From Desulfobacterales bacterium (GTDB lineage Bacteria; Desulfobacterota; UBA8473): a stretch of DNA of 60,266 nt. Both the position numbers and the translations under genes were made by a program. Below, one piece after another: positions 1-60,266 of the stretch. The stretch spans positions 1-60,266 of the forward strand of contig JACQWO010000077.1 of the NCBI GenBank assembly GCA_016209225.1, in the 5' to 3' direction. The notes beneath the pieces were generated by a model. The model did not search any database and was not told where the DNA came from. It was given only the letters and a program-made list of their open reading frames with translations. Numbering within the stretch: the first letter of the stretch is position 1; every line of letters begins with the position of its first letter.

Positions 1-284
1 AATGGGCAAAGATCCCCTTTATTGTTGTTACTGCTCATGCCCATGATGAACTTGGCAGAGAAGATTTTATGAAATTAAAGGCAGAAAAAGTCCTTCTTAG
101 CCCTCACTCTTATATAGAAAAACCAATAATACCTTCAGAATATGTAAAGAAAATAAAAGAAGCTCTTGGGCTTGAAGCAGTTGGAAATTCAGGAACAGAG
201 GATTTAAAAACAAAGGTTAGGGACAAACTAAAAACTGCAACCAAAGGTAAGCTCGAAGAAGCACTTAAAGTGTTGGGTGAGTAA
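1..284 (+). CDS. Response regulator receiver domain, C-terminal part (5' truncated)
   Basis: Reading from base 3, an open frame runs in from the window edge to a TAA at 284. It shows the second half of a CheY-like receiver: a hydrophobic strand ending in VVTA, whose Thr is the usual switch residue, then a strand followed by EKPI, whose Lys-Pro is the conserved Lys of the phosphorylation site. An amphipathic last helix follows. About 40 charged helical residues come after the receiver and no output domain follows, so this is either a stand-alone receiver or the receiver end of a hybrid kinase. The phospho-acceptor Asp lies outside the window. Confidence 0.7.
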   Translation, partial: WAKIPFIVVTAHAHDELGREDFMKLKAEKVLLSPHSYIEKPIIPSEYVKKIKEALGLEAVGNSGTEDLKTKVRDKLKTATKGKLEEALKVLGE

Positions 285-341
285 GGTGAATACCTATGTC
301 ATCGCTTAACCCTTTTCAGGTGATGTTCTCGTATAGAATCC

Positions 342-1145
342 TTATTTATCAAATCTTTTAAACCCCGTATCCTCCTCAGAGCCTCCCCATAGAACATGAT
401 AACTCGGTGGAAAACCAGGGGTAGGATCGGCCTGCGCCCCGTACTGTGAGATGGGATACCTGACGCCCCTTTTGTAGAGTTCTTCAAGGCCGCCAATAGC
501 CTTTTTCATCCAGGAAGCGGGCAATGCCATTACCAGTTCATCATCCTGCACATGCCCATATCTCCTCTCCCCGTAGCAGGGAATGGCAAGAGACGGTTTG
601 TTATTTAAGTAGCATCTGGCAATGGAATCGGCACATGCCGATTCCCCAACACAAAAGAACTCAAACTGTTTATAATCTTCGAATTGAAGGGCGTTGATAA
701 GGATGATCATCTGGGCAGGGTTCCCGTATATCAGCACAATATCAGGGTCGAAGGGGTTATAGACCAAAGGACCCATAATTACCGCGTTGTATTTACCCAC
801 CGGGATACTGGGCATCTGTTCTTCACATCTTCTGGCATCTTCCCTGGTCTTACACCATACGATAGACCGGAAACTGCCATCTTTAATATATTCCGGCTTT
901 TCTTCCAATCCGATCATACCACTACAACCAGGCCCTACGAGATCATCGGCAGTGGCCCCTATTGTCCAGTCGTAAGTCCGCACCACTGTTATGAGTTGGC
1001 AGAGAGTAAACTTTTTTGTGGGGCGGCGTATCCATTTATTATCTTCTATCTCTCCGGCATCTTCCAGAAGTTTGAAGGCTATAGGAAACGTCTTAAGCCG
1101 CAAAAGAAGCTCCATTTTCCTTATTATTGGTTCCCAGTTTTCCAT
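342..1145 (-). CDS. DUF169 family protein (COG2043)
   Basis: The 267-residue protein matches the uncharacterised DUF169 family from memory of its layout. An N-terminal LKTFPIAFKLL segment is followed by a Cys-containing CQLI motif. A central stretch runs MGPL.YNPFDPDIVLIYGNPAQ, and a Cys pair sits in CVGESACADS, near the CYGERRYG segment. The family is widespread in anaerobes and has no agreed function; the conserved Cys residues suggest metal or cofactor binding, which is inference. It is the last gene of a leftward operon after the PHP protein (40 bp gap). A decayed second DUF169 copy lies at 43651-44018. Confidence 0.8.
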   Translation of the reverse strand: MENWEPIIRKMELLLRLKTFPIAFKLLEDAGEIEDNKWIRRPTKKFTLCQLITVVRTYDWTIGATADDLVGPGCSGMIGLEEKPEYIKDGSFRSIVWCKTREDARRCEEQMPSIPVGKYNAVIMGPLVYNPFDPDIVLIYGNPAQMIILINALQFEDYKQFEFFCVGESACADSIARCYLNNKPSLAIPCYGERRYGHVQDDELVMALPASWMKKAIGGLEELYKRGVRYPISQYGAQADPTPGFPPSYHVLWGGSEEDTGFKRFDK

Positions 1146-1185
1146 ATTGTCTTCTCCTTACTCGAATTGCAACGGTTCAATTTAC

Positions 1186-1827
1186 TTAAGCCTTTCGAAA
1201 ATAGCCGGCATTGAATCTCCCTGTCTTTAACTCCCTTATAAGGTCTTCCTGTCTCTCTATTCTGTTTTCAAAGACGGTGACACACTTACCGATATCCTTG
1301 ATCGAGTGGGCATCGCTGCCTCCAACACCTTTCAGGTTCAATCTCTCGCACACCTGAGACGAGAAGTCGTTCTCCTTTATTGTCTGCCTCCCGCTGAAGA
1401 CCTCGATACCATCAACAAATTTAAAGAGGAGATTTTTACCGGCATCATGCACGTCCATCTGTAATTTTGAAAATCCAAACAACAAAAACCCCCTAAAGGG
1501 ATGGGCAGCTATCATAAATCCATCTACTTCATTCACCATTTGACGCAAATCTTCAATACGGGTGATTCCTTGAAAATCCTTCTGAAGCCCAAAAACCAGT
1601 ACATGCCCTTCCGTAGTGTCTACCTCGATTCCATAGAAGATCGAAATCCCGGATTTTTCCTCAATCTTCGAAATCTCTTGGGGGTCCCAGGGTTTATTAT
1701 GCTCTGTAAAGCATATCCCGTCTAACCCAATCTTTTTAGCCTCCAGCGCTGCCTCTTCCGGGGACATCTCACTGCAGGGAGAAAGCCCTTTGGTATGAAT
1801 ATGCAGGTCAATTACCATTTTGCTCAC
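1186..1827 (-). CDS. PHP domain metal-dependent phosphoesterase
   Basis: A 213-residue PHP-family protein. The metal-binding motifs are visible in order: DLHIHT near the N terminus, FTEHN about residue 40, AAHPFRG in the middle and GSDAHS near the end. These are the His/Asp clusters that bind three metals in polymerase-type phosphoesterases. The length is typical of stand-alone PHP proteins, which hydrolyse phosphoesters such as nucleotides or histidinol phosphate; the substrate cannot be read here. The start overlaps the stop of the upstream DUF2889-like gene by 4 bp (ATGA type), so the two are translationally coupled in the operon that ends with the DUF169 gene. Confidence 0.85.
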   Translation of the reverse strand: MSKMVIDLHIHTKGLSPCSEMSPEEAALEAKKIGLDGICFTEHNKPWDPQEISKIEEKSGISIFYGIEVDTTEGHVLVFGLQKDFQGITRIEDLRQMVNEVDGFMIAAHPFRGFLLFGFSKLQMDVHDAGKNLLFKFVDGIEVFSGRQTIKENDFSSQVCERLNLKGVGGSDAHSIKDIGKCVTVFENRIERQEDLIRELKTGRFNAGYFRKA

Positions 1828-2312
1828 CAGGAAACCCCCAGTCTTTTAACCAATTCGCTATCCTTGGAATATGTCATACATCTGTCTCTGATTTTAGGCT
1901 CATTGCTCACCAGGCCCTTAATAAAATCGTCCTTGCCCATCCCATTAGATCTGGCGATTTTCCATTGGGTCTGTATAGCGGCGGGGAAAACAGCATTGCA
2001 GCACTCTATAAAGAGATCGGCCAGGTGTCGGCATCCTCCCCTACCTACAAGCTTCTTTATCTTTGTTTCAAAATCAGCCCCCCCAATCTGAATTCCCACC
2101 GCATCATCCAGGATGCTGGGAGCCTTAGGACATTCTGGAGTAGTATACCTCTTCATATTCCCTCTGGCGCTGACTATAGTAAATTCTGGAGTCTTTACCT
2201 CCATATCCAGCTCTATAGTATAGACATTGTCATCGAGGAATCCATGTATCAAAAAGATACCATCTTCCCTTTTCTCCACACCTATGGACTTGGTTCTTGT
2301 GAATTCAAACAT
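1824..2312 (-). CDS. DUF2889-like protein, copy 2
   Basis: A 162-residue soluble protein without signal peptide or membrane segments. The pattern resembles DUF2889: an N-terminal strand-rich half where FLDDNVYTIELDMEV is followed by a strand reading FTIVSARG. A middle part then reads VGIQIG and ends in the Gly-Cys-His cluster GRGGCRHLADL, followed by ECCNAVFPA. It is a diverged paralogue of the adjacent upstream gene, sharing the strand order and the CNAV segment. The function of the family is unknown. It lies 2 bp after the first copy and overlaps the PHP gene by 4 bp. Confidence 0.6.
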   Translation of the reverse strand: MFEFTRTKSIGVEKREDGIFLIHGFLDDNVYTIELDMEVKTPEFTIVSARGNMKRYTTPECPKAPSILDDAVGIQIGGADFETKIKKLVGRGGCRHLADLFIECCNAVFPAAIQTQWKIARSNGMGKDDFIKGLVSNEPKIRDRCMTYSKDSELVKRLGVSW

Positions 2313-2314
2313 TA

Positions 2315-2827
2315 TTACACCCCCAATCTCTTTCTCAGATCGTTACCTTCGGTGAAGGCTATACAGCTTGCAACCCTTGGATTATTTTCGAGCATATCCT
2401 TCAGCACCTGTCCAAAGGCTTCGTCGGTCTCTGCTGCGAGTTGTTTCTCCAACTCGTCCACGGTAAATCCCATTATCACCGCATTGCAGCCTTCGAGTAT
2501 CATATCAGCAAAGACGTTGCATCCATTCGTCCCCCCTATTGTTTCCTTAACCAACCTGGTAATCCCTGAACCTACACGCATACCTATTGCCCGTTTTAAG
2601 ATTTCAGCATTATTCTTACACTCCTCGGCAAAGGATCGAATTATTCTGCCCTGTATTGATACAATCTTCAAATCCGGTATGTTAACTTCTATTTCCAGTT
2701 CAGCGGACAAAAACGTATCATCTACCCTCACCCTTGCCATCGTGTTTCCGTTATCCAGGTTTTCTGCGCCGGCGTGAATGTTTCTTGTGTAGTTGAGTAT
2801 CCTATTGTCTACAAAGCTTTGAACCAT
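2315..2827 (-). CDS. DUF2889-like protein, copy 1
   Basis: A 170-residue protein, first gene of the leftward four-gene operon. Its layout parallels the next gene: a DTFLSAELEIEVNIPDLKIVS strand pair, then IGMRVGSGI and GTNGCNVFADMILEGCNAV, which aligns with the GCRHLADL..ECCNAV region of copy 2. Here the His of the DUF2889 Gly-Cys-His cluster is Asn, so any metal or active site there is altered. Both copies keep the Cys before the final helix. The start has a GGAGGTGAAATT ribosome site directly upstream. Assignment to DUF2889 is by pattern and is moderate. Confidence 0.6.
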   Translation of the reverse strand: MVQSFVDNRILNYTRNIHAGAENLDNGNTMARVRVDDTFLSAELEIEVNIPDLKIVSIQGRIIRSFAEECKNNAEILKRAIGMRVGSGITRLVKETIGGTNGCNVFADMILEGCNAVIMGFTVDELEKQLAAETDEAFGQVLKDMLENNPRVASCIAFTEGNDLRKRLGV

Positions 2828-3283
2828 AATTTCACCTCCGTTAAAAAGGGCGCATCAAAAAATTTCGGTTCTTCTCCCAAAATATACTACGGTTAGATTA
2901 ATGGGAAAATAGGGATTGCAAGGCATACATTCCTTTTGAAAGAATAGGGAGTTATCTAAACAAACTATTCACAAGAAAGAAGTGATCCTATCTCAGCAGC
3001 AATCCCCAAAGGTATTTTATGTTATATATGGTGTAAACTCAAGCAAATTTCTTATTCTAAAGAATCTATAGAGGTTAATGTTGAACTTGAAAGAGATTGC
3101 AAACCTAATCGCCTCTGTTCTGTTTGTAATCGAAAGGCATCACTGGGGCGGAAGAAGGAGAGGACGGTTAAATCTCCAAGTTTCAGGTATTTAGTTCTTG
3201 CAGTTAGCGGCGAAGTATGTTAACTTAATATATAATTTCCTGATATGGACAAGAATCGAGAACCCATAGAACTAATTAAAGTC
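2828..3283. other. Non-coding gap between divergent operons
   Basis: The stretch separates the leftward DUF2889 operon from the rightward radical SAM gene, so promoters for both should lie here, though no confident -35/-10 pair was seen. On the plus strand, about 2957-3222 holds an open frame with several Cys codons (CYIWC, then CSVC) that looks like a decayed zinc-binding protein. It has no ATG or GTG start and no ribosome site, so it is not called a gene. Confidence 0.4.
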
Positions 3284-3389
3284 CACCCTGAAAATGAAAA
3301 ATTTCCTTTAGAGTAAATCCGCCTACGATGGATCAAAAAATCTGTTCTAGGTAATGAAAAAGGGAGTTTTTCAGGAGGAAGTAATTAAT
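3284..3389. repeat. Dispersed inverted-end repeat, family 2 (short copy)
   Basis: The left end reads CCTGAAAATGAAAAATTTCC and the right end GGGAGTTTTTCAG, which are roughly complementary. The inner part GATGGATCAAAAAATCTG matches the core of copies at 55171-55250, 58044-58142 and 59858-60062. It sits just before the radical SAM gene and supplies the AGGAGGAAG that might act as a distant ribosome site. Confidence 0.6.
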
Positions 3390-3409
3390 AGGTTGAAGAC
3401 CAGTAATAG

Positions 3410-5005
3410 ATGAGTAAAGAAGGTAAAGATTTTCGAATAGTATTTGTCAATTTGAAGACTCGCATACCCTGTCAATTTGCCGGATCAAGCTTTACTCTGG
3501 AACACATAGGCATTGGCTATTTAACATCAGTGCTGCGTAAGCATGGATATGATCTATTAATCATCGATGCAGCAACGAGATATCTATCTAACCAGGAAGC
3601 CGTTAGGGAAGTTTTAGGTTTTTCTCCATCCATGGTGGGATTTTCTCCTACTGTTGCAACCATGGAAGATGCTATTCACATAAGCAACCGTTTAAAAGAA
3701 GCTGATAGCAAGATCCATATATGTTTGGGGGGACACCATGCTACGTTCCTGGCCGAGCGGCTTTTGATTAAGGAATCGAGTTTCGATTCAGTAGTAAGGG
3801 GTGAGGGCGAACTTACCATCCTGGGCCTGGCTGATAGATTGCGGTTGGGGTTATCACTACAGGGTACTCTAGGTGTGTATTTCAAAGGTAAGAACGGCAC
3901 TATTTGTAAGAACCCACCTCGTAAAAAGATTATGGATTTGGATTCAATCCCCTTTCCTGCCCGTGACGCCCTTAAATCGCAACTCCAAAAAGGGGAATCT
4001 CCTACTGCAAGAGTTATGAGCAGTAGAGGATGTGTAGCAGAGTGCAGTTTCTGCAGTATTCCACCATTTGAAAGACTGCAGGAAGGACATCTCTGGCGGG
4101 CACGATCAGCAGAGAATGTATTGGAGGAGTTGACATATCTTCAAGGGGAACTCGACGTTAAGACAGTTCTCTTTGCTGAGGATAATTTTATTGGACCTGG
4201 TGAAGCTGGGAGAAAACGGATAAAACAAATAGCAGACGGTATGATCTCCAGGGGTTTGGGACTTAAGTTTAGAATCCTGTGCACAGCAGAATCTCTAATC
4301 GGGTGTGAATCATTACTCCCCCTTTTGAAAGAAGCTGGTCTAGAACGGATCATTGTCGGGATAGAAAGCGCTTCACCTGAAACATTGAAGTTCTTTAACA
4401 AAAAGGCTGTTCTAGAGCAACATTATCGCATAGCCAGAATCCTTGCGGAACACAATATTGTTCTACATATCGGATTTATTATGTTTCATCCATACGCTAC
4501 CCTTGATGACCTACGCATAAATGCCGAATTCCTGGAGAAGATAAACCATGCGTGTTTTTTTCAGCACTTCTCAAACCGAATGGAACTTTATCCTGGTGTA
4601 GGAATATTTAAGAAGCTGGAAGAAGAGGGTATGATAATCTCCAAGAACGAATATAAACGGGGGTTTTTGTACAGGTATGCAGAGCCTGGCATAGAAAACC
4701 TTGCAAGGAGTTTATCGCCAATTCGAAGAAGAATGGCGGATTTGGATAGGTTTCTTCTAGATATAGATATATGGATTAGCCACTATAACCTGAAGAATCT
4801 TGACAGTAATCTTGCAAGAGAATATACAGAGTTGAAAAAAGAATTTTCCTCAAGAAATCTGGATTTTTTCTTAAAGTCTGTTGAGCTTGTGGAGTCTGGA
4901 TGGGATTCAGAGACTTTTGAAGAATTGAAGAGTGAATACTTGAATGATATAGAGGAACTGGGTAAGGCACTGAGATCGTTTAATAGCAATGTGCAAATAA
5001 GTTGA
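3410..5005 (+). CDS. B12-binding domain radical SAM protein
   Basis: A 531-residue protein in the class that pairs a cobalamin-binding domain with a radical SAM core. The N-terminal 150 residues show the Rossmann-type B12 fold (IGYLTSVLRKHGYD, VGFSPTVAT, CLGGHHATF), but without the DxHxxG His that ligands cobalt from below. The SAM-cluster motif is Cys208-x3-Cys212-x2-Cys215, preceded by SSRG. Members methylate unactivated carbons or catalyse other radical steps in lipid, cofactor or natural-product pathways; the substrate is unknown here. An in-frame TAG lies directly before the ATG, so the start cannot be further upstream. The neighbours give no pathway hint. Confidence 0.88.
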   Translation: MSKEGKDFRIVFVNLKTRIPCQFAGSSFTLEHIGIGYLTSVLRKHGYDLLIIDAATRYLSNQEAVREVLGFSPSMVGFSPTVATMEDAIHISNRLKEADSKIHICLGGHHATFLAERLLIKESSFDSVVRGEGELTILGLADRLRLGLSLQGTLGVYFKGKNGTICKNPPRKKIMDLDSIPFPARDALKSQLQKGESPTARVMSSRGCVAECSFCSIPPFERLQEGHLWRARSAENVLEELTYLQGELDVKTVLFAEDNFIGPGEAGRKRIKQIADGMISRGLGLKFRILCTAESLIGCESLLPLLKEAGLERIIVGIESASPETLKFFNKKAVLEQHYRIARILAEHNIVLHIGFIMFHPYATLDDLRINAEFLEKINHACFFQHFSNRMELYPGVGIFKKLEEEGMIISKNEYKRGFLYRYAEPGIENLARSLSPIRRRMADLDRFLLDIDIWISHYNLKNLDSNLAREYTELKKEFSSRNLDFFLKSVELVESGWDSETFEELKSEYLNDIEELGKALRSFNSNVQIS

Positions 5006-5017
5006 CTTTCTACAGGT

Positions 5018-5087
5018 TGTTATTGCGAGCAGATCAAAGCAATTTCAAGGGATTGTCACATTGCTGTTGGTTCACGCAATGACAACT
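5018..5087. repeat. Palindromic intergenic repeat
   Basis: The left arm TTGTTATTGCGAG is complementary to the right arm CGCAATGACAA. Between them are smaller arms, AGCAATTTC and CACATTGCT. It resembles the common CATTGCGAG-type palindromes of deltaproteobacteria and sits between the radical SAM gene and the protease gene. Confidence 0.65.
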
Positions 5088-5122
5088 TTCTTTCACCGTT
5101 TATTATAATTCAGGAGGGGAAT

Positions 5123-6460
5123 ATGCTATTTAAAACCAAGAAAAACAAAAAATTGGTGTTAATCATATCCATGGTTTTGGTATTAGGGTTTGTAATGAGT
5201 CTTGGATGGATGCGCAGGGTATCGGCTGTAAATAAGGAGACTTATGAAAAACTCAAGATGTTTACAGATGTTTTGTCTATTGTTCAAAAAAATTATGTAG
5301 AAGAGGTCGATACTGAAAAACTACTTCATGGTGCTATAAATGGAATGTTAGAGTCTCTAGACCCCCATTCTTCTTTTATGCCTCCTGACGTATTTAAAGA
5401 AATGAAACTGGAAACAAGAGGGGTATTCGGAGGGTTAGGGATCGAGATTACCAAGCAAGAAGGCACTCTTATGGTCATATCTCCCATAGAGGATACCCCC
5501 GCTTATCGGGCTGGGATAAAGGCCGGGGATTATATTGTCAAAATTAATGGAAAACCCACCAAGGATATGGGTTTAATGGATGCTGTGAAGTTGATGCGTG
5601 GGCCTGCGGGAACCCAGATAACTATCTCGATACTGCGGAAGGGGCTATCGGTACCGAAGGATTTTACAATAACCCGCGCTGTTATTAAAATCGAGAGTGT
5701 AAAATATAAAGTTCTTGAAGAAGGTTATGGGTATATCAGGATTAAAAGTTTTCAAGACAAGACATCAAATGAGCTAAAAGATGCCCTCAACAAATTAGAA
5801 ACAGAGAAAAATAGCATTAAAGGCTTAATATTAGATCTGAGAAACAACCCTGGAGGTCCATTTGACCAAGCGCTTAAGGTTTCTGATGAATTCCTGGACT
5901 CCGGCATCATTACCTATACCGAGGAAAGAGCAAAAGGGAGCAGAAAGGAATATAAGGCTCATGGGATTAAAAAATCCCGTGATTACCCAGTAATAGTCCT
6001 TGTTAATGCCGGTAGCGCCAGTGCGTCAGAAATTGTTGCGGGAGCACTACAGGACCACGGAAGGGCCATTATTTTAGGGGTTCAAACCTTTGGAAAGGCA
6101 ACAGTTCAGTCAATATATCCTTTAGAGGATGGCTCCGGTCTTAGATTAACCATTGGCAGATACTATACACCTAAAGGAAGATCCATTCAAGCAAAGGGTA
6201 TTACACCTGACATAGTTGTTCCCGATAAGATACCTTCAGGAACTGAAGAGGAGAGAAAGATACGATTTCTCAGAGAAAAGGACCTGGATCGGCATTTTGA
6301 GAGCACCACAGAAGGGAAAGAAAAAGAAGATGCTTTAAAAGAGGTAAAAGAAGATAAACCATCTGAAGACGTCCAATTAGATAGGGCATTGGAACTATTA
6401 AAGAGTTGGTATGTTTTCGGGAAGAATGTGAAGGTAGGAGGGGGCCTTATAAAAAACTAA
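5123..6460 (+). CDS. ctpA: S41 family C-terminal processing protease
   Basis: A 445-residue periplasmic protease of the CtpA/Prc type. The N-terminal signal anchor (about residues 9-31) is followed by a helical domain. A PDZ domain lies around residues 95-165, with GLGIEI and AGIKAGDYI. The S41 catalytic core follows: the Ser is Ser300 in GSASASE and the general base Lys is Lys325 in FGKATVQ, the canonical 25-residue spacing. Such enzymes trim C termini of exported proteins and control cell-wall hydrolases. The C-terminal 60 residues are highly charged. It is followed after 25 bp by the deacetylase gene, a common cell-envelope pairing in this group. The ATG has a GGAGGGGAAT site upstream. Confidence 0.95.
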   Translation: MLFKTKKNKKLVLIISMVLVLGFVMSLGWMRRVSAVNKETYEKLKMFTDVLSIVQKNYVEEVDTEKLLHGAINGMLESLDPHSSFMPPDVFKEMKLETRGVFGGLGIEITKQEGTLMVISPIEDTPAYRAGIKAGDYIVKINGKPTKDMGLMDAVKLMRGPAGTQITISILRKGLSVPKDFTITRAVIKIESVKYKVLEEGYGYIRIKSFQDKTSNELKDALNKLETEKNSIKGLILDLRNNPGGPFDQALKVSDEFLDSGIITYTEERAKGSRKEYKAHGIKKSRDYPVIVLVNAGSASASEIVAGALQDHGRAIILGVQTFGKATVQSIYPLEDGSGLRLTIGRYYTPKGRSIQAKGITPDIVVPDKIPSGTEEERKIRFLREKDLDRHFESTTEGKEKEDALKEVKEDKPSEDVQLDRALELLKSWYVFGKNVKVGGGLIKN

Positions 6461-6485
6461 AAATAGAAGAGGATTTTTACTTACT

Positions 6486-7451
6486 ATGGTTGAAAAAAGA
6501 AAAAAGAGCAGAAAAAGCATGTCGAAAAAAAAGTACAATAAAAAGAAAAATCCTTCTCGAATTGCTTTATTGGGTTTAACTTCTTTATTGGTGGTCTTGG
6601 TGATCGCTGTCATTCTATTGTATACCAAGCATAAAATGGAATACGAGGCATATCCTCCTGCGAAGCCCCAGGAAGTTGTCCCTAAGAAACTCCCCAAAAA
6701 TGTTCCCATAAAAAAAGACCACAAACCTGAGGACGTTATTTCTAGAGAAATAACCCCTCACGGGGCTTATAAAGTAGCAATAGTCATTGACGATTTAGGC
6801 TATAATAATGGTAATGCAGAGGAACTGCTGAAAATTGATGCCCCTTTGACCTTTTCTATCTTTCCCCATGGACCATACTCTAAATCCTTAGCTCAGAAAG
6901 CCCACACTATGGGGAGAGATGTAATGCTTCATCTGCCCATGGAACCCTACGAATATCCCCAAAAAAACCCGGGCAATGGTGCCCTTCTTTTGGCAATGGA
7001 CAATGAAGAGTTACTAAGAAAACTGGAGGCAATTATAAGGTCAGTTCCCTTTATAAAGGGTGTAAATAACCACATGGGATCCAAATTTACTGAAGATGAA
7101 GAAAAGATGAGAGTTGTTCTCAATGAGCTTGGAAAGAGAGACATGTTCTTCCTTGACAGCAGGACATCGAAAAATACTGTTGGTTATTCCGTAGCTAAGG
7201 AGATGGGCCTGAAGGTTGCAGAGCGCAATATTTTCCTGGATAATAATCAAGACCTCAAATCAATCAACGCCCAGATTGACAAACTGGCCAAACTCTCCTT
7301 GAAAAATGGTTCTGCCATAGGTATCGGCCATCCCTACCCAGCTACGATAGAAGCATTGAAACAGATGATACCGGAGCTGAAGGCAAAAGGGATAGAAGTG
7401 GTGCCGGTATCACAACTGGTGAACCAGATGAGTGGAAGAGTTAAAAAGTAG
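6486..7451 (+). CDS. Divergent polysaccharide deacetylase family protein
   Basis: A 321-residue protein. The first 20 residues are strongly basic, then one membrane segment (about 28-46) leads to a proline-rich linker and a YibQ-like divergent polysaccharide deacetylase domain from about residue 95. Signature stretches are AIVIDDLGYN, LTFSIFPHG, HLPMEP, NNHMGSKFT, FFLDSRTS and IGIGHPYPATI. The family has a deacetylase-like barrel and is thought to act on envelope polysaccharide, although activity has not generally been shown. It lies in the same operon as the CtpA protease. Confidence 0.9.
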   Translation: MVEKRKKSRKSMSKKKYNKKKNPSRIALLGLTSLLVVLVIAVILLYTKHKMEYEAYPPAKPQEVVPKKLPKNVPIKKDHKPEDVISREITPHGAYKVAIVIDDLGYNNGNAEELLKIDAPLTFSIFPHGPYSKSLAQKAHTMGRDVMLHLPMEPYEYPQKNPGNGALLLAMDNEELLRKLEAIIRSVPFIKGVNNHMGSKFTEDEEKMRVVLNELGKRDMFFLDSRTSKNTVGYSVAKEMGLKVAERNIFLDNNQDLKSINAQIDKLAKLSLKNGSAIGIGHPYPATIEALKQMIPELKAKGIEVVPVSQLVNQMSGRVKK

Positions 7452-7510
7452 AGTCTTAGCAGATTCTTAGGGGAAAAGACTGAAAGGTTAAATGCCACGG
7501 GTAAACGAGG

Positions 7511-8212
7511 ATGCCAGTAAAGTCTAAAGTATCATATACCAAACAGATAGAGGCTCTTCTGAAGATCAGCGAGGCAATTACCTCTGATCTTTACCTGGAA
7601 GATATACTGCGGTTGATAGTGGTAGTCACGGCAGAGGTTATGAACTCAAAAGTATGTTCTTTATGGCTGATTGATGAAAAAGAGAAGGTGTTGAAGATCA
7701 GGGCAACTCAAAGCATGAGCCAGGAATATTTAAAGGAAAGAAGTTTAAAACTGGGTGAAGGAGTAGTTGGGTATGTTGCCAAAAAGAATAAACCGGCTGT
7801 GATCATGGATGTACAGAAGGAACCCAGGTATAAAGAGAAAGAACTTGCCAAAAAAGAGGGATTGGTCTCTATGCTAAGTGTCCCAATGCGTGTAAAGGAT
7901 AGAGTAATAGGGGTAATAAACTGCTATAAATCCACTCCATATAGATTCTCTGAAACAGATGTAAATGTTTTGACCACTGTGGCCAATCAGTCAGCTATAG
8001 CCATTGAGAATACAGAATTAATGGTCAAAACCAGAGTTATTCAAGAGGAATTAGAAACCCGTAAATTGGTGGAACGAGCTAAAGATATACTGATGCGCGA
8101 TCGAGGGCTTTCAGGCGAAGATGCATTTCACAGAATACAGAAACAGAGTATGAACACCCGTAGGTCCATGAGGGAGATAGCAGAGGCAATTATCCTGGCA
8201 AAGGAAATTTGA
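7511..8212 (+). CDS. GAF-ANTAR domain transcription antiterminator-like regulator
   Basis: A 233-residue cytoplasmic regulator. Residues about 20-165 form a GAF sensory domain (SLWLIDE, GVVGYVA, SVPMRVKDRVIGVIN, VANQSAIAIEN). A coiled helix leads to an ANTAR domain at about 172-230, with LVERAKDILMRDRGLS and SMREIAEAI. ANTAR domains bind paired RNA hairpins and prevent transcription termination; the GAF ligand is unknown. It lies 60 bp after the deacetylase gene and may be in the same transcript. The stop codon lies inside a dispersed repeat arm. Confidence 0.9.
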   Translation: MPVKSKVSYTKQIEALLKISEAITSDLYLEDILRLIVVVTAEVMNSKVCSLWLIDEKEKVLKIRATQSMSQEYLKERSLKLGEGVVGYVAKKNKPAVIMDVQKEPRYKEKELAKKEGLVSMLSVPMRVKDRVIGVINCYKSTPYRFSETDVNVLTTVANQSAIAIENTELMVKTRVIQEELETRKLVERAKDILMRDRGLSGEDAFHRIQKQSMNTRRSMREIAEAIILAKEI

Positions 8213-8238
8213 TGGCTTTGTAAAAAGTCCATCAAATT
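8206..8238. repeat. Dispersed repeat, family 3 (minimal palindrome)
   Basis: AATTTGATGG and CCATCAAATT face each other around CTTTGTAAAAAGT. This is the GATGGCTTCGTAAAAAGTC arm found also at 9190-9341, 24695-24827, 40290-40313 and 51070-51120. The stop codon of the GAF-ANTAR gene (8210-8212) is part of the left arm. Confidence 0.65.
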
Positions 8239-8288
8239 CAGGGCAATGTATTTATAAAAAAGGTGTTAAACAATTATTTTACTTGGCT

Positions 8289-8987
8289 TCATTTCGATTT
8301 TTTAAACGATTCCAACTGCATAGTCATATCCCATTCCCCTGCTTCATAGATATGACTGCTCTTTTCCTTTATAATTGATTTAACGAGACCAACTTTGGGA
8401 GCATACCAAGAGAAATGCTCTACAGTAATAGTAATAATAATTGTGCCACCAAAGATGTTAAAATTTGTCTTTGTGTCACCAACACCATTGACCTTAACAC
8501 ATCCCTTGAACGTACCGGCAGGAACTGTCACATTCTCATCTATACCTTCAATAGTGTATTTTAGCGTAACAGGAACGTTACTAAGAGACGTCTTGGTCAT
8601 CCGCTCCCATGTTGTCCCTGCCTTAATAGGATATTTTATAATATAAAACGGAGAGGATTTCTTTTCTTGTCCCACAGATACTGGTTGTTGTTCTGTAAAT
8701 TCGTATAAACCATCTGCATCTTCAGTGAGAAAAGAAAGGTGACTTTGGCCTCCTATTTCCACTTTTTGCGGCGTTACTTTTTTGCCTTTTAACTTTTGCG
8801 AGGCAAGGTTAGTAATAATCGTTTTCTCAGCACCCTTGATGGGATGTGAACCGAAAGTGTTCTGATATTCCCATGTCATTCCTTCCTTTAGAGGATAATA
8901 AGTCTCTATACTTTTACTACAACTGATTAACATCGCAAACACAAATAATGTTAAAAATAGAATCCCAATAGCGAATTTATTTTTCAT
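8289..8987 (-). CDS. Hypothetical lipoprotein
   Basis: A 232-residue exported protein. The N terminus is a lipoprotein signal with lipobox LISC, the Cys being about residue 23. The mature part starts YYPLKEGMTWEYQN, a pattern seen in small uncharacterised lipoproteins with an all-beta fold. It contains a middle VPAGTFKGCVKVNGVGDT segment and an FSWYAPKVGLVKS segment typical of that family. No enzyme motif is visible. It stands alone, convergent with the GAF-ANTAR gene and divergent from the phosphoglycerate kinase gene. The cell-surface location is inferred from the lipobox. Confidence 0.75.
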   Translation of the reverse strand: MKNKFAIGILFLTLFVFAMLISCSKSIETYYPLKEGMTWEYQNTFGSHPIKGAEKTIITNLASQKLKGKKVTPQKVEIGGQSHLSFLTEDADGLYEFTEQQPVSVGQEKKSSPFYIIKYPIKAGTTWERMTKTSLSNVPVTLKYTIEGIDENVTVPAGTFKGCVKVNGVGDTKTNFNIFGGTIIITITVEHFSWYAPKVGLVKSIIKEKSSHIYEAGEWDMTMQLESFKKSK

Positions 8988-9189
8988 TTAGGGTCTCCTC
9001 TCTTTATTCCTATCCCGTCCGTATCTGACAATGCAGTATATACCTCTCTACCAGTAAACTTATAGATAGAATTCTGTTGTCAGTTCCTTTAAAAAAGGTA
9101 ACCGTTCAGCATTTTTTAACATACCTGAGCTTAGACTGTCAAACACTTTATTTATAATAACTATAATAACCAGGAACAATTCATGCAAA

Positions 9190-9341
9190 TTTAATTTTGA
9201 CGAACTTGTAAAAAGTTTGAAAACCCAATATTTTGTCATTCCCGTGAAAACGGGAATCCAGTTTCTTCAAGTAGTTACATGCTTTCTGGATTCCGGCTTC
9301 CGCTGGAATGACGACTTTTTACGAAGCCATCAAATTTGGGG
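9190..9341. repeat. Composite palindromic repeat within the gap 8988-9525
   Basis: The outer right arm GACTTTTTACGAAGCCATC and a degenerate left arm (GACGAACTTGTAAAAAGT) belong to repeat family 3. Nested inside is GTCATTCCCGTGAAAACGGG, facing GGCTTCCGCTGGAATGAC, a very common intergenic palindrome in this group. The remaining bases of the gap (8988-9189, 9342-9525) are AT-rich, must hold the promoters of the lipoprotein and kinase genes, and show no other structure. Confidence 0.65.
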
Positions 9342-9525
9342 GGTCGAATAAAAGTACGGTACGGGATTGCAAAGCTTTGATGGTAAAGGACACTATGTTT
9401 TGTATATATATAAATCTATAATAAAATCTTCTTGATTTTGGAAGTAACTACAGCTAATATGAAAAGAAAACTACTTAATGTTAACCCATAGTTATTTTTT
9501 GTGGGGGGGAGGGGAGGTGGAAAAG

Positions 9526-10836
9526 ATGAAAAGTGGCTTGGATACAAAACTTCCTTTAATACAGGATGCGGATCTTGACGGAAAGGTTGTTTTGCTAAGG
9601 GTTGACCATAATGTGGTAAAAGGAGGGTTTATAAGAGACCCATACAGGATAGATAGCACATTGGGTACAATCTATAACATCGTGGAAAGGGGAGGGCGTC
9701 CTATCCTTATGACCCATGTGGGGAGACCACGTAACAAAAAAACAGGAGAGATAAACTGTACCCCAGGCAATTCTGTAGAGCCTATTGTAGAGTACCTGGA
9801 ACGCAAGCTGCACATAAAGTTTCATATACCAAAGTTCAATATAGATTCTGCAAAAGGGATTCCAGGTATAGACACATCTATAAATCTGGCGATAAAAGAC
9901 TTAAGGAATAGAAATATAGGTGGTATATATCTCCCAAATACCAGATGGTTTCAAGGAGAAGAGTTAGATGGAGATGTTCGGCAAAACTTTGCCCTACAAC
10001 TTGCAGGCTTAGCAGATGTCTATGTTAATGATGCCTTTGGGAGCTGGCAGGCCCATGCCTCAACATACGATATCACCAAACACTTGCCCTCATTTGCCGG
10101 CTTTTTAATGCAGCAGGAGATAAAAAACCTAAGCTATGTATTAGAACCTACCAGACCCTTTGTCGCCGTTGTTGCCGGTGCCAAATATGATACTAAAATA
10201 GAGCCATTAAAAGAAATCTACAAGAAAGTAGACCATCTTATACTAGGCGGTGTCATATACAGCACCTTTCTAAGTGCTAAGTATAAGGTGAAGATAGAGG
10301 GTATCCCTGAGTCAGATGTTATGGCGGCTGAGGATTTAGTTGAGACGGACAAGAAGAGTCACAAGATAATAGAATTGCCCTATGTGGTTGAATCAGATAC
10401 CCTGGAAGGAAGGATTCCAGGGAAACACAGAACGATATCAATTAAGGATTTTAAAAAAGGAAAGAGGATCGGTTACATATTGGATGTTGATCCTAAATCC
10501 TTCGAGGACAAAAGGGTATCAAGCATTATAGGGGATGCCAGGACTATCTTCGTAAACGCAGTGATGGGATTTACCCCTCATTTTACGGCCGGATCAGAGG
10601 TGCTGGATAGAACCATTGATCAGAACAGAGAGGCAAGAAAGCTGTATGGTGGAGGAGATACGTTACAGGAATTCAAAAACCTTTGTCCTGGCTTGTATTT
10701 GGCCGTTCTGGATGATGCCCAGTATTACTTCTTCACAGGGGGAGGAAGCGTACTTAAGGCTATCCAGGAAGGAAGTCCATATGGTATGGAACCCATACGT
10801 GGACTGATAGAAAATGATGGAAAGCCGCCCAAGTAA
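9526..10836 (+). CDS. pgk: Phosphoglycerate kinase (divergent)
   Basis: Catalyses phosphate transfer between 1,3-bisphosphoglycerate and ADP in glycolysis and gluconeogenesis. Family marks are present but drifted: LRVDHNV instead of RVDFNVP, THVGRPRN, PNTRWFQGEE, YVNDAFGSWQAHAS, AGAKYDTKIEPL, then GGGDT and FFTGGG in the nucleotide site. The first possible ATG (9478) would add 16 residues, but the ATG at 9526 follows a GGGGAGGTGG ribosome site at the right distance and is chosen, giving 436 residues, somewhat longer than usual. It is not adjacent to other glycolytic genes. A specialised or very diverged PGK is possible. Confidence 0.9.
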   Translation: MKSGLDTKLPLIQDADLDGKVVLLRVDHNVVKGGFIRDPYRIDSTLGTIYNIVERGGRPILMTHVGRPRNKKTGEINCTPGNSVEPIVEYLERKLHIKFHIPKFNIDSAKGIPGIDTSINLAIKDLRNRNIGGIYLPNTRWFQGEELDGDVRQNFALQLAGLADVYVNDAFGSWQAHASTYDITKHLPSFAGFLMQQEIKNLSYVLEPTRPFVAVVAGAKYDTKIEPLKEIYKKVDHLILGGVIYSTFLSAKYKVKIEGIPESDVMAAEDLVETDKKSHKIIELPYVVESDTLEGRIPGKHRTISIKDFKKGKRIGYILDVDPKSFEDKRVSSIIGDARTIFVNAVMGFTPHFTAGSEVLDRTIDQNREARKLYGGGDTLQEFKNLCPGLYLAVLDDAQYYFFTGGGSVLKAIQEGSPYGMEPIRGLIENDGKPPK

Positions 10837-10844
10837 ACAATTAT

Positions 10845-11042
10845 TTGGCGGCTACCCTAGAATTGGTAATGGGTAAAGGGCAAGTCACAACCCGGGAGTT
10901 TGCTGAATCTGAAAGAATAGGGCTGAATACCAGCGTGACCCACTTGTTGAACCTACATAAAAAACGATTTGTTGCTAGAATACAAGATACTACAGAGGAA
11001 GGAGGTCGCCAATATGTTTATAAATCACTAATTTTTCAATGA
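10845..11042 (+). CDS. Small hypothetical protein, winged-helix-like
   Basis: An open frame of up to 65 residues right behind the phosphoglycerate kinase gene. Only TTG (10845) or an internal ATG (10878) offers a start, and no good ribosome site is seen. The sequence GQVTTREFAESERIGLNTS followed by a Lys/Arg-rich helix resembles half of a winged-helix DNA-binding domain. It could be a small regulator or the remnant of a larger one. Support is weak. Confidence 0.3.
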   Translation: MAATLELVMGKGQVTTREFAESERIGLNTSVTHLLNLHKKRFVARIQDTTEEGGRQYVYKSLIFQ

Positions 11043-11181
11043 ACAACAAGTGACTCCTGTAATGCAAATAGAAGGATGAAAATATGAAAGGTATGTTTGA
11101 ATCATTAAAATAAATATAAAGGAGGATCGAGTAAGCAGGTTCCAGGCTAAAGAGTTTGAACCGCTTAGTTGAGAATAGAAC

Positions 11182-11274
11182 ATGGGCAGTGTTGTGAAGA
11201 AGAGAAGGAAAAAGATACGTAAGCATAAATACAAAAAATTACGGTCCCGTACGCGACATAAAAGGAGAAAATGA
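11182..11274 (+). CDS. bS22-like small ribosomal protein (AURKAIP1/COX24 domain)
   Basis: A 30-residue, extremely basic protein beginning MGSVVKKRRKKIRKHK and ending RTRHKRRK. The MGSV.KKRRK..KHK..KL..RTRHKRR pattern matches the AURKAIP1/COX24 domain family, whose mycobacterial member (bS22) was found as an extra protein of the small ribosomal subunit, and whose mitochondrial relatives are ribosomal. Eighteen of 30 residues are Lys or Arg. The gene is too short for normal ORF callers. The ribosome site is weak (GAG about 8 bp upstream); a stronger AAAGGAGG lies about 65 bp upstream, after a 9-codon leader-like ORF at 11084-11113. The ribosomal role here is inferred by similarity. Confidence 0.75.
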   Translation: MGSVVKKRRKKIRKHKYKKLRSRTRHKRRK

Positions 11275-11286
11275 TTAATACCTTCA

Positions 11287-11570
11287 GAAAAGGTAACTAT
11301 TCAGCCACAGATTCACACAGATGAACGCAGATAGATTTAAATACAAAGAAATAACAGATATTATTCTTAGAAGTTTTTATGAAACTTATAATGAGCTTGG
11401 TGATGGATTTCTGGAATCTGTCTATGAAAATGCCTTATGTATCGTCCTAACTGGGTATGGACTATGCGTAGAAAGGCATAAAACCAGAATTCAAAAGATT
11501 TGTATATGACAATAAAAGAAAATATATATCAGTGGTGATCAGCGTAGATCGGTGGCTGAGTAGTTACGAT
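11287..11570. repeat. Dispersed inverted-end element, family 1, with GxxExxY cargo (copy A)
   Basis: The left end GAAAAGGTAACTATTCAG and right end CTGAGTAGTTACG are inverted repeats. Inside them, a second pair, CCACAGATTCACACAG with CAGATGAACGCAGAT, faces ATCAGCGTAGATCGGTGG. The element carries a truncated GxxExxY gene. Other copies with different interiors are at 21008, 21737, 30623, 47206 and 53726. Confidence 0.7.
11321..11509 (+). pseudogene. Truncated GxxExxY protein
   Basis: Sixty-two codons beginning MNADRFKYKEITDIILRSF and containing GFLESVY, the signature that names the GxxExxY family. Family members are about 125 residues long and end in a nuclease-like ADL..E.K part. Here the frame ends after RIQKICI, so the second half is missing. 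Such genes are typically buried inside repeats containing CACAGATTCACACAGATG-type sequence, exactly as here. The remnant is probably non-functional. Confidence 0.7.
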
Positions 11571-11625
11571 TTTTTTACTAAGGGGATTAAATGAACAAAA
11601 ACACTCTTCCTACGGAGGTATTCTT

Positions 11626-11859
11626 ATGGAATGGAACAAAAAAGAAAAATATATTCAAAGTCTTGAAAATTGGATTGACTGTACCTACGATGAAATCGAC
11701 TTTGCTGAAAAACTGATAGCTTTTATAGAAGATTCTATGTCTGAGAATGATTTCATCGAAAGGGCACATAAAGAGGCAGAAAGGTATCATAATACCTGTA
11801 TTAAAGACGAGTTGTATTCGATGATATACAGTATTGTATTGCCAAATAGTTCAAACTGA
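11626..11859 (+). CDS. Small hypothetical protein upstream of DnaC-like pair
   Basis: Seventy-seven residues, acidic and helical, starting MEWNKKEKYIQSLENWID. The ATG has a good GGAGGT ribosome site 6 bp upstream, which favours a real gene. It overlaps the next open frame by about 26 bp in another frame. No family is recognised. It is probably the first gene of the replication-loader row. Confidence 0.45.
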   Translation: MEWNKKEKYIQSLENWIDCTYDEIDFAEKLIAFIEDSMSENDFIERAHKEAERYHNTCIKDELYSMIYSIVLPNSSN

Positions 11860-12574
11860 AAAAATCTTATGGGGACTAAGGTTGAGTTTAATAAACAGGA
11901 ACAACTTAAACTATCTTTACTGTGTAGAGCAGTATTTTTTATCCCTGACCAAAATTGGAACAGCCCTTTCCCCTTTAGACTATCAGATAATTAAATCATG
12001 GGAGAAGAGAGGTATCCCTTTAAACATTGTCTGCAATGCGATAAAGAGAGGAATCGAATCTTTCAAAAAAACCTACGGGCTTAATAAACCCCTGCCGAAA
12101 TCGATTAAGTACTGTAAAAATTTAGTAGAAGAAGGGTTAGTCAATTACAAGAGGCGCAAAGTCGGAGCCCATTTTAAGCAAGTAGGAGAATTGGAAGAGA
12201 AAATAATCATTTTAAGAAAAATAAATACATTAATTGATAAAATAGCCAGGGTTACTGATAGAGAAAAAGACGAAAAAGTCAGGCAATTATATGCTGCGGT
12301 TTATGATAGAACTCTAAAATTAAGTTCCAATATAGATGAAAACTATCTGTTTATATATACAGAAGCGGAAAAGATAGACAAATATTTCATTAACGAATTC
12401 CTTAAACTAGTGTCACCTGATGACGTAACGACTCTTATGAGAGAAGCAGAAGAGAAATTGTCTTTACATAAAGTTAAGATGAATCAAGAGGCATATGAAA
12501 GGACTTTTATAAGTCTAAAAAATCTTCTTGTTAGAGAAAGGTATGGATTATTGAAAATTGAGATTGGAGATTAA
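11834..12574 (+). CDS. DnaD-like partner of the DnaC-type loader
   Basis: About 230 residues, mostly helical. The N-terminal part reads YFLSLTKIGTALSPLDYQII then SWEKRGIPLNIVCNAIKRG, a DnaD/replication-protein-like helical motif that recurs in deltaproteobacteria directly before a DnaC-like ATPase gene. No ATG is available: the longest frame begins with TTG at 11834, and a TTG at 11882 is also possible, so the start is uncertain. The stop is 2 bp before the GTG of the ATPase gene, showing coupling. A role in helicase loading or replication restart is inferred from the pairing, not from a recognised catalytic motif. Confidence 0.6.
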   Translation: MYCQIVQTEKILWGLRLSLINRNNLNYLYCVEQYFLSLTKIGTALSPLDYQIIKSWEKRGIPLNIVCNAIKRGIESFKKTYGLNKPLPKSIKYCKNLVEEGLVNYKRRKVGAHFKQVGELEEKIIILRKINTLIDKIARVTDREKDEKVRQLYAAVYDRTLKLSSNIDENYLFIYTEAEKIDKYFINEFLKLVSPDDVTTLMREAEEKLSLHKVKMNQEAYERTFISLKNLLVRERYGLLKIEIGD

Positions 12575-12576
12575 CC

Positions 12577-13452
12577 GTGGGAAAGCGGGTTTGTGATAAT
12601 TGTAAGGGCAAAAAGTATGTGATTTTTCAGAAGGGGAAGTTTGCTAGGGCAACAATATGCGAAAGGTGTTACAGTGTTTGTGATAAATGTGGCGGAGATG
12701 GGGTCATCTTTAAAAAGGGTGAAACCAACTATACATATGCCAATAAATGTGACTGTACTATGTTAGAAAATAGAGCAGTGCTTTTTAACGAGGCCATGAT
12801 CCCTGCTCAATTTGCCCAGGTTACCCTGGAGGACTTTCAAATCAGTCATCATACCCAAGAAGAGGCTCGAACCAATTCTCAAAAGTTTGTCGACTCCTAT
12901 CCTATACAAGAAAGGGGGTTACTCTTTATGGGACCGGTAGGGGTCGGGAAAACCCATTTGGCTGTGGGTATAATAAAGAAATTAACCCTGGAAAAGGGGG
13001 TTAGCTGTAAGTTTGTCGACTTTTTCCATCTCCTGGCAGATATCAAAGAAGGATATTCCGGGGGAAAATCTGATAAGGAAATAATAGAGCCATTTATAAA
13101 AGCCCCTGTTCTGGTTGTAGATGAATTGGGGAAGGGCAGGAATAACGAATGGGAATCCAACATCCTGGATCAGATAATCTCTAATAGATACAACAATTCA
13201 AATGATTTGGTTACTATAATTACCACTAATTATACTACAAGGAGAGACTCTACCTTGAGTGTAACCAGAGCCAGGGCGACGAAAAATCTTTTAGCTTCAA
13301 CCAAGGATAAAAATTATGAGAAGGAAATCTTGCAGGAAACCTTGCAGGAGAGGATCGGAGAAAGGATCTTTTCAAGGTTGGTAGAAATATGCAGAATCAT
13401 TGAAATAGAGGGAAAGGACTTTAGGCGTTTGAAATACAGTGAGGATGAATGA
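12577..13452 (+). CDS. DnaC-like helicase-loader ATPase with N-terminal zinc domain
   Basis: A 291-residue AAA+ protein. The N terminus carries zinc-ribbon-like Cys pairs (Cys6/9, Cys28/31, Cys35/38, Cys58/60). The ATPase core has Walker A GPVGVGKT at 119-126, Walker B VLVVDELG and sensor-1 ITTNY. This is the organisation of DnaC/IstB-type loaders that place the replicative helicase on DNA. No insertion sequence surrounds it, so a host loader is more likely than IstB. The start is GTG, 2 bp after the partner gene. About 40 residues after sensor 1 are rich in Lys and Glu. Confidence 0.85.
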   Translation: MGKRVCDNCKGKKYVIFQKGKFARATICERCYSVCDKCGGDGVIFKKGETNYTYANKCDCTMLENRAVLFNEAMIPAQFAQVTLEDFQISHHTQEEARTNSQKFVDSYPIQERGLLFMGPVGVGKTHLAVGIIKKLTLEKGVSCKFVDFFHLLADIKEGYSGGKSDKEIIEPFIKAPVLVVDELGKGRNNEWESNILDQIISNRYNNSNDLVTIITTNYTTRRDSTLSVTRARATKNLLASTKDKNYEKEILQETLQERIGERIFSRLVEICRIIEIEGKDFRRLKYSEDE

Positions 13453-13455
13453 TGC

Positions 13456-14100
13456 ATGAAGTGTAAGTTTAAACTTGCGATATTTGATCTAGATGGCACT
13501 TTAACCAAAGAAAGAAGCCTGTGGGAGTTTATCCACAAGCGTATAGGGAAGTGGTATGGCCATGCAGAGAGGTATCAGACTCAATTTTTAAACAACGAGA
13601 TATCGTACGAGGAATTTTGCAGACTCGACGCCCAAATTTGGAAAGAAATGAGTGTTAAAAAACTTAAAACCATTGTTGAATCTGTACCCTTTTACAAAGG
13701 CGTCGGACTTCTCACCTCACATCTTAAGAATCATGGAATTAAACTATCCTTAATATCGTCGGGGCTTTCCGTCCTCTCTGATATGGTTAAAGAAAGATAC
13801 GCCTTTGACTATGCCATAGCGAATGATTTACTCTATAATAATGGTACGTTAAGCGGAGAAGTCTGTATAAATGTTCATTTCGACAAGAAGGCTCTGTGGG
13901 CTGAAAGGATAATGAACAAATACGATATAAGAAGGGAGGAGGTCATTGCTATTGGTGATAGCCTGGGAGATAAGGAATTATTCGAGATAGCAGGGTTCTC
14001 AGTAGCCTTTAATCCGTCTTCTAAAGAGTTAAATAGTATTGCTGATATTGCCGTCAGTAGCGACAACATATCCGATATAATTCCAAAGCTGCCGTTTTAA
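13456..14100 (+). CDS. HAD-family hydrolase, SerB-like phosphatase
   Basis: A 214-residue HAD-superfamily, subfamily IB type. Motif I is FDLDGT with nucleophile Asp11 and acid/base Asp13; motif II is SLISSGLS; motif IV is AIGDSLGDKELF. The helical cap lies between residues about 17 and 85. This is the arrangement of phosphoserine phosphatases and related small-molecule phosphatases; the substrate cannot be fixed. It starts 3 bp after the DnaC-like gene and is likely co-transcribed. Confidence 0.87.
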   Translation: MKCKFKLAIFDLDGTLTKERSLWEFIHKRIGKWYGHAERYQTQFLNNEISYEEFCRLDAQIWKEMSVKKLKTIVESVPFYKGVGLLTSHLKNHGIKLSLISSGLSVLSDMVKERYAFDYAIANDLLYNNGTLSGEVCINVHFDKKALWAERIMNKYDIRREEVIAIGDSLGDKELFEIAGFSVAFNPSSKELNSIADIAVSSDNISDIIPKLPF

Positions 14101-14170
14101 AATAAGGATAAGTTGCTATCAGGAGATTGAGCAGGATGGCTTGCTGATAAAAGAAAGGGATATATAAAAC

Positions 14171-14650
14171 ATGGAAGCAAAACCAAACACGATTAAAGCA
14201 CTGGAAAAGATGACATATGGGCTTTATATACTTACTGCAAAAAGGGGGAAGGAAATAAATGGGATGATTGCCTCATGGGTCTCGCAGGTCTCTTTTAGTC
14301 CACCCCTTGTTATGGCAGTTATACGAAGGAACAGATACTCCCACAAGATGGTAAAAGAGAGCGGTGTATTTGCACTGAATGTTCTGGGTAAAGATAATAG
14401 CGGATTGGTCAGCAGATTTAAGTCCCCTATCCTTGAAGAAAAATTTAAAGGAATAAAATGGGAAACAAAAACTACCGGCGCCCCCATAATTAGCGAAACT
14501 ATTGCCTATATGGACTGTAAATTAGTAAACTCTATTGATACAGGTGATCATACCATTTTCGTAGGAGAGATTGTTGACGCAGATACCCTTAAAGATAGAA
14601 TTCCAATGACCAGCCTGGACTATGGTAAAGTCTATATCGGTCAAAGCTAA
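14171..14650 (+). CDS. Flavin reductase family FMN-binding protein
   Basis: A 159-residue protein with the split-barrel flavin-binding fold. The signature runs GLYILTAKRG, NGMIASWVSQVSFSPP, VMAVIRRNRYSH and FALNVLG, matching flavin reductase-like domains. These use NAD(P)H to reduce FMN or FAD, or act as electron-transfer modules beside flavodiiron proteins. It has no rubredoxin or flavodoxin extension. The gene is 70 bp after the HAD gene and precedes an HD hydrolase gene. Confidence 0.9.
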   Translation: MEAKPNTIKALEKMTYGLYILTAKRGKEINGMIASWVSQVSFSPPLVMAVIRRNRYSHKMVKESGVFALNVLGKDNSGLVSRFKSPILEEKFKGIKWETKTTGAPIISETIAYMDCKLVNSIDTGDHTIFVGEIVDADTLKDRIPMTSLDYGKVYIGQS

Positions 14651-14725
14651 GAACTCAAACCCTTAGGAAAAGGGGCTTCTTCAACAGCCTCACAAACTAC
14701 TTACGATAAATCACAGAGATTACCT

Positions 14726-15307
14726 ATGACCCCCACATTCGAAGAATGCCTGAATTTAATGAAAAACCACAACATGCTAGGACATATTGTCCACCATAGC
14801 CTTCTGGTTAATGAGGTTGGGCTCTGGCTTTCTGAAGAACTGAATAAAACAGGTGAAAATATAGACCTGGCTAAGGTACAGGCCGGTGCCTTGCTCCATG
14901 ACATCACTAAAACCAAAAGCATAACTACAGGTGAAGACCATGCCAGGACAGGAAGTGAGCTTTTAGAAAAACTGGGATTCAAAAGTATAAGCGAAATAGT
15001 CAGACAACATGTAATGACCGATAATGCTGCAAATTCACCCATTATCTCAGAGATAGAGATCGTCAACTATGCTGACAAAAGGGTACTGCATAACAAGGTT
15101 GTAACCCTTAAAGAAAGATTTGATGACCTGGGAACAAGGTACGGCATCAATCAGGAAAGGGTTTACTTAATCAGTCAATCGGAAAAGAGGGCAATCGAAG
15201 TGGAAAAGAAGATATTCTCCAGATTAGATGTGACCCCCGATGCCCTCCTGTCTATAACAGTTGGAAATTATACCCTAGAACCTCAGCGTTATTCCCGCGA
15301 GGATTGA
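14726..15307 (+). CDS. HD domain hydrolase
   Basis: A 193-residue protein with an HD/HDIG-type metal-dependent phosphohydrolase domain. The first His is in GHIVHHSLLV, the HD doublet in GALLHDITK, another His in GEDHARTG, and later VRQHV and NYADK. Such small HD proteins hydrolyse nucleotides or phosphodiesters. The last 33 bp overlap tail-to-tail with the end of the leftward outer-membrane protein gene, with no terminator between them. Confidence 0.88.
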   Translation: MTPTFEECLNLMKNHNMLGHIVHHSLLVNEVGLWLSEELNKTGENIDLAKVQAGALLHDITKTKSITTGEDHARTGSELLEKLGFKSISEIVRQHVMTDNAANSPIISEIEIVNYADKRVLHNKVVTLKERFDDLGTRYGINQERVYLISQSEKRAIEVEKKIFSRLDVTPDALLSITVGNYTLEPQRYSRED

Positions 15308-16030
15308 ATAATCCGGCTCTGCTTTATTGAGCCCGCCCTTAATACCAAAATCCACATCAAAGCTCTCTGATATAGAGTAGATTAATCCACCTAAGATAAA
15401 AGCAGGGTTTGTGTCAGAAGTCTTATCAGTGTTTCTCTCTGTACCAATGTTTACAACTGCTTTAATATCTCTGGCTACCTCCACTTCTGATGCTATAGAG
15501 GCATGCCATATATCCCTTTCCTCATCAACCTTGTTTTCATTCCTCTTATATCCCAGGTTTAAGTGAAATGCCCATGCCCCTATTTCCTTTGTATTAATAA
15601 GAAAAGCTCCATATGTCACCCTCCCGGCACCAAGTCCTTTCTGATCGTCCCCTGTGGGAAATGTGATACCGGGTTTCAGGGCAATGCTGAAACCATCCCT
15701 TTCATAAAAACGCCATTTTAAATCAATAGATGTATCTGATATGCCATCCTCTGTATTTGCAGTATCTGAATCCTCTGTCCTTGTGTACTGGTATGGGATA
15801 CCTAAAACTATGTCCATATTGTTTGTTACCCCATAGCTCAATGCTGTTGCCATCTCGGTTGTTTTTTCTGTAACTCCATCTTTATCAGTATGGTCATACT
15901 TTACATTGAGTTCAAGCTGAAATTTCCCTTTGCCCTGGGTGCCCGTATCGTCTGTTATAAGGGGATGTGCACCAAATGCCAATCCACTCCAAAACAGCAT
16001 AGTTAGGAATACAACTATTCGTATAAACAT
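15275..16030 (-). CDS. Outer-membrane beta-barrel protein, transporter-like
   Basis: With the ATG at 16030, which has an AAAGGAGGAGA ribosome site, the protein has 251 residues: a signal peptide ending in FGA and a body of alternating amphipathic strands ending in LRF, the C-terminal aromatic pattern of barrels. The segments HPLITDDTGTQGKGKFQLE, LGIPYQYTR and KPGITFPTGDDQKGLGAG resemble the MetA-pathway phenol-degradation transporter family. It is the last gene of the metal-uptake row, 32 bp after the NikL-like gene. It may be a porin for the same substrate, which is inference. An upstream ATG at 16096 would overlap the previous gene and lacks a ribosome site. Confidence 0.7.
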   Translation of the reverse strand: MFIRIVVFLTMLFWSGLAFGAHPLITDDTGTQGKGKFQLELNVKYDHTDKDGVTEKTTEMATALSYGVTNNMDIVLGIPYQYTRTEDSDTANTEDGISDTSIDLKWRFYERDGFSIALKPGITFPTGDDQKGLGAGRVTYGAFLINTKEIGAWAFHLNLGYKRNENKVDEERDIWHASIASEVEVARDIKAVVNIGTERNTDKTSDTNPAFILGGLIYSISESFDVDFGIKGGLNKAEPDYSILAGITLRF

Positions 16031-16062
16031 CTTTTCTCCTCCTTTTGATAAAATTTTTGACA

Positions 16063-16515
16063 TTACCCTGTCTTTTTTACCTTCAGCAATGCCCATAAGC
16101 CGAATATGCCCATAATAAAACCTACCCCTACAAAAAGCTTTGTATATATTGCCACAAGGGGTTTCTTGAAAGACTCCATTGAAAGACTTTTATTTACTTT
16201 AACCTTTATCTGTGCACCATGAAGGCCGTGTTCCGACTCACCAAAAACCTTTATTAACCATTCCCCGGACTTATCTGGCAGAAAGGAGACAACACCATTT
16301 TTGTCTGTCCTTCCTTTTTGATGGGGAATTTTATCACCTGGTCCGAGGATTTCATACTGAGAATAGCTTGCAAGGTCATCCTGCGCATAGAACACCCGCA
16401 CGCTGATCCCCCTGTTCTCGACCTGGTAATGGACAGAATGGGCAATAGCCATAGTACTAAGCCCAGCCACGGCTATTGCACTAACAACTACTATTATTGA
16501 AAGCGGGTGTTTCAT
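16063..16515 (-). CDS. NikL-like periplasmic/membrane-anchored Ni/Co uptake protein
   Basis: A 150-residue protein: signal peptide ending MAIA, then HSVHYQV at the mature N terminus, a beta-sandwich with GRTDKNGVVSFLPDKSGEW of carboxypeptidase-regulatory-like type, and a C-terminal membrane helix (FVGVGFIMGIFGLWALL). This is the layout known for NikL in NikKLMQO nickel importers. The His residues at the mature N terminus could bind metal. Its start overlaps the stop of the DUF4198 gene by 4 bp. The name is by architecture and neighbourhood. Confidence 0.6.
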   Translation of the reverse strand: MKHPLSIIVVVSAIAVAGLSTMAIAHSVHYQVENRGISVRVFYAQDDLASYSQYEILGPGDKIPHQKGRTDKNGVVSFLPDKSGEWLIKVFGESEHGLHGAQIKVKVNKSLSMESFKKPLVAIYTKLFVGVGFIMGIFGLWALLKVKKTG

Positions 16516-17219
16516 TTTAACTCCATGGTAAGAACTGTAGTGAAAGATAGGTAGTCAGCATCAGGATTATCCTTAGTAGTAACCCTGTATGTTGCCGAGA
16601 TTACCTGCATACCTTGTCCTGCAATCGGGATATTAACTATACCATCTCTGTCAGTCTTTGCAGCCTCCTTATGTGCATTCACATTAATAGTAGCTCCCCC
16701 CAGTGGTTTCCCTTCAAAAAGCACCTTTATTGGCAGAAGCCCATCGGGTTTTAATGTATAAGGATTTTTCAGAGGAACTATCTCGAACTTCATCTCAACG
16801 GGCTTTATCACAGCATCACTGAAAGCAAAAAGTGACTTAGCAAACTGTGAGGAATAAAAAGAATCTATCACCTGAAGACCTGCCTTCTGGGCATCTCTTT
16901 TTGTAAGCCTTTTTTTGCCATCCGGTGTACTTACAAGATAGCCTCCTTCAAAGGAGAGTGTTATCATAGAGACATCTTCCTTTGAAGATAAATACACCTT
17001 ATCCTTTTCGTCTGTTCTTTTTAGAGTGATTTCTTTTCCTTTTTTGTTGAATGCCCTTATCTCTTTGACTCTATCAGGTTCATAGGAATCTACTTTTGGA
17101 GGATGTCCCCACGCAATCTTAAACCTACCCCCCTCTTTTTCGACCCATAGATGGTGTGCAAATGCAGCCTGAGATAAAAGAAAAATAATCACCATTACTG
17201 AAAAAATTATCTTCTTCAT
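16512..17219 (-). CDS. NikK-like DUF4198 periplasmic metal-uptake protein
   Basis: A 235-residue exported protein: signal peptide ending AFA, then HHLWVEKEGGRFKIAWGHPP, the usual start of DUF4198 proteins, where the exposed His residues are thought to bind nickel or cobalt. The second half contains VLFEGKPLGGATINVNA and KTDRDGIVNIPI, a regulatory-like beta domain. In nickel ECF systems this protein is called NikK. It lies 6 bp after the TonB-dependent receptor gene, so receptor and binding protein are made together. Confidence 0.75.
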   Translation of the reverse strand: MKKIIFSVMVIIFLLSQAAFAHHLWVEKEGGRFKIAWGHPPKVDSYEPDRVKEIRAFNKKGKEITLKRTDEKDKVYLSSKEDVSMITLSFEGGYLVSTPDGKKRLTKRDAQKAGLQVIDSFYSSQFAKSLFAFSDAVIKPVEMKFEIVPLKNPYTLKPDGLLPIKVLFEGKPLGGATINVNAHKEAAKTDRDGIVNIPIAGQGMQVISATYRVTTKDNPDADYLSFTTVLTMELK

Positions 17220-17225
17220 GTCTTG

Positions 17226-19082
17226 TTACCTCCAAATTTTAATTGTTAGTTTCCCGAATATTACCCTGCCAAGCCATTCTTTGTCCGGTTCTCCATAGTC
17301 AGACTCAAAGATATTGTCCACATCCATCGAAAAACTAATGTTTTTAGTTATATCTTTGATGATCTTCAGGTTTGAAATATAATAATTTTCGGTCTTTTTC
17401 GTATTTGCCTCATTTGTGTATCCCTCGGAAATGTAATTTGTCCTCCAATGAAAAGACGTTCCCCATGGTTTGATCTCATAATCCAGGCCAATGCTGGCGG
17501 TATTACAAGGATTATAGGGAAGCTCTTTTTTTGTATCCTCATTTTCTGTATCGAGATATGTGTAACCAAGATTCAAGAAGAGGTTATCCAGAACAGCAGC
17601 CTTTATCCCGAGTTCTGCCCCCTGGGTAAATGCCTTCTGCACATTCTTCCATGTCCTTACAGGTGTGCCCTCTATGGTTTCAGAGGTATCAACTGCGACA
17701 ATGATATCCTTTATGTCATTTCTGAATAGACTTACATTCGCAGATAGTTTCTTTGAAAATATGTGCTCAATCCCCATAGAATAACCCCATGAAACCTCTG
17801 GATTTAGGTCTTCATTGGGCTTATTCCACCAATTGCCGTGCTTGAAAGATACGTAAAGCTGTCTTATGGTTGGTGATTTAAATGCCCTACCGATTGATGC
17901 TCTCAGACGAGTATTCTCTGCAACCTTCCACATAAGGCTCATTTTTGGATTGAATTCAGTGCCATAGAGGGAGTAATCATCAACCCTGCCGCCTATGACA
18001 ATGCTGAAAGGTTTCAGCATTATCTCGTCCTGAAGATAGAGGCTTTGGAAGGTATTACTCTTGTCTGCAAAACTTGCATCTATGTCTCTCAGGAGATACT
18101 CACCACCTGCTGTAATGAGCTGGCTTTCGCCAAAAGGTTTTGTATATTGAACCTCTGTTTGTGTATATGTGATATCACCAAAACGGCGGGTATACCCCGG
18201 AGAAAAAGAGTCCATATCCAGCCTGTACCAATATCCCTTAAGTTTCAGAAAAGATGCATCCGGGAGGGCTATCTCTAAAGATGGGCTGAATCTGAGCTTT
18301 TCTTCGGTCTGGTATTCCCATTTCAAATCGTCATGGTTAATTCCAAGGGAGAAGTTTACTTTATCAGAAAAATAGTATGACAACTTTGAAAGGATATATT
18401 CTCCCTTAAAATCATCCCCCGTTGCACCATAACGCCCCCTTTCAGAGGTTTCTCTTTGAGCGCTGATCAAAAATCCAAATTTATTGATCTTCTGACCGTA
18501 TCCGACATTAAACAACGATGTGTCATAAGAGCCATATCCACCGCTTACTGTGAACGTCGGTTTTTCAGGGATAGGTTCCGTAATTATGTTTACCACACCT
18601 ACTATCGCATCACTTCCATACAAAACAGAAGCAGGACCCTTAACAACCTCTATCTTCTCTATCATATCAACAGGTATTTGATTGAGGCTTATTCCATACT
18701 CTCCCATTCCACCACCAAGAACCCTTTCGCCATTTATAAGAATTAGCCCATAGCCTTTGTCAAAATCCAAACCTCTTAGTTTTGAACGATAGGCGGACGA
18801 TCCAGGGACATTTTCGCCCTGAATATAAAATCCATGAATATCCCTCAAAAGCTCTGATACATTCTTTGCATTTGATTCCTTAATATCCTCTTTTGTTACC
18901 AAAATGGTTTCTACAGGCACATCTTCTAACGTGTGAGGTGTCTTTGTAGCAGTCACAACAATCTCTTCGAGTCCTGTCTCTTTTTCCTCAGCCTGTGCTG
19001 TAGTGCTAATCAGTAAGGTGACGGAACCAATCAAACAAATTGACCCCAGAAACCGAATCAAACCTTTCAATCCCTTTCCCAT
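17226..19082 (-). CDS. TonB-dependent outer-membrane receptor, probable nickel/cobalt
   Basis: A 618-residue receptor with signal peptide ending AQA and TonB box LEEIVVTATKT. The plug domain (about 45-165) contains NVSELLRDI, YGLILINGERV and VKGPASVLYGSDAIVGVVN, followed by a beta-barrel ending in IKIWR. It uses proton-motive force through TonB to bring scarce ligands over the outer membrane. Substrate assignment to nickel or cobalt comes from the neighbours: NikK/NikL-like genes directly after, tonB-exbB-exbD directly before and an ECF metal transporter upstream. The family also includes vitamin B12 and siderophore receptors. Its ribosome site lies inside a hairpin (19090-19121). Confidence 0.92.
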   Translation of the reverse strand: MGKGLKGLIRFLGSICLIGSVTLLISTTAQAEEKETGLEEIVVTATKTPHTLEDVPVETILVTKEDIKESNAKNVSELLRDIHGFYIQGENVPGSSAYRSKLRGLDFDKGYGLILINGERVLGGGMGEYGISLNQIPVDMIEKIEVVKGPASVLYGSDAIVGVVNIITEPIPEKPTFTVSGGYGSYDTSLFNVGYGQKINKFGFLISAQRETSERGRYGATGDDFKGEYILSKLSYYFSDKVNFSLGINHDDLKWEYQTEEKLRFSPSLEIALPDASFLKLKGYWYRLDMDSFSPGYTRRFGDITYTQTEVQYTKPFGESQLITAGGEYLLRDIDASFADKSNTFQSLYLQDEIMLKPFSIVIGGRVDDYSLYGTEFNPKMSLMWKVAENTRLRASIGRAFKSPTIRQLYVSFKHGNWWNKPNEDLNPEVSWGYSMGIEHIFSKKLSANVSLFRNDIKDIIVAVDTSETIEGTPVRTWKNVQKAFTQGAELGIKAAVLDNLFLNLGYTYLDTENEDTKKELPYNPCNTASIGLDYEIKPWGTSFHWRTNYISEGYTNEANTKKTENYYISNLKIIKDITKNISFSMDVDNIFESDYGEPDKEWLGRVIFGKLTIKIWR

Positions 19083-19089
19083 AAAACAC

Positions 19090-19121
19090 CTCCTAAGATT
19101 TTTTTACCCCTTTCTTAGGAG
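19090..19121 (-). promoter_or_regulatory. Hairpin masking the ribosome site of the TonB-dependent receptor gene
   Basis: In the leftward mRNA, CTCCTAAGA pairs perfectly with TCTTAGGAG across a 14-base loop. The 3' arm contains most of the Shine-Dalgarno AGGAGG that precedes the ATG at 19082. A second stem, TAAAGTC with GACTTTA, lies just upstream. The arrangement would block translation unless opened. No known riboswitch (cobalamin, NiCo) could be matched by eye. Confidence 0.5.
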
Positions 19122-19252
19122 TGTATAAAGTCTTCGTGACTTTAATTACGGCGAAGTCCTTACGCAGGCTGAAGCCTACGGCTACCTATAGGTTTGCTTT
19201 ATTCCTTAAATCTTAACTTTCAACCTTTAACCTTCAATTTTTAACCTTTATT

Positions 19253-19651
19253 TCACCTCCTCTCTGTGACTACGCTAAAGTTTTTAACCCCTGAATACCT
19301 AACTTCATCAATTACACTTACTAAAATGCCAACACTTACATCTCTGTCAGCCTTTATCCGTAAAAAGTCTTTTTCCCTATCGGTTAATCCTTCTTTAATC
19401 GCCAGTTGAAGGTTCTTTAGATCCACCCTTCTGCCCATAAAATAGATCTCGCCATCCTTCGTGATAAGCACTGTTTTAATCGCTTCATTCTTTGCCTCTG
19501 CTGTCTTTGATTCGGGAAGCCTGACCTTTATTGCCGGTTCCTGTACCAGATGAGATGTGAGCATGAAGAATAAAAGCAGGAGAAATACCACATCCACCAG
19601 TGGAGCAATATCCATATGAGCATGATTATATCGCCGGCGTTCAAATTCCAT
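19253..19651 (-). CDS. exbD: ExbD/TolR family biopolymer transport protein
   Basis: A 132-residue inner-membrane protein. The single membrane helix APLVDVVFLLLLFFML carries the essential Asp of the proton path in PLVDVVF. The periplasmic domain ends with ISVIDEVRYSGVKNFSVVT, typical of ExbD/TolR. It forms the proton-driven motor with ExbB and energises TonB. It overlaps exbB by 11 bp and comes before the receptor gene, so this is a dedicated motor for the neighbouring receptor. Confidence 0.92.
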   Translation of the reverse strand: MEFERRRYNHAHMDIAPLVDVVFLLLLFFMLTSHLVQEPAIKVRLPESKTAEAKNEAIKTVLITKDGEIYFMGRRVDLKNLQLAIKEGLTDREKDFLRIKADRDVSVGILVSVIDEVRYSGVKNFSVVTERR

Positions 19652-20180
19652 TCTGTTTCCTCATATAGACACTCATGGTTATCTCCTTCATCATAAAGGC
19701 AATATCATCGGCCTGCTTTTCCAGATAGTGATGCCCAATATGGACCGGTATCGCTACGAGTAATCCTGCTGCGGTTGTGATTAATGCCTCCCAGATGCCT
19801 CCTGCAAGCATAGATGGACTTACGCTTGTGCTATTTGCTATTACCATAAATGCCTTAATCATGCCTGTAACTGTCCCTGTAAGACCTAAGAGGGGGGCAA
19901 TCGTGGCAATAAGTCCAAGCCAGCTCAGCCCTTTTTCCATCTCCCTTACCTGCCGTGTACCGATAACCGACAATTCTTTCTCGTTCCCACCATTCTCCAT
20001 CGCCGTTAATAGAGGAACTAATATAGCCGTTCTCGCTTTCAGTGCCTCTGGTCTGCCTATATCTTTCAAGATTCTTCTGTACTGCAGAAATTTATTGATC
20101 AGGATTGCAAGCCCTACAAACGAACAGAGCAGAATGGGGTACATCAAAAAGCCGCCTTTTAAGAAAAAATCAATCATCAA
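19641..20180 (-). CDS. exbB: ExbB/TolQ/MotA family proton channel protein
   Basis: A 179-residue membrane protein with the three helices of ExbB. The MotA/TolQ/ExbB core reads WLGLIATIAPLLGLTGTVTGMI followed by GGIWEALITTAAGLLVAIPVHIGHHYL. These Gly/Thr-rich helices form the pentameric channel around ExbD. It starts 4 bp inside the tonB stop. With exbD and tonB it forms the energising complex of the receptor at 17226-19082. Confidence 0.93.
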   Translation of the reverse strand: MMIDFFLKGGFLMYPILLCSFVGLAILINKFLQYRRILKDIGRPEALKARTAILVPLLTAMENGGNEKELSVIGTRQVREMEKGLSWLGLIATIAPLLGLTGTVTGMIKAFMVIANSTSVSPSMLAGGIWEALITTAAGLLVAIPVHIGHHYLEKQADDIAFMMKEITMSVYMRKQNGI

Positions 20181-20827
20181 TCCCTCCTGAACATAAATCT
20201 TATAGGCAATATTGCACGTGAGACTATGGTTCTGCCGTCTTTCTTTGCCGGTAGAAACGTTGATCTTTTCACCGCCTCAACAGCAGCCTCTGTAAAGCCA
20301 TATCCGGCGTTTTTAACGACTTCCACATTTAAGAGGTTACCTCTTTCATCAAGGGTGAGTCTCAAGACTACCTCTCCCTCTTTCCCAAGCCTCCTTGCAA
20401 TCATGGGGTAGATCGGTAATTCCCTATGCAAGAACTTGGGTCCAATTGCTGTACCAAACTCTACATCGTGAGGTTGGGAATTCTGACGTTGTGGTAAAGA
20501 GATTTGAGTTGCGGAGACAACCTCACGCACCTCGGCTATAGGAGGGTTAGAGTTTACGGAGGGAGGCAGGGGAATGATTACAGGTTCTTCTTCAATCTTT
20601 TGAGGTGTCTCCTCTCTCTTTATCTCTTCTTTAGTAACTTTCACAACCTCTGGCATCCTATGACTTACTGCCTTTATCTTTTGAATAACAGGTCGTTCCT
20701 CCTCCATTACAAAAAGCTCCACCTCATTAAATTTCTGGACAACAGCCATTGAAACAGGAATAGTCATAATCAAGATGTGAAATATCCCTGAGATTAAAAG
20801 CCCAGAGTTACTTCTTATATCCAGCAT
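20177..20827 (-). CDS. tonB: TonB energy transducer
   Basis: With the ATG at 20827 (GAGGGAAAAGA upstream) the protein has 216 residues: one N-terminal membrane helix (LLISGIFHILIMTIPVSM), a Pro/Glu/Lys-rich linker with EETPQKIEEEPVIIPLPP, and a C-terminal TonB domain (LPIYPMIARRLGKEGEVVLR, then GYGFTEAAVEAVKRSTFLPA). It transmits energy from ExbB/ExbD to the receptor plug. The motor genes follow immediately, overlapping by 4 bp. A start nine codons further up is possible but lacks a ribosome site. A second, more divergent TonB protein lies at 43028-43633. Confidence 0.87.
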   Translation of the reverse strand: MLDIRSNSGLLISGIFHILIMTIPVSMAVVQKFNEVELFVMEEERPVIQKIKAVSHRMPEVVKVTKEEIKREETPQKIEEEPVIIPLPPSVNSNPPIAEVREVVSATQISLPQRQNSQPHDVEFGTAIGPKFLHRELPIYPMIARRLGKEGEVVLRLTLDERGNLLNVEVVKNAGYGFTEAAVEAVKRSTFLPAKKDGRTIVSRAILPIRFMFRRD

Positions 20828-20930
20828 TTCTTTTCCCTCAGGAGATCCCAACATAAGGGGGTATCTTTCATACAGAGATAACCATCCTTAAAAATTACTT
20901 TTGACTACCCATTTCCTCTTTCTTGAAATA

Positions 20931-20990
20931 AAAAAGCCATAAAAGCTTTTCAGACCTTCTGGTCTTTATTTAAGCCTTCATGGCTCTATT
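20931..20990 (-). promoter_or_regulatory. Nested hairpin in the tonB leader
   Basis: In the leftward transcript, AGCCATGAAGGCTT and AAGCTTTTATGGCT form an outer stem and AGACC-AGAA-GGTCT an inner one, followed by TTTTTTATTT. It looks like a terminator or attenuator placed before tonB. Almost the same structure stands in the cbiM leader at 24411-24467. It may also be a dispersed repeat. Confidence 0.5.
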
Positions 20991-21007
20991 TGTGATGTTA
21001 TAAATTA

Positions 21008-21123
21008 AGTAACTGCTCAGGCACAAAGTGGCAGAGGCACATAGGCACAAAGCAGAGTGGGGTCGTTTTGTTGTTTTTTTCTTACTTTGTGCCTTTGGTG
21101 CTCTGTGCCTACCTGAGTGGTCA
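21008..21123. repeat. Dispersed inverted-end element, family 1 (copy B)
   Basis: The left end AGTAACTGCTCAGG and right end CCTGAGTGGTCACT are inverted repeats. Inside, AGGCACAAAG and CATAGGCACAAAG face CTTTGTGCCTTTGGTGCTC. The interior is closely like copy D at 30623-30820. It ends directly at the stop codon of the gene at 21124-21705. Confidence 0.65.
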
Positions 21124-21705
21124 CTATGACCCTACATCAAACACCCTGTTGTATAATACTGTATTGCACATATCATCATGACATCTCTGAATAGCCTCTT
21201 TCGCTAGAGGGTCTATCTGCATGAAGACCTCACCCTCATGAGTCATCTGGAGAATCCTTCTCCCCTCAATCTCGGTGCAAAGTACTCCACAGGGCATTTG
21301 TGATTCCAGGAAAGCTTGGTGTAACGCATCTGCATAGGGTATACTGCACGTATTGATATTCTCACACCCACCACACATCTCAATCTCCAGGTTTACAGAA
21401 CCAGCCTTGACTCCATTAACCACCCTGGTGATAATCTCATATTCCCTGGTAAAGTCGTGATCATGAGGATCATGCTCGTGACCTTCTTCTACAGATGAAA
21501 CAGGCATCCCTTTCTGGGCTGCAATAAACCTCTCATTGGATTGGAGGATTAAATCAGCGGCGGTTTTAAGGTTATGTGCTACCTCCTTTAACCCCTGTCT
21601 GTCCGCTTCTTCTGCCCATTTCCTGTAGTCTTTAATATGGTCTTTATTATGCCTGATCCAATGGTTCAAAAGAACAGCAAGCTTTTTCAACTCATTCCCT
21701 TCCAT
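21124..21705 (-). CDS. Unrecognised His- and Cys-rich protein in the Ni/Co uptake locus
   Basis: A 193-residue soluble protein, no signal peptide. The N-terminal 65 residues are helical with a spaced HWIRHNKDHIKDYRKWAEEA pattern, rich in His. A linker with EEGHEHDPHDHD, seven acidic and five His residues, looks like a metal-chelating patch. The C-terminal half has CGGCENINTC and further Cys residues. I do not recognise a named family with confidence. Its place between cbiO and tonB, inside a row devoted to nickel/cobalt entry, makes a metal chaperone, store or sensor the likeliest role; this is inference. GAGGAGTT precedes the ATG. Confidence 0.8.
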   Translation of the reverse strand: MEGNELKKLAVLLNHWIRHNKDHIKDYRKWAEEADRQGLKEVAHNLKTAADLILQSNERFIAAQKGMPVSSVEEGHEHDPHDHDFTREYEIITRVVNGVKAGSVNLEIEMCGGCENINTCSIPYADALHQAFLESQMPCGVLCTEIEGRRILQMTHEGEVFMQIDPLAKEAIQRCHDDMCNTVLYNRVFDVGS

Positions 21706-21736
21706 AAATCAACTCCTCTATAACTGGTTACGATTT

Positions 21737-21828
21737 GTAACTACTCAGGTGTTTAGGCTGAAGACCGAAGGCTGAAGTGTCCTAACAGTCTTCAGCCTTC
21801 AGTCTATCTACCTAGAATAGTTACTACG
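21737..21828. repeat. Dispersed inverted-end element, family 1 (copy C)
   Basis: The left end GTAACTACTCAGG faces AGAATAGTTACTACG. Inside, GGCTGAAGACCGAAGGCTGAAG faces CTTCAGCCTTCAGTCTATCT. It lies between cbiO and the His-rich gene, and the cbiO stop codon (21824-21826) falls in its end. Copy E at 47206 has a similar interior. Confidence 0.6.
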
Positions 21829-22573
21829 ATTTAAACATATCACAAAACTGACAATGGTAGCTCGGGTCTATCTCATATCTTTCGAGCACTTCCCTTTTCC
21901 CTAAGATATCTTTAACTGATCCGTCTTCTACAACCCTGCCTTTTTCAAGGATTATTATCCTTTGACACAGCTCCAGGGCAATAGGCAGGTCATGGGATAC
22001 TATTATTTTTGTTTCCGGGAAGGACTTAATGAGGTCTATCAGGACCCGCCGCATCTTTGGGTCCAGGTTACTTGTAGGCTCATCAAATATAAGGATTTTC
22101 GGCTCCATTGATAAAACTGTTGCAATAGCAGCCCTCTTTTTCTCTCCAGCGCTCATGTGATGCGCGGATCTCTTCTCGAAACCTGATAACCCAATCCTTC
22201 CCAGAACCTCCGTAACCCTCTCCTTTGCCTCCTTATCGTTCATGCCCATATTTATAGGGCCAAAAACCACATCATCGTAGACAGTAGGACAAAAGAGCTG
22301 GTCATCAGGGTCTTGAAAAACCATACCTACCATCCGTCGAATACCCTTAAGGTTTTTCCCGTTTACAGATTTCCCAAAGATCTTAACCGCCCCATTTTCC
22401 TTCAGTATGCCATTTAAATGTAAAAGCAAAGTGGACTTTCCAGCCCCGTTATGTCCTATAATGGCTACGGACTCTCCTGCAAAAATGCTGAGATTCACAT
22501 CCTGTAATGCCAGATTTCCATCCGGATACCTGTAAGTTAAGTTTGAAATCTCCACTGCCTTTTCTTTATTCAT
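21824..22573 (-). CDS. cbiO: ECF transporter ATPase, nickel/cobalt type
   Basis: A 249-residue ABC ATPase. Walker A GHNGAGKS lies at 40-47; the Q-loop is VFQDPDDQLF, typical of ECF ATPases; the signature is MSAGEKKRAAIA; Walker B is ILIFDEPT, and the switch His is in IVSHD. It powers metal import with CbiQ and CbiM. The ATG at 22573 overlaps the cbiQ stop by 4 bp and has GGTGAGG upstream; longer starts would run into cbiQ. The C terminus carries HCQFCDMF, an unusual Cys pair that might sense metal. Confidence 0.93.
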   Translation of the reverse strand: MNKEKAVEISNLTYRYPDGNLALQDVNLSIFAGESVAIIGHNGAGKSTLLLHLNGILKENGAVKIFGKSVNGKNLKGIRRMVGMVFQDPDDQLFCPTVYDDVVFGPINMGMNDKEAKERVTEVLGRIGLSGFEKRSAHHMSAGEKKRAAIATVLSMEPKILIFDEPTSNLDPKMRRVLIDLIKSFPETKIIVSHDLPIALELCQRIIILEKGRVVEDGSVKDILGKREVLERYEIDPSYHCQFCDMFKS

Positions 22574-23340
22574 AACATTAACCTCACCCCGGTAACTATA
22601 GGGATTAAAACGGATAAGAAGATATAATCCCCTGGCTTCAACCTCTGTACCCCTTCCTTCCCCTTCAAATCTCCATCGAATCCCCTGGAAAGCATAGCGA
22701 CATAAACCCTTTCTCCCCTCTCGTAACTTCTTATAAAAAGGGTACCGATCATATAGCCTATCACCTTTGAGTGCCATATCCATTTTCCGCCAAAACACCT
22801 GGAATCTCTGGCCCTTTTCATCCTTTGTGCTTCGTCTGTAATGATAAAGACATACCTGTACATGAAAGACGCAATTGTAGTGAATATTTTAGGTAATCCC
22901 AAATCCTCAAACCCCTTCAGTAGTTTTGGAAAGGGAACAGTCGAGGAGAGGAGAATCATACATATAACACCTATGTATGATTTGACAACCACATTCCACA
23001 AGACCATAAGTCCACTATTAGAAACTGTGAGTCCACCTATACCAAGATTATACCCCCCTCCAATTATATCTTTCTTTAAGAAGGGGATAAATACGGCTAC
23101 CATAAGTACAAAGGGAATAACTACCATTGATCTCCCAAATACATGATGGAAGGGGAGTCTTGAGAGTAGAAGAACCCCCAGAAGCACTACAAAATATACA
23201 CCAAAGCTGAAGTAGGAAGAAGGGGGAGTGCTAACACATACGACTGTGAGGAAAAAGAAGGCAATGATTTTAACCTTTGGATCCAGCCCATGAATCACAC
23301 TAGAAATATCACTGTAATTGTCTAAAAACGAGTGTTTCAT
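22570..23340 (-). CDS. cbiQ: ECF transporter transmembrane protein CbiQ
   Basis: A 256-residue T component of the ECF importer with about five hydrophobic segments. The motifs are HGLDPKVKIIAFFFLTVVCV near the start, then a long coupling region. The Ala-Arg-Gly-type coupling sequences appear as RARDSRCFGG and VAMLSRGFDGDL near residues 180-230. It connects the ATPase to the substrate-binding CbiM. It overlaps cbiO by 4 bp and follows the PDGLE gene by 55 bp. Confidence 0.9.
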   Translation of the reverse strand: MKHSFLDNYSDISSVIHGLDPKVKIIAFFFLTVVCVSTPPSSYFSFGVYFVVLLGVLLLSRLPFHHVFGRSMVVIPFVLMVAVFIPFLKKDIIGGGYNLGIGGLTVSNSGLMVLWNVVVKSYIGVICMILLSSTVPFPKLLKGFEDLGLPKIFTTIASFMYRYVFIITDEAQRMKRARDSRCFGGKWIWHSKVIGYMIGTLFIRSYERGERVYVAMLSRGFDGDLKGKEGVQRLKPGDYIFLSVLIPIVTGVRLML

Positions 23341-23395
23341 TTAAGCCCCTGTTTTTACCGAAAGCTGACGGCTGATAGCTGAATGCTTGTCTGAA

Positions 23396-23701
23396 TTATG
23401 ATCTTTTCGAACGAATAAGCCTGGCAACACCATATCCAACACCGAAAACAAGGAGTGTTCCTACAAAACCGGATAGCCCTGTGACAATCTTTTCATTCTT
23501 GGAACCCGGAATGGAATAATCCGGCATAAGCGATAGTTTCCACAAAACCCATTCCTCGCCTTTTTCCAAAAATCCCTTTATCTCAGCTACCTTCTCCAAT
23601 CCATCAGGATAGGATGAAGCAAAGGGAGAAACGAATATTGCTATCAGCAGAGACACCAACAGACCCACAATAACAAATGCCTTTATGTTTACGTTTTTCA
23701 T
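23396..23701 (-). CDS. PDGLE domain CbiN/NikN-like protein
   Basis: With the ATG at 23701 (GGAGGCATAAT upstream) it is a 101-residue membrane protein. It has two membrane helices, near the N terminus and at FVGTLLVFGVGYGVARLI, around a periplasmic loop that contains SSYPDGLEKVAE, the PDGLE signature. In nickel and cobalt ECF importers this small subunit (NikN or CbiN) helps load metal into the CbiM/NikM pocket. It begins 1 bp after the cbiM stop. Confidence 0.9.
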   Translation of the reverse strand: MKNVNIKAFVIVGLLVSLLIAIFVSPFASSYPDGLEKVAEIKGFLEKGEEWVLWKLSLMPDYSIPGSKNEKIVTGLSGFVGTLLVFGVGYGVARLIRSKRS

Positions 23702-23702
23702 A

Positions 23703-24374
23703 TTATGCCTCCATTCTATTAAATGTCCTGGCATCCGGGTAACTGTATGTCCCCACAAGGTCGGGTCTCGTATTTAAGACCAAACCTACAACAGCAGTTG
23801 TAATTGTGGCCTCCCCAATACCTATCAATACATGAACAGATGCCATTGCAGGGAGTACGATACTCAGAGGCGACGTCCCTGAAATCGCCAATTCGACGGC
23901 ACATGCACTTGCCCCCAGCACAACAGACATCCAGGAACTTATGGCAACTGAAATTAAATATCCCCCCTTATTTTTTGGAAAGATAGATTTCAGTGCTACC
24001 AGAAGATAATAACATAGCACACCTCCTATAATACCCATATTGAAAATATTGGTGCCCAGTGCTGTAAGCCCGCCATCTGCAAACAAGAGGCATTGTATAG
24101 TAAGCACCACAGTCATAATAAGACAACTTATCCATGGTCCTAAAAGCGAAGCTGCTAAAAGTGCTCCCAGGAAATGACCACTGGTTCCTCCGGCTACAGG
24201 GAAATTGAGCATCTGGGCAGCGAATATAAAGGCAGCCACTACCCCCAAAAGGGGAACTTGCTTATCCCCAAGCTTCTTATTTGCCTCTCTGACAGCAAAT
24301 ACAGAAACCCCACCAGATATAATATAGGTTATAGCATTTACCCCGCCACTCACGAATCCGTCAGGCACGTGCAT
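23703..24374 (-). CDS. cbiM: ECF transporter substrate-binding membrane protein CbiM/NikM
   Basis: The 223-residue S component begins MHVPDGFVSG. In this family the N-terminal His2 after cleavage of Met helps form the square-planar metal site, together with His residues in the loop SGHFLGALLAA. Seven hydrophobic segments follow. The start at 24374 is chosen because it aligns to the invariant MHIPDG start and has AAGGAGAG upstream; a 15-codon extension would destroy the metal site. Whether the substrate is cobalt or nickel cannot be read from sequence alone, though the NikK/NikL-like genes favour nickel. Confidence 0.95.
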   Translation of the reverse strand: MHVPDGFVSGGVNAITYIISGGVSVFAVREANKKLGDKQVPLLGVVAAFIFAAQMLNFPVAGGTSGHFLGALLAASLLGPWISCLIMTVVLTIQCLLFADGGLTALGTNIFNMGIIGGVLCYYLLVALKSIFPKNKGGYLISVAISSWMSVVLGASACAVELAISGTSPLSIVLPAMASVHVLIGIGEATITTAVVGLVLNTRPDLVGTYSYPDARTFNRMEA

Positions 24375-24410
24375 TTCTACTCTCCTTTCTGAAGCGTGGC
24401 CAGAAAATAC

Positions 24411-24467
24411 AAAAGCCACGAAAGCATTATTTGGTCTTCTGACCTTCCTAAAGCCTTCGTGGCTTTT
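24411..24467 (-). promoter_or_regulatory. Nested hairpin in the cbiM leader
   Basis: The outer arms AAAAGCCACGAA and TTCGTGGCTTTT and the inner arms GGTC and GACC form a cruciform-like structure about 37 bp before the cbiM ATG. The sequence and nesting match the tonB leader element at 20931-20990. It may be an attenuator, or a dispersed repeat that happens to lie in both leaders. Confidence 0.5.
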
Positions 24468-24559
24468 CTTCAGAGAAAAAACTACCTATTTAATTTAACT
24501 TTAAGTATAAATTATATCTAGACCAAGTTAAAAAGGATGTCAAGAAAAAAAATTGGACA

Positions 24560-24580
24560 TGTCAACCACAATTAGAAATG
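24560..24580. repeat. Solo insertion-sequence end
   Basis: TGTCAACCACAATTAGAAAT here is the reverse complement of the terminal sequence at 36223-36243 next to the transposase remnant. No transposase gene is near, so it is a leftover end. The remaining gap 24468-24694 holds nothing else I can name. Confidence 0.6.
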
Positions 24581-24694
24581 CCCTGTTTTTTATTTTGAAT
24601 TGTGGAGGTATTAAGATGAAAACTAAAAAAGGGGCGGACACAGGTTGTTCCTGTGTTATCCTCCCCCTTTTTCTGGTATTTGATTACGGTATTA

Positions 24695-24827
24695 CATTTG
24701 ATGGCTTCGTAAAAAAGTCCATCTGCGGTGTTGCACTGCATCCTTCGTCGTTGCGGCGTACCCCTAAGTACGCCTCACTCCTTCGGATTTGCGCGCCTTG
24801 CATCTGGAGCTTTTTACTTTGCCATCC
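24695..24827. repeat. Dispersed repeat, family 3 (full copy)
   Basis: The left arm TTTGATGGCTTCGTAAAAAA and right arm CTTTTTACTTTGCCATC are inverted. The inside GCATCCTTCGTCGTTGCGGC faces a second arm through CTTCGGATTTGCGCG. It is about 130 bp, the longest copy of this family in the window, and has no coding capacity. Confidence 0.65.
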
Positions 24828-24867
24828 CAATTTTAACTTTTTCGAGTCCATCACATTTGGTGTTTTA

Positions 24868-25665
24868 TCACACCATGCTGTATCCCCCGCTTACACTCAG
24901 AATCTGACCAGTTATATGACCTGCTGCTTCATTTGAAGCGAGAAAGACCACAGCGCTGGCTATATCCTGAGGTTTTCCAACCTTGCGAAGGGGGTATGCC
25001 TTTGCAACCTTCTCTAGCTGCTCAGGAGTAAAGAACTCTGCTGCCTTTTTCCACATGCTTTTTTCTCCAATCTCGCCGGCTTCTGTTGGCACAGTTACTC
25101 CAGGACATACCACATTGGCCCTTATCCCAAAACGACCATTTTCCCTAGCTATCGTTTTGATAAAGCTGTTAACGGCACCTTTTACGCCTCCATATACTGC
25201 CTCTTTATATTCACCCTGACGGCTGGCATCGGAACTGATGCTGACAATTGCCCCGCTCTTCCTTCCTATCATATAATCAAGGGCAGTCTTAGTGCAGTTC
25301 AGTACCCCTACGTAGTTGATGGTTATCACTTTGTTCCAAAAATCTGGTGTAGTTTCGGTAAAAAGCATCATTTGATCCCATCCTACATTGTTTACCAAAA
25401 CATCTATCTGTCCAAACTCATCATTGGCCTTTTTGAACATAGCCTGTACATTGTCCAGACTTGTTACGTCACATTTAGTTGTAATGGTTTTTCCTCCGGC
25501 TTTAAAGGCATTTGCTTCTTTAGCAACGTTTTCAGCCTGTGCTGTGTCTATATCCCCGATCATCACATTTGCGCCCTCTTTAGCAAAGGTCAAGGATATG
25601 GCTCTGCCAATATTAGAGCCTCCTCCAGTAACTACCACGGTTTTTCCTTTATAACCTAAGTCCAT
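24868..25665 (-). CDS. Short-chain dehydrogenase, BadH-like
   Basis: A 265-residue NAD(P)-dependent oxidoreductase. The cofactor motif TGGGSNIG is at 14-21, NNVGW follows near residue 91, the catalytic Ser is in SISSDAS and the catalytic pair is YGGVK. The segments NYVGVLNCTKTALDYM and EAVYGGVKGAVNSFIKTIARE resemble 2-hydroxycyclohexanecarbonyl-CoA dehydrogenase (BadH) of anaerobic aromatic and alicyclic acid degradation, but 3-oxoacyl-ACP reductases are close relatives. It stands alone, with no pathway partners visible. The start has GGAGGGTTT upstream. Confidence 0.85.
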   Translation of the reverse strand: MDLGYKGKTVVVTGGGSNIGRAISLTFAKEGANVMIGDIDTAQAENVAKEANAFKAGGKTITTKCDVTSLDNVQAMFKKANDEFGQIDVLVNNVGWDQMMLFTETTPDFWNKVITINYVGVLNCTKTALDYMIGRKSGAIVSISSDASRQGEYKEAVYGGVKGAVNSFIKTIARENGRFGIRANVVCPGVTVPTEAGEIGEKSMWKKAAEFFTPEQLEKVAKAYPLRKVGKPQDIASAVVFLASNEAAGHITGQILSVSGGYSMV

Positions 25666-26219
25666 AGTAAACCCTCCTTTAGTATGATTGTTATAGTGAA
25701 TGCCTTATAAACTTTTTACCAAGATAAAGGATGTGTGTCAACAGAAATTATCAGCGGATTTTCAAAATTACTACCTTTCCGTTGCTATTATCCTTTACCT
25801 TTTAACTTGCATTTTTTTAAATAAATAGAGTATAAAAGGCAGAAAGTACTCTGGATTTTGAGTTTTGTGAAAGGGTTCTTGGGACGGAAGGATTTTGGAG
25901 AGAGATTGAGAGGAAGGTAGTCAACGCCCGAAGAGAGGAAGACTCATAAAATAGTTTGTATTTTCTCTCTCATATAAGTTCCTGTCTACGATATACTGAT
26001 TCTGTATAATATGATATTATAGATCATTTACGGAAGTCAAGGAGATAATCCTCTGAAATTATTTGTTTATTTGGTTAAAATACAGTATGGTTAAACATAA
26101 ATCGAAGGAATAAACCGATCCAGTATAATCATTGTTAGCGAATAAAAACGATAATACATAAATACCCCTACCCCTGATGATATTAAGCCCATAATGTAAC
26201 CTACAAGAAGAGATGAAAA
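25666..26219. other. AT-rich gap before the cassette array
   Basis: No gene is supported. A short plus frame around 25830-25947 reads TLDFEFCERVLGTEGFW and has no start codon; it may be a remnant. The sequence GTTAAAC at 26090 fits the attC 3' core consensus but has no folded partner upstream. The promoter of the dehydrogenase gene must lie at its left end. Confidence 0.35.
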
Positions 26220-26594
26220 ATGGAGATTAGAACCCTCATCATCGGTTTTCTCTTTGGTATTATTGGGGCTTTTTTTGGCTCCTGGTTTAACTATCTCTTT
26301 AGCGAACGCAGAAGGCAGAGAGAAGAATTTAATAATACTGCAACCGCCTTGCTTGCTGAGATTGATTCCGTCATCGAAAATCGTAGTCGAATGAACCACC
26401 CCACTGGGAGAGATTTTGCCAAAGACCCTCTCCGAAAAATGGGCGTTGCTACCTACCATGCTTTCAAAGTTACCCTCAACAAAACTGATGCAGCTTATAT
26501 AGAAGAAGCATATCAGAATTGCGACAAGGATTATCCTAAGACAATAAATCTTACGGTGTTTAGAGATGCAATAATAAAAATTCATGATCGCTAA
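26220..26594 (+). CDS. Small membrane-anchored cassette protein, unknown
   Basis: A 124-residue protein: one N-terminal membrane helix (IIGFLFGIIGAFFGSWFNYL) followed by a basic stretch and a cytoplasmic helical domain. It resembles the single-span hypothetical proteins common in integron cassettes, but no named family is recognised. The stop codon TAA lies inside the 5' core of attC site 1 (CGCTAAC), a typical arrangement for cassette genes. GAAGAGATG provides a possible ribosome site. It would be the first recognisable cassette. Confidence 0.6.
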   Translation: MEIRTLIIGFLFGIIGAFFGSWFNYLFSERRRQREEFNNTATALLAEIDSVIENRSRMNHPTGRDFAKDPLRKMGVATYHAFKVTLNKTDAAYIEEAYQNCDKDYPKTINLTVFRDAIIKIHDR

Positions 26595-26646
26595 CCTATT
26601 AATCCAGCCGATGCTGAAAAGCGCACGGCTGATTACGGTGTTGGGC
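26589..26646 (+). other. Integron attC-like recombination site 1
   Basis: Fifty-eight bases from CGCTAAC to the 3' core GTTGGGC, which fits GTTRRRY exactly. Between them TAATCCAGCCGATGC faces GCACGGCTGATTA. The stem is complete except for one extra C and one extra A on the top strand, which become unpaired G and T on the bottom strand, the pattern that integrases recognise. The 5' core is only a partial match (AAC conserved). Confidence 0.8.
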
Positions 26647-26673
26647 CAATAATATGTTAAAGGAGCGACATTT

Positions 26674-28296
26674 GTGAAAAAAACACTAAGCGTTAACAAT
26701 GTGTCCTTGTATAGAGAAATAGCCAGCAATCTAGTAAATCCACTTGAAATAATAAGGGAGGCAATAAGCAACTCTCATGACGCTCAAGCAAAGGAAATTT
26801 CTATAGACATTAGTAGAAATGAAGACAATGACGTGGAAATTCGCATTTCAGACGACGGAACCGGAATGGATCAAGAAGGTTTTCAGCGTTTCTTTAATCT
26901 TGGAGACTCCCTAAAAAAGGAAAACCTAATCGGTCAAAAAGGTCTTGGGACAAAGACATATTTCCGAAGCAAAATGATCCATGTTGAGTCGCAAACCAAT
27001 AATGAGCGATTTCGAGCAGTTATGGAATTCCCTTGGGATACACTTTCTAAGAATCAATTACCCGAATATGAATTGACAATTGTTGAATACAAGCCAGGAA
27101 TGAATGGCACCATAATTACAATTTCAGGTTATGCCACTGATATTCCTGAGAAGTATTTTAACTTTGATACGTTAAAAGACTACATTTTATGGTTTTCCGC
27201 GGCGGGGTCATTCAAGACAAAGTTTGCTGACATTATTTCAATCCACAAATATGTCCAAAACATGCACGTGGCCCCCAAGATTTTCTTAGTAGATAGAATT
27301 CAGGGAAAAACAGAGGAATTCTCAGGGGCACATAAATTTTCACCCCCATGCGAAAATCCAATTCTTCCTCAACATTCAGAGGATTTACGCGCTGATCTGT
27401 ATTGTAAACATTTTGGACCATTTCATAGAGAAACAACCATTCATGGTAAATATGTTTCATTTCAACTTTACGGGACAGTCTCAGGTATAAAATGCCGGCA
27501 AAGCATTTGTTATCTTGGTTATTATGAGCAGTTAAAATCACGTTTTGGTTTATATTTGTGTAAGGATTTTGTCCCTGTCGTCAATAGACGTGAATTATTG
27601 GCTGACGACCAGTATCATCACTATCATTTACTATTGAACAGCCAAATTTTCGATTTAACTGCCGACAGAAACAACATTTCAAATGATAATAGTCCGGAAG
27701 CAAAGTGGATATTCGAAGAATTTAGAACCCTCTTTAATTCTCAAATTAAAATGATTGCTGAAAGTACATATTGGGTTATCAGAAAAGAAGAAGAAGCAAT
27801 TATTGCCATAAAGAAGCGTATAAAGGAAGTAAAAGGCCGAATAGAAAATTATCAAGGTTATCCAAATCTTGATGCTGAAGGTCTGCCTATCGTAAAAATA
27901 CCTAATAACGAAGCCCAAGTTGCGGTGTTATTTGCCTCAATGCTTACAAAATATGGTGAGGGTAATTTCCTAAATCTAAAAATTGGGCAGTATTCTGGGA
28001 CTTCTTCAACAGATTTAATTTGCGAAAACGTGGATGGTAACCCTTGTCTTGTTGAATTCGAATTTAGAATAAGCAACCTTTTTACGCATGGACATCCATA
28101 TGAAACATTTGAATATGTAATATGTTGGGAGGTTGACCTTGAAATTAATCAAACAAAAAAGACACCAGAGGGTGTTACTTTAAAATTAGTAAAAGATGGG
28201 TCAAATTGGCTCCTGAAATATGGACCGACTCGGACAATTCCAATCATTGAATTGAAAAGTAAACTTGATGAGTTGAGAACTCATACGGCCAAATAG
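26674..28296 (+). CDS. GHKL ATPase with nuclease-like C-terminal domain (cassette gene)
   Basis: A 540-residue protein. The N-terminal Hsp90/MutL-type ATPase has the N box REAISNSHDA (Glu29, Asn33, Asp36), G1 DDGTGM at 60-65 and G2 GQKGLGTKTY at 87-96. A long middle domain follows. The C-terminal region from about 445 shows STDLIC, VEFEFRISN and HGHPYETFEYVICWEVD. This resembles a PD-(D/E)XK-type nuclease core (Asp447, Glu461) but with ExE in place of ExK, so activity is not certain. ATPase-nuclease fusions are common in anti-phage defence. The start is GTG with AAAGGAG upstream. It fills one cassette between attC sites 1 and 2. Confidence 0.75.
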   Translation: MKKTLSVNNVSLYREIASNLVNPLEIIREAISNSHDAQAKEISIDISRNEDNDVEIRISDDGTGMDQEGFQRFFNLGDSLKKENLIGQKGLGTKTYFRSKMIHVESQTNNERFRAVMEFPWDTLSKNQLPEYELTIVEYKPGMNGTIITISGYATDIPEKYFNFDTLKDYILWFSAAGSFKTKFADIISIHKYVQNMHVAPKIFLVDRIQGKTEEFSGAHKFSPPCENPILPQHSEDLRADLYCKHFGPFHRETTIHGKYVSFQLYGTVSGIKCRQSICYLGYYEQLKSRFGLYLCKDFVPVVNRRELLADDQYHHYHLLLNSQIFDLTADRNNISNDNSPEAKWIFEEFRTLFNSQIKMIAESTYWVIRKEEEAIIAIKKRIKEVKGRIENYQGYPNLDAEGLPIVKIPNNEAQVAVLFASMLTKYGEGNFLNLKIGQYSGTSSTDLICENVDGNPCLVEFEFRISNLFTHGHPYETFEYVICWEVDLEINQTKKTPEGVTLKLVKDGSNWLLKYGPTRTIPIIELKSKLDELRTHTAK

Positions 28297-28301
28297 GGAT
28301 G

Positions 28302-28363
28302 GCCCAACCAGTCACTCCAGCGGACGGGCAAAAAGCTGCCCGCCGCTGACTTCTACGTTATGC
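28302..28363 (+). other. Integron attC-like recombination site 2
   Basis: Sixty-two bases. The 5' core GCCCAAC fits RYYYAAC and the 3' core GTTATGC fits GTTRRRY except for one base. The arms CAGCGG-A-CGGGCA and TGCCCG-CCGCTG form a perfect stem with one unpaired A. It begins 5 bp after the ATPase stop. Confidence 0.85.
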
Positions 28364-28403
28364 CTATGCAATGAAAATATATTTCCAAAACATAAAAACA
28401 TGG

Positions 28404-28417
28404 TATACTACCGTATA
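28404..28417 (+). promoter_or_regulatory. Putative operator palindrome of the toxin-antitoxin pair
   Basis: TATAC and GTATA face each other around four bases, about 27 bp before the antitoxin ATG. Such palindromes are the usual binding sites for self-regulating antitoxins. A matching -10-like TATACT overlaps it. Confidence 0.4.
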
Positions 28418-28443
28418 AAATCACATATTTAGGGAGGTTGGAT

Positions 28444-28671
28444 ATGATAAAGACTGATGAACTTTTTGCTGAAGCGGTTTCGCTACCATTGGATATTCGG
28501 ACGCAACTTGTAGACAAGCTTCTACAAAGCCTCCATCCAATCCAAAAAGAGATTGATGAGTTGTGGGCAGAAGAGGCGGAAAAGAGGGTTGAAGAAATAA
28601 GAAGCGGCAAAGTAGTTACAATACCGGGTGAAGAAGTATTCAAAAAAATCCGTAAAAGGTTAGGCTCTTGA
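28444..28671 (+). CDS. Addiction-module antitoxin, RelB/Unstab_antitox type
   Basis: Seventy-five residues of the putative addiction module component family. Typical stretches are ALSLPLDIR-like SLPLDIRTQLVDKLLQSL at the N terminus and IDELWAEEAEKRVEEIRSGKV in the middle. It should bind and neutralise the toxin encoded next and repress the operon. The ATG at 28444 follows an AGGGAGG ribosome site by 6 bp; an upstream TTG is less likely. It overlaps the toxin gene by 4 bp. Confidence 0.88.
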   Translation: MIKTDELFAEAVSLPLDIRTQLVDKLLQSLHPIQKEIDELWAEEAEKRVEEIRSGKVVTIPGEEVFKKIRKRLGS

Positions 28672-28967
28672 AATATTCTTTCCATGCCGAAGCTGAAAAG
28701 GAACTTAACGATGCAATAGATTATTATAACAAGTGCCAAAACGGCCTTGGGGTTGAATTTGTAGAAGAAGTATACGCCGCAATCCAGAATATTCTTTCAT
28801 TCCCTCACGCATGGGCTCCGCTTTCCAAAAACACCAGAAGATGTCTGACCAATCGTTTTCCCTATGGGGTCATTTACCAAATTACACATGGTGAAATATT
28901 TATAGTCGCTGTGATGCAACTTAACAGAGAACCCGGATATTGGAAAGACAGGGAAAATAAGGCATAA
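28668..28967 (+). CDS. RelE/ParE superfamily toxin
   Basis: Ninety-nine residues with the family pattern: FHAEAEKELNDAIDYYN at the N terminus, LGVEFVEEVYAAI in the middle and RRCLTNRFPYGVIYQITHGEIFIVAVMQLNREPGYW at the end. RelE members cut mRNA on the ribosome and ParE members poison gyrase; the type cannot be decided. It starts with TTG inside the antitoxin stop, which is translational coupling. Its TAA lies in the attC site 3 core GCATAAC. TA pairs are common integron cassettes that stabilise the array. Confidence 0.87.
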   Translation: MKYSFHAEAEKELNDAIDYYNKCQNGLGVEFVEEVYAAIQNILSFPHAWAPLSKNTRRCLTNRFPYGVIYQITHGEIFIVAVMQLNREPGYWKDRENKA

Positions 28968-29033
28968 CCAATCACTGCACTGGATTTTTACTCCGCTCCG
29001 CTTCGTAAAAACCAGTGAGTTCAGGCGTTGAGC
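28962..29033 (+). other. Integron attC-like recombination site 3
   Basis: Seventy-two bases from GCATAAC to GTTGAGC (fits GTTRRRY exactly). The arms CACTGG-A-TTTTTAC and GTAAAAA-CCAGTG pair completely with one unpaired A, and a further unpaired G lies in ACTGCACTGG versus CCAGTGAGT. The loop is 13 bases. Confidence 0.82.
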
Positions 29034-29186
29034 CTGTAGGAAAAGTCAATCTCGCGCGAAATTGGTAAGTTGTAAGAAAATGAGACCTCTCAGAATGCTC
29101 TATGTACGATGATCTCATGATGTGGAAGGGTGAGACCCCGAAAACCACCCCTTAATCGCAGTAAGGGGCTTTTTCTACAGGCTCGT
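29030..29186. other. Inverted-repeat-bounded segment with terminator, possible small RNA
   Basis: GAGCCTGTAGGAAAAG on the left faces CTTTTTCTACAGGCTC on the right. Between them are the complementary pieces ATGAGA and TCTCAT and a terminator at 29148-29175. It contains no ORF of note. The right end runs into GTTAGAC, which fits the attC core GTTRRRY. It could be a cassette holding an RNA gene, or leader RNA of the next gene. Confidence 0.4.
29148..29175 (+). terminator. Rho-independent terminator
   Basis: CCCCTTA pairs with TAAGGGG over a 7-base loop and is followed by CTTTTTC. It lies 40 bp before the NifX-like gene and would end transcripts entering from the cassette array. Confidence 0.7.
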
Positions 29187-29215
29187 TAGACAGATAACAA
29201 AAAGGAGAGAAAAGC

Positions 29216-29590
29216 ATGAAATTATGTTTTCCGGTTGAATTAGAAAATGGATTAGATAGTGAAGTGTTCGGTCATTTTGGTTCGGCTCCAATCTTTGTCG
29301 TTTTTGATACAGAAACAAAATCAATTGACACAATTAACAATCAAGACTTAGGCCATGCGCACGGTATGTGCAGCCCCTTAAAAGCTTTAGATGGAAAAAT
29401 GGTTGATGTTGTCGTTGTTGGCGGCATTGGTGCAGGTGCTATCAATAAATTAAATGGAATGGGAATCAAAGTTTATAGAGCTTCAAAAGGCACAGTTCGA
29501 GACAATATCGGATTATTTGAAAGTAACACAATGTCCGAAATTACTGTAGAGCATGCCTGTAGTGGTCATGCTGGTGGATGTGTACACTAA
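29216..29590 (+). CDS. NifX/NafY-type dinitrogenase iron-molybdenum cofactor family protein
   Basis: A 124-residue protein of the NifX/NifB-C-terminal type. The core reads MKLCFPVELENGLDSEVFGHFGSAP, FVVFDTETKS and DVVVVGGIGAGAINKL. It ends in a His/Cys tail HACSGHAGGC that may bind a metal cluster. Outside nitrogen fixation such proteins carry Fe-S or molybdenum clusters of unknown purpose and are abundant in anaerobes. No nif genes are near. AAAAAGGAGAGAAAAGC precedes the start. Confidence 0.9.
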   Translation: MKLCFPVELENGLDSEVFGHFGSAPIFVVFDTETKSIDTINNQDLGHAHGMCSPLKALDGKMVDVVVVGGIGAGAINKLNGMGIKVYRASKGTVRDNIGLFESNTMSEITVEHACSGHAGGCVH

Positions 29591-29994
29591 TAAAGAAAGG
29601 GTTGGGGACGTTTCTCAAATTTTATTTGTTTAACAAATAGATACGCACTATTTTTTAGTTTTTATCTTTTTTATTTACCTTCACTCACTTCTTCTAAGTT
29701 TTTTCCAAAACCTCTTCGTCCCAATGATTCCTCACACCATGAGGCTAAGTTTTTAATTTGGATTTCAGCCATTTTGGGAACTCAATCCAGGGGATGGTCA
29801 GGGTGTCTGAGCGGTACGCTTTCATGATAACCTGATATTAGCTGGATTTATTGATTGTTTTTTATCTTTAGTAATGGTAACATTTTTTCGTATTCTAAAA
29901 GACAATACCATTAAATTAACCAGTCTTTTTGCTTCCTTTGGGATCTTCATAGTTAACATTTATCCGAAGTCTACAGAAAGGAGAAATAGGAATA
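29591..29994. other. AT-rich gap after the NifX-like gene
   Basis: A minus-strand open frame of 33 codons (29671-29772) starts MAEIQIKNLASWCEESLGR, without a ribosome site; it may be a remnant of a longer protein and is not called. The rest is AT-rich and shows no hairpin of note. GAAAGGAGAAAT at the right end is the ribosome site of the next gene. Confidence 0.3.
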
Positions 29995-30624
29995 ATGAGG
30001 ATTGTTCCAGCTATTTTGACTGATAAATTAGAAGACTTTCAGAATATGGTAGATATTGCAAAGGGGTTCACCGATTATGTTCAGGTTGACTTTATGGATG
30101 GGGTTTTTGTCCCTTCAAAGAGTATATCTTTGGATGCTTTAATGGGAGTGAAAATCCCTTTAGACATGGAGGCCCATTTAATGGTGAAAGACCCTAATGG
30201 TTATCTAGCCTCTCTTAAATCTATAGGGGCTAAAAAGGTCATATTGCATTTTGAGGCCGATCCAGATCCAGAAAAGGTAATCTCTAATATCAGGAATTTG
30301 GGTATGGAAGCAGGTTTGGCTATTAACCCCAAGACCGCTATTTCAGAGTTTCAGTCTTTAGTGTCCCATGTTGATTCTTTTTTGTTTCTATCAGTGGACC
30401 CCGGTTTTTATGGCAGCCCTTTCATACCTAGGGTGCTTGATGAGGTAAGGCGTTTTCGTGCCCAATTTCCGTCTGCCTTTATTGGGATAGATGGTGGGAT
30501 TAGCCTTGATAATATAAAGAAGGTAAAGGCAGCAGGGGTGGACTATGCATGTGTTGGCAGTCGTATCTTTCTGCAGCCGGATCCAAAGGAAAGCTATGAG
30601 GCGTTTCTAAGTAGTTCATCCTGA
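29995..30624 (+). CDS. Ribulose-phosphate 3-epimerase family protein
   Basis: A 209-residue TIM-barrel protein of the Rpe type. Catalytic regions are visible: VDFMDGVFVP with the metal-binding Asp, EAHLMVKDP with His, ILHFEAD with His, SVDPGFYGSPFIP, and GIDGGIS. Rpe interconverts ribulose and xylulose 5-phosphate; the first His of the iHvDvMDG motif is Gln here (YVQVDFMDG), so the metal site is altered and a different sugar epimerase is possible. The stop codon is inside the left end of a dispersed element. Confidence 0.8.
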   Translation: MRIVPAILTDKLEDFQNMVDIAKGFTDYVQVDFMDGVFVPSKSISLDALMGVKIPLDMEAHLMVKDPNGYLASLKSIGAKKVILHFEADPDPEKVISNIRNLGMEAGLAINPKTAISEFQSLVSHVDSFLFLSVDPGFYGSPFIPRVLDEVRRFRAQFPSAFIGIDGGISLDNIKKVKAAGVDYACVGSRIFLQPDPKESYEAFLSSSS

Positions 30625-30820
30625 AAAGGTAACTATTCAGGCACAAAGAGACAAAGGCACATAGGCACAAAGAATAAGAAAAAAGCAAAAAACAACACCT
30701 GCCTGCCGATAGGTAGGGAAACAACCGTATCGCTCGACAGAAATTTATGCTTACAATAATAGCAAACCAAATAAACTTTGTGCCTTTGGTGCTCTGTGCC
30801 TTTGAACCTGAGTAGTTACG
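30623..30820. repeat. Dispersed inverted-end element, family 1 (copy D)
   Basis: The left end TGAAAAGGTAACTATTCAGG faces CCTGAGTAGTTACG. Inside, AGGCACATAGGCACAAAG faces CTTTGTGCCTTTGGTGCTC, as in copy B. Between them lies GCCTGCCGATAGGTAGGG and other sequence without ORF. The TGA of the preceding epimerase gene is the first codon of the element. Confidence 0.65.
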
Positions 30821-30838
30821 TATTAACAAGGATTCATA

Positions 30839-31447
30839 ATGGTCACTCTCTTCCAAACCGAAAATTGGACAAACTACCTGTTAGCACTTATCCCCATTTT
30901 TATAGCAATAGATGTAGTTGGGATTCTCCCTATATTTATATCGTTAACCGAGGAGATAGGAACTGATGAAAGAAGGAGAATCGTAAAACAGAGCATTATG
31001 ACCTCCTTTGCTGTCAGCCTGGGTTTTCTTGCTATCGGAAAGTTTATTTTTAAGGTCTTGGGTATTTCAATATCTGACTTTAAGATTGCAGGCGGTATAA
31101 TTTTGTTGATAATTGCCACCACCGATCTGCTTTTCCCCCAAAAGACCAGTAGATTAACCAGTTCCACCCTGGGTGTGGTTCCCCTTGGGATGCCGCTAAT
31201 AGTCGGCCCGGCAGTCCTTACCACAATCCTCATCTCTGTTGATTTATACAGTTACTTGCCGACTATCTTCTCATTGATTGTGAACCTTCTCCTTGTATGG
31301 GTTGTATTTTTAAATTCTACACATATTATAAGGATAATGAGTGAAGGAGGGGCAAAAGCCTTTGGCAAGGTAGTTAGTGTATTACTTGCAGCATTAGCGG
31401 TTATGATGATCAGGAAAGGGATATATGAGATGATTTCTGGAGTTTAG
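30839..31447 (+). CDS. MarC/YhgN family integral membrane protein
   Basis: A 202-residue protein with six hydrophobic segments. The family marks are ALIPIFIAIDVVGILPIFI in helix 1, then IAGGIILLIIATTDLLF and TLGVVPLGMPLIVGPAVLTT, typical of MarC/YhgN proteins. The family was once linked to antibiotic resistance, but this was not confirmed and its transported substrate is unknown. It lies 11 bp before selA. Its ATG at 30839 is just behind a dispersed element. Confidence 0.9.
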   Translation: MVTLFQTENWTNYLLALIPIFIAIDVVGILPIFISLTEEIGTDERRRIVKQSIMTSFAVSLGFLAIGKFIFKVLGISISDFKIAGGIILLIIATTDLLFPQKTSRLTSSTLGVVPLGMPLIVGPAVLTTILISVDLYSYLPTIFSLIVNLLLVWVVFLNSTHIIRIMSEGGAKAFGKVVSVLLAALAVMMIRKGIYEMISGV

Positions 31448-31458
31448 ATGGGGGTTTT

Positions 31459-32880
31459 ATGGAAGAAAAAGACAAACAAGGACACTTAAGGATGCTTCCC
31501 TCTGTTGACAGGATACTGCAGCAAGATCAAGTTAAGGATCTCCTCGATGAATATCCCCGTTGGTTGGTATTGAGGGCAGTCCAACTGGTGATAGAAGAGG
31601 AACGGATAGGGATATTGTCTTCTGATCACGATACATTATCTGAGGACGGTTTAAGCCTTGAGTACTTTTCCAAAAGGGTATCAGAGATCATCGCTACTCT
31701 CGGGCAATTGAGTCTGAGGAGAGTGATTAACGCCACAGGGGTTATCCTGCATACCAATTTAGGGAGGTCATTATTAAACCTTGAGGTGTTGCAAAACCTG
31801 GTAACGGTTGCTTCCAACTTTTCTAACTTAGAATACGACTTAAAAGAGGGGAAGAGAGGTTCCCGGTACTCTCACGTAGAGAATATACTATGCGAGCTAA
31901 CAGGTGCAGAGGCGGCATTGGTGGTTAACAACAATGCTGGAGCTGTCCTTTTAGCCCTCAATAGCATAGCAAGGGGTATGGATGTTCTAGTATCCAGGGG
32001 ACAGTTGGTGGAGATAGGCGGGTCATTCCGGATCCCCGATGTTATGAGAAGCAGTGGAGCCAGGTTGGTGGAGGTTGGCACAACCAATAAGACCCACCTG
32101 ATAGACTATAGAAGAGCCATAACCGATGATACCGCTTTGCTTTTAAAGGTGCATACCAGCAACTTTCAAATCGTCGGATTTACATCTGAGGTTAAATTGG
32201 AAGAACTGGTAGGCCTGGGAAGGGAATTTTCTTTACCGGTAATGGAGGATCTGGGAAGTGGATGTCTGATAGATCTGGATCAGTATGGTTTAACGAGAGA
32301 GCCTACAGTACAGGAGACAATCAGTAAAGGTGTGGATGTAGTTACCTTTAGTGGGGATAAGCTTTTGGGAGGCCCTCAGGCAGGGATAATTCTGGGAAGA
32401 GAAGAGGCAGTTAGAAGGATTAAGGAGAATCCCCTTAACCGGGCACTTCGAATAGACAAACTCACCCTGGCTGCTCTGGAAAGCACCCTCCGTATATATA
32501 TGGAAGAGGAAAGGGCGGTTGAGGAGATCCCAACCCTTCGGATGTTAACAATGCCTTTGCAGGAAATAGAGAAGAGGGCAAAGAGTCTCTATCGCAGGTT
32601 GAGAAAGGATAGTTCTGGGAATTTCCATATAGAGATTAAGGACGATAACTCCAAGGTAGGAGGAGGAGCTCTTCCTTTGCAAGACCTGCCCACCAAAGTG
32701 ATTTCTATTAAACCCCTCCACCTGTCTCTTGAGGGTTTAGAGGAAGGATTAAGAAATTATAATCCCCCTATTATAGCCAGGATAGATGACGGCCGGCTTC
32801 TTTTAGATGTACGGACATTACAGGAAGGTGAACCAAAGATAATTGAAGAAGCGATTAAGAGTATCTTTGTGGATACCTAG
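31459..32880 (+). CDS. selA: L-seryl-tRNA(Sec) selenium transferase
   Basis: A 473-residue PLP enzyme that turns Ser-tRNA(Sec) into Sec-tRNA(Sec) with selenophosphate. The N-terminal domain LPSVDRILQQDQ starts near residue 13; then INATGVILHTNLGRS (about 90-104), GSRYSHVENILCELTGAEAA and the PLP-lysine motif TFSGDKLLGGPQAGIILG with Lys301. The length is normal. selB, selD and a Sec tRNA are not in the window, so they must be elsewhere. It is followed by larA after 29 bp. Confidence 0.95.
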   Translation: MEEKDKQGHLRMLPSVDRILQQDQVKDLLDEYPRWLVLRAVQLVIEEERIGILSSDHDTLSEDGLSLEYFSKRVSEIIATLGQLSLRRVINATGVILHTNLGRSLLNLEVLQNLVTVASNFSNLEYDLKEGKRGSRYSHVENILCELTGAEAALVVNNNAGAVLLALNSIARGMDVLVSRGQLVEIGGSFRIPDVMRSSGARLVEVGTTNKTHLIDYRRAITDDTALLLKVHTSNFQIVGFTSEVKLEELVGLGREFSLPVMEDLGSGCLIDLDQYGLTREPTVQETISKGVDVVTFSGDKLLGGPQAGIILGREEAVRRIKENPLNRALRIDKLTLAALESTLRIYMEEERAVEEIPTLRMLTMPLQEIEKRAKSLYRRLRKDSSGNFHIEIKDDNSKVGGGALPLQDLPTKVISIKPLHLSLEGLEEGLRNYNPPIIARIDDGRLLLDVRTLQEGEPKIIEEAIKSIFVDT

Positions 32881-32909
32881 TTTCCTTCTTTCCATTAGGG
32901 CCCAATTTT

Positions 32910-34205
32910 ATGACAGAACGTGTTATCACTCTGAAATATGGCAAAAAGGATCTCTCCTTTAAGATACCATCCGATAATTTGCTGGGAATTATTACCCCAA
33001 GAGAAATCCATCCTCCTATAGACACTTTTGGACTCATTGAATCTGTATTAAATACCCCCACTTCTGGCCTACCTTTTGATGAGATGTTCCGGAGAGGTGA
33101 CAGGATAACCATTGTTGTCTCCGATATTACCCGTTATACAGGAAGCCAGCTTTACCTTCCCATTATAATCAATAGATTGAACAGGATTGGTGTTGGGGAT
33201 GAGGATATTAAGATTGTCTTTGCCCTGGGGATTCATCGGCAGCAACTGCCACAGGAACACAGGATGATAGTTGGAGATGAAGTCTACAAAAGGATTAAGG
33301 TCTATGATCATAATGCCTTTGATCCAAAGAATCTTACCCCTTTGGGTAAAACCGATAGGGGGACAAAGGTTGAAGTAAACAGGTTGGTGGCAGAGGCCGA
33401 CAAGGTCATTCTAACAGGAACCATAGGATTCCATTACCTGGCAGGTTTTGGAGGCGGAAGGAAGAGTATTATGCCTGGTGTGGCTTCATTCGATAGTTGT
33501 CTTGATCTGCATCTTATGGCTTTGAATCCGCCAGAGGTTGGAGGAAAACACCCCATGGTAAAGACCGGGGCGCTTACGGGGAATCCCTTTCACCATGTTA
33601 TGGTCCAGGCCTGTGGGATGTTATGTCCTATATTTCTCTTCAATACAATCCTATCCCCAACTAAAGAGATAATAGAAGTAGTTGCAGGAGATTATTTGTC
33701 GGCCCACCAGCAGGGATGCGATTTCCTTTTAAGGAACTTTAGCCCTGAACTTAATGAGAAGGCCGATCTCGTTATCGTCAGCTGTGGTGGCTTCCCTAAG
33801 GACATCAATTTTATCCAGGCACACAAAAGCATTGACTATGCAATAAATATCCTTAAAGACAATGGGGTAATGATTGTTTTAGCAGAGTGTTCTGAGGGTC
33901 TTGGCAACCCCACTTTCCTCGATTGGTTTAAATATGATGATCTTATGGATTTTGAGGGTGCCCTGAGGGGAAATTTTGAGATCAATGGACAGACGGCTTA
34001 TTCTGCTTTGATTAAGGCAAAGAAGGTGAAGATTATCTTGCTCTCTGAGTTGGCCAGCGAGGATGTGGAGAGGATGTCTATGATTCCAGCAGACTCAATA
34101 GATCAAGGGGTCTCCATGGTCCATGAAATACTGGAGGAAACCCCTTCCACGTATATTATACCTGATGGGGGAGGTGTCTTCCCAAGGGTCAGGGGAGCAG
34201 CGTAG
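32910..34205 (+). CDS. larA: Nickel-dependent lactate racemase family protein
   Basis: A 431-residue LarA (DUF2088) family protein. It carries the residues that hold the nickel pincer nucleotide and the substrate: ALGIHRQQ, VYDHNAF, GFHYLAGFGGGRKSIMPGVA (His and catalytic Lys) and GNPFHHVMVQ. The family comprises lactate racemase and related 2-hydroxyacid racemases. The cofactor-making larB, larC and larE are not in the window. It lies 5 bp before a FAD-dependent 2-hydroxyacid oxidase gene, so a joint role in lactate or a related 2-hydroxyacid is likely. Nickel need links it to the importer at 15-24 kb. Confidence 0.9.
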   Translation: MTERVITLKYGKKDLSFKIPSDNLLGIITPREIHPPIDTFGLIESVLNTPTSGLPFDEMFRRGDRITIVVSDITRYTGSQLYLPIIINRLNRIGVGDEDIKIVFALGIHRQQLPQEHRMIVGDEVYKRIKVYDHNAFDPKNLTPLGKTDRGTKVEVNRLVAEADKVILTGTIGFHYLAGFGGGRKSIMPGVASFDSCLDLHLMALNPPEVGGKHPMVKTGALTGNPFHHVMVQACGMLCPIFLFNTILSPTKEIIEVVAGDYLSAHQQGCDFLLRNFSPELNEKADLVIVSCGGFPKDINFIQAHKSIDYAINILKDNGVMIVLAECSEGLGNPTFLDWFKYDDLMDFEGALRGNFEINGQTAYSALIKAKKVKIILLSELASEDVERMSMIPADSIDQGVSMVHEILEETPSTYIIPDGGGVFPRVRGAA

Positions 34206-34210
34206 CGAAG

Positions 34211-35593
34211 ATGATAGAAAAAAGGGTTGTTGATAAGATAAAAAGGATTGTAGGTAAGGAGCATGTTCACTCTGAACCGGAAGAGAGGGTCTGTTATAGC
34301 TACGATGCTACCAATCAGAGTTACCTTCCTGATCTGGTCGTTTTTCCTGGCAATGCTCAAGAGATCTCGGATATTCTTAATCTTGCCAATGAAGAAAATT
34401 TTCCTGTTATACCAAGGGGCGCTGGATCTGGATTTACCGGTGGAACCCTCCCGGTGGAGGGTGGAATGGTGCTGGTAATGGCCAGGTTTAACAGGATTAT
34501 AGAGATCGATACAGAAAACCTCATAGCCTTTGTAGAACCCGGAGTGGTGACTGGAAATTTTCAAAAAGAGGCGGAAAAGCTGGGGCTTTTTTATCCTCCA
34601 GATCCAGCCAGTTTAAAATTTTCCACTCTGGGTGGAAATGTAGCAGAGTGTGCTGGGGGCCCGAGGGCGCTAAAGTATGGTGTAACCAAAGACTACGTTA
34701 TAGGTCTGGAGGTGGTTTTGCCTACAGGGGAGATTATATCCACAGGGGTTCAGACAGCAAAGGGGGTAGTTGGCTATGATCTTACAAAGCTAATGGTTGG
34801 CTCGGAAGGCACCCTGGGGGTTATTACCAGGATTATAGTTAAGTTACTCCCCCTGCCGGCATCTAAGAAGACCATCTTAGCGATTTACCCCAAACTTGAG
34901 GATGCAGCCCGTACTGTTACTGGAATAACCGCTTCGAAAATTACTCCTTCCGCCCTTGAATTCATGGATCATTCAGCTATTGTTTGTGTGGAAGATTTTC
35001 TCAGGATTGGGTTGCCTGTAGAGGCTGAAGCCATTCTGCTTTTAGAGGTAGATGGTGATCCCTGTATAGTAGACAGGGATGCTGCCAGAATCCGGGAGAT
35101 ATGTATGAGATATGGGGCAAGTAGAGTGGAGATTGCTGAAGATGAAGAAAGCGAAGAAACCCTGTGGAGGGCAAGAAGGGCTATATCCCCTTCTTTACTT
35201 AAGATAAACCCCACAAAGATCAACGAGGATATTACAGTTCCCCGCAGCAAAATACCGGATATCTTAAGAAAGATCAATGAGATTGCGAAAAGATCAAGGT
35301 TAGATATTGTTAACTTTGGACATGCAGGAGATGGAAATATCCACGTCAATATAATGATAGATAAGAGGAAAGAAGAAGATGTTAATAGGGCACATGATGC
35401 TGTAAAAGAGATATTTCAAGCCACTTTGGCCATGGGGGGAACTATATCCGGGGAACATGGCATTGGCATTACCAAGTCCCCATATCTCAGGATGGAGCTA
35501 GGCGATCTTGGAATTGAGATAATGAAGAGGATAAAGAGGGTTTTCGATCCCAATAATGTCCTTAATCCAGGGAAGATCTTTTGTGACCTCTGA
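34211..35593 (+). CDS. FAD-binding 2-hydroxyacid oxidase, GlcD type
   Basis: A 460-residue protein with a PCMH FAD-binding domain (PRGAGSGFTGGTLP at about 75-88, then FVEPGV, PPDPAS and TLGGNVAECAGG) and a C-terminal substrate domain with FGHAGDGNIHVN and GEHGIGITK. It belongs to GlcD/D-lactate dehydrogenases, which oxidise lactate, glycolate or similar acids and pass electrons to an Fe-S subunit or ETF. No Fe-S partner gene follows; instead an insertion-sequence remnant begins right at the stop codon (35594). Coupled to larA by a 5 bp gap. Confidence 0.92.
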   Translation: MIEKRVVDKIKRIVGKEHVHSEPEERVCYSYDATNQSYLPDLVVFPGNAQEISDILNLANEENFPVIPRGAGSGFTGGTLPVEGGMVLVMARFNRIIEIDTENLIAFVEPGVVTGNFQKEAEKLGLFYPPDPASLKFSTLGGNVAECAGGPRALKYGVTKDYVIGLEVVLPTGEIISTGVQTAKGVVGYDLTKLMVGSEGTLGVITRIIVKLLPLPASKKTILAIYPKLEDAARTVTGITASKITPSALEFMDHSAIVCVEDFLRIGLPVEAEAILLLEVDGDPCIVDRDAARIREICMRYGASRVEIAEDEESEETLWRARRAISPSLLKINPTKINEDITVPRSKIPDILRKINEIAKRSRLDIVNFGHAGDGNIHVNIMIDKRKEEDVNRAHDAVKEIFQATLAMGGTISGEHGIGITKSPYLRMELGDLGIEIMKRIKRVFDPNNVLNPGKIFCDL

Positions 35594-36087
35594 TGTCAAT
35601 AGTGGACACGAAATGTTTTCATGCCGCCACCTGTTTCCCATAGAAACTTTTCTCATACATAACAGGGGATAGATATCCGAGCTTTGTCTGCCTACGTTGC
35701 CGATTGTAGAAGATTTCAATATATTCAGTAGTCTCCCGAATTGCCTCCTGTCTGGTTTTGTAGCTTCGATGATGGATAAGTTCATTCTTAAACGTACCCC
35801 AGAAGCTCTCCATAGGCGCATTGTCGTAGCAGTTGCCTTTTGCGCTCATCGATACTTTTATATCAAACTGATCAAGTAACTTCCGATATTCATAGGCACA
35901 ATACTGACTTCCCCGATCGGAATGATGAATCAAGTTCTTGTCTGGACGTTTAGCTGTCACTGCCCGGAAGAGAGACTGCATGACAAGATTCTTGGTGATC
36001 CTGGAACTCATTGCATACCCTACTATCTCTCCGGTGAATATGTCTTTGTGGCCTGCAAGATACAGCCGGCCTTCTGCTGTGGGTAGA
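35594..36087 (-). pseudogene. IS3 family transposase OrfB remnant
   Basis: The frame at 35619 to about 36087 encodes the C-terminal part of an IS3 OrfB. The sequence AEGRLYLAGHKDIFTGEIVGY is followed by HHSDRGSQY (second Asp of DDE) and NCYDNAPMESFWGTFKNEL (final Glu). The first Asp and everything before YLPTAEG are gone. A terminal TGTCAATAGTGGACACGAAA at 35594 is the element's 3' end. It joins a second, unrelated transposase remnant at about 36085, showing an old collision. Confidence 0.85.
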
Positions 36088-36243
36088 TACGGTAACACAA
36101 TCAAAAACAAAGAAGGTGCATATTCCACCAAAGGATCATCCATGGAGAAAGTATCCTGTTGTTAATCGTTATCGTCATGAAGAAATTAGAGAATCACTGT
36201 TAACAGAAACTTAAAAAGCGGACATTTCTAATTGTGGTTGACA
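36088..36243 (+). pseudogene. C-terminal remnant of an ISNCY-like transposase with its end repeat
   Basis: On the plus strand a frame ending with TAA at 36214 encodes HIPPKDHPWRKYPVVNRYRH, a tail typical of ISNCY-type transposases. Behind it GCGGACATTTCTAATTGTGG and TTGACA form the element end. The same end stands alone at 24560-24580. The start of a similar transposase is seen at 60203. Confidence 0.6.
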
Positions 36244-36338
36244 ATACGGCAAAAAGATTTGACTTATCATTTACAATGATATAATCTAATTAATTCTTAA
36301 TAGATATTTTCATGTTATTAAAAGGAGGAAAAACCACC

Positions 36339-37256
36339 ATGGTGGAAAAGTTAAAGAAGATATGGATGGATGGGAAATTTGTTGATTGGGACGACGCCAA
36401 CATACATATTCTAAGCCATACTTTACATTACGGATTAGGGGCATTTGAAGGCATTAGATGTTACCTATGCGATGATGGGAATTCTGCAATCTTCAAATTA
36501 AAGGAACACGTAGACCGTTTTTTCAACTCTGCCCATATTGGACAGATTGATATCCCTTTTAGCAAGGAAGAAATAACCAATGCGATTATAGAGACCGTCA
36601 AGATCAATGGCTTAAAAGAGAGCTACATTAGGCCTATTGTATTTATCGGCGACGGGGCTATGGGTATCCATCCACAAAGCAACCCTATAAGAGTTGCTAT
36701 TGCTGTTTGGCAATGGGGGGCTTATTTGGGTGATGACGGGCTGAAGAATGGAATCAGGGTTAAAACCTCATCGTTTACTCGTCATCATGTTAATATTATG
36801 ATGACCAAGGCAAAGATATGCGGAAATTATGTAAATTCAGTCTTGGCCAAAAGAGAGGTGGTGCAGGATGGTTATGATGAAGCAGTTATTCTAGACACTG
36901 AGGGGTACGTCTGTGAAGCTACAGGTGAAAATATCTTTATTACCCAGAAGGGAGACTTGAAGACCCCGCCCCTTACATCTGTGCTGCCTGGAATTACAAG
37001 GGAATCAGTTATATCTATTGCTTTGGACAGAGGAATAAGGGTGATTGAGGAGAGGTTTACCCGAGATGAACTATATGTAGCTGATGAGGCATTCTTCACT
37101 GGAACAGCGGCAGAGATTACTCCTATAAGACAGGTGGATAATAGAAGCATCGGTAACGGTAAGCCTGGTGAAATTACCCAAACCCTTCAGAATATATTCT
37201 TCGATATAATACGTGGGAAACAAGAGAAATATAAGAAGTGGTTGACGTATATTTGA
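36339..37256 (+). CDS. ilvE: Branched-chain amino acid aminotransferase
   Basis: A 305-residue class IV PLP aminotransferase. The N terminus [33 protein letters not shown] and the lysine-containing [18 protein letters not shown], then [10 protein letters not shown] and [14 protein letters not shown], match IlvE. It makes leucine, isoleucine and valine with glutamate as donor. The ATG at 36339 follows AAAGGAGG by 11 bp, so the longer frame starting at 36312 is not chosen. It lies between insertion-sequence debris and recO. Confidence 0.93.
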
Positions 37257-37334
37257 CATATTAGCTCAACAATGCGCTGCAATAGGGATGTTGGATTTTA
37301 AAGTATATTGTTTAGACAGAAAGAGCCATTCTCT

Positions 37335-38096
37335 ATGCCTCTTTATAGAACTGATGCTATAGTTATTCGTTCCATGGATTTCAGCGAGTCCGATAAGATC
37401 GTAACCTTCTTCACTCGAGATTTTGGAAAATTGAGAGGTATTGCAAAAGGGGCGAAAAAAAGCAAAAAGAGGTTTAGCAATACTCTTGAGTTGTTTTCCT
37501 ATATCAGCCTTCTTTTCTTCCAAAAAGAAAACCTGGGGTTGGCAAGGGTAAATAATTGCAGCATTATTAAAGCACATATGGAAATCTATAAAGATATCGA
37601 AAAGATGGCATATGGAAGCTATTTTATCGAGTTGATTAATGAATTAGTTGGTGAGAGAGAAAAGAACAATGAGGTTTTTAATCTTCTGGTTGATTCATTG
37701 TCCATGGTTAACGGTGATAAACTTGGCGAAGAAATTGCGAGGATATTCGAGATACGTCTCCTCTCTCTTGTTGGCTACCAACCTCAATTGCAGGGGTGTT
37801 TGACATGCGGGCATAGACTTTCTAATGGCGAGATGTTTTGGTTCAGTTCAGTTAAAGGGGGGATAGTTTGCAACAGGTGTTCACATGGACAGGGAAACCT
37901 ATCTCCCATATCTCCAGGAACCTTGAAGATACTGCTTTTAGCCAGAGATATGGACTTAAGAAAAATTCATCGGCTGATATTTTCAAAGCAGGCGCTAATG
38001 GAGAGTAAAGATGCCATCACCAATTTTATACAGTACCAAATGGGAAAAGAACCTAACTCTATGAAATTTTTAAAGAAAATCCATGGGTTAAGTTAG
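37335..38096 (+). CDS. recO: DNA repair protein RecO
   Basis: A 253-residue recombination mediator that helps RecA displace SSB. The OB-fold starts YRTDAIVIRSMDFSESDKIV. The zinc-binding region uses CLTCG and CNRCSHG, the four-Cys form. The start ATG at 37335 fits the usual MPLYRTDAIVI beginning; an upstream TTG start at 37308 is less likely. The gene stands between ilvE and the PTS genes. Confidence 0.9.
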   Translation: MPLYRTDAIVIRSMDFSESDKIVTFFTRDFGKLRGIAKGAKKSKKRFSNTLELFSYISLLFFQKENLGLARVNNCSIIKAHMEIYKDIEKMAYGSYFIELINELVGEREKNNEVFNLLVDSLSMVNGDKLGEEIARIFEIRLLSLVGYQPQLQGCLTCGHRLSNGEMFWFSSVKGGIVCNRCSHGQGNLSPISPGTLKILLLARDMDLRKIHRLIFSKQALMESKDAITNFIQYQMGKEPNSMKFLKKIHGLS

Positions 38097-38197
38097 CTTG
38101 ATTGCATAGGAATTTCCATTTTAAATAACTTTAGGCACTTTAAACTTTAGCTCACTTTAGGCACTTAACTTGAGAGAGCAAAGCTCCAGAAGAAGAT

Positions 38198-38506
38198 ATG
38201 GTTGACTATAATAACTCTGAAGATAGAAAGGAATACCATATTCAAAGTAAGTCCTTTACTATAAAGAACAAATTGGGTATCCATGTTCGGCCTGCAACTC
38301 AGCTTGTTAAAACGGCCAATAGATTTGTTTCAGATATTAGCATTAAAAAAGATGGGCTGGAGATTGATGGCAAGGGTATAATGGGAATATTAATGTTAGC
38401 CGCTTCACAAGGGAGCGAGATTGTTATAAGAGCTGAAGGCAGAGATGCCAGAGAAGCTATAGAGGAATTGGGTCGTCTAATAGAGGAAAGATTTGGAGAA
38501 GAATAG
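38198..38506 (+). CDS. HPr family phosphocarrier protein
   Basis: A 102-residue HPr with a 14-residue extension at the N terminus. The phosphorylatable His29 stands in GIHVRPAT, equal to His15 of other HPr. The regulatory Ser46 region reads DGKGIMGILML, so Gly60 replaces the Ser that HPr kinase uses, and this HPr cannot be controlled in the Gram-positive way. It takes phosphate from enzyme I, encoded 2 bp downstream. No EII sugar permease is nearby, so a regulatory PTS is possible. Confidence 0.93.
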   Translation: MVDYNNSEDRKEYHIQSKSFTIKNKLGIHVRPATQLVKTANRFVSDISIKKDGLEIDGKGIMGILMLAASQGSEIVIRAEGRDAREAIEELGRLIEERFGEE

Positions 38507-38508
38507 GG

Positions 38509-40290
38509 ATGGAACCTAAAAGGCAAGAAGACTATGTTATAAAAGGTATCGGAGGCTCTCCTGGAATAGTTATTGGGAAGGCTCAACCAATTGATCGAGA
38601 CAGGGTAGATATGCTTGCATATCGACTTATTGGTGAAGCTGAGGTGCCGGGAGAGGAGAGACGTTTTAAAATCGCTGTTGAAGAATCAAAAGAGCAGTGT
38701 TTAAAGGTAAAGGATAATATCCTTAGTCAAGATGCCAAAGAGGTGGTTTATATTATCGACGCGCAGCTTATGATACTTGAAGACAGAATGCTTATTGACG
38801 AAACCATAAGGAGGATAAGAGAAGAAAAAGTCAATGCCGAATGGGCATTGGAGATTACCCTGCAAAAGCTTCGAGGTGCCTTCAAAAATATAGATGATGA
38901 GTATTTGAGTGAAAGAAAGAGTGATGTTGATTATATTGGAGAAAGAATTGTTAGAAATCTCTTAGGAAGAAAGCAGGATAGTATTTCTGATTTAAAAGAA
39001 AAGGTTATTATTGTTGCCCATGATTTGTCACCGGCTGATACAGCACAGATGACAAGGGATAAGGTTATTGGGTTTGCAACCGATATAGGCGGGAAGACAT
39101 CTCATACGGCAATTATGGCAAGGGCGTTGGGGATTCCGGCTGTAGTTGGTTTGGAAAGGATTACCCAGGAGGTAAAAATAGGGGACTCCATTATAATTGA
39201 TGGCAATACAGGCATAGTGTTAATCAACCCTACAAAGACGGTACTGAATGAGTATTTAGAGAAGAAGCGAATTTATGAAAGATTAGAAAAAGAACTATTT
39301 ATATATAAAGACCTACCTGCTCAGACGCTGGATGGTTATAAAATTAAGGTTGTAGCGAATATAGAATTGATTGAAGAGATTCCGTCGGTTTTGGAACATG
39401 GGGCAGAAGGAATAGGTTTATACAGAACCGAGTTTTTATACCTGGGGCGAAAGGAACTCCCATCGGAGGAAGAACAGTTTCAGGCTTACAAGAGTGTTGT
39501 AGAGCGATTTCACTCCTATACAACCATAAGAACCATGGATATTGGTGGAGATAAATTCATTTCTCATCTTGATCTGGCTAAAGAGATGAATCCTGCTATG
39601 GGCCTCAGGGCCATTAGATTTTGTCTAAGAGAAGTTGATATATTCAAGACCCAGTTGAGAGCGATTTTAAAGGCCAGCAACTACGGGAAGATTAAGATTA
39701 TGTTTCCCATGATTTCAGGGGTTAGTGAGATCCTTCAAACAAAAGAGATATTAGAAAAGGTAAAATTAGAGCTGAAAAACGAGGGGATTCCCTTCGACTC
39801 TAATATCAAGATTGGGATAATGATAGAGATCCCATCAGCCGTTACCCTGGCTGATATCTTAGCTAAAGAAGTAGACTTTTTTAGCATTGGAACCAATGAT
39901 CTCATCCAATATTCGCTGGCAATCGATCGAGTAAACGAGCATGTAGCTTATCTTTACGAACCCCTGCATCCAGCGGTCTTAAGAGTGATAAAGCATGTGG
40001 TTGACTGTGGACATAATGCAGGCATCAAGGTAGGAATGTGTGGAGAGATGGCTGGAGAACCATTATATATCCCTATCCTTCTGGGAATGGGTTTAGATGA
40101 ACTGAGCATGAATGCCCTGTCGGTTTTAGGAGTTAAGAAGATCATACGTTCTATAACATACAGAGAGTCAAGAGAACTTTTGGACAGCATTATGGGGTTT
40201 TCAACCGCTTCTGAGATCAAATCCTTTGTTAAGGAAGAGATGATAAAGCGTTTCCCCATGGAATTTAAGGATTTGAGGAATTCAAATTGA
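38509..40290 (+). CDS. ptsI: Phosphoenolpyruvate-protein phosphotransferase (enzyme I)
   Basis: A 593-residue enzyme I. The phosphohistidine is His199 in [15 protein letters not shown]. The C-terminal PEP-binding barrel has [44 protein letters not shown] and the active Cys in [11 protein letters not shown]. It transfers phosphate from PEP to HPr. N-terminal [11 protein letters not shown] is normal for the family. Its last codons run close to a family 3 repeat before metK. Confidence 0.96.
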
Positions 40291-40313
40291 AACTTTTTAC
40301 GAAGCCATCAAGA
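40290..40313. repeat. Dispersed repeat, family 3 (single arm)
   Basis: CTTTTTACGAAGCCATCAAG, one arm of the family, fills most of the short space between ptsI and metK. The AAGGAGG ribosome site of metK follows directly. Confidence 0.55.
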
Positions 40314-40330
40314 TTAAGGAGGATATTTTT

Positions 40331-41494
40331 ATGTCAATGAGCAGATTTTTATTTACTTCAGAATCGGTAACAGAGGGGCATCCTGATAAGATAGCCGATC
40401 AAATCTCTGATTCTATTTTAGATGCAATTATTGCTCAGGACCCTAATGGACGGGTTGCCTGCGAAACCATGGTTACAACGGGAATGGCAATAATAGCAGG
40501 AGAGGTTACCACTTCTTGCTACGTGGATATGCCTCAGATAGTCAGGGAGACAATCAAAGAGATTGGGTATAACGACTCATCCATGGGTTTTGACTGGGAG
40601 ACATGTGCGGTAATTACCTCTATTGATCAGCAGTCGCCCGATATAGCCCTTGGTGTAAATTCATTCGATGGGAAAGAGCAGGGGGCGGGTGATCAGGGTT
40701 TGATGTTTGGTTATGCTTGCAATGAAACCCCTGAGTTGATGCCCATGCCCATAACCTATGCCCATAAACTAACAATGAGATTGGCACAGGTTAGAAAAGA
40801 AGGCATAGTGGACTTCCTGAGACCAGATGGAAAATCCCAGGTTACTATCGAGTATATAGATGATAAACCTATAAGGATTGATGCAGTAGTAGTCTCTTCT
40901 CAGCACACTCCGGATGTGAAATACCAATTGTTGAGGGAAGGCATAATCGAAGAGGTTATAAAAAAGGTTATTCCAAAAGATCTCTTAGATGAAAAGACCA
41001 AGTATTACATTAACCCGACAGGACGATTTGTTGTTGGCGGTCCTCAGGGTGACTGTGGTTTGACCGGCAGGAAGATAATAGTGGATACCTATGGTGGACA
41101 GGGGAGCCATGGGGGCGGATGTTTTTCAGGCAAGGATCCATCCAAGGTTGACAGGAGTTCATCATACATGGCCCGTTATATAGCTAAGAATCTGGTAGCA
41201 GCAGGTCTGGCAAGAAAATGCGAGGTTCAACTGGCATATGCGATTGGTGTGGCAGAGCCTGTTTCAGTGATGATAAATACCAATGGGACAGGTGTTATAC
41301 CAACGGACAGGATTGCCGATATAGTTATGGAACATTTTTCTATGAAGCCTGCGGCTATAATAGAAAAACTGGATCTATTAAGACCCATATACAAAAAGAC
41401 TGCATGTTATGGTCATTTTGGAAGGCTGGATCCTGATTTTACGTGGGAAAAGACCGACAAGGTTGACGTATTGCGAAAGGCTGCCGGTATATAG
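40331..41494 (+). CDS. metK: S-adenosylmethionine synthetase
   Basis: A 387-residue enzyme making SAM from methionine and ATP. Visible signatures are [13 protein letters not shown] at the start, [37 protein letters not shown] and the P-loop-like [15 protein letters not shown]. The length is normal. It precedes ahcY by about 225 bp, putting synthesis of SAM and recycling of its product together. A strong AAGGAGG precedes the start. Confidence 0.97.
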
Positions 41495-41528
41495 GGGTCA
41501 GGGGTCAGGGGTCAGGAGTCAGGGGTCA
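41494..41528. repeat. Five tandem copies of a 7-bp unit
   Basis: GGGGTCA is repeated five times directly after the metK stop, with one copy changed to GGAGTCA. It may be a slippage site or protein-binding array; the function is unknown. Confidence 0.75.
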
Positions 41529-41546
41529 GCAAGATATGTTTATAAT

Positions 41547-42977
<1,431 letters not shown>

Positions 42978-43027
42978 GCCATAAAAGAGGATGGAAATTT
43001 TTCATTTTTCAGGGCGGACTAAGTATA

Positions 43028-43633
43028 TCAATAGTCTATCCGATATTCAAATGTTGCTATAAAATTTAATTTGTTAATCTCCATCGTCTGTGGAATTGGA
43101 TAGTAAGGGGCTGCAAGTCTAACTGCATTAAAAGCTTCGTTATCAAGAATCGGAAAGCCAGAGGACTGTAACAGTTGAAGCCCAGCAAGATCGCCATTTC
43201 TTAAAATTGAAAATATCAAGGTTAGTTTTCCATTCATTTCTTCTTTTTTTGCCTTGTAGGGATACTCCCATACCAATTCGATCTTCCTTTTGATCTCAGA
43301 GGAATAAGGAATATATTTTGGGTTCCTGGTATTCAACAGGATTGTGTCTTCTCTATTGGGATATGAGGGTTTCCTGTTTTTATAACCCTCAATAATATTA
43401 TTTGACCCAATGTGAATAGAGGTTAACTGAAGTGATTTTTCTACCGAGTGTTTAGTCAATTTGGTATTAGAGGAATTTTCTTTAGGTTTAGAAGATAGAG
43501 GGGGTATCTCTACTGTGAGAATGTGACCTTTAATGGGTTTGAAGGAAAGGTTACCTACAAGAAAAATGATACATATATGAACGGTAATAGAAATAATCAG
43601 GAATACTTTGAAGCCCTGTTTTTCCATAGGCAA
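43028..43633 (-). CDS. Energy transducer TonB family protein
   Basis: A 201-residue protein with a single N-terminal membrane helix (VFLIISITVHICIIFLVGNL), a flexible Ser/Asn-rich linker and a C-terminal TonB-like domain: IKRKIELVWEYPYKAKKEEM, GKLTLIFSILRNGDLAG and FNAVRLAAPYYPIP. The linker lacks the usual Pro-Glu/Pro-Lys repeats. No exbB or exbD is near, so it may work with the motor at 19-20 kb or serve TolA-like envelope tasks. Confidence 0.85.
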   Translation of the reverse strand: MPMEKQGFKVFLIISITVHICIIFLVGNLSFKPIKGHILTVEIPPLSSKPKENSSNTKLTKHSVEKSLQLTSIHIGSNNIIEGYKNRKPSYPNREDTILLNTRNPKYIPYSSEIKRKIELVWEYPYKAKKEEMNGKLTLIFSILRNGDLAGLQLLQSSGFPILDNEAFNAVRLAAPYYPIPQTMEINKLNFIATFEYRIDY

Positions 43634-43650
43634 AATTATACCATCTAAAT

Positions 43651-44018
43651 TTATTTATTCTTAATCCTCTTATTAACTTTTGCCCAACTCAGCGTAGTTA
43701 AAAAGCTATCCTCCATATCGTCAACCATACTCCTAAACTTGTTCATTGGTACGGAAAAACTGAGTGTGTCTTTTTGCACGTATGGGCGTGCTGAAACGTC
43801 GAACATTCCAAAGGATACCTCGAGGGCGGTCCCTGCCCTTTCCAGACCTTACCCAAAACCCCAAGGAAGCACTGGTGACCTGATGACGTAGCATGCACCA
43901 ACTCACCACGCTCTTCTTGGTCTGTATAATAGAATGTAATTGGGAGTTCAGCGCCATCAAAGTATTTTCCCCACAGACTTATAAACCTGTCCCTAAATCC
44001 TAATTCCATGTGTCGCAC
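43651..44018 (-). pseudogene. Decayed DUF169 family gene
   Basis: The N-terminal part MELGFRDRFISLWGKYFDGA, then ELPITFYYTD, is readable from the ATG at 44018 and looks like the start of a DUF169 protein. After about 60 codons the frame breaks. A further frame down to the TAA at 43651 gives TLSFSVPMNKFRSMVDDMED, a typical DUF169 end. So one frameshift and an internal loss have destroyed the gene. The intact relative is at 342-1145. Confidence 0.7.
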
Positions 44019-44378
44019 TCCTTTGCATGGTATTATGTTTTTTTGTCTATTTGTTTATTAATAATAGCCCATAGGCTACGAAAGTCAACAATTTTTGTGG
44101 CCCATATGGGGTATATGAGTTGTTATTATCTTGCTAAAACCATCCCCTTTTGCGTTCGTTTCATAGCTTGCGTCTCATGAGGTAATATTTGGCTCAGATT
44201 TTTTTCGCTATTTATACGGAAGTGGTGTCCGTAAACCATAAGGGGCACAGCCTCGGGAAAGGATTTTCTATAAAATATCATTGAGATGTGCCATTTCCTA
44301 AAATGCCGAGATAAAAGACGGATTTTATTTAGAAACCTTTCAATCTAAATGAGTTGTCTCAAATTATCAGGAGGATTA
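44019..44378. other. Gap upstream of the tRNA pair
   Basis: Nothing coding is supported. Sequence is AT-rich with a central piece GGTGTCCGTAAACCATAAGG. The promoter of the decayed DUF169 gene may be at its left end. No RNA family was recognised. Confidence 0.35.
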
Positions 44379-44465
44379 TTGAAAAGAAGCAGGAAGTACA
44401 ACAAACCGCACCCTGAAACGCTGGCAAGAGAAAAAGGGGCTAACCGTTACCGGTTAACCCCTTAA
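44379..44465 (+). CDS. Possible 28-residue basic protein
   Basis: A TTG codon, five bases after AGGAGG, opens a frame that would encode KRSRKYNKPHPETLAREKGA and ends RYRLTP, with TAA at 44463. The product would be basic and small. Its last codons overlap the hairpin of the leftward terminator, and no family is known. Chance cannot be excluded. Confidence 0.25.
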   Translation: MKRSRKYNKPHPETLAREKGANRYRLTP

Positions 44466-44466
44466 A
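44431..44466 (-). terminator. Rho-independent terminator behind tRNA-Asp
   Basis: In the leftward direction AAGGGGTTAACCGG is followed by TAACGGTTAGCCCCTT and a run of T. It lies just after the end of the tRNA-Asp gene and should end the Val-Asp tRNA transcript. Confidence 0.85.
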
Positions 44467-44471
44467 AATAC

Positions 44472-44548
44472 TGGCGGGGCCGACGAGACTTGAACTCGCG
44501 ACCTCCGGCTTGACAGGCCGGCGTTCTAACCGACTGAACTACGACCCC
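44472..44548 (-). tRNA. tRNA-Asp (anticodon GTC)
   Basis: A 77-base cloverleaf. Acceptor stem GGGGTCG pairs with CGGCCCC, the anticodon loop reads CTGTCAA with GTC, the T loop is TTCAAGT, and CCA is encoded. Leftward, followed by a terminator. Confidence 0.95.
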
Positions 44549-44627
44549 TAATTAAAGTTGTTGGAAAATCGAAAATTATAAGAAAGAGAAAAGTCCGACT
44601 CTTGGATTTCCTATTTTTAATTTTATA

Positions 44628-44703
44628 TGGTAGGCGGAACAGGGCTCGAACCTGTGACCCTCGGCTTGTAAGGCCGATGCTCTCCCAACTGAGCTACCCG
44701 CCC
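44628..44703 (-). tRNA. tRNA-Val (anticodon TAC)
   Basis: A 76-base cloverleaf. The anticodon loop is CTTACAA with TAC, the T arm ACAGGTTCGAGCCCTGT is perfect and CCA is encoded. It precedes tRNA-Asp in the same direction. Confidence 0.95.
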
Positions 44704-44725
44704 AAATAAATAATGGCTTTTCACT

Positions 44726-47176
44726 TTAATTTACAGATCGGTTTGTAACCTCCTGGATTCCTTCCTGTTCATAGAACTTCTCAGTAACCCCTTCATCCTT
44801 TTTCTTTTTCATAAAATTATCAGGGTCATCCAGTATCAAAGCCCTTTTCAAGACCTCATCCATATGTTCTACCATAACAATATCTACTGTCTTTAGAATC
44901 CTGGCAGGGACTTCCTTAATATCCTTCTCGTTCTCCTTAGGAATAATGATTGTCTTTATGCCACCTCTGTGGGCAGCCAAAACCTTCTCTTTAAATCCAC
45001 CAATGGGAAGGATCCTGCCCCTAAGGGTTATCTCCCCTGTCATAGCTATGTCCTTCCTCACAGGTTTCTTAATCAACGCAGAGGTTATAGAGGTTGCTAT
45101 GGTAATGCCAGCCGAAGGTCCATCTTTTGGTATGGCCCCTTCAGGAACATGTATATGTATATCAACGTTTTGATAAAAATTCCTTTCTAAATCAAGAAGT
45201 TCCGCCCTTGACCGAACATAACTAAGAGCAGCATGGGCAGATTCCTGCATGACATCACCCAGTTTTCCAGTAACAGTCAGTTTCCCCTTGCCCGGCATAA
45301 CTGTTACCTCTATAGCAAGTAATTCCCCCCCCAATTCGGTCCAGGCAAGGCCAGTTGCAAGCCCCACCGCGTCATCCTCTTCCACTCTACCATATCTGTA
45401 TTTGGGAATTCCTAAATACTTCTGAAGACTACTTGATTGAATACTGATTTTTGCATTCTTCCCTTTTTTGACGACCTCTTTTGCTACTTTCCTGCAAATA
45501 GATGCTATCTCGCGTTCAAGATTCCTGACACCTGCTTCCCTGGTATATCTACGGATTACACCTAGAATAGCATGAAGTGAGAATACCACATTTTTCTCAG
45601 CCAGACCATGGGCTTCTATCTGTTTTAGAATCAAAAACTTTTTGGCTATATTCAATTTTTCTAATTCGGTGTATCCGGCAATACGAATAATCTCCATACG
45701 ATCCTGCAGAGGGAGAGGGATTGGAAACAAAGTATTTGCTGTGGTAATGAACATCACCTCAGAAAGATCATAGTCCACATCTATATAGTGGTCGTTGAAT
45801 GCCTGATTCTGTTCAGGATCCAATACTTCCATTAATGCGGCTGATGGGTCTCCTCTAAAATCAGTGCTCATCTTGTCCACTTCGTCCAGCAGAAATACAG
45901 GGTTATTTGAGCCTGCCTTCTTTATAGACTGGATGATCTTACCAGGCATTGAACCAATATAAGTCCTACGATGACCCCTTATCTCAGCTTCATCACGAAC
46001 TCCACCAAGGGAACACCTGACAAACTTCCTTCCAGTTGCTCTTGCAACAGATTTAGCTAAAGAGGTCTTACCCACACCTGGAGGACCCACGAGACAAAGG
46101 ATTGGTCCCTTCATCTTCTTAACCAGGCTTTGAACAGCAAGATACTCTACTATTCGTTCCTTGACCTGTTTTAACCCGTAGTGATCCGCATCTAAAATTT
46201 TCTCAGCTTCTGTTATGTCCAATTTATCTTCAGTCTCGTCATACCAAGGAAGGGAGATCAACCAGTCTATATAATTGCGTACAACTGTGGCTTCTGCAGA
46301 CATAGGTGCCATCATTTTAAGCTTTTTAAACTCCTTTTCAACCTTTGCTGTTGCCTCCTTTGACATCTTTTTCTTTTTAATATTTTCTTCTAGTTCCTTA
46401 AGCTCAGTCTTAAACTCATCCTTTTCCCCCATCTCTTTTTGAATTGCACGCATCTGTTCGTTTAGGTAGTATTCTTTTTGGCTCTTCTCCATCTGCTTTC
46501 TAACTCTATTCTTAATCTTCTTTTCTATCTGGAGGATTTCAATTTCAGACTCGATTAGTTGAAATAGCTTCTCTAATCTCTCTTCTATATTCAAAGTTTC
46601 TAAAATATCCTGTTTATCCTCTAACTTAATATTTACGTGAACAACAATGGTATCGACTAAACGACTCGGGTCATCAATGGACAATACGGAAGATAGCATA
46701 TCCTGGGAGATTTTTTTATTCAGTTTGACGAAAATCTCAAAGGAGTTTTTAAGATTTCGCATCAAAGCCTCAATTATATTCGTTATTTTCTGGAAATCAT
46801 TTATCTCCTCGACACTCACCTCCAAGAACTGTGTATTGGGGATAATTTTCCTTATCATTGCCCTTTTTTTACCCTCGACTAGAACCTTAACTGTTCCATC
46901 CGGTAGTTTTAAAAGCTGAAGGATGGTGCTCAATGTACCAACTCTATAAATATCATCCTCTGAAGGGTCGTTAACCTTAGCATCCTTTTGAGTAGTCAGG
47001 AATAAGCTTTTTTCGTTCTTTAGAGCATATTCCAATGCATCTATCGACTTTTCCCTGCCAACAAATAGTGGCACCACCGAATAAGGAAATACTACAATAT
47101 CCCTAAGGGGCAGCAAAGGATATATACTTTCAACATTAGGTGTGTTACCAGTGCCTTTGGAAAGTTTAAATAACAT
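44726..47176 (-). CDS. lon: ATP-dependent protease Lon
   Basis: An 816-residue AAA+ serine protease of the cytoplasm. The N-terminal substrate domain begins [20 protein letters not shown]. The ATPase has Walker [16 protein letters not shown] and Walker [12 protein letters not shown]. The protease domain has Ser688 in [10 protein letters not shown] and Lys731 in [14 protein letters not shown]. It degrades misfolded and regulatory proteins. A 40-residue hydrophilic tail follows the protease domain. It is the last gene of the tig-clpP-clpX-lon row. Confidence 0.97.
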
Positions 47177-47205
47177 TATCCTGTATCCTCTTAATCAGAT
47201 TTGTC

Positions 47206-47313
47206 CGTTACTACTCAGGTTGTTTAGACTATAGGCTTTGTTTAGGCAGTTAGGCTGTAGGCTAACAGTCTACAGGCTAATAGTCTACAGGCTAACTACC
47301 TTCAGTCTATCTA
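47206..47313. repeat. Dispersed inverted-end element, family 1 (copy E)
   Basis: The left end CGTTACTACTCAGG is recognisable. The inside contains repeated GGCTGTAGGCTAACAGTCT-like pieces in both orientations, and the right end CTTCAGTCTATCTA resembles that of copy C. The clpX stop codon at 47311-47313 is the end of it. Confidence 0.55.
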
Positions 47314-48561
47314 TGCGGATTCTGCTTTCTTTTCGTATACAAGTATAGGAGTTTCTTTTTTTTGAACTACTTCTTCGGTTATAACACACTCTCGGATGTC
47401 CGATTGAGATGGCAGTTCGTACATAATGTCCAGCATAATATTCTCCATAATTGATCTCAATCCTCTAGCCCCTGACCTCCGCTTTTGGGCCTCTTTTGCT
47501 ATTGCTACCAGGGCATCATTGGTAAAATTAAGACCAACTTTCTCAAACTCAAACAGCTTCCTATACTGCTTCACCAGAGCATTTCTTGGTTCTTTTAATA
47601 TCCTTATCAGGCACTCCTCGTTAAGATCACTCAAGGTGGCAATCACTGGCAGTCTCCCAATAAATTCCGGGATTAAACCATATTTCAATAGATCTTCCGG
47701 CTGAACTTCCACTAGAATATCGTGAATCTGCCCTCCTTTATTACCACTGATCTCTGAACCAAAACCAATTGAACTTCCCCTTATGCGTCTTTGGATGATC
47801 TCCTCTAGTCCATGAAATGTCCCCCCACAGATAAAAAGGATGTTGGTTGTATCTACTTGAAGAAATTCCTGTTGAGGGTGTTTTCTGCCACCTTTAGGAG
47901 GAACACTGGCTACTGTACCTTCGATGATCTTTAGAAGGGCCTGCTGTACCCCTTCTCCTGATACATCCCTGGTAATGGAAGGACTGTCAGATTTCCGGGA
48001 GATTTTATCAATCTCATCAATGTAAACAATACCCTTTGATGCCTTTTCAACATCATAATCCGCAGCCTGCAATAAAGCAAGTATAATATTTTCAACATCC
48101 TCTCCAACATATCCAGCCTCGGTAAGGCTTGTGGCATCTGCAATAGCAAAAGGGACTTGGAGAATTTTAGCGAGAGTCTGAGCTAAGAGTGTTTTGCCGC
48201 AACCCGTAGGTCCGATAAGCATAATGTTACTCTTTTGAAGTTCAACGCCGTTCAGATCTATCTTGGAGTTTATTCTCTTGTAGTGGTTATGTACTGCAAC
48301 GGAAAGAATCTTTTTTGCCCTTTCCTGTCCTATAACGTATTCGTCCAGGAACTTCTTTATCTCAAAGGGTTTGGGAACCATGGAGTGCCCACTGTAACTC
48401 TCCTCTTTCTCAAACTCCTCAGCAATAATATCATTGCAAAGTTCAATACATTCATCACAGATGTAGACGGTAGGACCAGCTATCAGCTTTTTTACTTCCT
48501 TTCTTCCTTTACCACAAAATGAACAGCTCAAATTCTCAACTATATCGTCATTCCTATTCAC
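47311..48561 (-). CDS. clpX: ATP-dependent Clp protease ATP-binding subunit ClpX
   Basis: A 416-residue unfoldase. The N-terminal zinc domain uses CSFCGKG and CDECIELC. The AAA+ core has Walker A GPTGCGKT and Walker [11 protein letters not shown]; pore loop GYVGED and IGF loop GSSIGFGSE, the contact with ClpP, are both present. It unfolds tagged proteins, including tmRNA-tagged ones, and feeds them to ClpP. It follows clpP by 55 bp. Confidence 0.97.
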
Positions 48562-48616
48562 TTATTTCCTCCCTATTGTTTATTTAATACAAACATAAAC
48601 AATGAAATAAACCCAG

Positions 48617-49207
48617 CTAGACAGATGCCTTCTTTTTAATAACTTCATCAATAATTCCGTATTCCTTAGCTTCCTCGCTGCTCATAAAAAAGTCCCGCTC
48701 TGTCTCTCTTTGGATCTTTTCTAAAGGCTGTCCAGTGTGATGAACCAATATCTTATTTAAGTTTTCTCTTATCTTGAGGATCTCTTTAGCATGGATCTCT
48801 ATATCTGTAGCCTGTCCCTGGAATGCACCCAGAGGCTGGTGCAACAATATTCGGGAATGGGGAAGGGCATATCTCTTTCCCTGTTCTCCTGCTGTCAAAA
48901 GCAACGCCCCCATACTTGCAGCCTGTCCCATACACAATGTTGAAACCTTGGGTTTGATATACTGCATGGTATCATAGATAGCAAGGCCAGAAGTAACTAC
49001 ACCGCCTGGCGAATTAAGATAAAGGTAAATATCCTTGTCAGGGTCCTCAGACTCTAAAAATAACATTTGGGCAATAACCAGATTTGCCACAATGTCATCT
49101 ATAGGAGTACCTATGAATATAATCCTTTCTTTTAGCAAACGGGAATAAATATCATAAGCCCGCTCTCCACGACCAGTCTGTTCAATCACTATTGGGATTA
49201 GTGTCAT
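48617..49207 (-). CDS. clpP: ATP-dependent Clp protease proteolytic subunit ClpP
   Basis: A 196-residue serine peptidase. The catalytic triad is Ser98 in GQAASMG, His123 in RILLHQP and Asp172 in ETERDFF. The start [19 protein letters not shown] is standard and lies 26 bp inside the end of tig, an overlap in another frame. It forms the tetradecameric chamber for ClpX. Confidence 0.97.
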
Positions 49208-50501
49208 TTTCCCTTCTTTCTACTTCTTTTATGTTAGCCTTTTCGATTATAAAATCAAGGGTTTTCTCTGTTTTGAGTCCAGTCTTCAATCTCTCTCTCG
49301 CTTCGTCTTCTTTGTAATGATTTCTGACAGCTTCAACGTTATGCCCGGAATTTTCTGCAATTTCAAGTATCTTATCCTCAATATATTTTTCGTCTACCTG
49401 TATGGATTCTTTTTTCGCAATATCTTCAAGAAGGAAGCCGGCTTTCACCTCTTTTTCAGCCTGGTCTTTATAGCTCTCTTTAATGCTATCAGTAGATATG
49501 CCAACCTGCTCCATACTTACCCCCTGAAGAGCCAGCCGCATCTGTGTTTCTTTTACCTTATCTTGAAGATGTTGATTGACTAATGAAGGTGGAACTTCAA
49601 AGGCATTTGCCTCAAGCAATTTATTTAAAAGCTGGTCTCTAAGGTTAGCTTCTATTCTGATTTTATCCAGCTTTTCTGAATTTTCCCTTATCTTTTGCTT
49701 AAGTTTTCCTAATGTCTCAAATTCTCCCAAATCCTTGGCGAAGTCATCATTTAACTCAGGTAGAATCTTCTCTTTTATCCCTTTGATTTTGACTTTAAAG
49801 GTTACCTCTTTACCCGCTAAATCCTTTTTATTGTATTCTTCCGGCAGGGTTATCTGAATATCCTTTTCATCCCCTTTTTTTAGCCCTGACAACTGCTCTT
49901 CAAAATCTGGAGAAAAGGATCCAGACCCCACTTCCAGCAAATGGTCGGCAACCTTTTCCCCATCAATTGCTTCACCATCCAAAGACCCCTCATAATCAAT
50001 AACAGCGAAATCCCCAACCTTAATAGGTCGGGGTTCATCTACCTCCTGTAACTGCGCATTTGATCGCTGTAACTCTTTTAGTTTATTATCTATATCTTCT
50101 TCGGATATATTTATTTTACCCTTCTCCAGATCTATACCTATATAACCCTTTACATCTATCTCAGGTTTAACTTCAACCTTGGCAGAATAGGTAAAGTCCT
50201 TGCCTATTTCTAAAATATCATTGTCTATTACTGGCTGTGAAACAGTTGTTATATTTTTTTCTTCCAGCATTTTAAAGTAAGAGTCATTTACAAGCTTTAT
50301 GACAACCTCGCCTTCCACGTCTCTCTTATAATATCTTTCAAGAATGCTTCTTGGGACCTTGCCTTGGCGAAAACCTTTTATCTTAGCCTTCTTTCGTAAA
50401 TCATCATAGGCAGAGTTTAACTCACTTGTAACCAATTCTTTTGGTAGGGTAACAGTAAACTTTTTTTCGATAGGGCTAATCTCTTCTATTTCTATTTTCA
50501 T
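49182..50501 (-). CDS. tig: Trigger factor
   Basis: A 439-residue ribosome-bound chaperone. The ribosome-docking loop [11 protein letters not shown] is at residues about 43-53. The FKBP-like prolyl isomerase domain ([10 protein letters not shown] to about 245) and a helical C-terminal domain follow. It meets nascent chains first and is the first gene of a row with clpP, clpX and lon, the classical arrangement. A long Lys/Glu-rich C-terminal region is usual. Confidence 0.96.
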
Positions 50502-50531
50502 CTAATCCTCGGGTAAAGAAATACATAAACT

Positions 50532-50617
50532 TGGTGCGAGAGGGGGGATTTGAACCCCCACCCCTAAAAGGGGCTGGATCCTAAGTCCAGTGCGTCTGCC
50601 AGTTCCGCCACTCTCGC
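50532..50617 (-). tRNA. tRNA-Leu (anticodon TAG)
   Basis: Eighty-six bases with the long class II variable arm GCCCCTTTTAGGGGT. The anticodon loop reads CTTAGGA, the acceptor GCGAGAG pairs with CTCTCGC, and CCA is encoded. Confidence 0.95.
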
Positions 50618-50690
50618 TGGGATATGAAGACAGATTTAAAATCTGTCCCTGTTTTTTTTCCAAATTCAGAGCGAAAAGGACTTCGGTTTA

Positions 50691-50766
50691 TGGTGGGCCG
50701 TGTAGGGATCGAACCTACGACCTACTGATTAAGAGTCAGTTGCTCTACCAATTGAGCTAACGGCCC
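50691..50766 (-). tRNA. tRNA-Lys (anticodon CTT)
   Basis: Seventy-six bases. Acceptor GGGCCGT pairs with ACGGCCC, the anticodon loop is CTCTTAA with CTT, and CCA is encoded. Confidence 0.95.
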
Positions 50767-50772
50767 TTTGTT

Positions 50773-50849
<77 letters not shown>

Positions 50850-50850
50850 A

Positions 50851-50928
50851 TGGGGTGAGTGAAGGGATTCGAACCCTCGACCGCTGGAGCCACAATCCAG
50901 TGCTCTAACCAACTGAGCTACACTCACC
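50851..50928 (-). tRNA. tRNA-His (anticodon GTG)
   Basis: The anticodon loop is TTGTGGC with GTG; the acceptor GTGAGTG pairs with CACTCAC; the extra G at position -1, needed for His, is encoded and stands opposite a C. CCA is encoded. Confidence 0.95.
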
Positions 50929-50953
50929 ATAGGATAATTGTAAGATTAATTTC

Positions 50954-51030
<77 letters not shown>

Positions 51031-51069
51031 CCGTGTTTACAACCTCGAGAGCTTTGAAAAACAAATATG

Positions 51070-51120
51070 ATAAAGTCGTAAAAAGTCAAAATTGGGATGG
51101 GCTTTTTACGAAGCCATTAA
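51070..51120. repeat. Dispersed repeat, family 3 (short hairpin copy)
   Basis: AAAGTCGTAAAAAGTC faces GGCTTTTTACGAAGCCATT across about 15 bases. It lies between the tRNA-Arg and tRNA-Pro genes. Confidence 0.6.
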
Positions 51121-51127
51121 CCTTAAG

Positions 51128-51205
<78 letters not shown>

Positions 51206-51259
51206 TCAAAAAGATAAAAGTGTCTAATAGCATATAAGCAAAAAAAATTCAACCTTTTT

Positions 51260-51868
51260 CTACGCTCGTTTTTCCGTTTTTAGATACTCTTTCAGCACAA
51301 CTCTCAGTTTCTCCATAGCCTTTGCCCGATGGCTGATTTTGTTTTTTATCTCTGGTGATAACTCTGCAAAGGTTCTCCGATACTCAGGGACAAAAAATAG
51401 AGGATCATACCCGAAACCAAATTTCCCTCTTCCCTCAAATTGAATTATTCCCCTACATTCACCCTCGGCAATATCTTCCTTTCCCTCAGGGGTAACAACA
51501 GCGATTACACATCTGAAGGCAGCGCCCCTTTTGGAGAGTGGAACACCTTCAAGTCTTCTAAGCAGCTCCTTATTGTTTTCACCATCATTGGCATCTTCCC
51601 CGGCAAACCTGGCAGAATAAACCCCTGGCTCCCCTTTAAGGAAATCCACCTCTAATCCTGAATCATCAGCGATGGTAACCTTCTTGGTGAAAGAAGCTAT
51701 AACTTCCGCTTTCATCAGGGCATTTTCCCGAAAACTTGAACCACATTCCCGGACAACAGGTACTTCGGGAATATCTTTCAGGGATAAAATCTCAACTTGC
51801 AGTCCCTTAATCAATTCTTTAATCTCTCGTAACTTCCCTTCATTTCTAGTTGCTATAACAATTTCCAT
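51260..51868 (-). CDS. rdgB: XTP/dITP pyrophosphatase (RdgB/HAM1)
   Basis: A 202-residue nucleotide-cleaning enzyme that hydrolyses XTP and (d)ITP to monophosphates. The start VIATRNEGKLREIKELI is the nucleotide-binding signature; ADDSGLEVDFLKGEPGVYSARFAG is the metal and substrate region; FGFGYDPLFFVPEY and SHRAKA complete the pattern. The start codon directly follows the stop codon of rph, with no space. Confidence 0.95.
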   Translation of the reverse strand: MEIVIATRNEGKLREIKELIKGLQVEILSLKDIPEVPVVRECGSSFRENALMKAEVIASFTKKVTIADDSGLEVDFLKGEPGVYSARFAGEDANDGENNKELLRRLEGVPLSKRGAAFRCVIAVVTPEGKEDIAEGECRGIIQFEGRGKFGFGYDPLFFVPEYRRTFAELSPEIKNKISHRAKAMEKLRVVLKEYLKTEKRA

Positions 51869-52591
51869 TTAAAAAAGATTTCCTATCATCTTCCTCTGCC
51901 TTGCAATTAATTCTTCTATTCCTTTGGATGCAAGTTCAGTCATTTTATCTATCTGCTCTTTTGAAAAAGCCTTCCTCTCTGCAGTGCCCTGTATTTCAAC
52001 AAACAAACCGCTACCAGTCATTGCGAAATTCATATCCACTTCAGCTTTGGAATCTTCCTCATAATTTAGATCAAGAAGCATCTGTCCATCCACCATACCT
52101 ACACTGATGGCAGCTACGTAATCTAAAATTGGCATTTTGCCAACCTCCCCCCTTGCTTTTAGTGTATGGAATGCTTCAGCCAAGGCAATAAAGGCTCCTG
52201 TAATGGATGCCGTCCTTGTACCACCATCTGCCTCTATAACATCACAATCCAGCAGGATGGTCCTCTTGCCAAATTCCTTCAGGTCGGTAACTACCCTCAT
52301 AGAACGGCCAATCAATCTCTGTATTTCATGGGTTCTACCTCCCTTTCTTCCAGTAGACGACTCCCTAACTGTACGTACCATGGTTGATCTTGGTAACATG
52401 GAATATTCAGCAGTTACCCAACCCTGATCAGCATCCTGTAAAAAAGGGGGAACCCTATTTTCTATAGTAGCGGTACATATCACTCTAGTATTACCCATTT
52501 CAATTAACACTGAACCTTCTGCATGTTTTATGTAGTCTTTTGTTATAGCTACCTTCCGTATTGCATTGGGCATACGCCCATCATTTCTCAT
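51869..52591 (-). CDS. rph: Ribonuclease PH
   Basis: A 240-residue phosphorolytic exonuclease that trims tRNA 3' ends. The marks are [47 protein letters not shown], the phosphate site [19 protein letters not shown], and the end [24 protein letters not shown] precedes the ATG. It is next to rdgB and tRNA genes, a common pairing. Length is normal and intact, unlike the broken rph of some E. coli strains. Confidence 0.95.
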
Positions 52592-52746
52592 TGTCTCTCC
52601 TGGCTTTTAGGATGTGATGCATTCTTTTTCTCCGATACCGTTGAAGCCAACTGTTTCAAGGTCTTTTCCCTCATACTCTGGATAAATTGTAACCGCATGC
52701 AAGTTTTAGACAGGCATTACAAAGAAAAAGATAGAAACGAACAAAT

Positions 52747-52769
52747 CCCGTACTATAAAGGTACGGGAC
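52747..52769 (-). terminator. Terminator behind tmRNA
   Basis: CCCGTAC and GTACGGG pair over seven bases. In the leftward direction the hairpin is followed by ATTTGTTCGTTTC, a weakly T-rich tail. It stands about 28 bp after the tmRNA 3' end. Confidence 0.55.
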
Positions 52770-52797
52770 AGGTAAACACTAAATACCCTTAAATCAT

Positions 52798-53149
52798 TGG
52801 TGGAGGCGGCGGGAATCGAACCCGCGTCCGAAGATATTCCACTTAAGCATCTACATACTTAGCCTATATTTTAATTTTGCGTTTTAAAGCCCCTACAGGC
52901 AGGGTCATTAAAACACTAGCTTATTTTTGTTTTATCCCCTTTATATAAGCATCAAAAGGAGACTATCCTGCTAATCGGCGCTCCATCCAGCCCCGCAGGA
53001 AAGACTGGGGGAACGTTAGCCGCTTTAAGCGGCTAAGGCATATTCGTAGTTGTCTGCGATTATGTTTATATCCTATTGTTTTACGAGTGAATAGGACCTC
53101 GGTATGCAGCTCAGGCTTCAACTATCCCCGTCGAAACCATGTCGCCCCC
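52798..53149 (-). ncRNA. ssrA: tmRNA (transfer-messenger RNA)
   Basis: A 352-base one-piece tmRNA. The 5' end GGGGGCGACATGGTTTCGAC and the 3' end GGTTCGATTCCCGCCGCCTC-CACCA form the tRNA-like part. The tag reads ADNYEYALAA before a TAA stop, and resumes within AATCGCAGACAACTAC. It rescues ribosomes stalled on broken mRNA and marks the product for ClpXP and Lon, both encoded nearby. smpB lies just upstream. Confidence 0.96.
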
Positions 53150-53230
53150 TAAATTACTTCTTGCCGGCATAAATAACCAATAATATAAAAGGAGGTGTTT
53201 TATTTAACTTATTTCAAAGAACGTGCGTAC

Positions 53231-53698
53231 CTACTTGAACCTCAAGGATCTTTCTAAATCTCTATCTTCAGTCTTCTTCTTTATGCTTTCCCTCTTATCA
53301 TAGAGTTTCTTGCCCCTTGCCAGTCCTAACTCTACCTTTGCCTTCCCATTTTTTAGATACATACTTAGGGGGATGAGAGTCATCCCTCTTTCGTTAATCT
53401 TCCCGATTAAGCGCTTTATTTCTACCTTATGCAGAAGCAACTTGCGCTCTCGGAGTGGGTCATGATTAAGTTGATTAGCATGGTCATAGGGAGAAATGTG
53501 TGTATTTATTAAATATAGTCCCCCATCCTTTATCTTAGCATAGCTGTCTTTTAGATTTACTTTTCCCATCCTGCATGATTTTATCTCACTGCCTTTAAGC
53601 ACAATGCCTGCTTCGTATTTCTCATCAATAGAATAATTATGCCATGCCTTTCTATTTTTACATATCATTTTTTCAGAGAATGATTTCTTTGCTACCAT
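53231..53698 (-). CDS. smpB: SsrA-binding protein SmpB
   Basis: A 155-residue partner of tmRNA. The core reads NRKAWHNYSIDEKYEAGIVL, GSEIKSCRMGKVNLKDSYA, INTHISPYDHANQLNHDPLR and the basic tail ARGKKLYDKRESIKKKTEDR. It brings tmRNA into the ribosome's empty A site. It is 81 bp before ssrA in the same direction, so they are likely one transcript. Confidence 0.96.
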   Translation of the reverse strand: MVAKKSFSEKMICKNRKAWHNYSIDEKYEAGIVLKGSEIKSCRMGKVNLKDSYAKIKDGGLYLINTHISPYDHANQLNHDPLRERKLLLHKVEIKRLIGKINERGMTLIPLSMYLKNGKAKVELGLARGKKLYDKRESIKKKTEDRDLERSLRFK

Positions 53699-53725
53699 TT
53701 TATCGAGAAAATATACAAAAACATA

Positions 53726-53855
53726 AGTAACTACTCAAGAGACAGAATAAAAAAGCATGCATCGAGGAGGCACTACGAAAAGAAACCTGCTAAGGATTTT
53801 CAAGGTATGGGCTTGCTTTGCTTCTATTCTGGCTCCTAACTTCTGAATAGTTATT
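53726..53855. repeat. Dispersed inverted-end element, family 1 (copy F)
   Basis: The left end AAGTAACTACTCAAG and right end TTCTGAATAGTTATTA are inverted. The inside, with GACAGAATAAAAAAGCATGC and GCTTCTATTCTGGCTC, is different from all other copies. It lies between smpB and the fusion gene; the rest of that space shows no gene. Confidence 0.6.
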
Positions 53856-53932
53856 ATTATAATACCGAAGCAAGGGAATGTCAAGGCATAACAGGTGTCC
53901 CCCTACAAGAAAACTCCATCCCTTAAGCGATT

Positions 53933-55105
53933 TCACACGGGGGATTTAGAGGAAAAGATACAGGATTTCGATTCGGAGAGCCACTCGACAGCCTTTTTAA
54001 GACCTTCAGGGTTTCCAATATCGGCGAAAAATTGATTGTTGTCTATATATGCAGAGATCAAAAAACCTTCTTCTATCAATCTCAGATAAAGGCTGATAAT
54101 AGAGAACTTTCCTGCTTCTTTTATATCCTTAAATATTTCAGGGGAAACGACATGAATCCCACTAAAAGCCAGGTATCTAACCGGCCCTTTAGGTTGCCTT
54201 CTGACATCAATAAGACCCTTTTGAGAATAGTAAAGCCCACAAACAATACTCATGGAATCGACAACAAAATAATTTGTTGAGAGTCGCTCCTGGAGCACTA
54301 AGGTAACCATATTCTTTGACGCCAAATGGTAACGATAAACCGTCCTTAAATCTGTTTCACTTATTATGTCTACATTATGAATGAAGAAAGGTTCACTTCC
54401 CCAAAAACCTTCAGTGTTCTTTAAGCCTCCCCCGGTATCCAGCAGTTCAGGTTCGTGTACCGTTGTAAAGTTACAGTTTAAGTGCGTATTCTTTAAATGA
54501 GTCTCCACTTGCTCACTCAGATAATGTGTATTAACGGCTATCTCCTTTACCCCTGCTTCAATCAGCCTCTTCGATACCACGTCAATAACTGTTTCTTCCC
54601 CCAGTTTAATCAGTGCCTTGGGCACTTCCTTTGTTAAAGGCAATAACCTTGTCCCCAGACCAGCGGCTAAGATAAATGCCTTTTTACAAGGCTGTGCAAA
54701 GGCAATATCCCATCGGAACCTCTCCTTATGTATGCATTCGGTCTCAAATCCTGCCAGTGCCAAGTCCCTTTTCATTCTTTCAGTCATATAGACCGACCGA
54801 TGCTGTCCGCCAGTACAGCCATAAGAGACCATAAGATGCTCCAACCCTCGGGCTGAAAAAGTCTCACAATGACTTTTTACAAGCTCCAGAGTCAGGTGGT
54901 AAAACCGATGAACCTCTGGACAACCCTCAAAATAATCAACAACAGGTTTATCCAGCCCACTATATTCCTGAAATTCTTTTTGCCTACCTGGGTTGGGCAA
55001 CCCTCGGCAATCAAACACATACCCGCCGTGCCCATGTGTATCCTCAAGGGTATGGGAATAGTTAAAACCAAAGCTATGAATCGATACAATCAATTTATTA
55101 TCCAT
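53933..55105 (-). CDS. RapZ C-terminal domain fused to MurU-like nucleotidyltransferase
   Basis: A 390-residue two-domain protein. Residues 1-120 match the C-terminal domain of RapZ: SFGFNY at 11-16, YVFDCRGLPNPG at 29-40, SGLDKPV at 49-55 and GCTGGQHRSVY at 96-106. Residues 142-375 are a sugar-1-phosphate nucleotidyltransferase with LAAGLGTRLLPLTKEVPKAL (146-165), EPELLDTGGGLKN and HNVDI. This enzyme type includes MurU, which makes UDP-MurNAc from MurNAc-1-phosphate in cell-wall recycling. RapZ's C-terminal domain binds glucosamine-6-phosphate in E. coli. The next upstream gene is an AmgK-like kinase, so the pair may salvage amino sugars with built-in sensing. That role is inference. Confidence 0.87.
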   Translation of the reverse strand: MDNKLIVSIHSFGFNYSHTLEDTHGHGGYVFDCRGLPNPGRQKEFQEYSGLDKPVVDYFEGCPEVHRFYHLTLELVKSHCETFSARGLEHLMVSYGCTGGQHRSVYMTERMKRDLALAGFETECIHKERFRWDIAFAQPCKKAFILAAGLGTRLLPLTKEVPKALIKLGEETVIDVVSKRLIEAGVKEIAVNTHYLSEQVETHLKNTHLNCNFTTVHEPELLDTGGGLKNTEGFWGSEPFFIHNVDIISETDLRTVYRYHLASKNMVTLVLQERLSTNYFVVDSMSIVCGLYYSQKGLIDVRRQPKGPVRYLAFSGIHVVSPEIFKDIKEAGKFSIISLYLRLIEEGFLISAYIDNNQFFADIGNPEGLKKAVEWLSESKSCIFSSKSPV

Positions 55106-55126
55106 TGAATCAAACTATCATTAGAT

Positions 55127-55166
55127 CGTTCACCGTTCACCGTTAAACCGTGAACAGTGAACCGTT
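55127..55166. repeat. Short hairpin repeat
   Basis: CGTTCACCGTTCACCGTT faces ACCGTGAACAGTGAACCG. It is related to the ends of the 41547 and 56371 elements. Confidence 0.55.
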
Positions 55167-55170
55167 TTTT

Positions 55171-55250
55171 AAAATGCCTGAAGCGAGTCATAGATGGGTC
55201 AAAAAACCTGCGCGAGAGAGCGGAAGGGGGGATTTTTCAGCGTGAACTAA
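55171..55250. repeat. Dispersed inverted-end repeat, family 2 (right half)
   Basis: AAAATGCCTGAAGCGAGTCA followed by TAGATGGGTCAAAAAACCTG matches the right half of the copy at 59858-60062 almost base for base. The right end TTTTTCAGCGTGAACTA encodes the last residues and stop of the kinase gene at 55237. Confidence 0.75.
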
Positions 55251-56358
55251 TTAAACTTATCAACTTCGTTGGAGACAGAAAGGCATCTTCTGTACTTAAT
55301 CGTTGTGCAAATTTTTGAAGTTGAGGGAAAATCTCACCTAAGAAGCTTTGTCCATAAAAAATACTCATGAGGTTCTTTGATGCCTCAGGGACTCCTTCCA
55401 AAAACCTCCAGTGCCCCTCTTGAACCGCCAAAAACAAATAAACCCCTAATGCCCGTAAAATCCTAAAAAGGACGAAAAAATAATAGTTGGGCATAAAGTC
55501 ACTACGGGTTACTAGCCTTGCTGAATCCAAAACTTTTCCCATTCCTTTTGGATCTTTTCGAGAAGCTATTACTATTTCTAATTGATTTAAATAACTGGAT
55601 AAAATGATTTTTCTTTCTTCATCGGAGATATTTGCTTTAGAAGCATAGAGTAGGGTTGCAACATCATATTGGAGCGGCCCCTGACGACCTGCCTGAAAGT
55701 CAACGTACCCAAGTCTTCTATCAGGGCGAACCATTATATTTCTGCATTGAAAATCCCGATAGAGAAAAAACATGGGCTGAGTCCCTGCTAAAATATCTGT
55801 TAATCTGTTTAGTTCGTTTTCTATTCCGGGTATCTTTAAATAACCATCTGCCAGGACAAAAAAATTATTCATAAAATATTGAAGGTCCTCTTCAATATTT
55901 TTTCTATCAAACACTGGGCTCTGGTGACAATTATTCTCATAATCGAGGCCCATATGCCCCAAAATCTGAAAATGAACCAGGTCTTTTACACTTTGTATGT
56001 AAAGGGAGAGCACCTCTTCCCTGGATATAGAAGGAGATGAAATTCTTTCGGCAAGGGTTTCATCTCCCAGGTCTTCAATTATGTAGATCCCTTTATCAAT
56101 ACTGCTTACGTACAACCTGGGAACGGGGAGTCCCAGGGAGTATAAATGTTTGCAAAAATATATAAAAGAACGATTTTCTTTGTCATCCTGCCCATAGACA
56201 CCAATTAAAGTTCCATCATCATGATGCAAGCGGAAATACTTCCGCTTTGATGCATCCCCAGGCAAGGAATCCATCTTTAGCAAATCTATATTACAGGATT
56301 TTTTTAGAAGGATATTGAATTGTTTTTTGAGTTTTGAATGAAATGTGGAATCAAGCAT
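55237..56358 (-). CDS. AmgK-like aminoglycoside phosphotransferase family kinase
   Basis: A 373-residue APH-fold kinase. It has the N-lobe DASKRKYFRLHHDDG, GIYIIEDLGDETLAER as hinge, the catalytic loop LYRDFQCRNIMV and the metal motif VDFQAGRQGPLQYDVATLL. These are typical of AmgK, an anomeric MurNAc/GlcNAc kinase that precedes MurU in peptidoglycan recycling. It lies before the RapZ-MurU fusion gene in the same direction, 130 bp away. The last residues ISSR and the stop are encoded by the end of a dispersed repeat. Confidence 0.85.
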   Translation of the reverse strand: MLDSTFHSKLKKQFNILLKKSCNIDLLKMDSLPGDASKRKYFRLHHDDGTLIGVYGQDDKENRSFIYFCKHLYSLGLPVPRLYVSSIDKGIYIIEDLGDETLAERISSPSISREEVLSLYIQSVKDLVHFQILGHMGLDYENNCHQSPVFDRKNIEEDLQYFMNNFFVLADGYLKIPGIENELNRLTDILAGTQPMFFLYRDFQCRNIMVRPDRRLGYVDFQAGRQGPLQYDVATLLYASKANISDEERKIILSSYLNQLEIVIASRKDPKGMGKVLDSARLVTRSDFMPNYYFFVLFRILRALGVYLFLAVQEGHWRFLEGVPEASKNLMSIFYGQSFLGEIFPQLQKFAQRLSTEDAFLSPTKLISLISSR

Positions 56359-56370
56359 TTGAAAGTTAGT

Positions 56371-56500
56371 AACCGTTCACGGTTCTCCGTTTACAGTTTA
56401 CGGTAATTACAACAGCAGGCTTAAGCCCGCTGTTATATAAAAGCTTAGATCCAAGTTTTTGCCAACTGTTAACTGCAAACCGTAAACTGTGAACGGATAC
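56371..56500. repeat. Dispersed long palindrome, inverted partner of 41547-41699
   Basis: It begins AACCGTTCACGGTTCTCCG and ends CGTAAACTGTGAACGGATAC. Central ACAGCAGGCTTAAGCCCGCT is itself a palindrome. It occupies the space between htrA and the kinase gene, 12 bp before the kinase ATG, so the kinase promoter must overlap it. Confidence 0.75.
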
Positions 56501-56526
56501 GAAAATTAAGATAGTAAGAATTACTT

Positions 56527-58008
56527 TTAGGGCATCTTGAGGACTACATATAATGCACTATCGGCTCTCCTGATAAGCAGAAGAAGGCTATCTCCCTTTA
56601 CCTTGCTCAGGATAGACATATAATTTCCCAAATCTTTGACGGGGTTACGGTTTATCTCTTTTATCAGGTCCCCTTGTTTTATTCCAGCCTCATCTGCTGG
56701 ACTGTCTGCAATAACGTCGGTTACCAAAACCCCCCTTTCACCCACGTATCCAAACTGTTTTGCAATATCCGGGGTTAGATTTTGCACTACCATTCCCAGT
56801 TTTTCTCCTGATTGTTCTCTTGAAGCAACTATTTCCTTTTCTGGGAATTCTCCAATTATAACCTTTAAGGTAGTTTCCTTTCCATCTCTTATAATCCTTA
56901 CTTTTGCTTCCCTTCCCACATTTAGATTTGCGACAAGCCTTGGCAACATATTCATCTCGTCGATCTTTTTCCCGTCCAGTTCTATTATTATATCTCCCCG
57001 CTTAATTCCTGCTTTATCCGCAGGACCACCTTCCTCAACATCAGCAACCAGCGCGCCTTCGACTTCTTTCAACCCGAATGACTTTGCTATCTCAGTAGTG
57101 ACCTTCTGTATTACAACACCCAACCATCCTCGGATTACCTTTCCCTTTTCTTTGAGTTGGGGGATAAGCCCTTTTGCCATATTAATCGGGATTGCAAACC
57201 CTATCCCCTGCCCACTGGAAATAATAGCGGTATTGATACCAATCACCTCTCCTTTCAGGTTAATCAGGGGACCTCCGCTATTTCCCGGATTTATAGAAGC
57301 ATCAGTCTGTATAAAATTATCATAGGGGCCGGCTCCGATAATCCTTCCTTTAGCACTCACAATCCCTGCTGTAACTGTATGATCAAGCCCGAAGGGATTT
57401 CCAATGGCCATCACCCATTCCCCCACCTGTAATTCATCCGAGTTGCCCAGTTTAACTACAGGCAGGTTTCCCCATGATTTTATCTTTATTAAGGCCAGAT
57501 CAGTTTTGGAGTCTTTCCCCTTTATTTCTGCTTTAAACTCCTTTCCGTTTTGGAGTTTGACCTTTATTTCATCGGCACCTTGAATCACATGGTAATTGGT
57601 CAAAATATAACCATCCTTGTCTATAATGAATCCAGAACCCAAACTGGTTTGTTTGAAATCCTTGGGAACCATGTCCTCAAAAAATTTATCGAAAAAGTCT
57701 CTAAAAGGGCTTCTTTCACCAAAAGGACCCTGAAAAGGTGTAAATCCCTGCCTTCCTCTATGAATAACCTTTGTAGTACTGATGTTGACAACTGCCGGTT
57801 CTAACTCTTTTGCCAGTTCAACAAAAGACGGCAGTTGAGCAGGCACTGTTGATGATTTGTTTTCACTATTCTTGTCTTTTTCCTGTCCAAAAGTAGAAAT
57901 AGCCTTTAAAGAGGGTGTCAACTTCAGTTCTGAGGCAACAATTATACCTACTACAAATGAAGCTATAATTATCCCTATTAAAGTCTTTAGTCCATATCTG
58001 TGTTTCAT
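56527..58008 (-). CDS. Periplasmic serine protease HtrA/DegP (Do family)
   Basis: A 493-residue protease and chaperone of the envelope. An N-terminal signal anchor (IGIIIASFVVGIIVASEL) is followed by the trypsin-like domain. Counting from the chosen start, the triad is His140, Asp170 and Ser244 in GNSGGPL. Two PDZ domains follow (about 280-370 and 395-485), each with AGIKRGD- or AGIKQGD-type loops. It removes misfolded periplasmic proteins. The ATG at 58008 with GGGAGGATATT before it is chosen over one seven codons upstream. Confidence 0.95.
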   Translation of the reverse strand: MKHRYGLKTLIGIIIASFVVGIIVASELKLTPSLKAISTFGQEKDKNSENKSSTVPAQLPSFVELAKELEPAVVNISTTKVIHRGRQGFTPFQGPFGERSPFRDFFDKFFEDMVPKDFKQTSLGSGFIIDKDGYILTNYHVIQGADEIKVKLQNGKEFKAEIKGKDSKTDLALIKIKSWGNLPVVKLGNSDELQVGEWVMAIGNPFGLDHTVTAGIVSAKGRIIGAGPYDNFIQTDASINPGNSGGPLINLKGEVIGINTAIISSGQGIGFAIPINMAKGLIPQLKEKGKVIRGWLGVVIQKVTTEIAKSFGLKEVEGALVADVEEGGPADKAGIKRGDIIIELDGKKIDEMNMLPRLVANLNVGREAKVRIIRDGKETTLKVIIGEFPEKEIVASREQSGEKLGMVVQNLTPDIAKQFGYVGERGVLVTDVIADSPADEAGIKQGDLIKEINRNPVKDLGNYMSILSKVKGDSLLLLIRRADSALYVVLKMP

Positions 58009-58043
58009 AATATCCTCCCGTTCCTTCATGAAGTCTGCATAGC

Positions 58044-58142
58044 CCGTCCTGAAAAACGAAAAATTTCCTTTCGGGCGAATCCGCTTATGATAATGTCATA
58101 TAACACAAATATAGGCGGATCAAAAACCGGAAGTAGGAAATT
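58044..58142. repeat. Dispersed inverted-end repeat, family 2 (short copy)
   Basis: CGTCCTGAAAAACGAAAAAT at the left, then GGGCGAATCCGCTTATGATA and GGCGGATCAAAAACCGGAAG. It is similar to the copy before the radical SAM gene (3284-3389), with the inner GAATCCGC/GCGGATC pair more complete. Confidence 0.65.
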
Positions 58143-58192
58143 GTGAATGGGTTTTATTCTATTTACTCCTCCCGACTTTTGATTTCCGATTT

Positions 58193-59677
58193 TTAGGTAT
58201 TTAGATCCAATTTTACCATTAATTTTAAATTAGTTCCTGGATGTATATTATCTTTAATCCCTATTTTATTCCAATATCGAATCTCTGAAGTTTTTAGATC
58301 GTACCTCTGGGCAATATTCCATAGGGTATCCCCTTTTCTTACAGTATATATTATCTCCTTTCTATCATGGTCCAAATATCCTTTTTTTGCAACCTTACTG
58401 AGGAGTAACCCTCTTTTTTTATCTGTGTCTCTCTTCGCAATTTTAGAACTTCCTACAGGGATAATTAGAGTCCTTCCAGTTTTTATACTCCCTGGATTTT
58501 TTATCTTATTTAACTTCATAATCGGCTTTGTACCGGTATCGTACAGGCTGGCAATCCTTGACAGAGTTTCTCCCCTTTTGACAGTATGTCTTATGAAGGC
58601 AGATCTCTCGCTAGGTTCTGTCTTGTCAAAATTTTTCGCAAATATTTCTTTTCTACCGATGGGAACTTTAACTTCATAGTCAGGATAGTTTGGGGGTGTA
58701 TATCCTTTTTTCAGTTCAGGATTTAACATCTTTATAGTGTCATAATCCGTTTTACACGCCCTGGCAATGACCTTTAGATTGGTAGTATTAGGAATCTGAA
58801 CTTTATTATATGTAAATGGGAGCTTGTAATCTATGTCATCGAAACCGTATTTTTCAGGGTTCTTAGCTATGATTACACCGGCTATCAGTTGAGGCACATA
58901 GTCCTTTGTCTCTCTCGCCAGATAGGGATGCTTTGCTATCTCCCAGAAATCCTTGGTGTTATATCTCTCAATCGCTTGCGCAATCTTGTTCTCCCCTGCA
59001 TTGTAAGCGGCCGCAGCCAGGTACCAGCAACCAAACATATCATAAAGGTTTTTCAAGTATCTTGCTGCAGCTATGGTGGCTTTTTCAGGGTCCCTCCTCT
59101 CATCGATCCATCTGTCAACCCTCATTCCGTATCTTTGCCCTGTTCCTTTAATGAACTGCCAGGGTCCACTGGCATGGGCACGAGAGTATGCCTTCGGGTT
59201 AAAACCACTTTCTATCATTGCCATATAGACAAGATCCTCGGGCAAGCTATTTTTCCTGAATATCTCTTTCATCATTGGAACATACTTGTATGCCATGGAC
59301 AGCCATCTCGAAAAGACCTTCTTCCTGCTTGTTTGAAAATAATGGATGAAATTCTCAACGCTTTCATTAACTACAATTGGAATATCATATTTCCGTTCCT
59401 TCTCAAAAAGCACATCGGAGTCCTTGCTCTCAAGTTCATCGCTTTCCGCAACGGGTCCTTTATTGACCTCTTCTCTTAATAAATACGGTGGAGGTTTATC
59501 TTCACGTGTAAAATCATAATTATCAGAATAAATGCTTCCAGCATTAGGTAGACTTTTTATTGTATCCCCTTTCACCCATCCTGTGGAAAAAAGGGAGAAA
59601 ACTAAGACTAAAATACTAACCTTTATAATTGTAATGGGTCTCAATATTGTTTTACCTATATCAGCAGCATTACACAT
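58193..59677 (-). CDS. MltD-type lytic transglycosylase with LysM domains
   Basis: A 494-residue murein hydrolase. With the ATG at 59677 (AAGGGAG upstream) there is a signal peptide IIKVSILVLVFSLFSTGWVKG. The SLT domain has catalytic Glu156 in IESGFNPKAYSRAHASGPWQF and AAAYNAGENKIAQAI. Three LysM-like repeats follow: TTNLKVIARACKTDY, HTVKRGETLSRIASLYDTG and YTVRKGDTLWNIAQRYDL. It cleaves glycan strands and makes 1,6-anhydro sugars, the material that the kinase and nucleotidyltransferase nearby could recycle. The longer frame up to 59767 lacks a signal. Confidence 0.92.
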   Translation of the reverse strand: MCNAADIGKTILRPITIIKVSILVLVFSLFSTGWVKGDTIKSLPNAGSIYSDNYDFTREDKPPPYLLREEVNKGPVAESDELESKDSDVLFEKERKYDIPIVVNESVENFIHYFQTSRKKVFSRWLSMAYKYVPMMKEIFRKNSLPEDLVYMAMIESGFNPKAYSRAHASGPWQFIKGTGQRYGMRVDRWIDERRDPEKATIAAARYLKNLYDMFGCWYLAAAAYNAGENKIAQAIERYNTKDFWEIAKHPYLARETKDYVPQLIAGVIIAKNPEKYGFDDIDYKLPFTYNKVQIPNTTNLKVIARACKTDYDTIKMLNPELKKGYTPPNYPDYEVKVPIGRKEIFAKNFDKTEPSERSAFIRHTVKRGETLSRIASLYDTGTKPIMKLNKIKNPGSIKTGRTLIIPVGSSKIAKRDTDKKRGLLLSKVAKKGYLDHDRKEIIYTVRKGDTLWNIAQRYDLKTSEIRYWNKIGIKDNIHPGTNLKLMVKLDLNT

Positions 59678-59857
59678 ATTCAATAAACTCCCTTCTTTTA
59701 AATGAGGCATTTGAAATTTTTTCATGTAAATAGTATGAGGTGTATTGAAAGCTATCTGCCGACACATAATGCCCCAAATGTTCCTTAGAACCGCTATGAA
59801 TATGGCCCTTTAAGCACCATCATTCGACAGTTTATACAAAGGCATCACTTTACTATT

Positions 59858-60062
59858 TAGTTCATCCTGATAAATGAAAAATTTCCTTTGGAGCGAACAT
59901 AAGCAGGATTTTTGGGGTACCCATCTTGACGAAGCGGAAGATAAGCATTTTCAGGTGTTTGAGCCCGAAGGGCGAGTTCCTGAAAATGCCTGAAGCGAGT
60001 CATAGATGGGTCAAAAAACCTGCACTAGAAAGCGGAAAAGGGAATTTTTCAGTGTGAACTAT
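59858..60062. repeat. Dispersed inverted-end repeat, family 2 (longest copy)
   Basis: The left end TAGTTCATCCTGATAAATGA and right end TTTTTCAGTGTGAACTA are complementary. The inside has GCATTTTCAGGTGTTTGAGC, facing GGCGAGTTCCTGAAAATGCC. It is about 205 bp without ORF and fills most of the gap 59768-60139 after the transglycosylase promoter. Confidence 0.75.
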
Positions 60063-60139
60063 TTAACTTTAAGATAGAAATATTAAACAATATTTATAAA
60101 AAAGTCAAGGAAAAGCATCTGCCCGTGTCAGTAACACGT

Positions 60140-60266
60140 GATATGTCCGGTTTGTAGCACACAATCTGTCCGGTTTATTATAGTCACCGATGGAGGTGAC
60201 GGATGAGACGGACAGAGATGCTACAGGAGATTCGGGAGATGCGATTTGAAGAAGTTTATTTTGGAT
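60140..60266 (+). mobile_element. ISNCY-like insertion sequence, 5' end (truncated by window)
   Basis: An ATG at 60203, preceded by GGAGGTGACGG, opens a frame reading MRRTEMLQEIREMRFEE, the usual start of ISNCY-type transposases. Upstream, ATATGTCCGG and ATCTGTCCGG are direct repeats and probably the element's left end. Only 21 codons are visible. A remnant of the 3' end of a similar element lies at 36088-36243. Confidence 0.75.

What the first reader, a model, noticed from the sequence alone, without database searches (positions are those of the whole stretch)
26589..29033. A three-site integron cassette array without integrase
Three sites (26589-26646, 28302-28363, 28962-29033) end in GTTGGGC, GTTATGC and GTTGAGC, begin with AAC-type cores, and fold into stems with one or two unpaired bases on the same strand. 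Two cassette genes have their stop codon inside the core. Seen directly: cores, stems, unpaired bases. Known: this is the bottom-strand recognition pattern of integron integrases, and clusters of attC sites lacking an integrase occur on chromosomes. Inference: this is such a cluster, either a detached piece or the tail of a larger integron.
Basis: partly seen in the sequence, partly recalled or inferred. Interest (0 to 1): 0.75.

Follow-up and report, generated by a model that had tools for sequence, protein, structure and literature searches.

The report
Integron array that lost its integrase
This is a real integron (a bacterial gene-capture platform) of three, probably four, captured genes that still has its docking site but has lost its own integrase gene, in a genome that carries about 60 such capture sites and at least one intact integrase elsewhere.

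Summary
The three attC sites are real. A covariance model built only from clinical class 1 attC sites finds exactly these three in the 60-kb window (E 3e-6, 7e-6, 7e-4) and nothing else up to E = 10. Each cassette's two ends match as integrase insertion requires (3 of 3 exact).

(1) The array has its attI. Window 25960-26136 differs at 2 of 177 bases from the attI beside an intI on contig C63, ends exactly at the G^TT where cassette 1 starts, and keeps 14 bases of the intI 5' end. So this is the head of an integron that lost intI, not a detached tail or off-target insertion.
(2) The right core of site 3 is the edge of a 155-bp inverted-repeat element. The original core is GTTAGAC at 29185; a fourth gene (29216-29590) is probably a cassette without detectable attC.
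(3) The genome has about 60 attC sites, one intact IntI and several broken or contig-split ones.

The locus is empty in a sister genus and filled differently in congeners. It is a CALIN-type element, a known kind. Less expected: about a third of the attC sites carry one of two unrelated repeats at the R' GTT.

The parts
24868..25665 (-). left host flank: short-chain dehydrogenase gene
   Evidence: Pfam adh_short; conserved next to the epimerase gene in relatives
25866..25964 (+). fragment of a repeat also present in congeners G002:C27 and G003:C152, between host flank and attI
   Evidence: 86-91% matches; identity of the repeat not established
25960..26136 (+). attI site, ending at G^TT 26134-26136
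   Evidence: 2 differences in 177 bases from the attI beside intI on C63; about ten genus copies all alike up to GTT and different after it
25960..25973 (-). remnant of the intI 5' end (ATGAGAGAGAAAAT)
   Evidence: identical to the start of the C63 intI reading frame
26135..26640 (+). cassette 1 (from TT of the attI core to G of the site 1 R' core)
   Evidence: GTTAGCG 26134 is the exact reverse complement of R'' CGCTAAC 26589
26220..26594 (+). cassette 1 ORF, 124 aa, no family match; stop inside R''
26589..26646 (+). attC site 1
   Evidence: R2 24.4 bits, R3 31.9 bits
26641..28357 (+). cassette 2
   Evidence: GTTGGGC 26640 matches R'' GCCCAAC 28302
26674..28296 (+). cassette 2 ORF, 540 aa, GHKL-type (HATPase_c_3) ATPase
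   Evidence: Pfam PF13589 1.3e-15; relative in only one other of 395 phylum genomes
28302..28363 (+). attC site 2
   Evidence: R2 32.1 bits
28358..29029 (+). cassette 3, up to the insertion in its attC
   Evidence: GTTATGC 28357 matches R'' GCATAAC 28962
28438..28671 (+). cassette 3 antitoxin gene (TIGR02574 / Unstab_antitox)
28668..28967 (+). cassette 3 toxin gene (ParE family); stop inside R''
   Evidence: PF05016 8.5e-9
28962..29033 (+). attC site 3 as reported; its last four bases belong to the inserted element
   Evidence: R2 33.5 bits; element edge at 29030
29030..29184 (.). 155-bp MITE-like element with 16-bp terminal inverted repeats, flanked by GTT on both sides
   Evidence: arms 29030-29045 and 29169-29184, 94% complementary; same end repeated in this genome
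29185..29191 (+). probable original R' core of site 3, GTTAGAC
   Evidence: sequence directly after the element; same arrangement at other copies
29216..29590 (+). probable cassette 4 ORF, 124 aa, NifX-like (Nitro_FeMo-Co); no attC found after it
   Evidence: PF02579 4e-20; no attC hit
29995..30624 (+). right host flank: ribulose-phosphate 3-epimerase gene; similarity to relatives resumes at 29951

Best explanation
This is a small chromosomal integron that has lost its integrase gene. It keeps the docking site (attI), three cassettes with canonical attC sites, and probably a fourth cassette whose attC is gone. Shown: attC structure, exact cassette boundaries, attI with the first bases of intI, no intI on the contig, and an intact intI plus many more attC sites elsewhere in the same genome. 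Inferred: cassettes were inserted one by one at attI by an IntI acting on the folded bottom strand of attC; a later deletion or rearrangement removed intI up to its start codon; the array may still be a substrate for an integrase supplied from elsewhere in the genome.
For: Three covariance hits with a model independent of this genome and no other hit in 60 kb; R''/R' matching 3 of 3 here and 13 of 16 in other arrays of the genome against 1.3 by shuffling; attI with 2 differences in 177 bases from the C63 attI and conservation in about ten copies ending at GTT; intI 5' end retained; near-identical attC sites joined to other genes on other contigs; insert absent at the same locus in a sister genus and replaced by other genes in congeners; intact IntI on C19 with the integron-specific insert region.
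Against: Recombination was not tested. The genome is a draft of 95 contigs, so a lost linkage can be misread, although this contig runs through both host flanks. Fold energies alone are only moderate. The fourth cassette rests on a core and a gene start, with no attC. No relative with intI at this locus was found, so loss on the spot is inferred.
Confidence: 0.9

Rival explanations
1. Off-target insertion: cassettes were placed at a non-integron genomic site (attG) by an integrase acting from elsewhere, so there never was an intI here.
For: IntI genes exist elsewhere in the genome; such insertion is described (Loot et al. 2024, as cited in PMC12901181) and is one of three proposed CALIN origins (PMC8618304).
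Against: The array starts at a full-length attI with 14 bases of intI, 99% identical to the attI next to intI on C63.
Confidence: 0.03
2. The attI-headed array was moved here as a unit without intI, by an unknown route, rather than losing intI on the spot.
For: Several copies (window, C44:65.7k, G001:C120) lose similarity within about 11-14 bases of the intI start although their flanks are unrelated, and a repeat fragment abuts the window copy.
Against: No common right end or transposase was found; two copies (C2, G003:C219) break slightly further into intI; few cases.
Confidence: 0.25
3. Chance hairpins next to ordinary genes; no integron.
For: Fold z-scores are moderate.
Against: Covariance hits only here in 60 kb, exact core matching 3 of 3, attI, covariation across 23 sites against shuffles.
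Confidence: 0.01

Closest known systems
CALIN (cluster of attC sites lacking an integron-integrase; IntegronFinder, PMC9024848)
   Same: At least two attC sites in tandem, same orientation, no intI nearby; chromosomal
   Different: Keeps a complete attI and a trace of intI, so its origin can be read; most CALINs are defined by attC sites alone
Sedentary chromosomal integron
   Same: attI, canonical attC sites, cassettes with mostly unknown genes and a toxin-antitoxin pair; near-identical attC sites on different genes
   Different: Short, no intI here, and one of many small arrays scattered over the genome rather than one long array
Class 1 integron attC and cassettes
   Same: attC structure recognised by a model made from class 1 sites; same boundary rule
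   Different: No resistance genes, not on a mobile element as far as seen, no intI1
IS1111-attC group and IS1182-family IS1272 (for the element in site 3)
   Same: IS1111-attC elements target attC (PMC11187229, citing Tetu and Holmes 2008 and Post and Hall 2009); IS1272 targets inverted repeats (PMC5678879)
   Different: The transposase here is a DDE_Tnp_1_6 (IS1182-type), not the DEDD type; ends are terminal and GTT is present on both sides; IS1272 replaces its target hairpin whereas here the attC hairpin stays

Membership tests
attC site | Covariance-model match for R''-L''-L'-R' structure | tested here: met
   All three sites, model independent of this genome
attC site | Unpaired bases at the conserved positions on the folded bottom strand | tested here: met
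   Single unpaired bases in sites 1 and 3 at two positions, site 2 at one; aligned to the model positions
attC site | Recombined by an integron integrase | not testable with these tools
   needs a recombination assay
gene cassette | Start core and end R'' complementary | tested here: met
   3 of 3
gene cassette (gene 4, 29216-29590) | attC at the 3' end | tested here: not met
   No hit; read as probable cassette remnant only
integron | attI next to the first cassette | tested here: met
   25960-26136
integron (complete) | intI adjacent to attI | tested here: not met
   No TIGR02249 match on the contig; only 14 bases of the 5' end remain
CALIN | Two or more attC sites without intI nearby | tested here: met
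off-target (attG) insertion | Left boundary is a non-integron sequence | tested here: not met
   Left boundary is attI
IS1182-type MITE (element 29030-29184) | Terminal repeats shared with a copy that carries an IS1182-type transposase | tested here: met
   Ends shared with the 922-bp C44 copy, which holds a broken DDE_Tnp_1_6
IS1182-type MITE (element 29030-29184) | Insertion at attC shown against an orthologous empty site | not tested
   No orthologous empty attC was looked at; the GTT duplication is inferred from the two junctions and from other copies

The most novel reading that the evidence does not exclude
In this genus the integron works as a dispersed system: several attI-headed arrays without their own intI share one or a few integrases acting from elsewhere, and attC sites double as landing pads for at least two repeat families (an IS1182-type IS with its MITEs, and a hairpin-rich REP-like repeat) that enter at the GTT of the R' box, next to the integrase cleavage point.
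Probability: 0.4. Interest if true: 0.65.

Novelty: new member of a known kind. Interest (0 to 1): 0.48.

Why it matters
CALINs are common but their origin is usually undecidable; here a retained attI with the first bases of intI argues for intI loss or rearrangement rather than off-target insertion. The genome also offers a natural case for asking whether intI-less arrays stay active through an integrase encoded elsewhere, and why about one in three attC sites has been hit at the same three bases by unrelated repeats.

Tried and rejected
Model R1 was discarded because I mistyped its structure (R box shifted by one column); R2 replaced it. No attC was found for the fourth gene. Promoter scan of attI: 3 matches against 1.8 expected, so no promoter is claimed. 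PADLOC and NCBIfam gave no specific assignment for cassette 2 beyond a GHKL ATPase. The off-target (attG) reading was dropped once attI was found. I searched the paper library for IS1182-type elements or REP sequences in attC and found no description; the IS1111-attC paper of 2008 is not held.

Full report
Check of the observation. I took 13 attC sites from class 1 integrons on plasmids, aligned them without gaps and built covariance model R2 with the attC stem structure. In the 60,266-base window R2 finds exactly three matches up to E = 10, all on the + strand: 28962-29033 (33.5 bits, E 3e-6), 28302-28363 (32.1, 6.8e-6) and 26589-26646 (24.4, 6.7e-4). Filters off over 4.2 kb give the same three and nothing else above 6.2 bits. 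The E-values are rough because calibration was short, but the other 57 kb act as a control. Bottom strands fold at -9.9, -14.9 and -10.6 kcal/mol with single unpaired bases; this alone is only modestly better than shuffles, and the top strands are similar.

The cassette signature. From established knowledge of integrons, the core at a cassette's start and the R'' at its end belong to one site in the excised circle, so they tend to be reverse complements. Here all three agree exactly: GTTAGCG 26134 with CGCTAAC 26589; GTTGGGC 26640 with GCCCAAC 28302; GTTATGC 28357 with GCATAAC 28962. The same test on 16 consecutive pairs in other arrays of the genome gives 13 exact matches against 1.3 by shuffling. 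Parts of two attC sites recur on other contigs while the cassette bodies do not: 49 bases of site 1, 96% on C91; site 3, 91-92% on C85 and C63. Across 23 attC sites (class 1, native and the window's) the stems show more covariation than shuffled or slid controls.

The attI. Window 25960-26136 matches C63:26313-26489 with 2 differences in 177 bases. On C63 that stretch lies between an intI reading frame (start L145:12477, + strand) and attC sites on the other strand, the normal divergent layout of an integron. About ten further copies in this genus, some beside intI (for example G001:C234), are alike up to GTT and mostly diverge after it. That places the recombination point at 26134/26135. The window copy includes ATGAGAGAGAAAAT, the first 14 bases of the C63 intI frame, and then diverges into a repeat fragment also seen in G002 and G003. 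So intI is missing almost from its start. Of the three CALIN origins listed in PMC8618304, off-target insertion is made very unlikely; loss of intI or a rearrangement remain.

The fourth gene and the inserted element. GTTGAGC at 29027 is GTT plus the start of a 155-bp element (29030-29184) with 16-bp inverted ends, GAGCCTGTAGGAAAAG and CTTTTTCTACAGGCTC. It is followed by GTTAGAC, a likely ribosome site and the ORF 29216-29590. The best reading is cassette 3 attC with its R' split by an element flanked by GTT on both sides, then cassette 4, a NifX-like gene whose attC is not found. Host similarity resumes at 29951.

The locus in relatives. In two genomes of a sister genus the dehydrogenase and epimerase genes are close neighbours: their matches end 348 bases apart in L141 and 164 in L143. 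In congener G004 a P-type ATPase and a transporter gene fill the gap, and in G001 an oxidoreductase gene adjoins the epimerase. The 4-kb insert was found only in this genome among those with the locus. The cassette 2 protein has a relative in only one other of 395 genomes of the phylum. Relatives of the cassette 3 toxin-antitoxin pair, 26-41% identical, lie near attC sites or attI on other contigs.

The rest of the genome. G000 (3.1 Mb, 95 contigs, 98.5% complete) has one intact IntI on C19 (480 aa, with an N-terminal extension), a truncated one on C63 (286 aa), C-terminal parts at the ends of C86 and C13, and fragments. Several other hits (C11, C81, about 320-335 aa) are Xer-type in length and score and are not counted. 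Model R3, which includes native sites, lists 61 matches up to E = 10. Of 57 outside the window that I read, most look like attC, and many have a gene start downstream; the weakest may be chance. The organism is a Deltaproteobacteria-type draft genome: its SelA protein is 94% identical to that of Deltaproteobacteria bacterium CG_4_8_14_3_um_filter_43_13.

Repeats in attC. Of those 57 sites, 30 have an intact R', 7 carry the IS1182-type end directly after GTT, 11 carry a different hairpin-rich repeat at the same place, and 9 are otherwise altered or poorly aligned. With window site 3 that makes 19 of 60 in all. A search for the IS end alone, without GTT, gives 44 matches with up to 2 mismatches against 8 for the reversed control. 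Of the 18 with at most one mismatch, 13 are flanked by GTT or AAC in the listing I read, C64 by ATT and the C73 pair by AAT; I read the remaining ones as GTT or AAC too. A further search that required GTT found 48 matches in five congeners and none in three sister-genus genomes; because it required GTT it cannot be used to judge the flank. Not every left end has an attC hit by model. A 922-bp copy on C44 carries a broken DDE_Tnp_1_6 transposase, and G003 holds a long open transposase frame of the same kind. I call it IS1182-type from the Pfam match and from memory of that family, not from a family-level test. IS1272 is known to target inverted repeats (PMC5678879).

How it most likely works. 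Inferred, not tested: IntI captures circular cassettes at attI through the folded bottom strand of attC; the array grew at attI; then intI was lost. An IntI elsewhere in the genome could still act on it. The inserted element begins GAGC, so its insertion leaves GTTGAGC, which still fits the GTTRRRY core; it may therefore spare attC function.

Verdict. A real integron array, without intI but with attI: a new member of a known kind. The repeats in attC are the part most worth following.

Noticed in passing
window 29030-29184; G000:C44:59879-60800 (L148 4880-5801); G003:C149 (L230): An element family with 16-bp ends GARYCTGTAGRAAAAG, 80-922 bp, usually flanked by GTT on both sides, often directly after an attC and before the next cassette; the longest copy read in G000 holds a broken DDE_Tnp_1_6 (IS1182-type) transposase.
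   Followed up: partly
L270, L279, L284, L285, L291, L295 and others; sequences: A second, unrelated repeat with strong hairpins (GTT then CTCCCCTCGCTTCGCTCGGGGAGAATGCGGCAGTTGAGCAG...) sits at the same GTT of 11 attC sites; in five of the six copies printed in full it ends ...GCCGCA before TT and the next cassette (the C64 copy is only the first hairpin). It could be a REP-like element; its spread outside attC was not searched.
   Followed up: partly
L148 10708-10883 (C44), L182 231-408 (C2), L186 1685-1861 (G003:C219), L185 6409-6566 (G001:C120): Other attI copies without an intact intI beside them; in C44 and G001:C120, as in the window, similarity stops about 11-14 bases into intI although the flanks are unrelated.
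   Followed up: partly
L139:7340-10677; L140:4043-7037: The space between the dehydrogenase and epimerase genes holds different genes in each congener, so it may be an insertion hotspot.
   Followed up: partly
L001:997-2439 (C19 IntI); L145:12477-13337 (C63 IntI): The IntI proteins carry an N-terminal extension of about 110-160 residues with a second SAM-like stretch before the usual integrase body.
   Followed up: no
window 26674-28296: The 540-aa GHKL ATPase of cassette 2 has distant relatives on plasmids of haloarchaea and Caballeronia (27-34% identity) and only one in 395 phylum genomes; function unknown.
   Followed up: no
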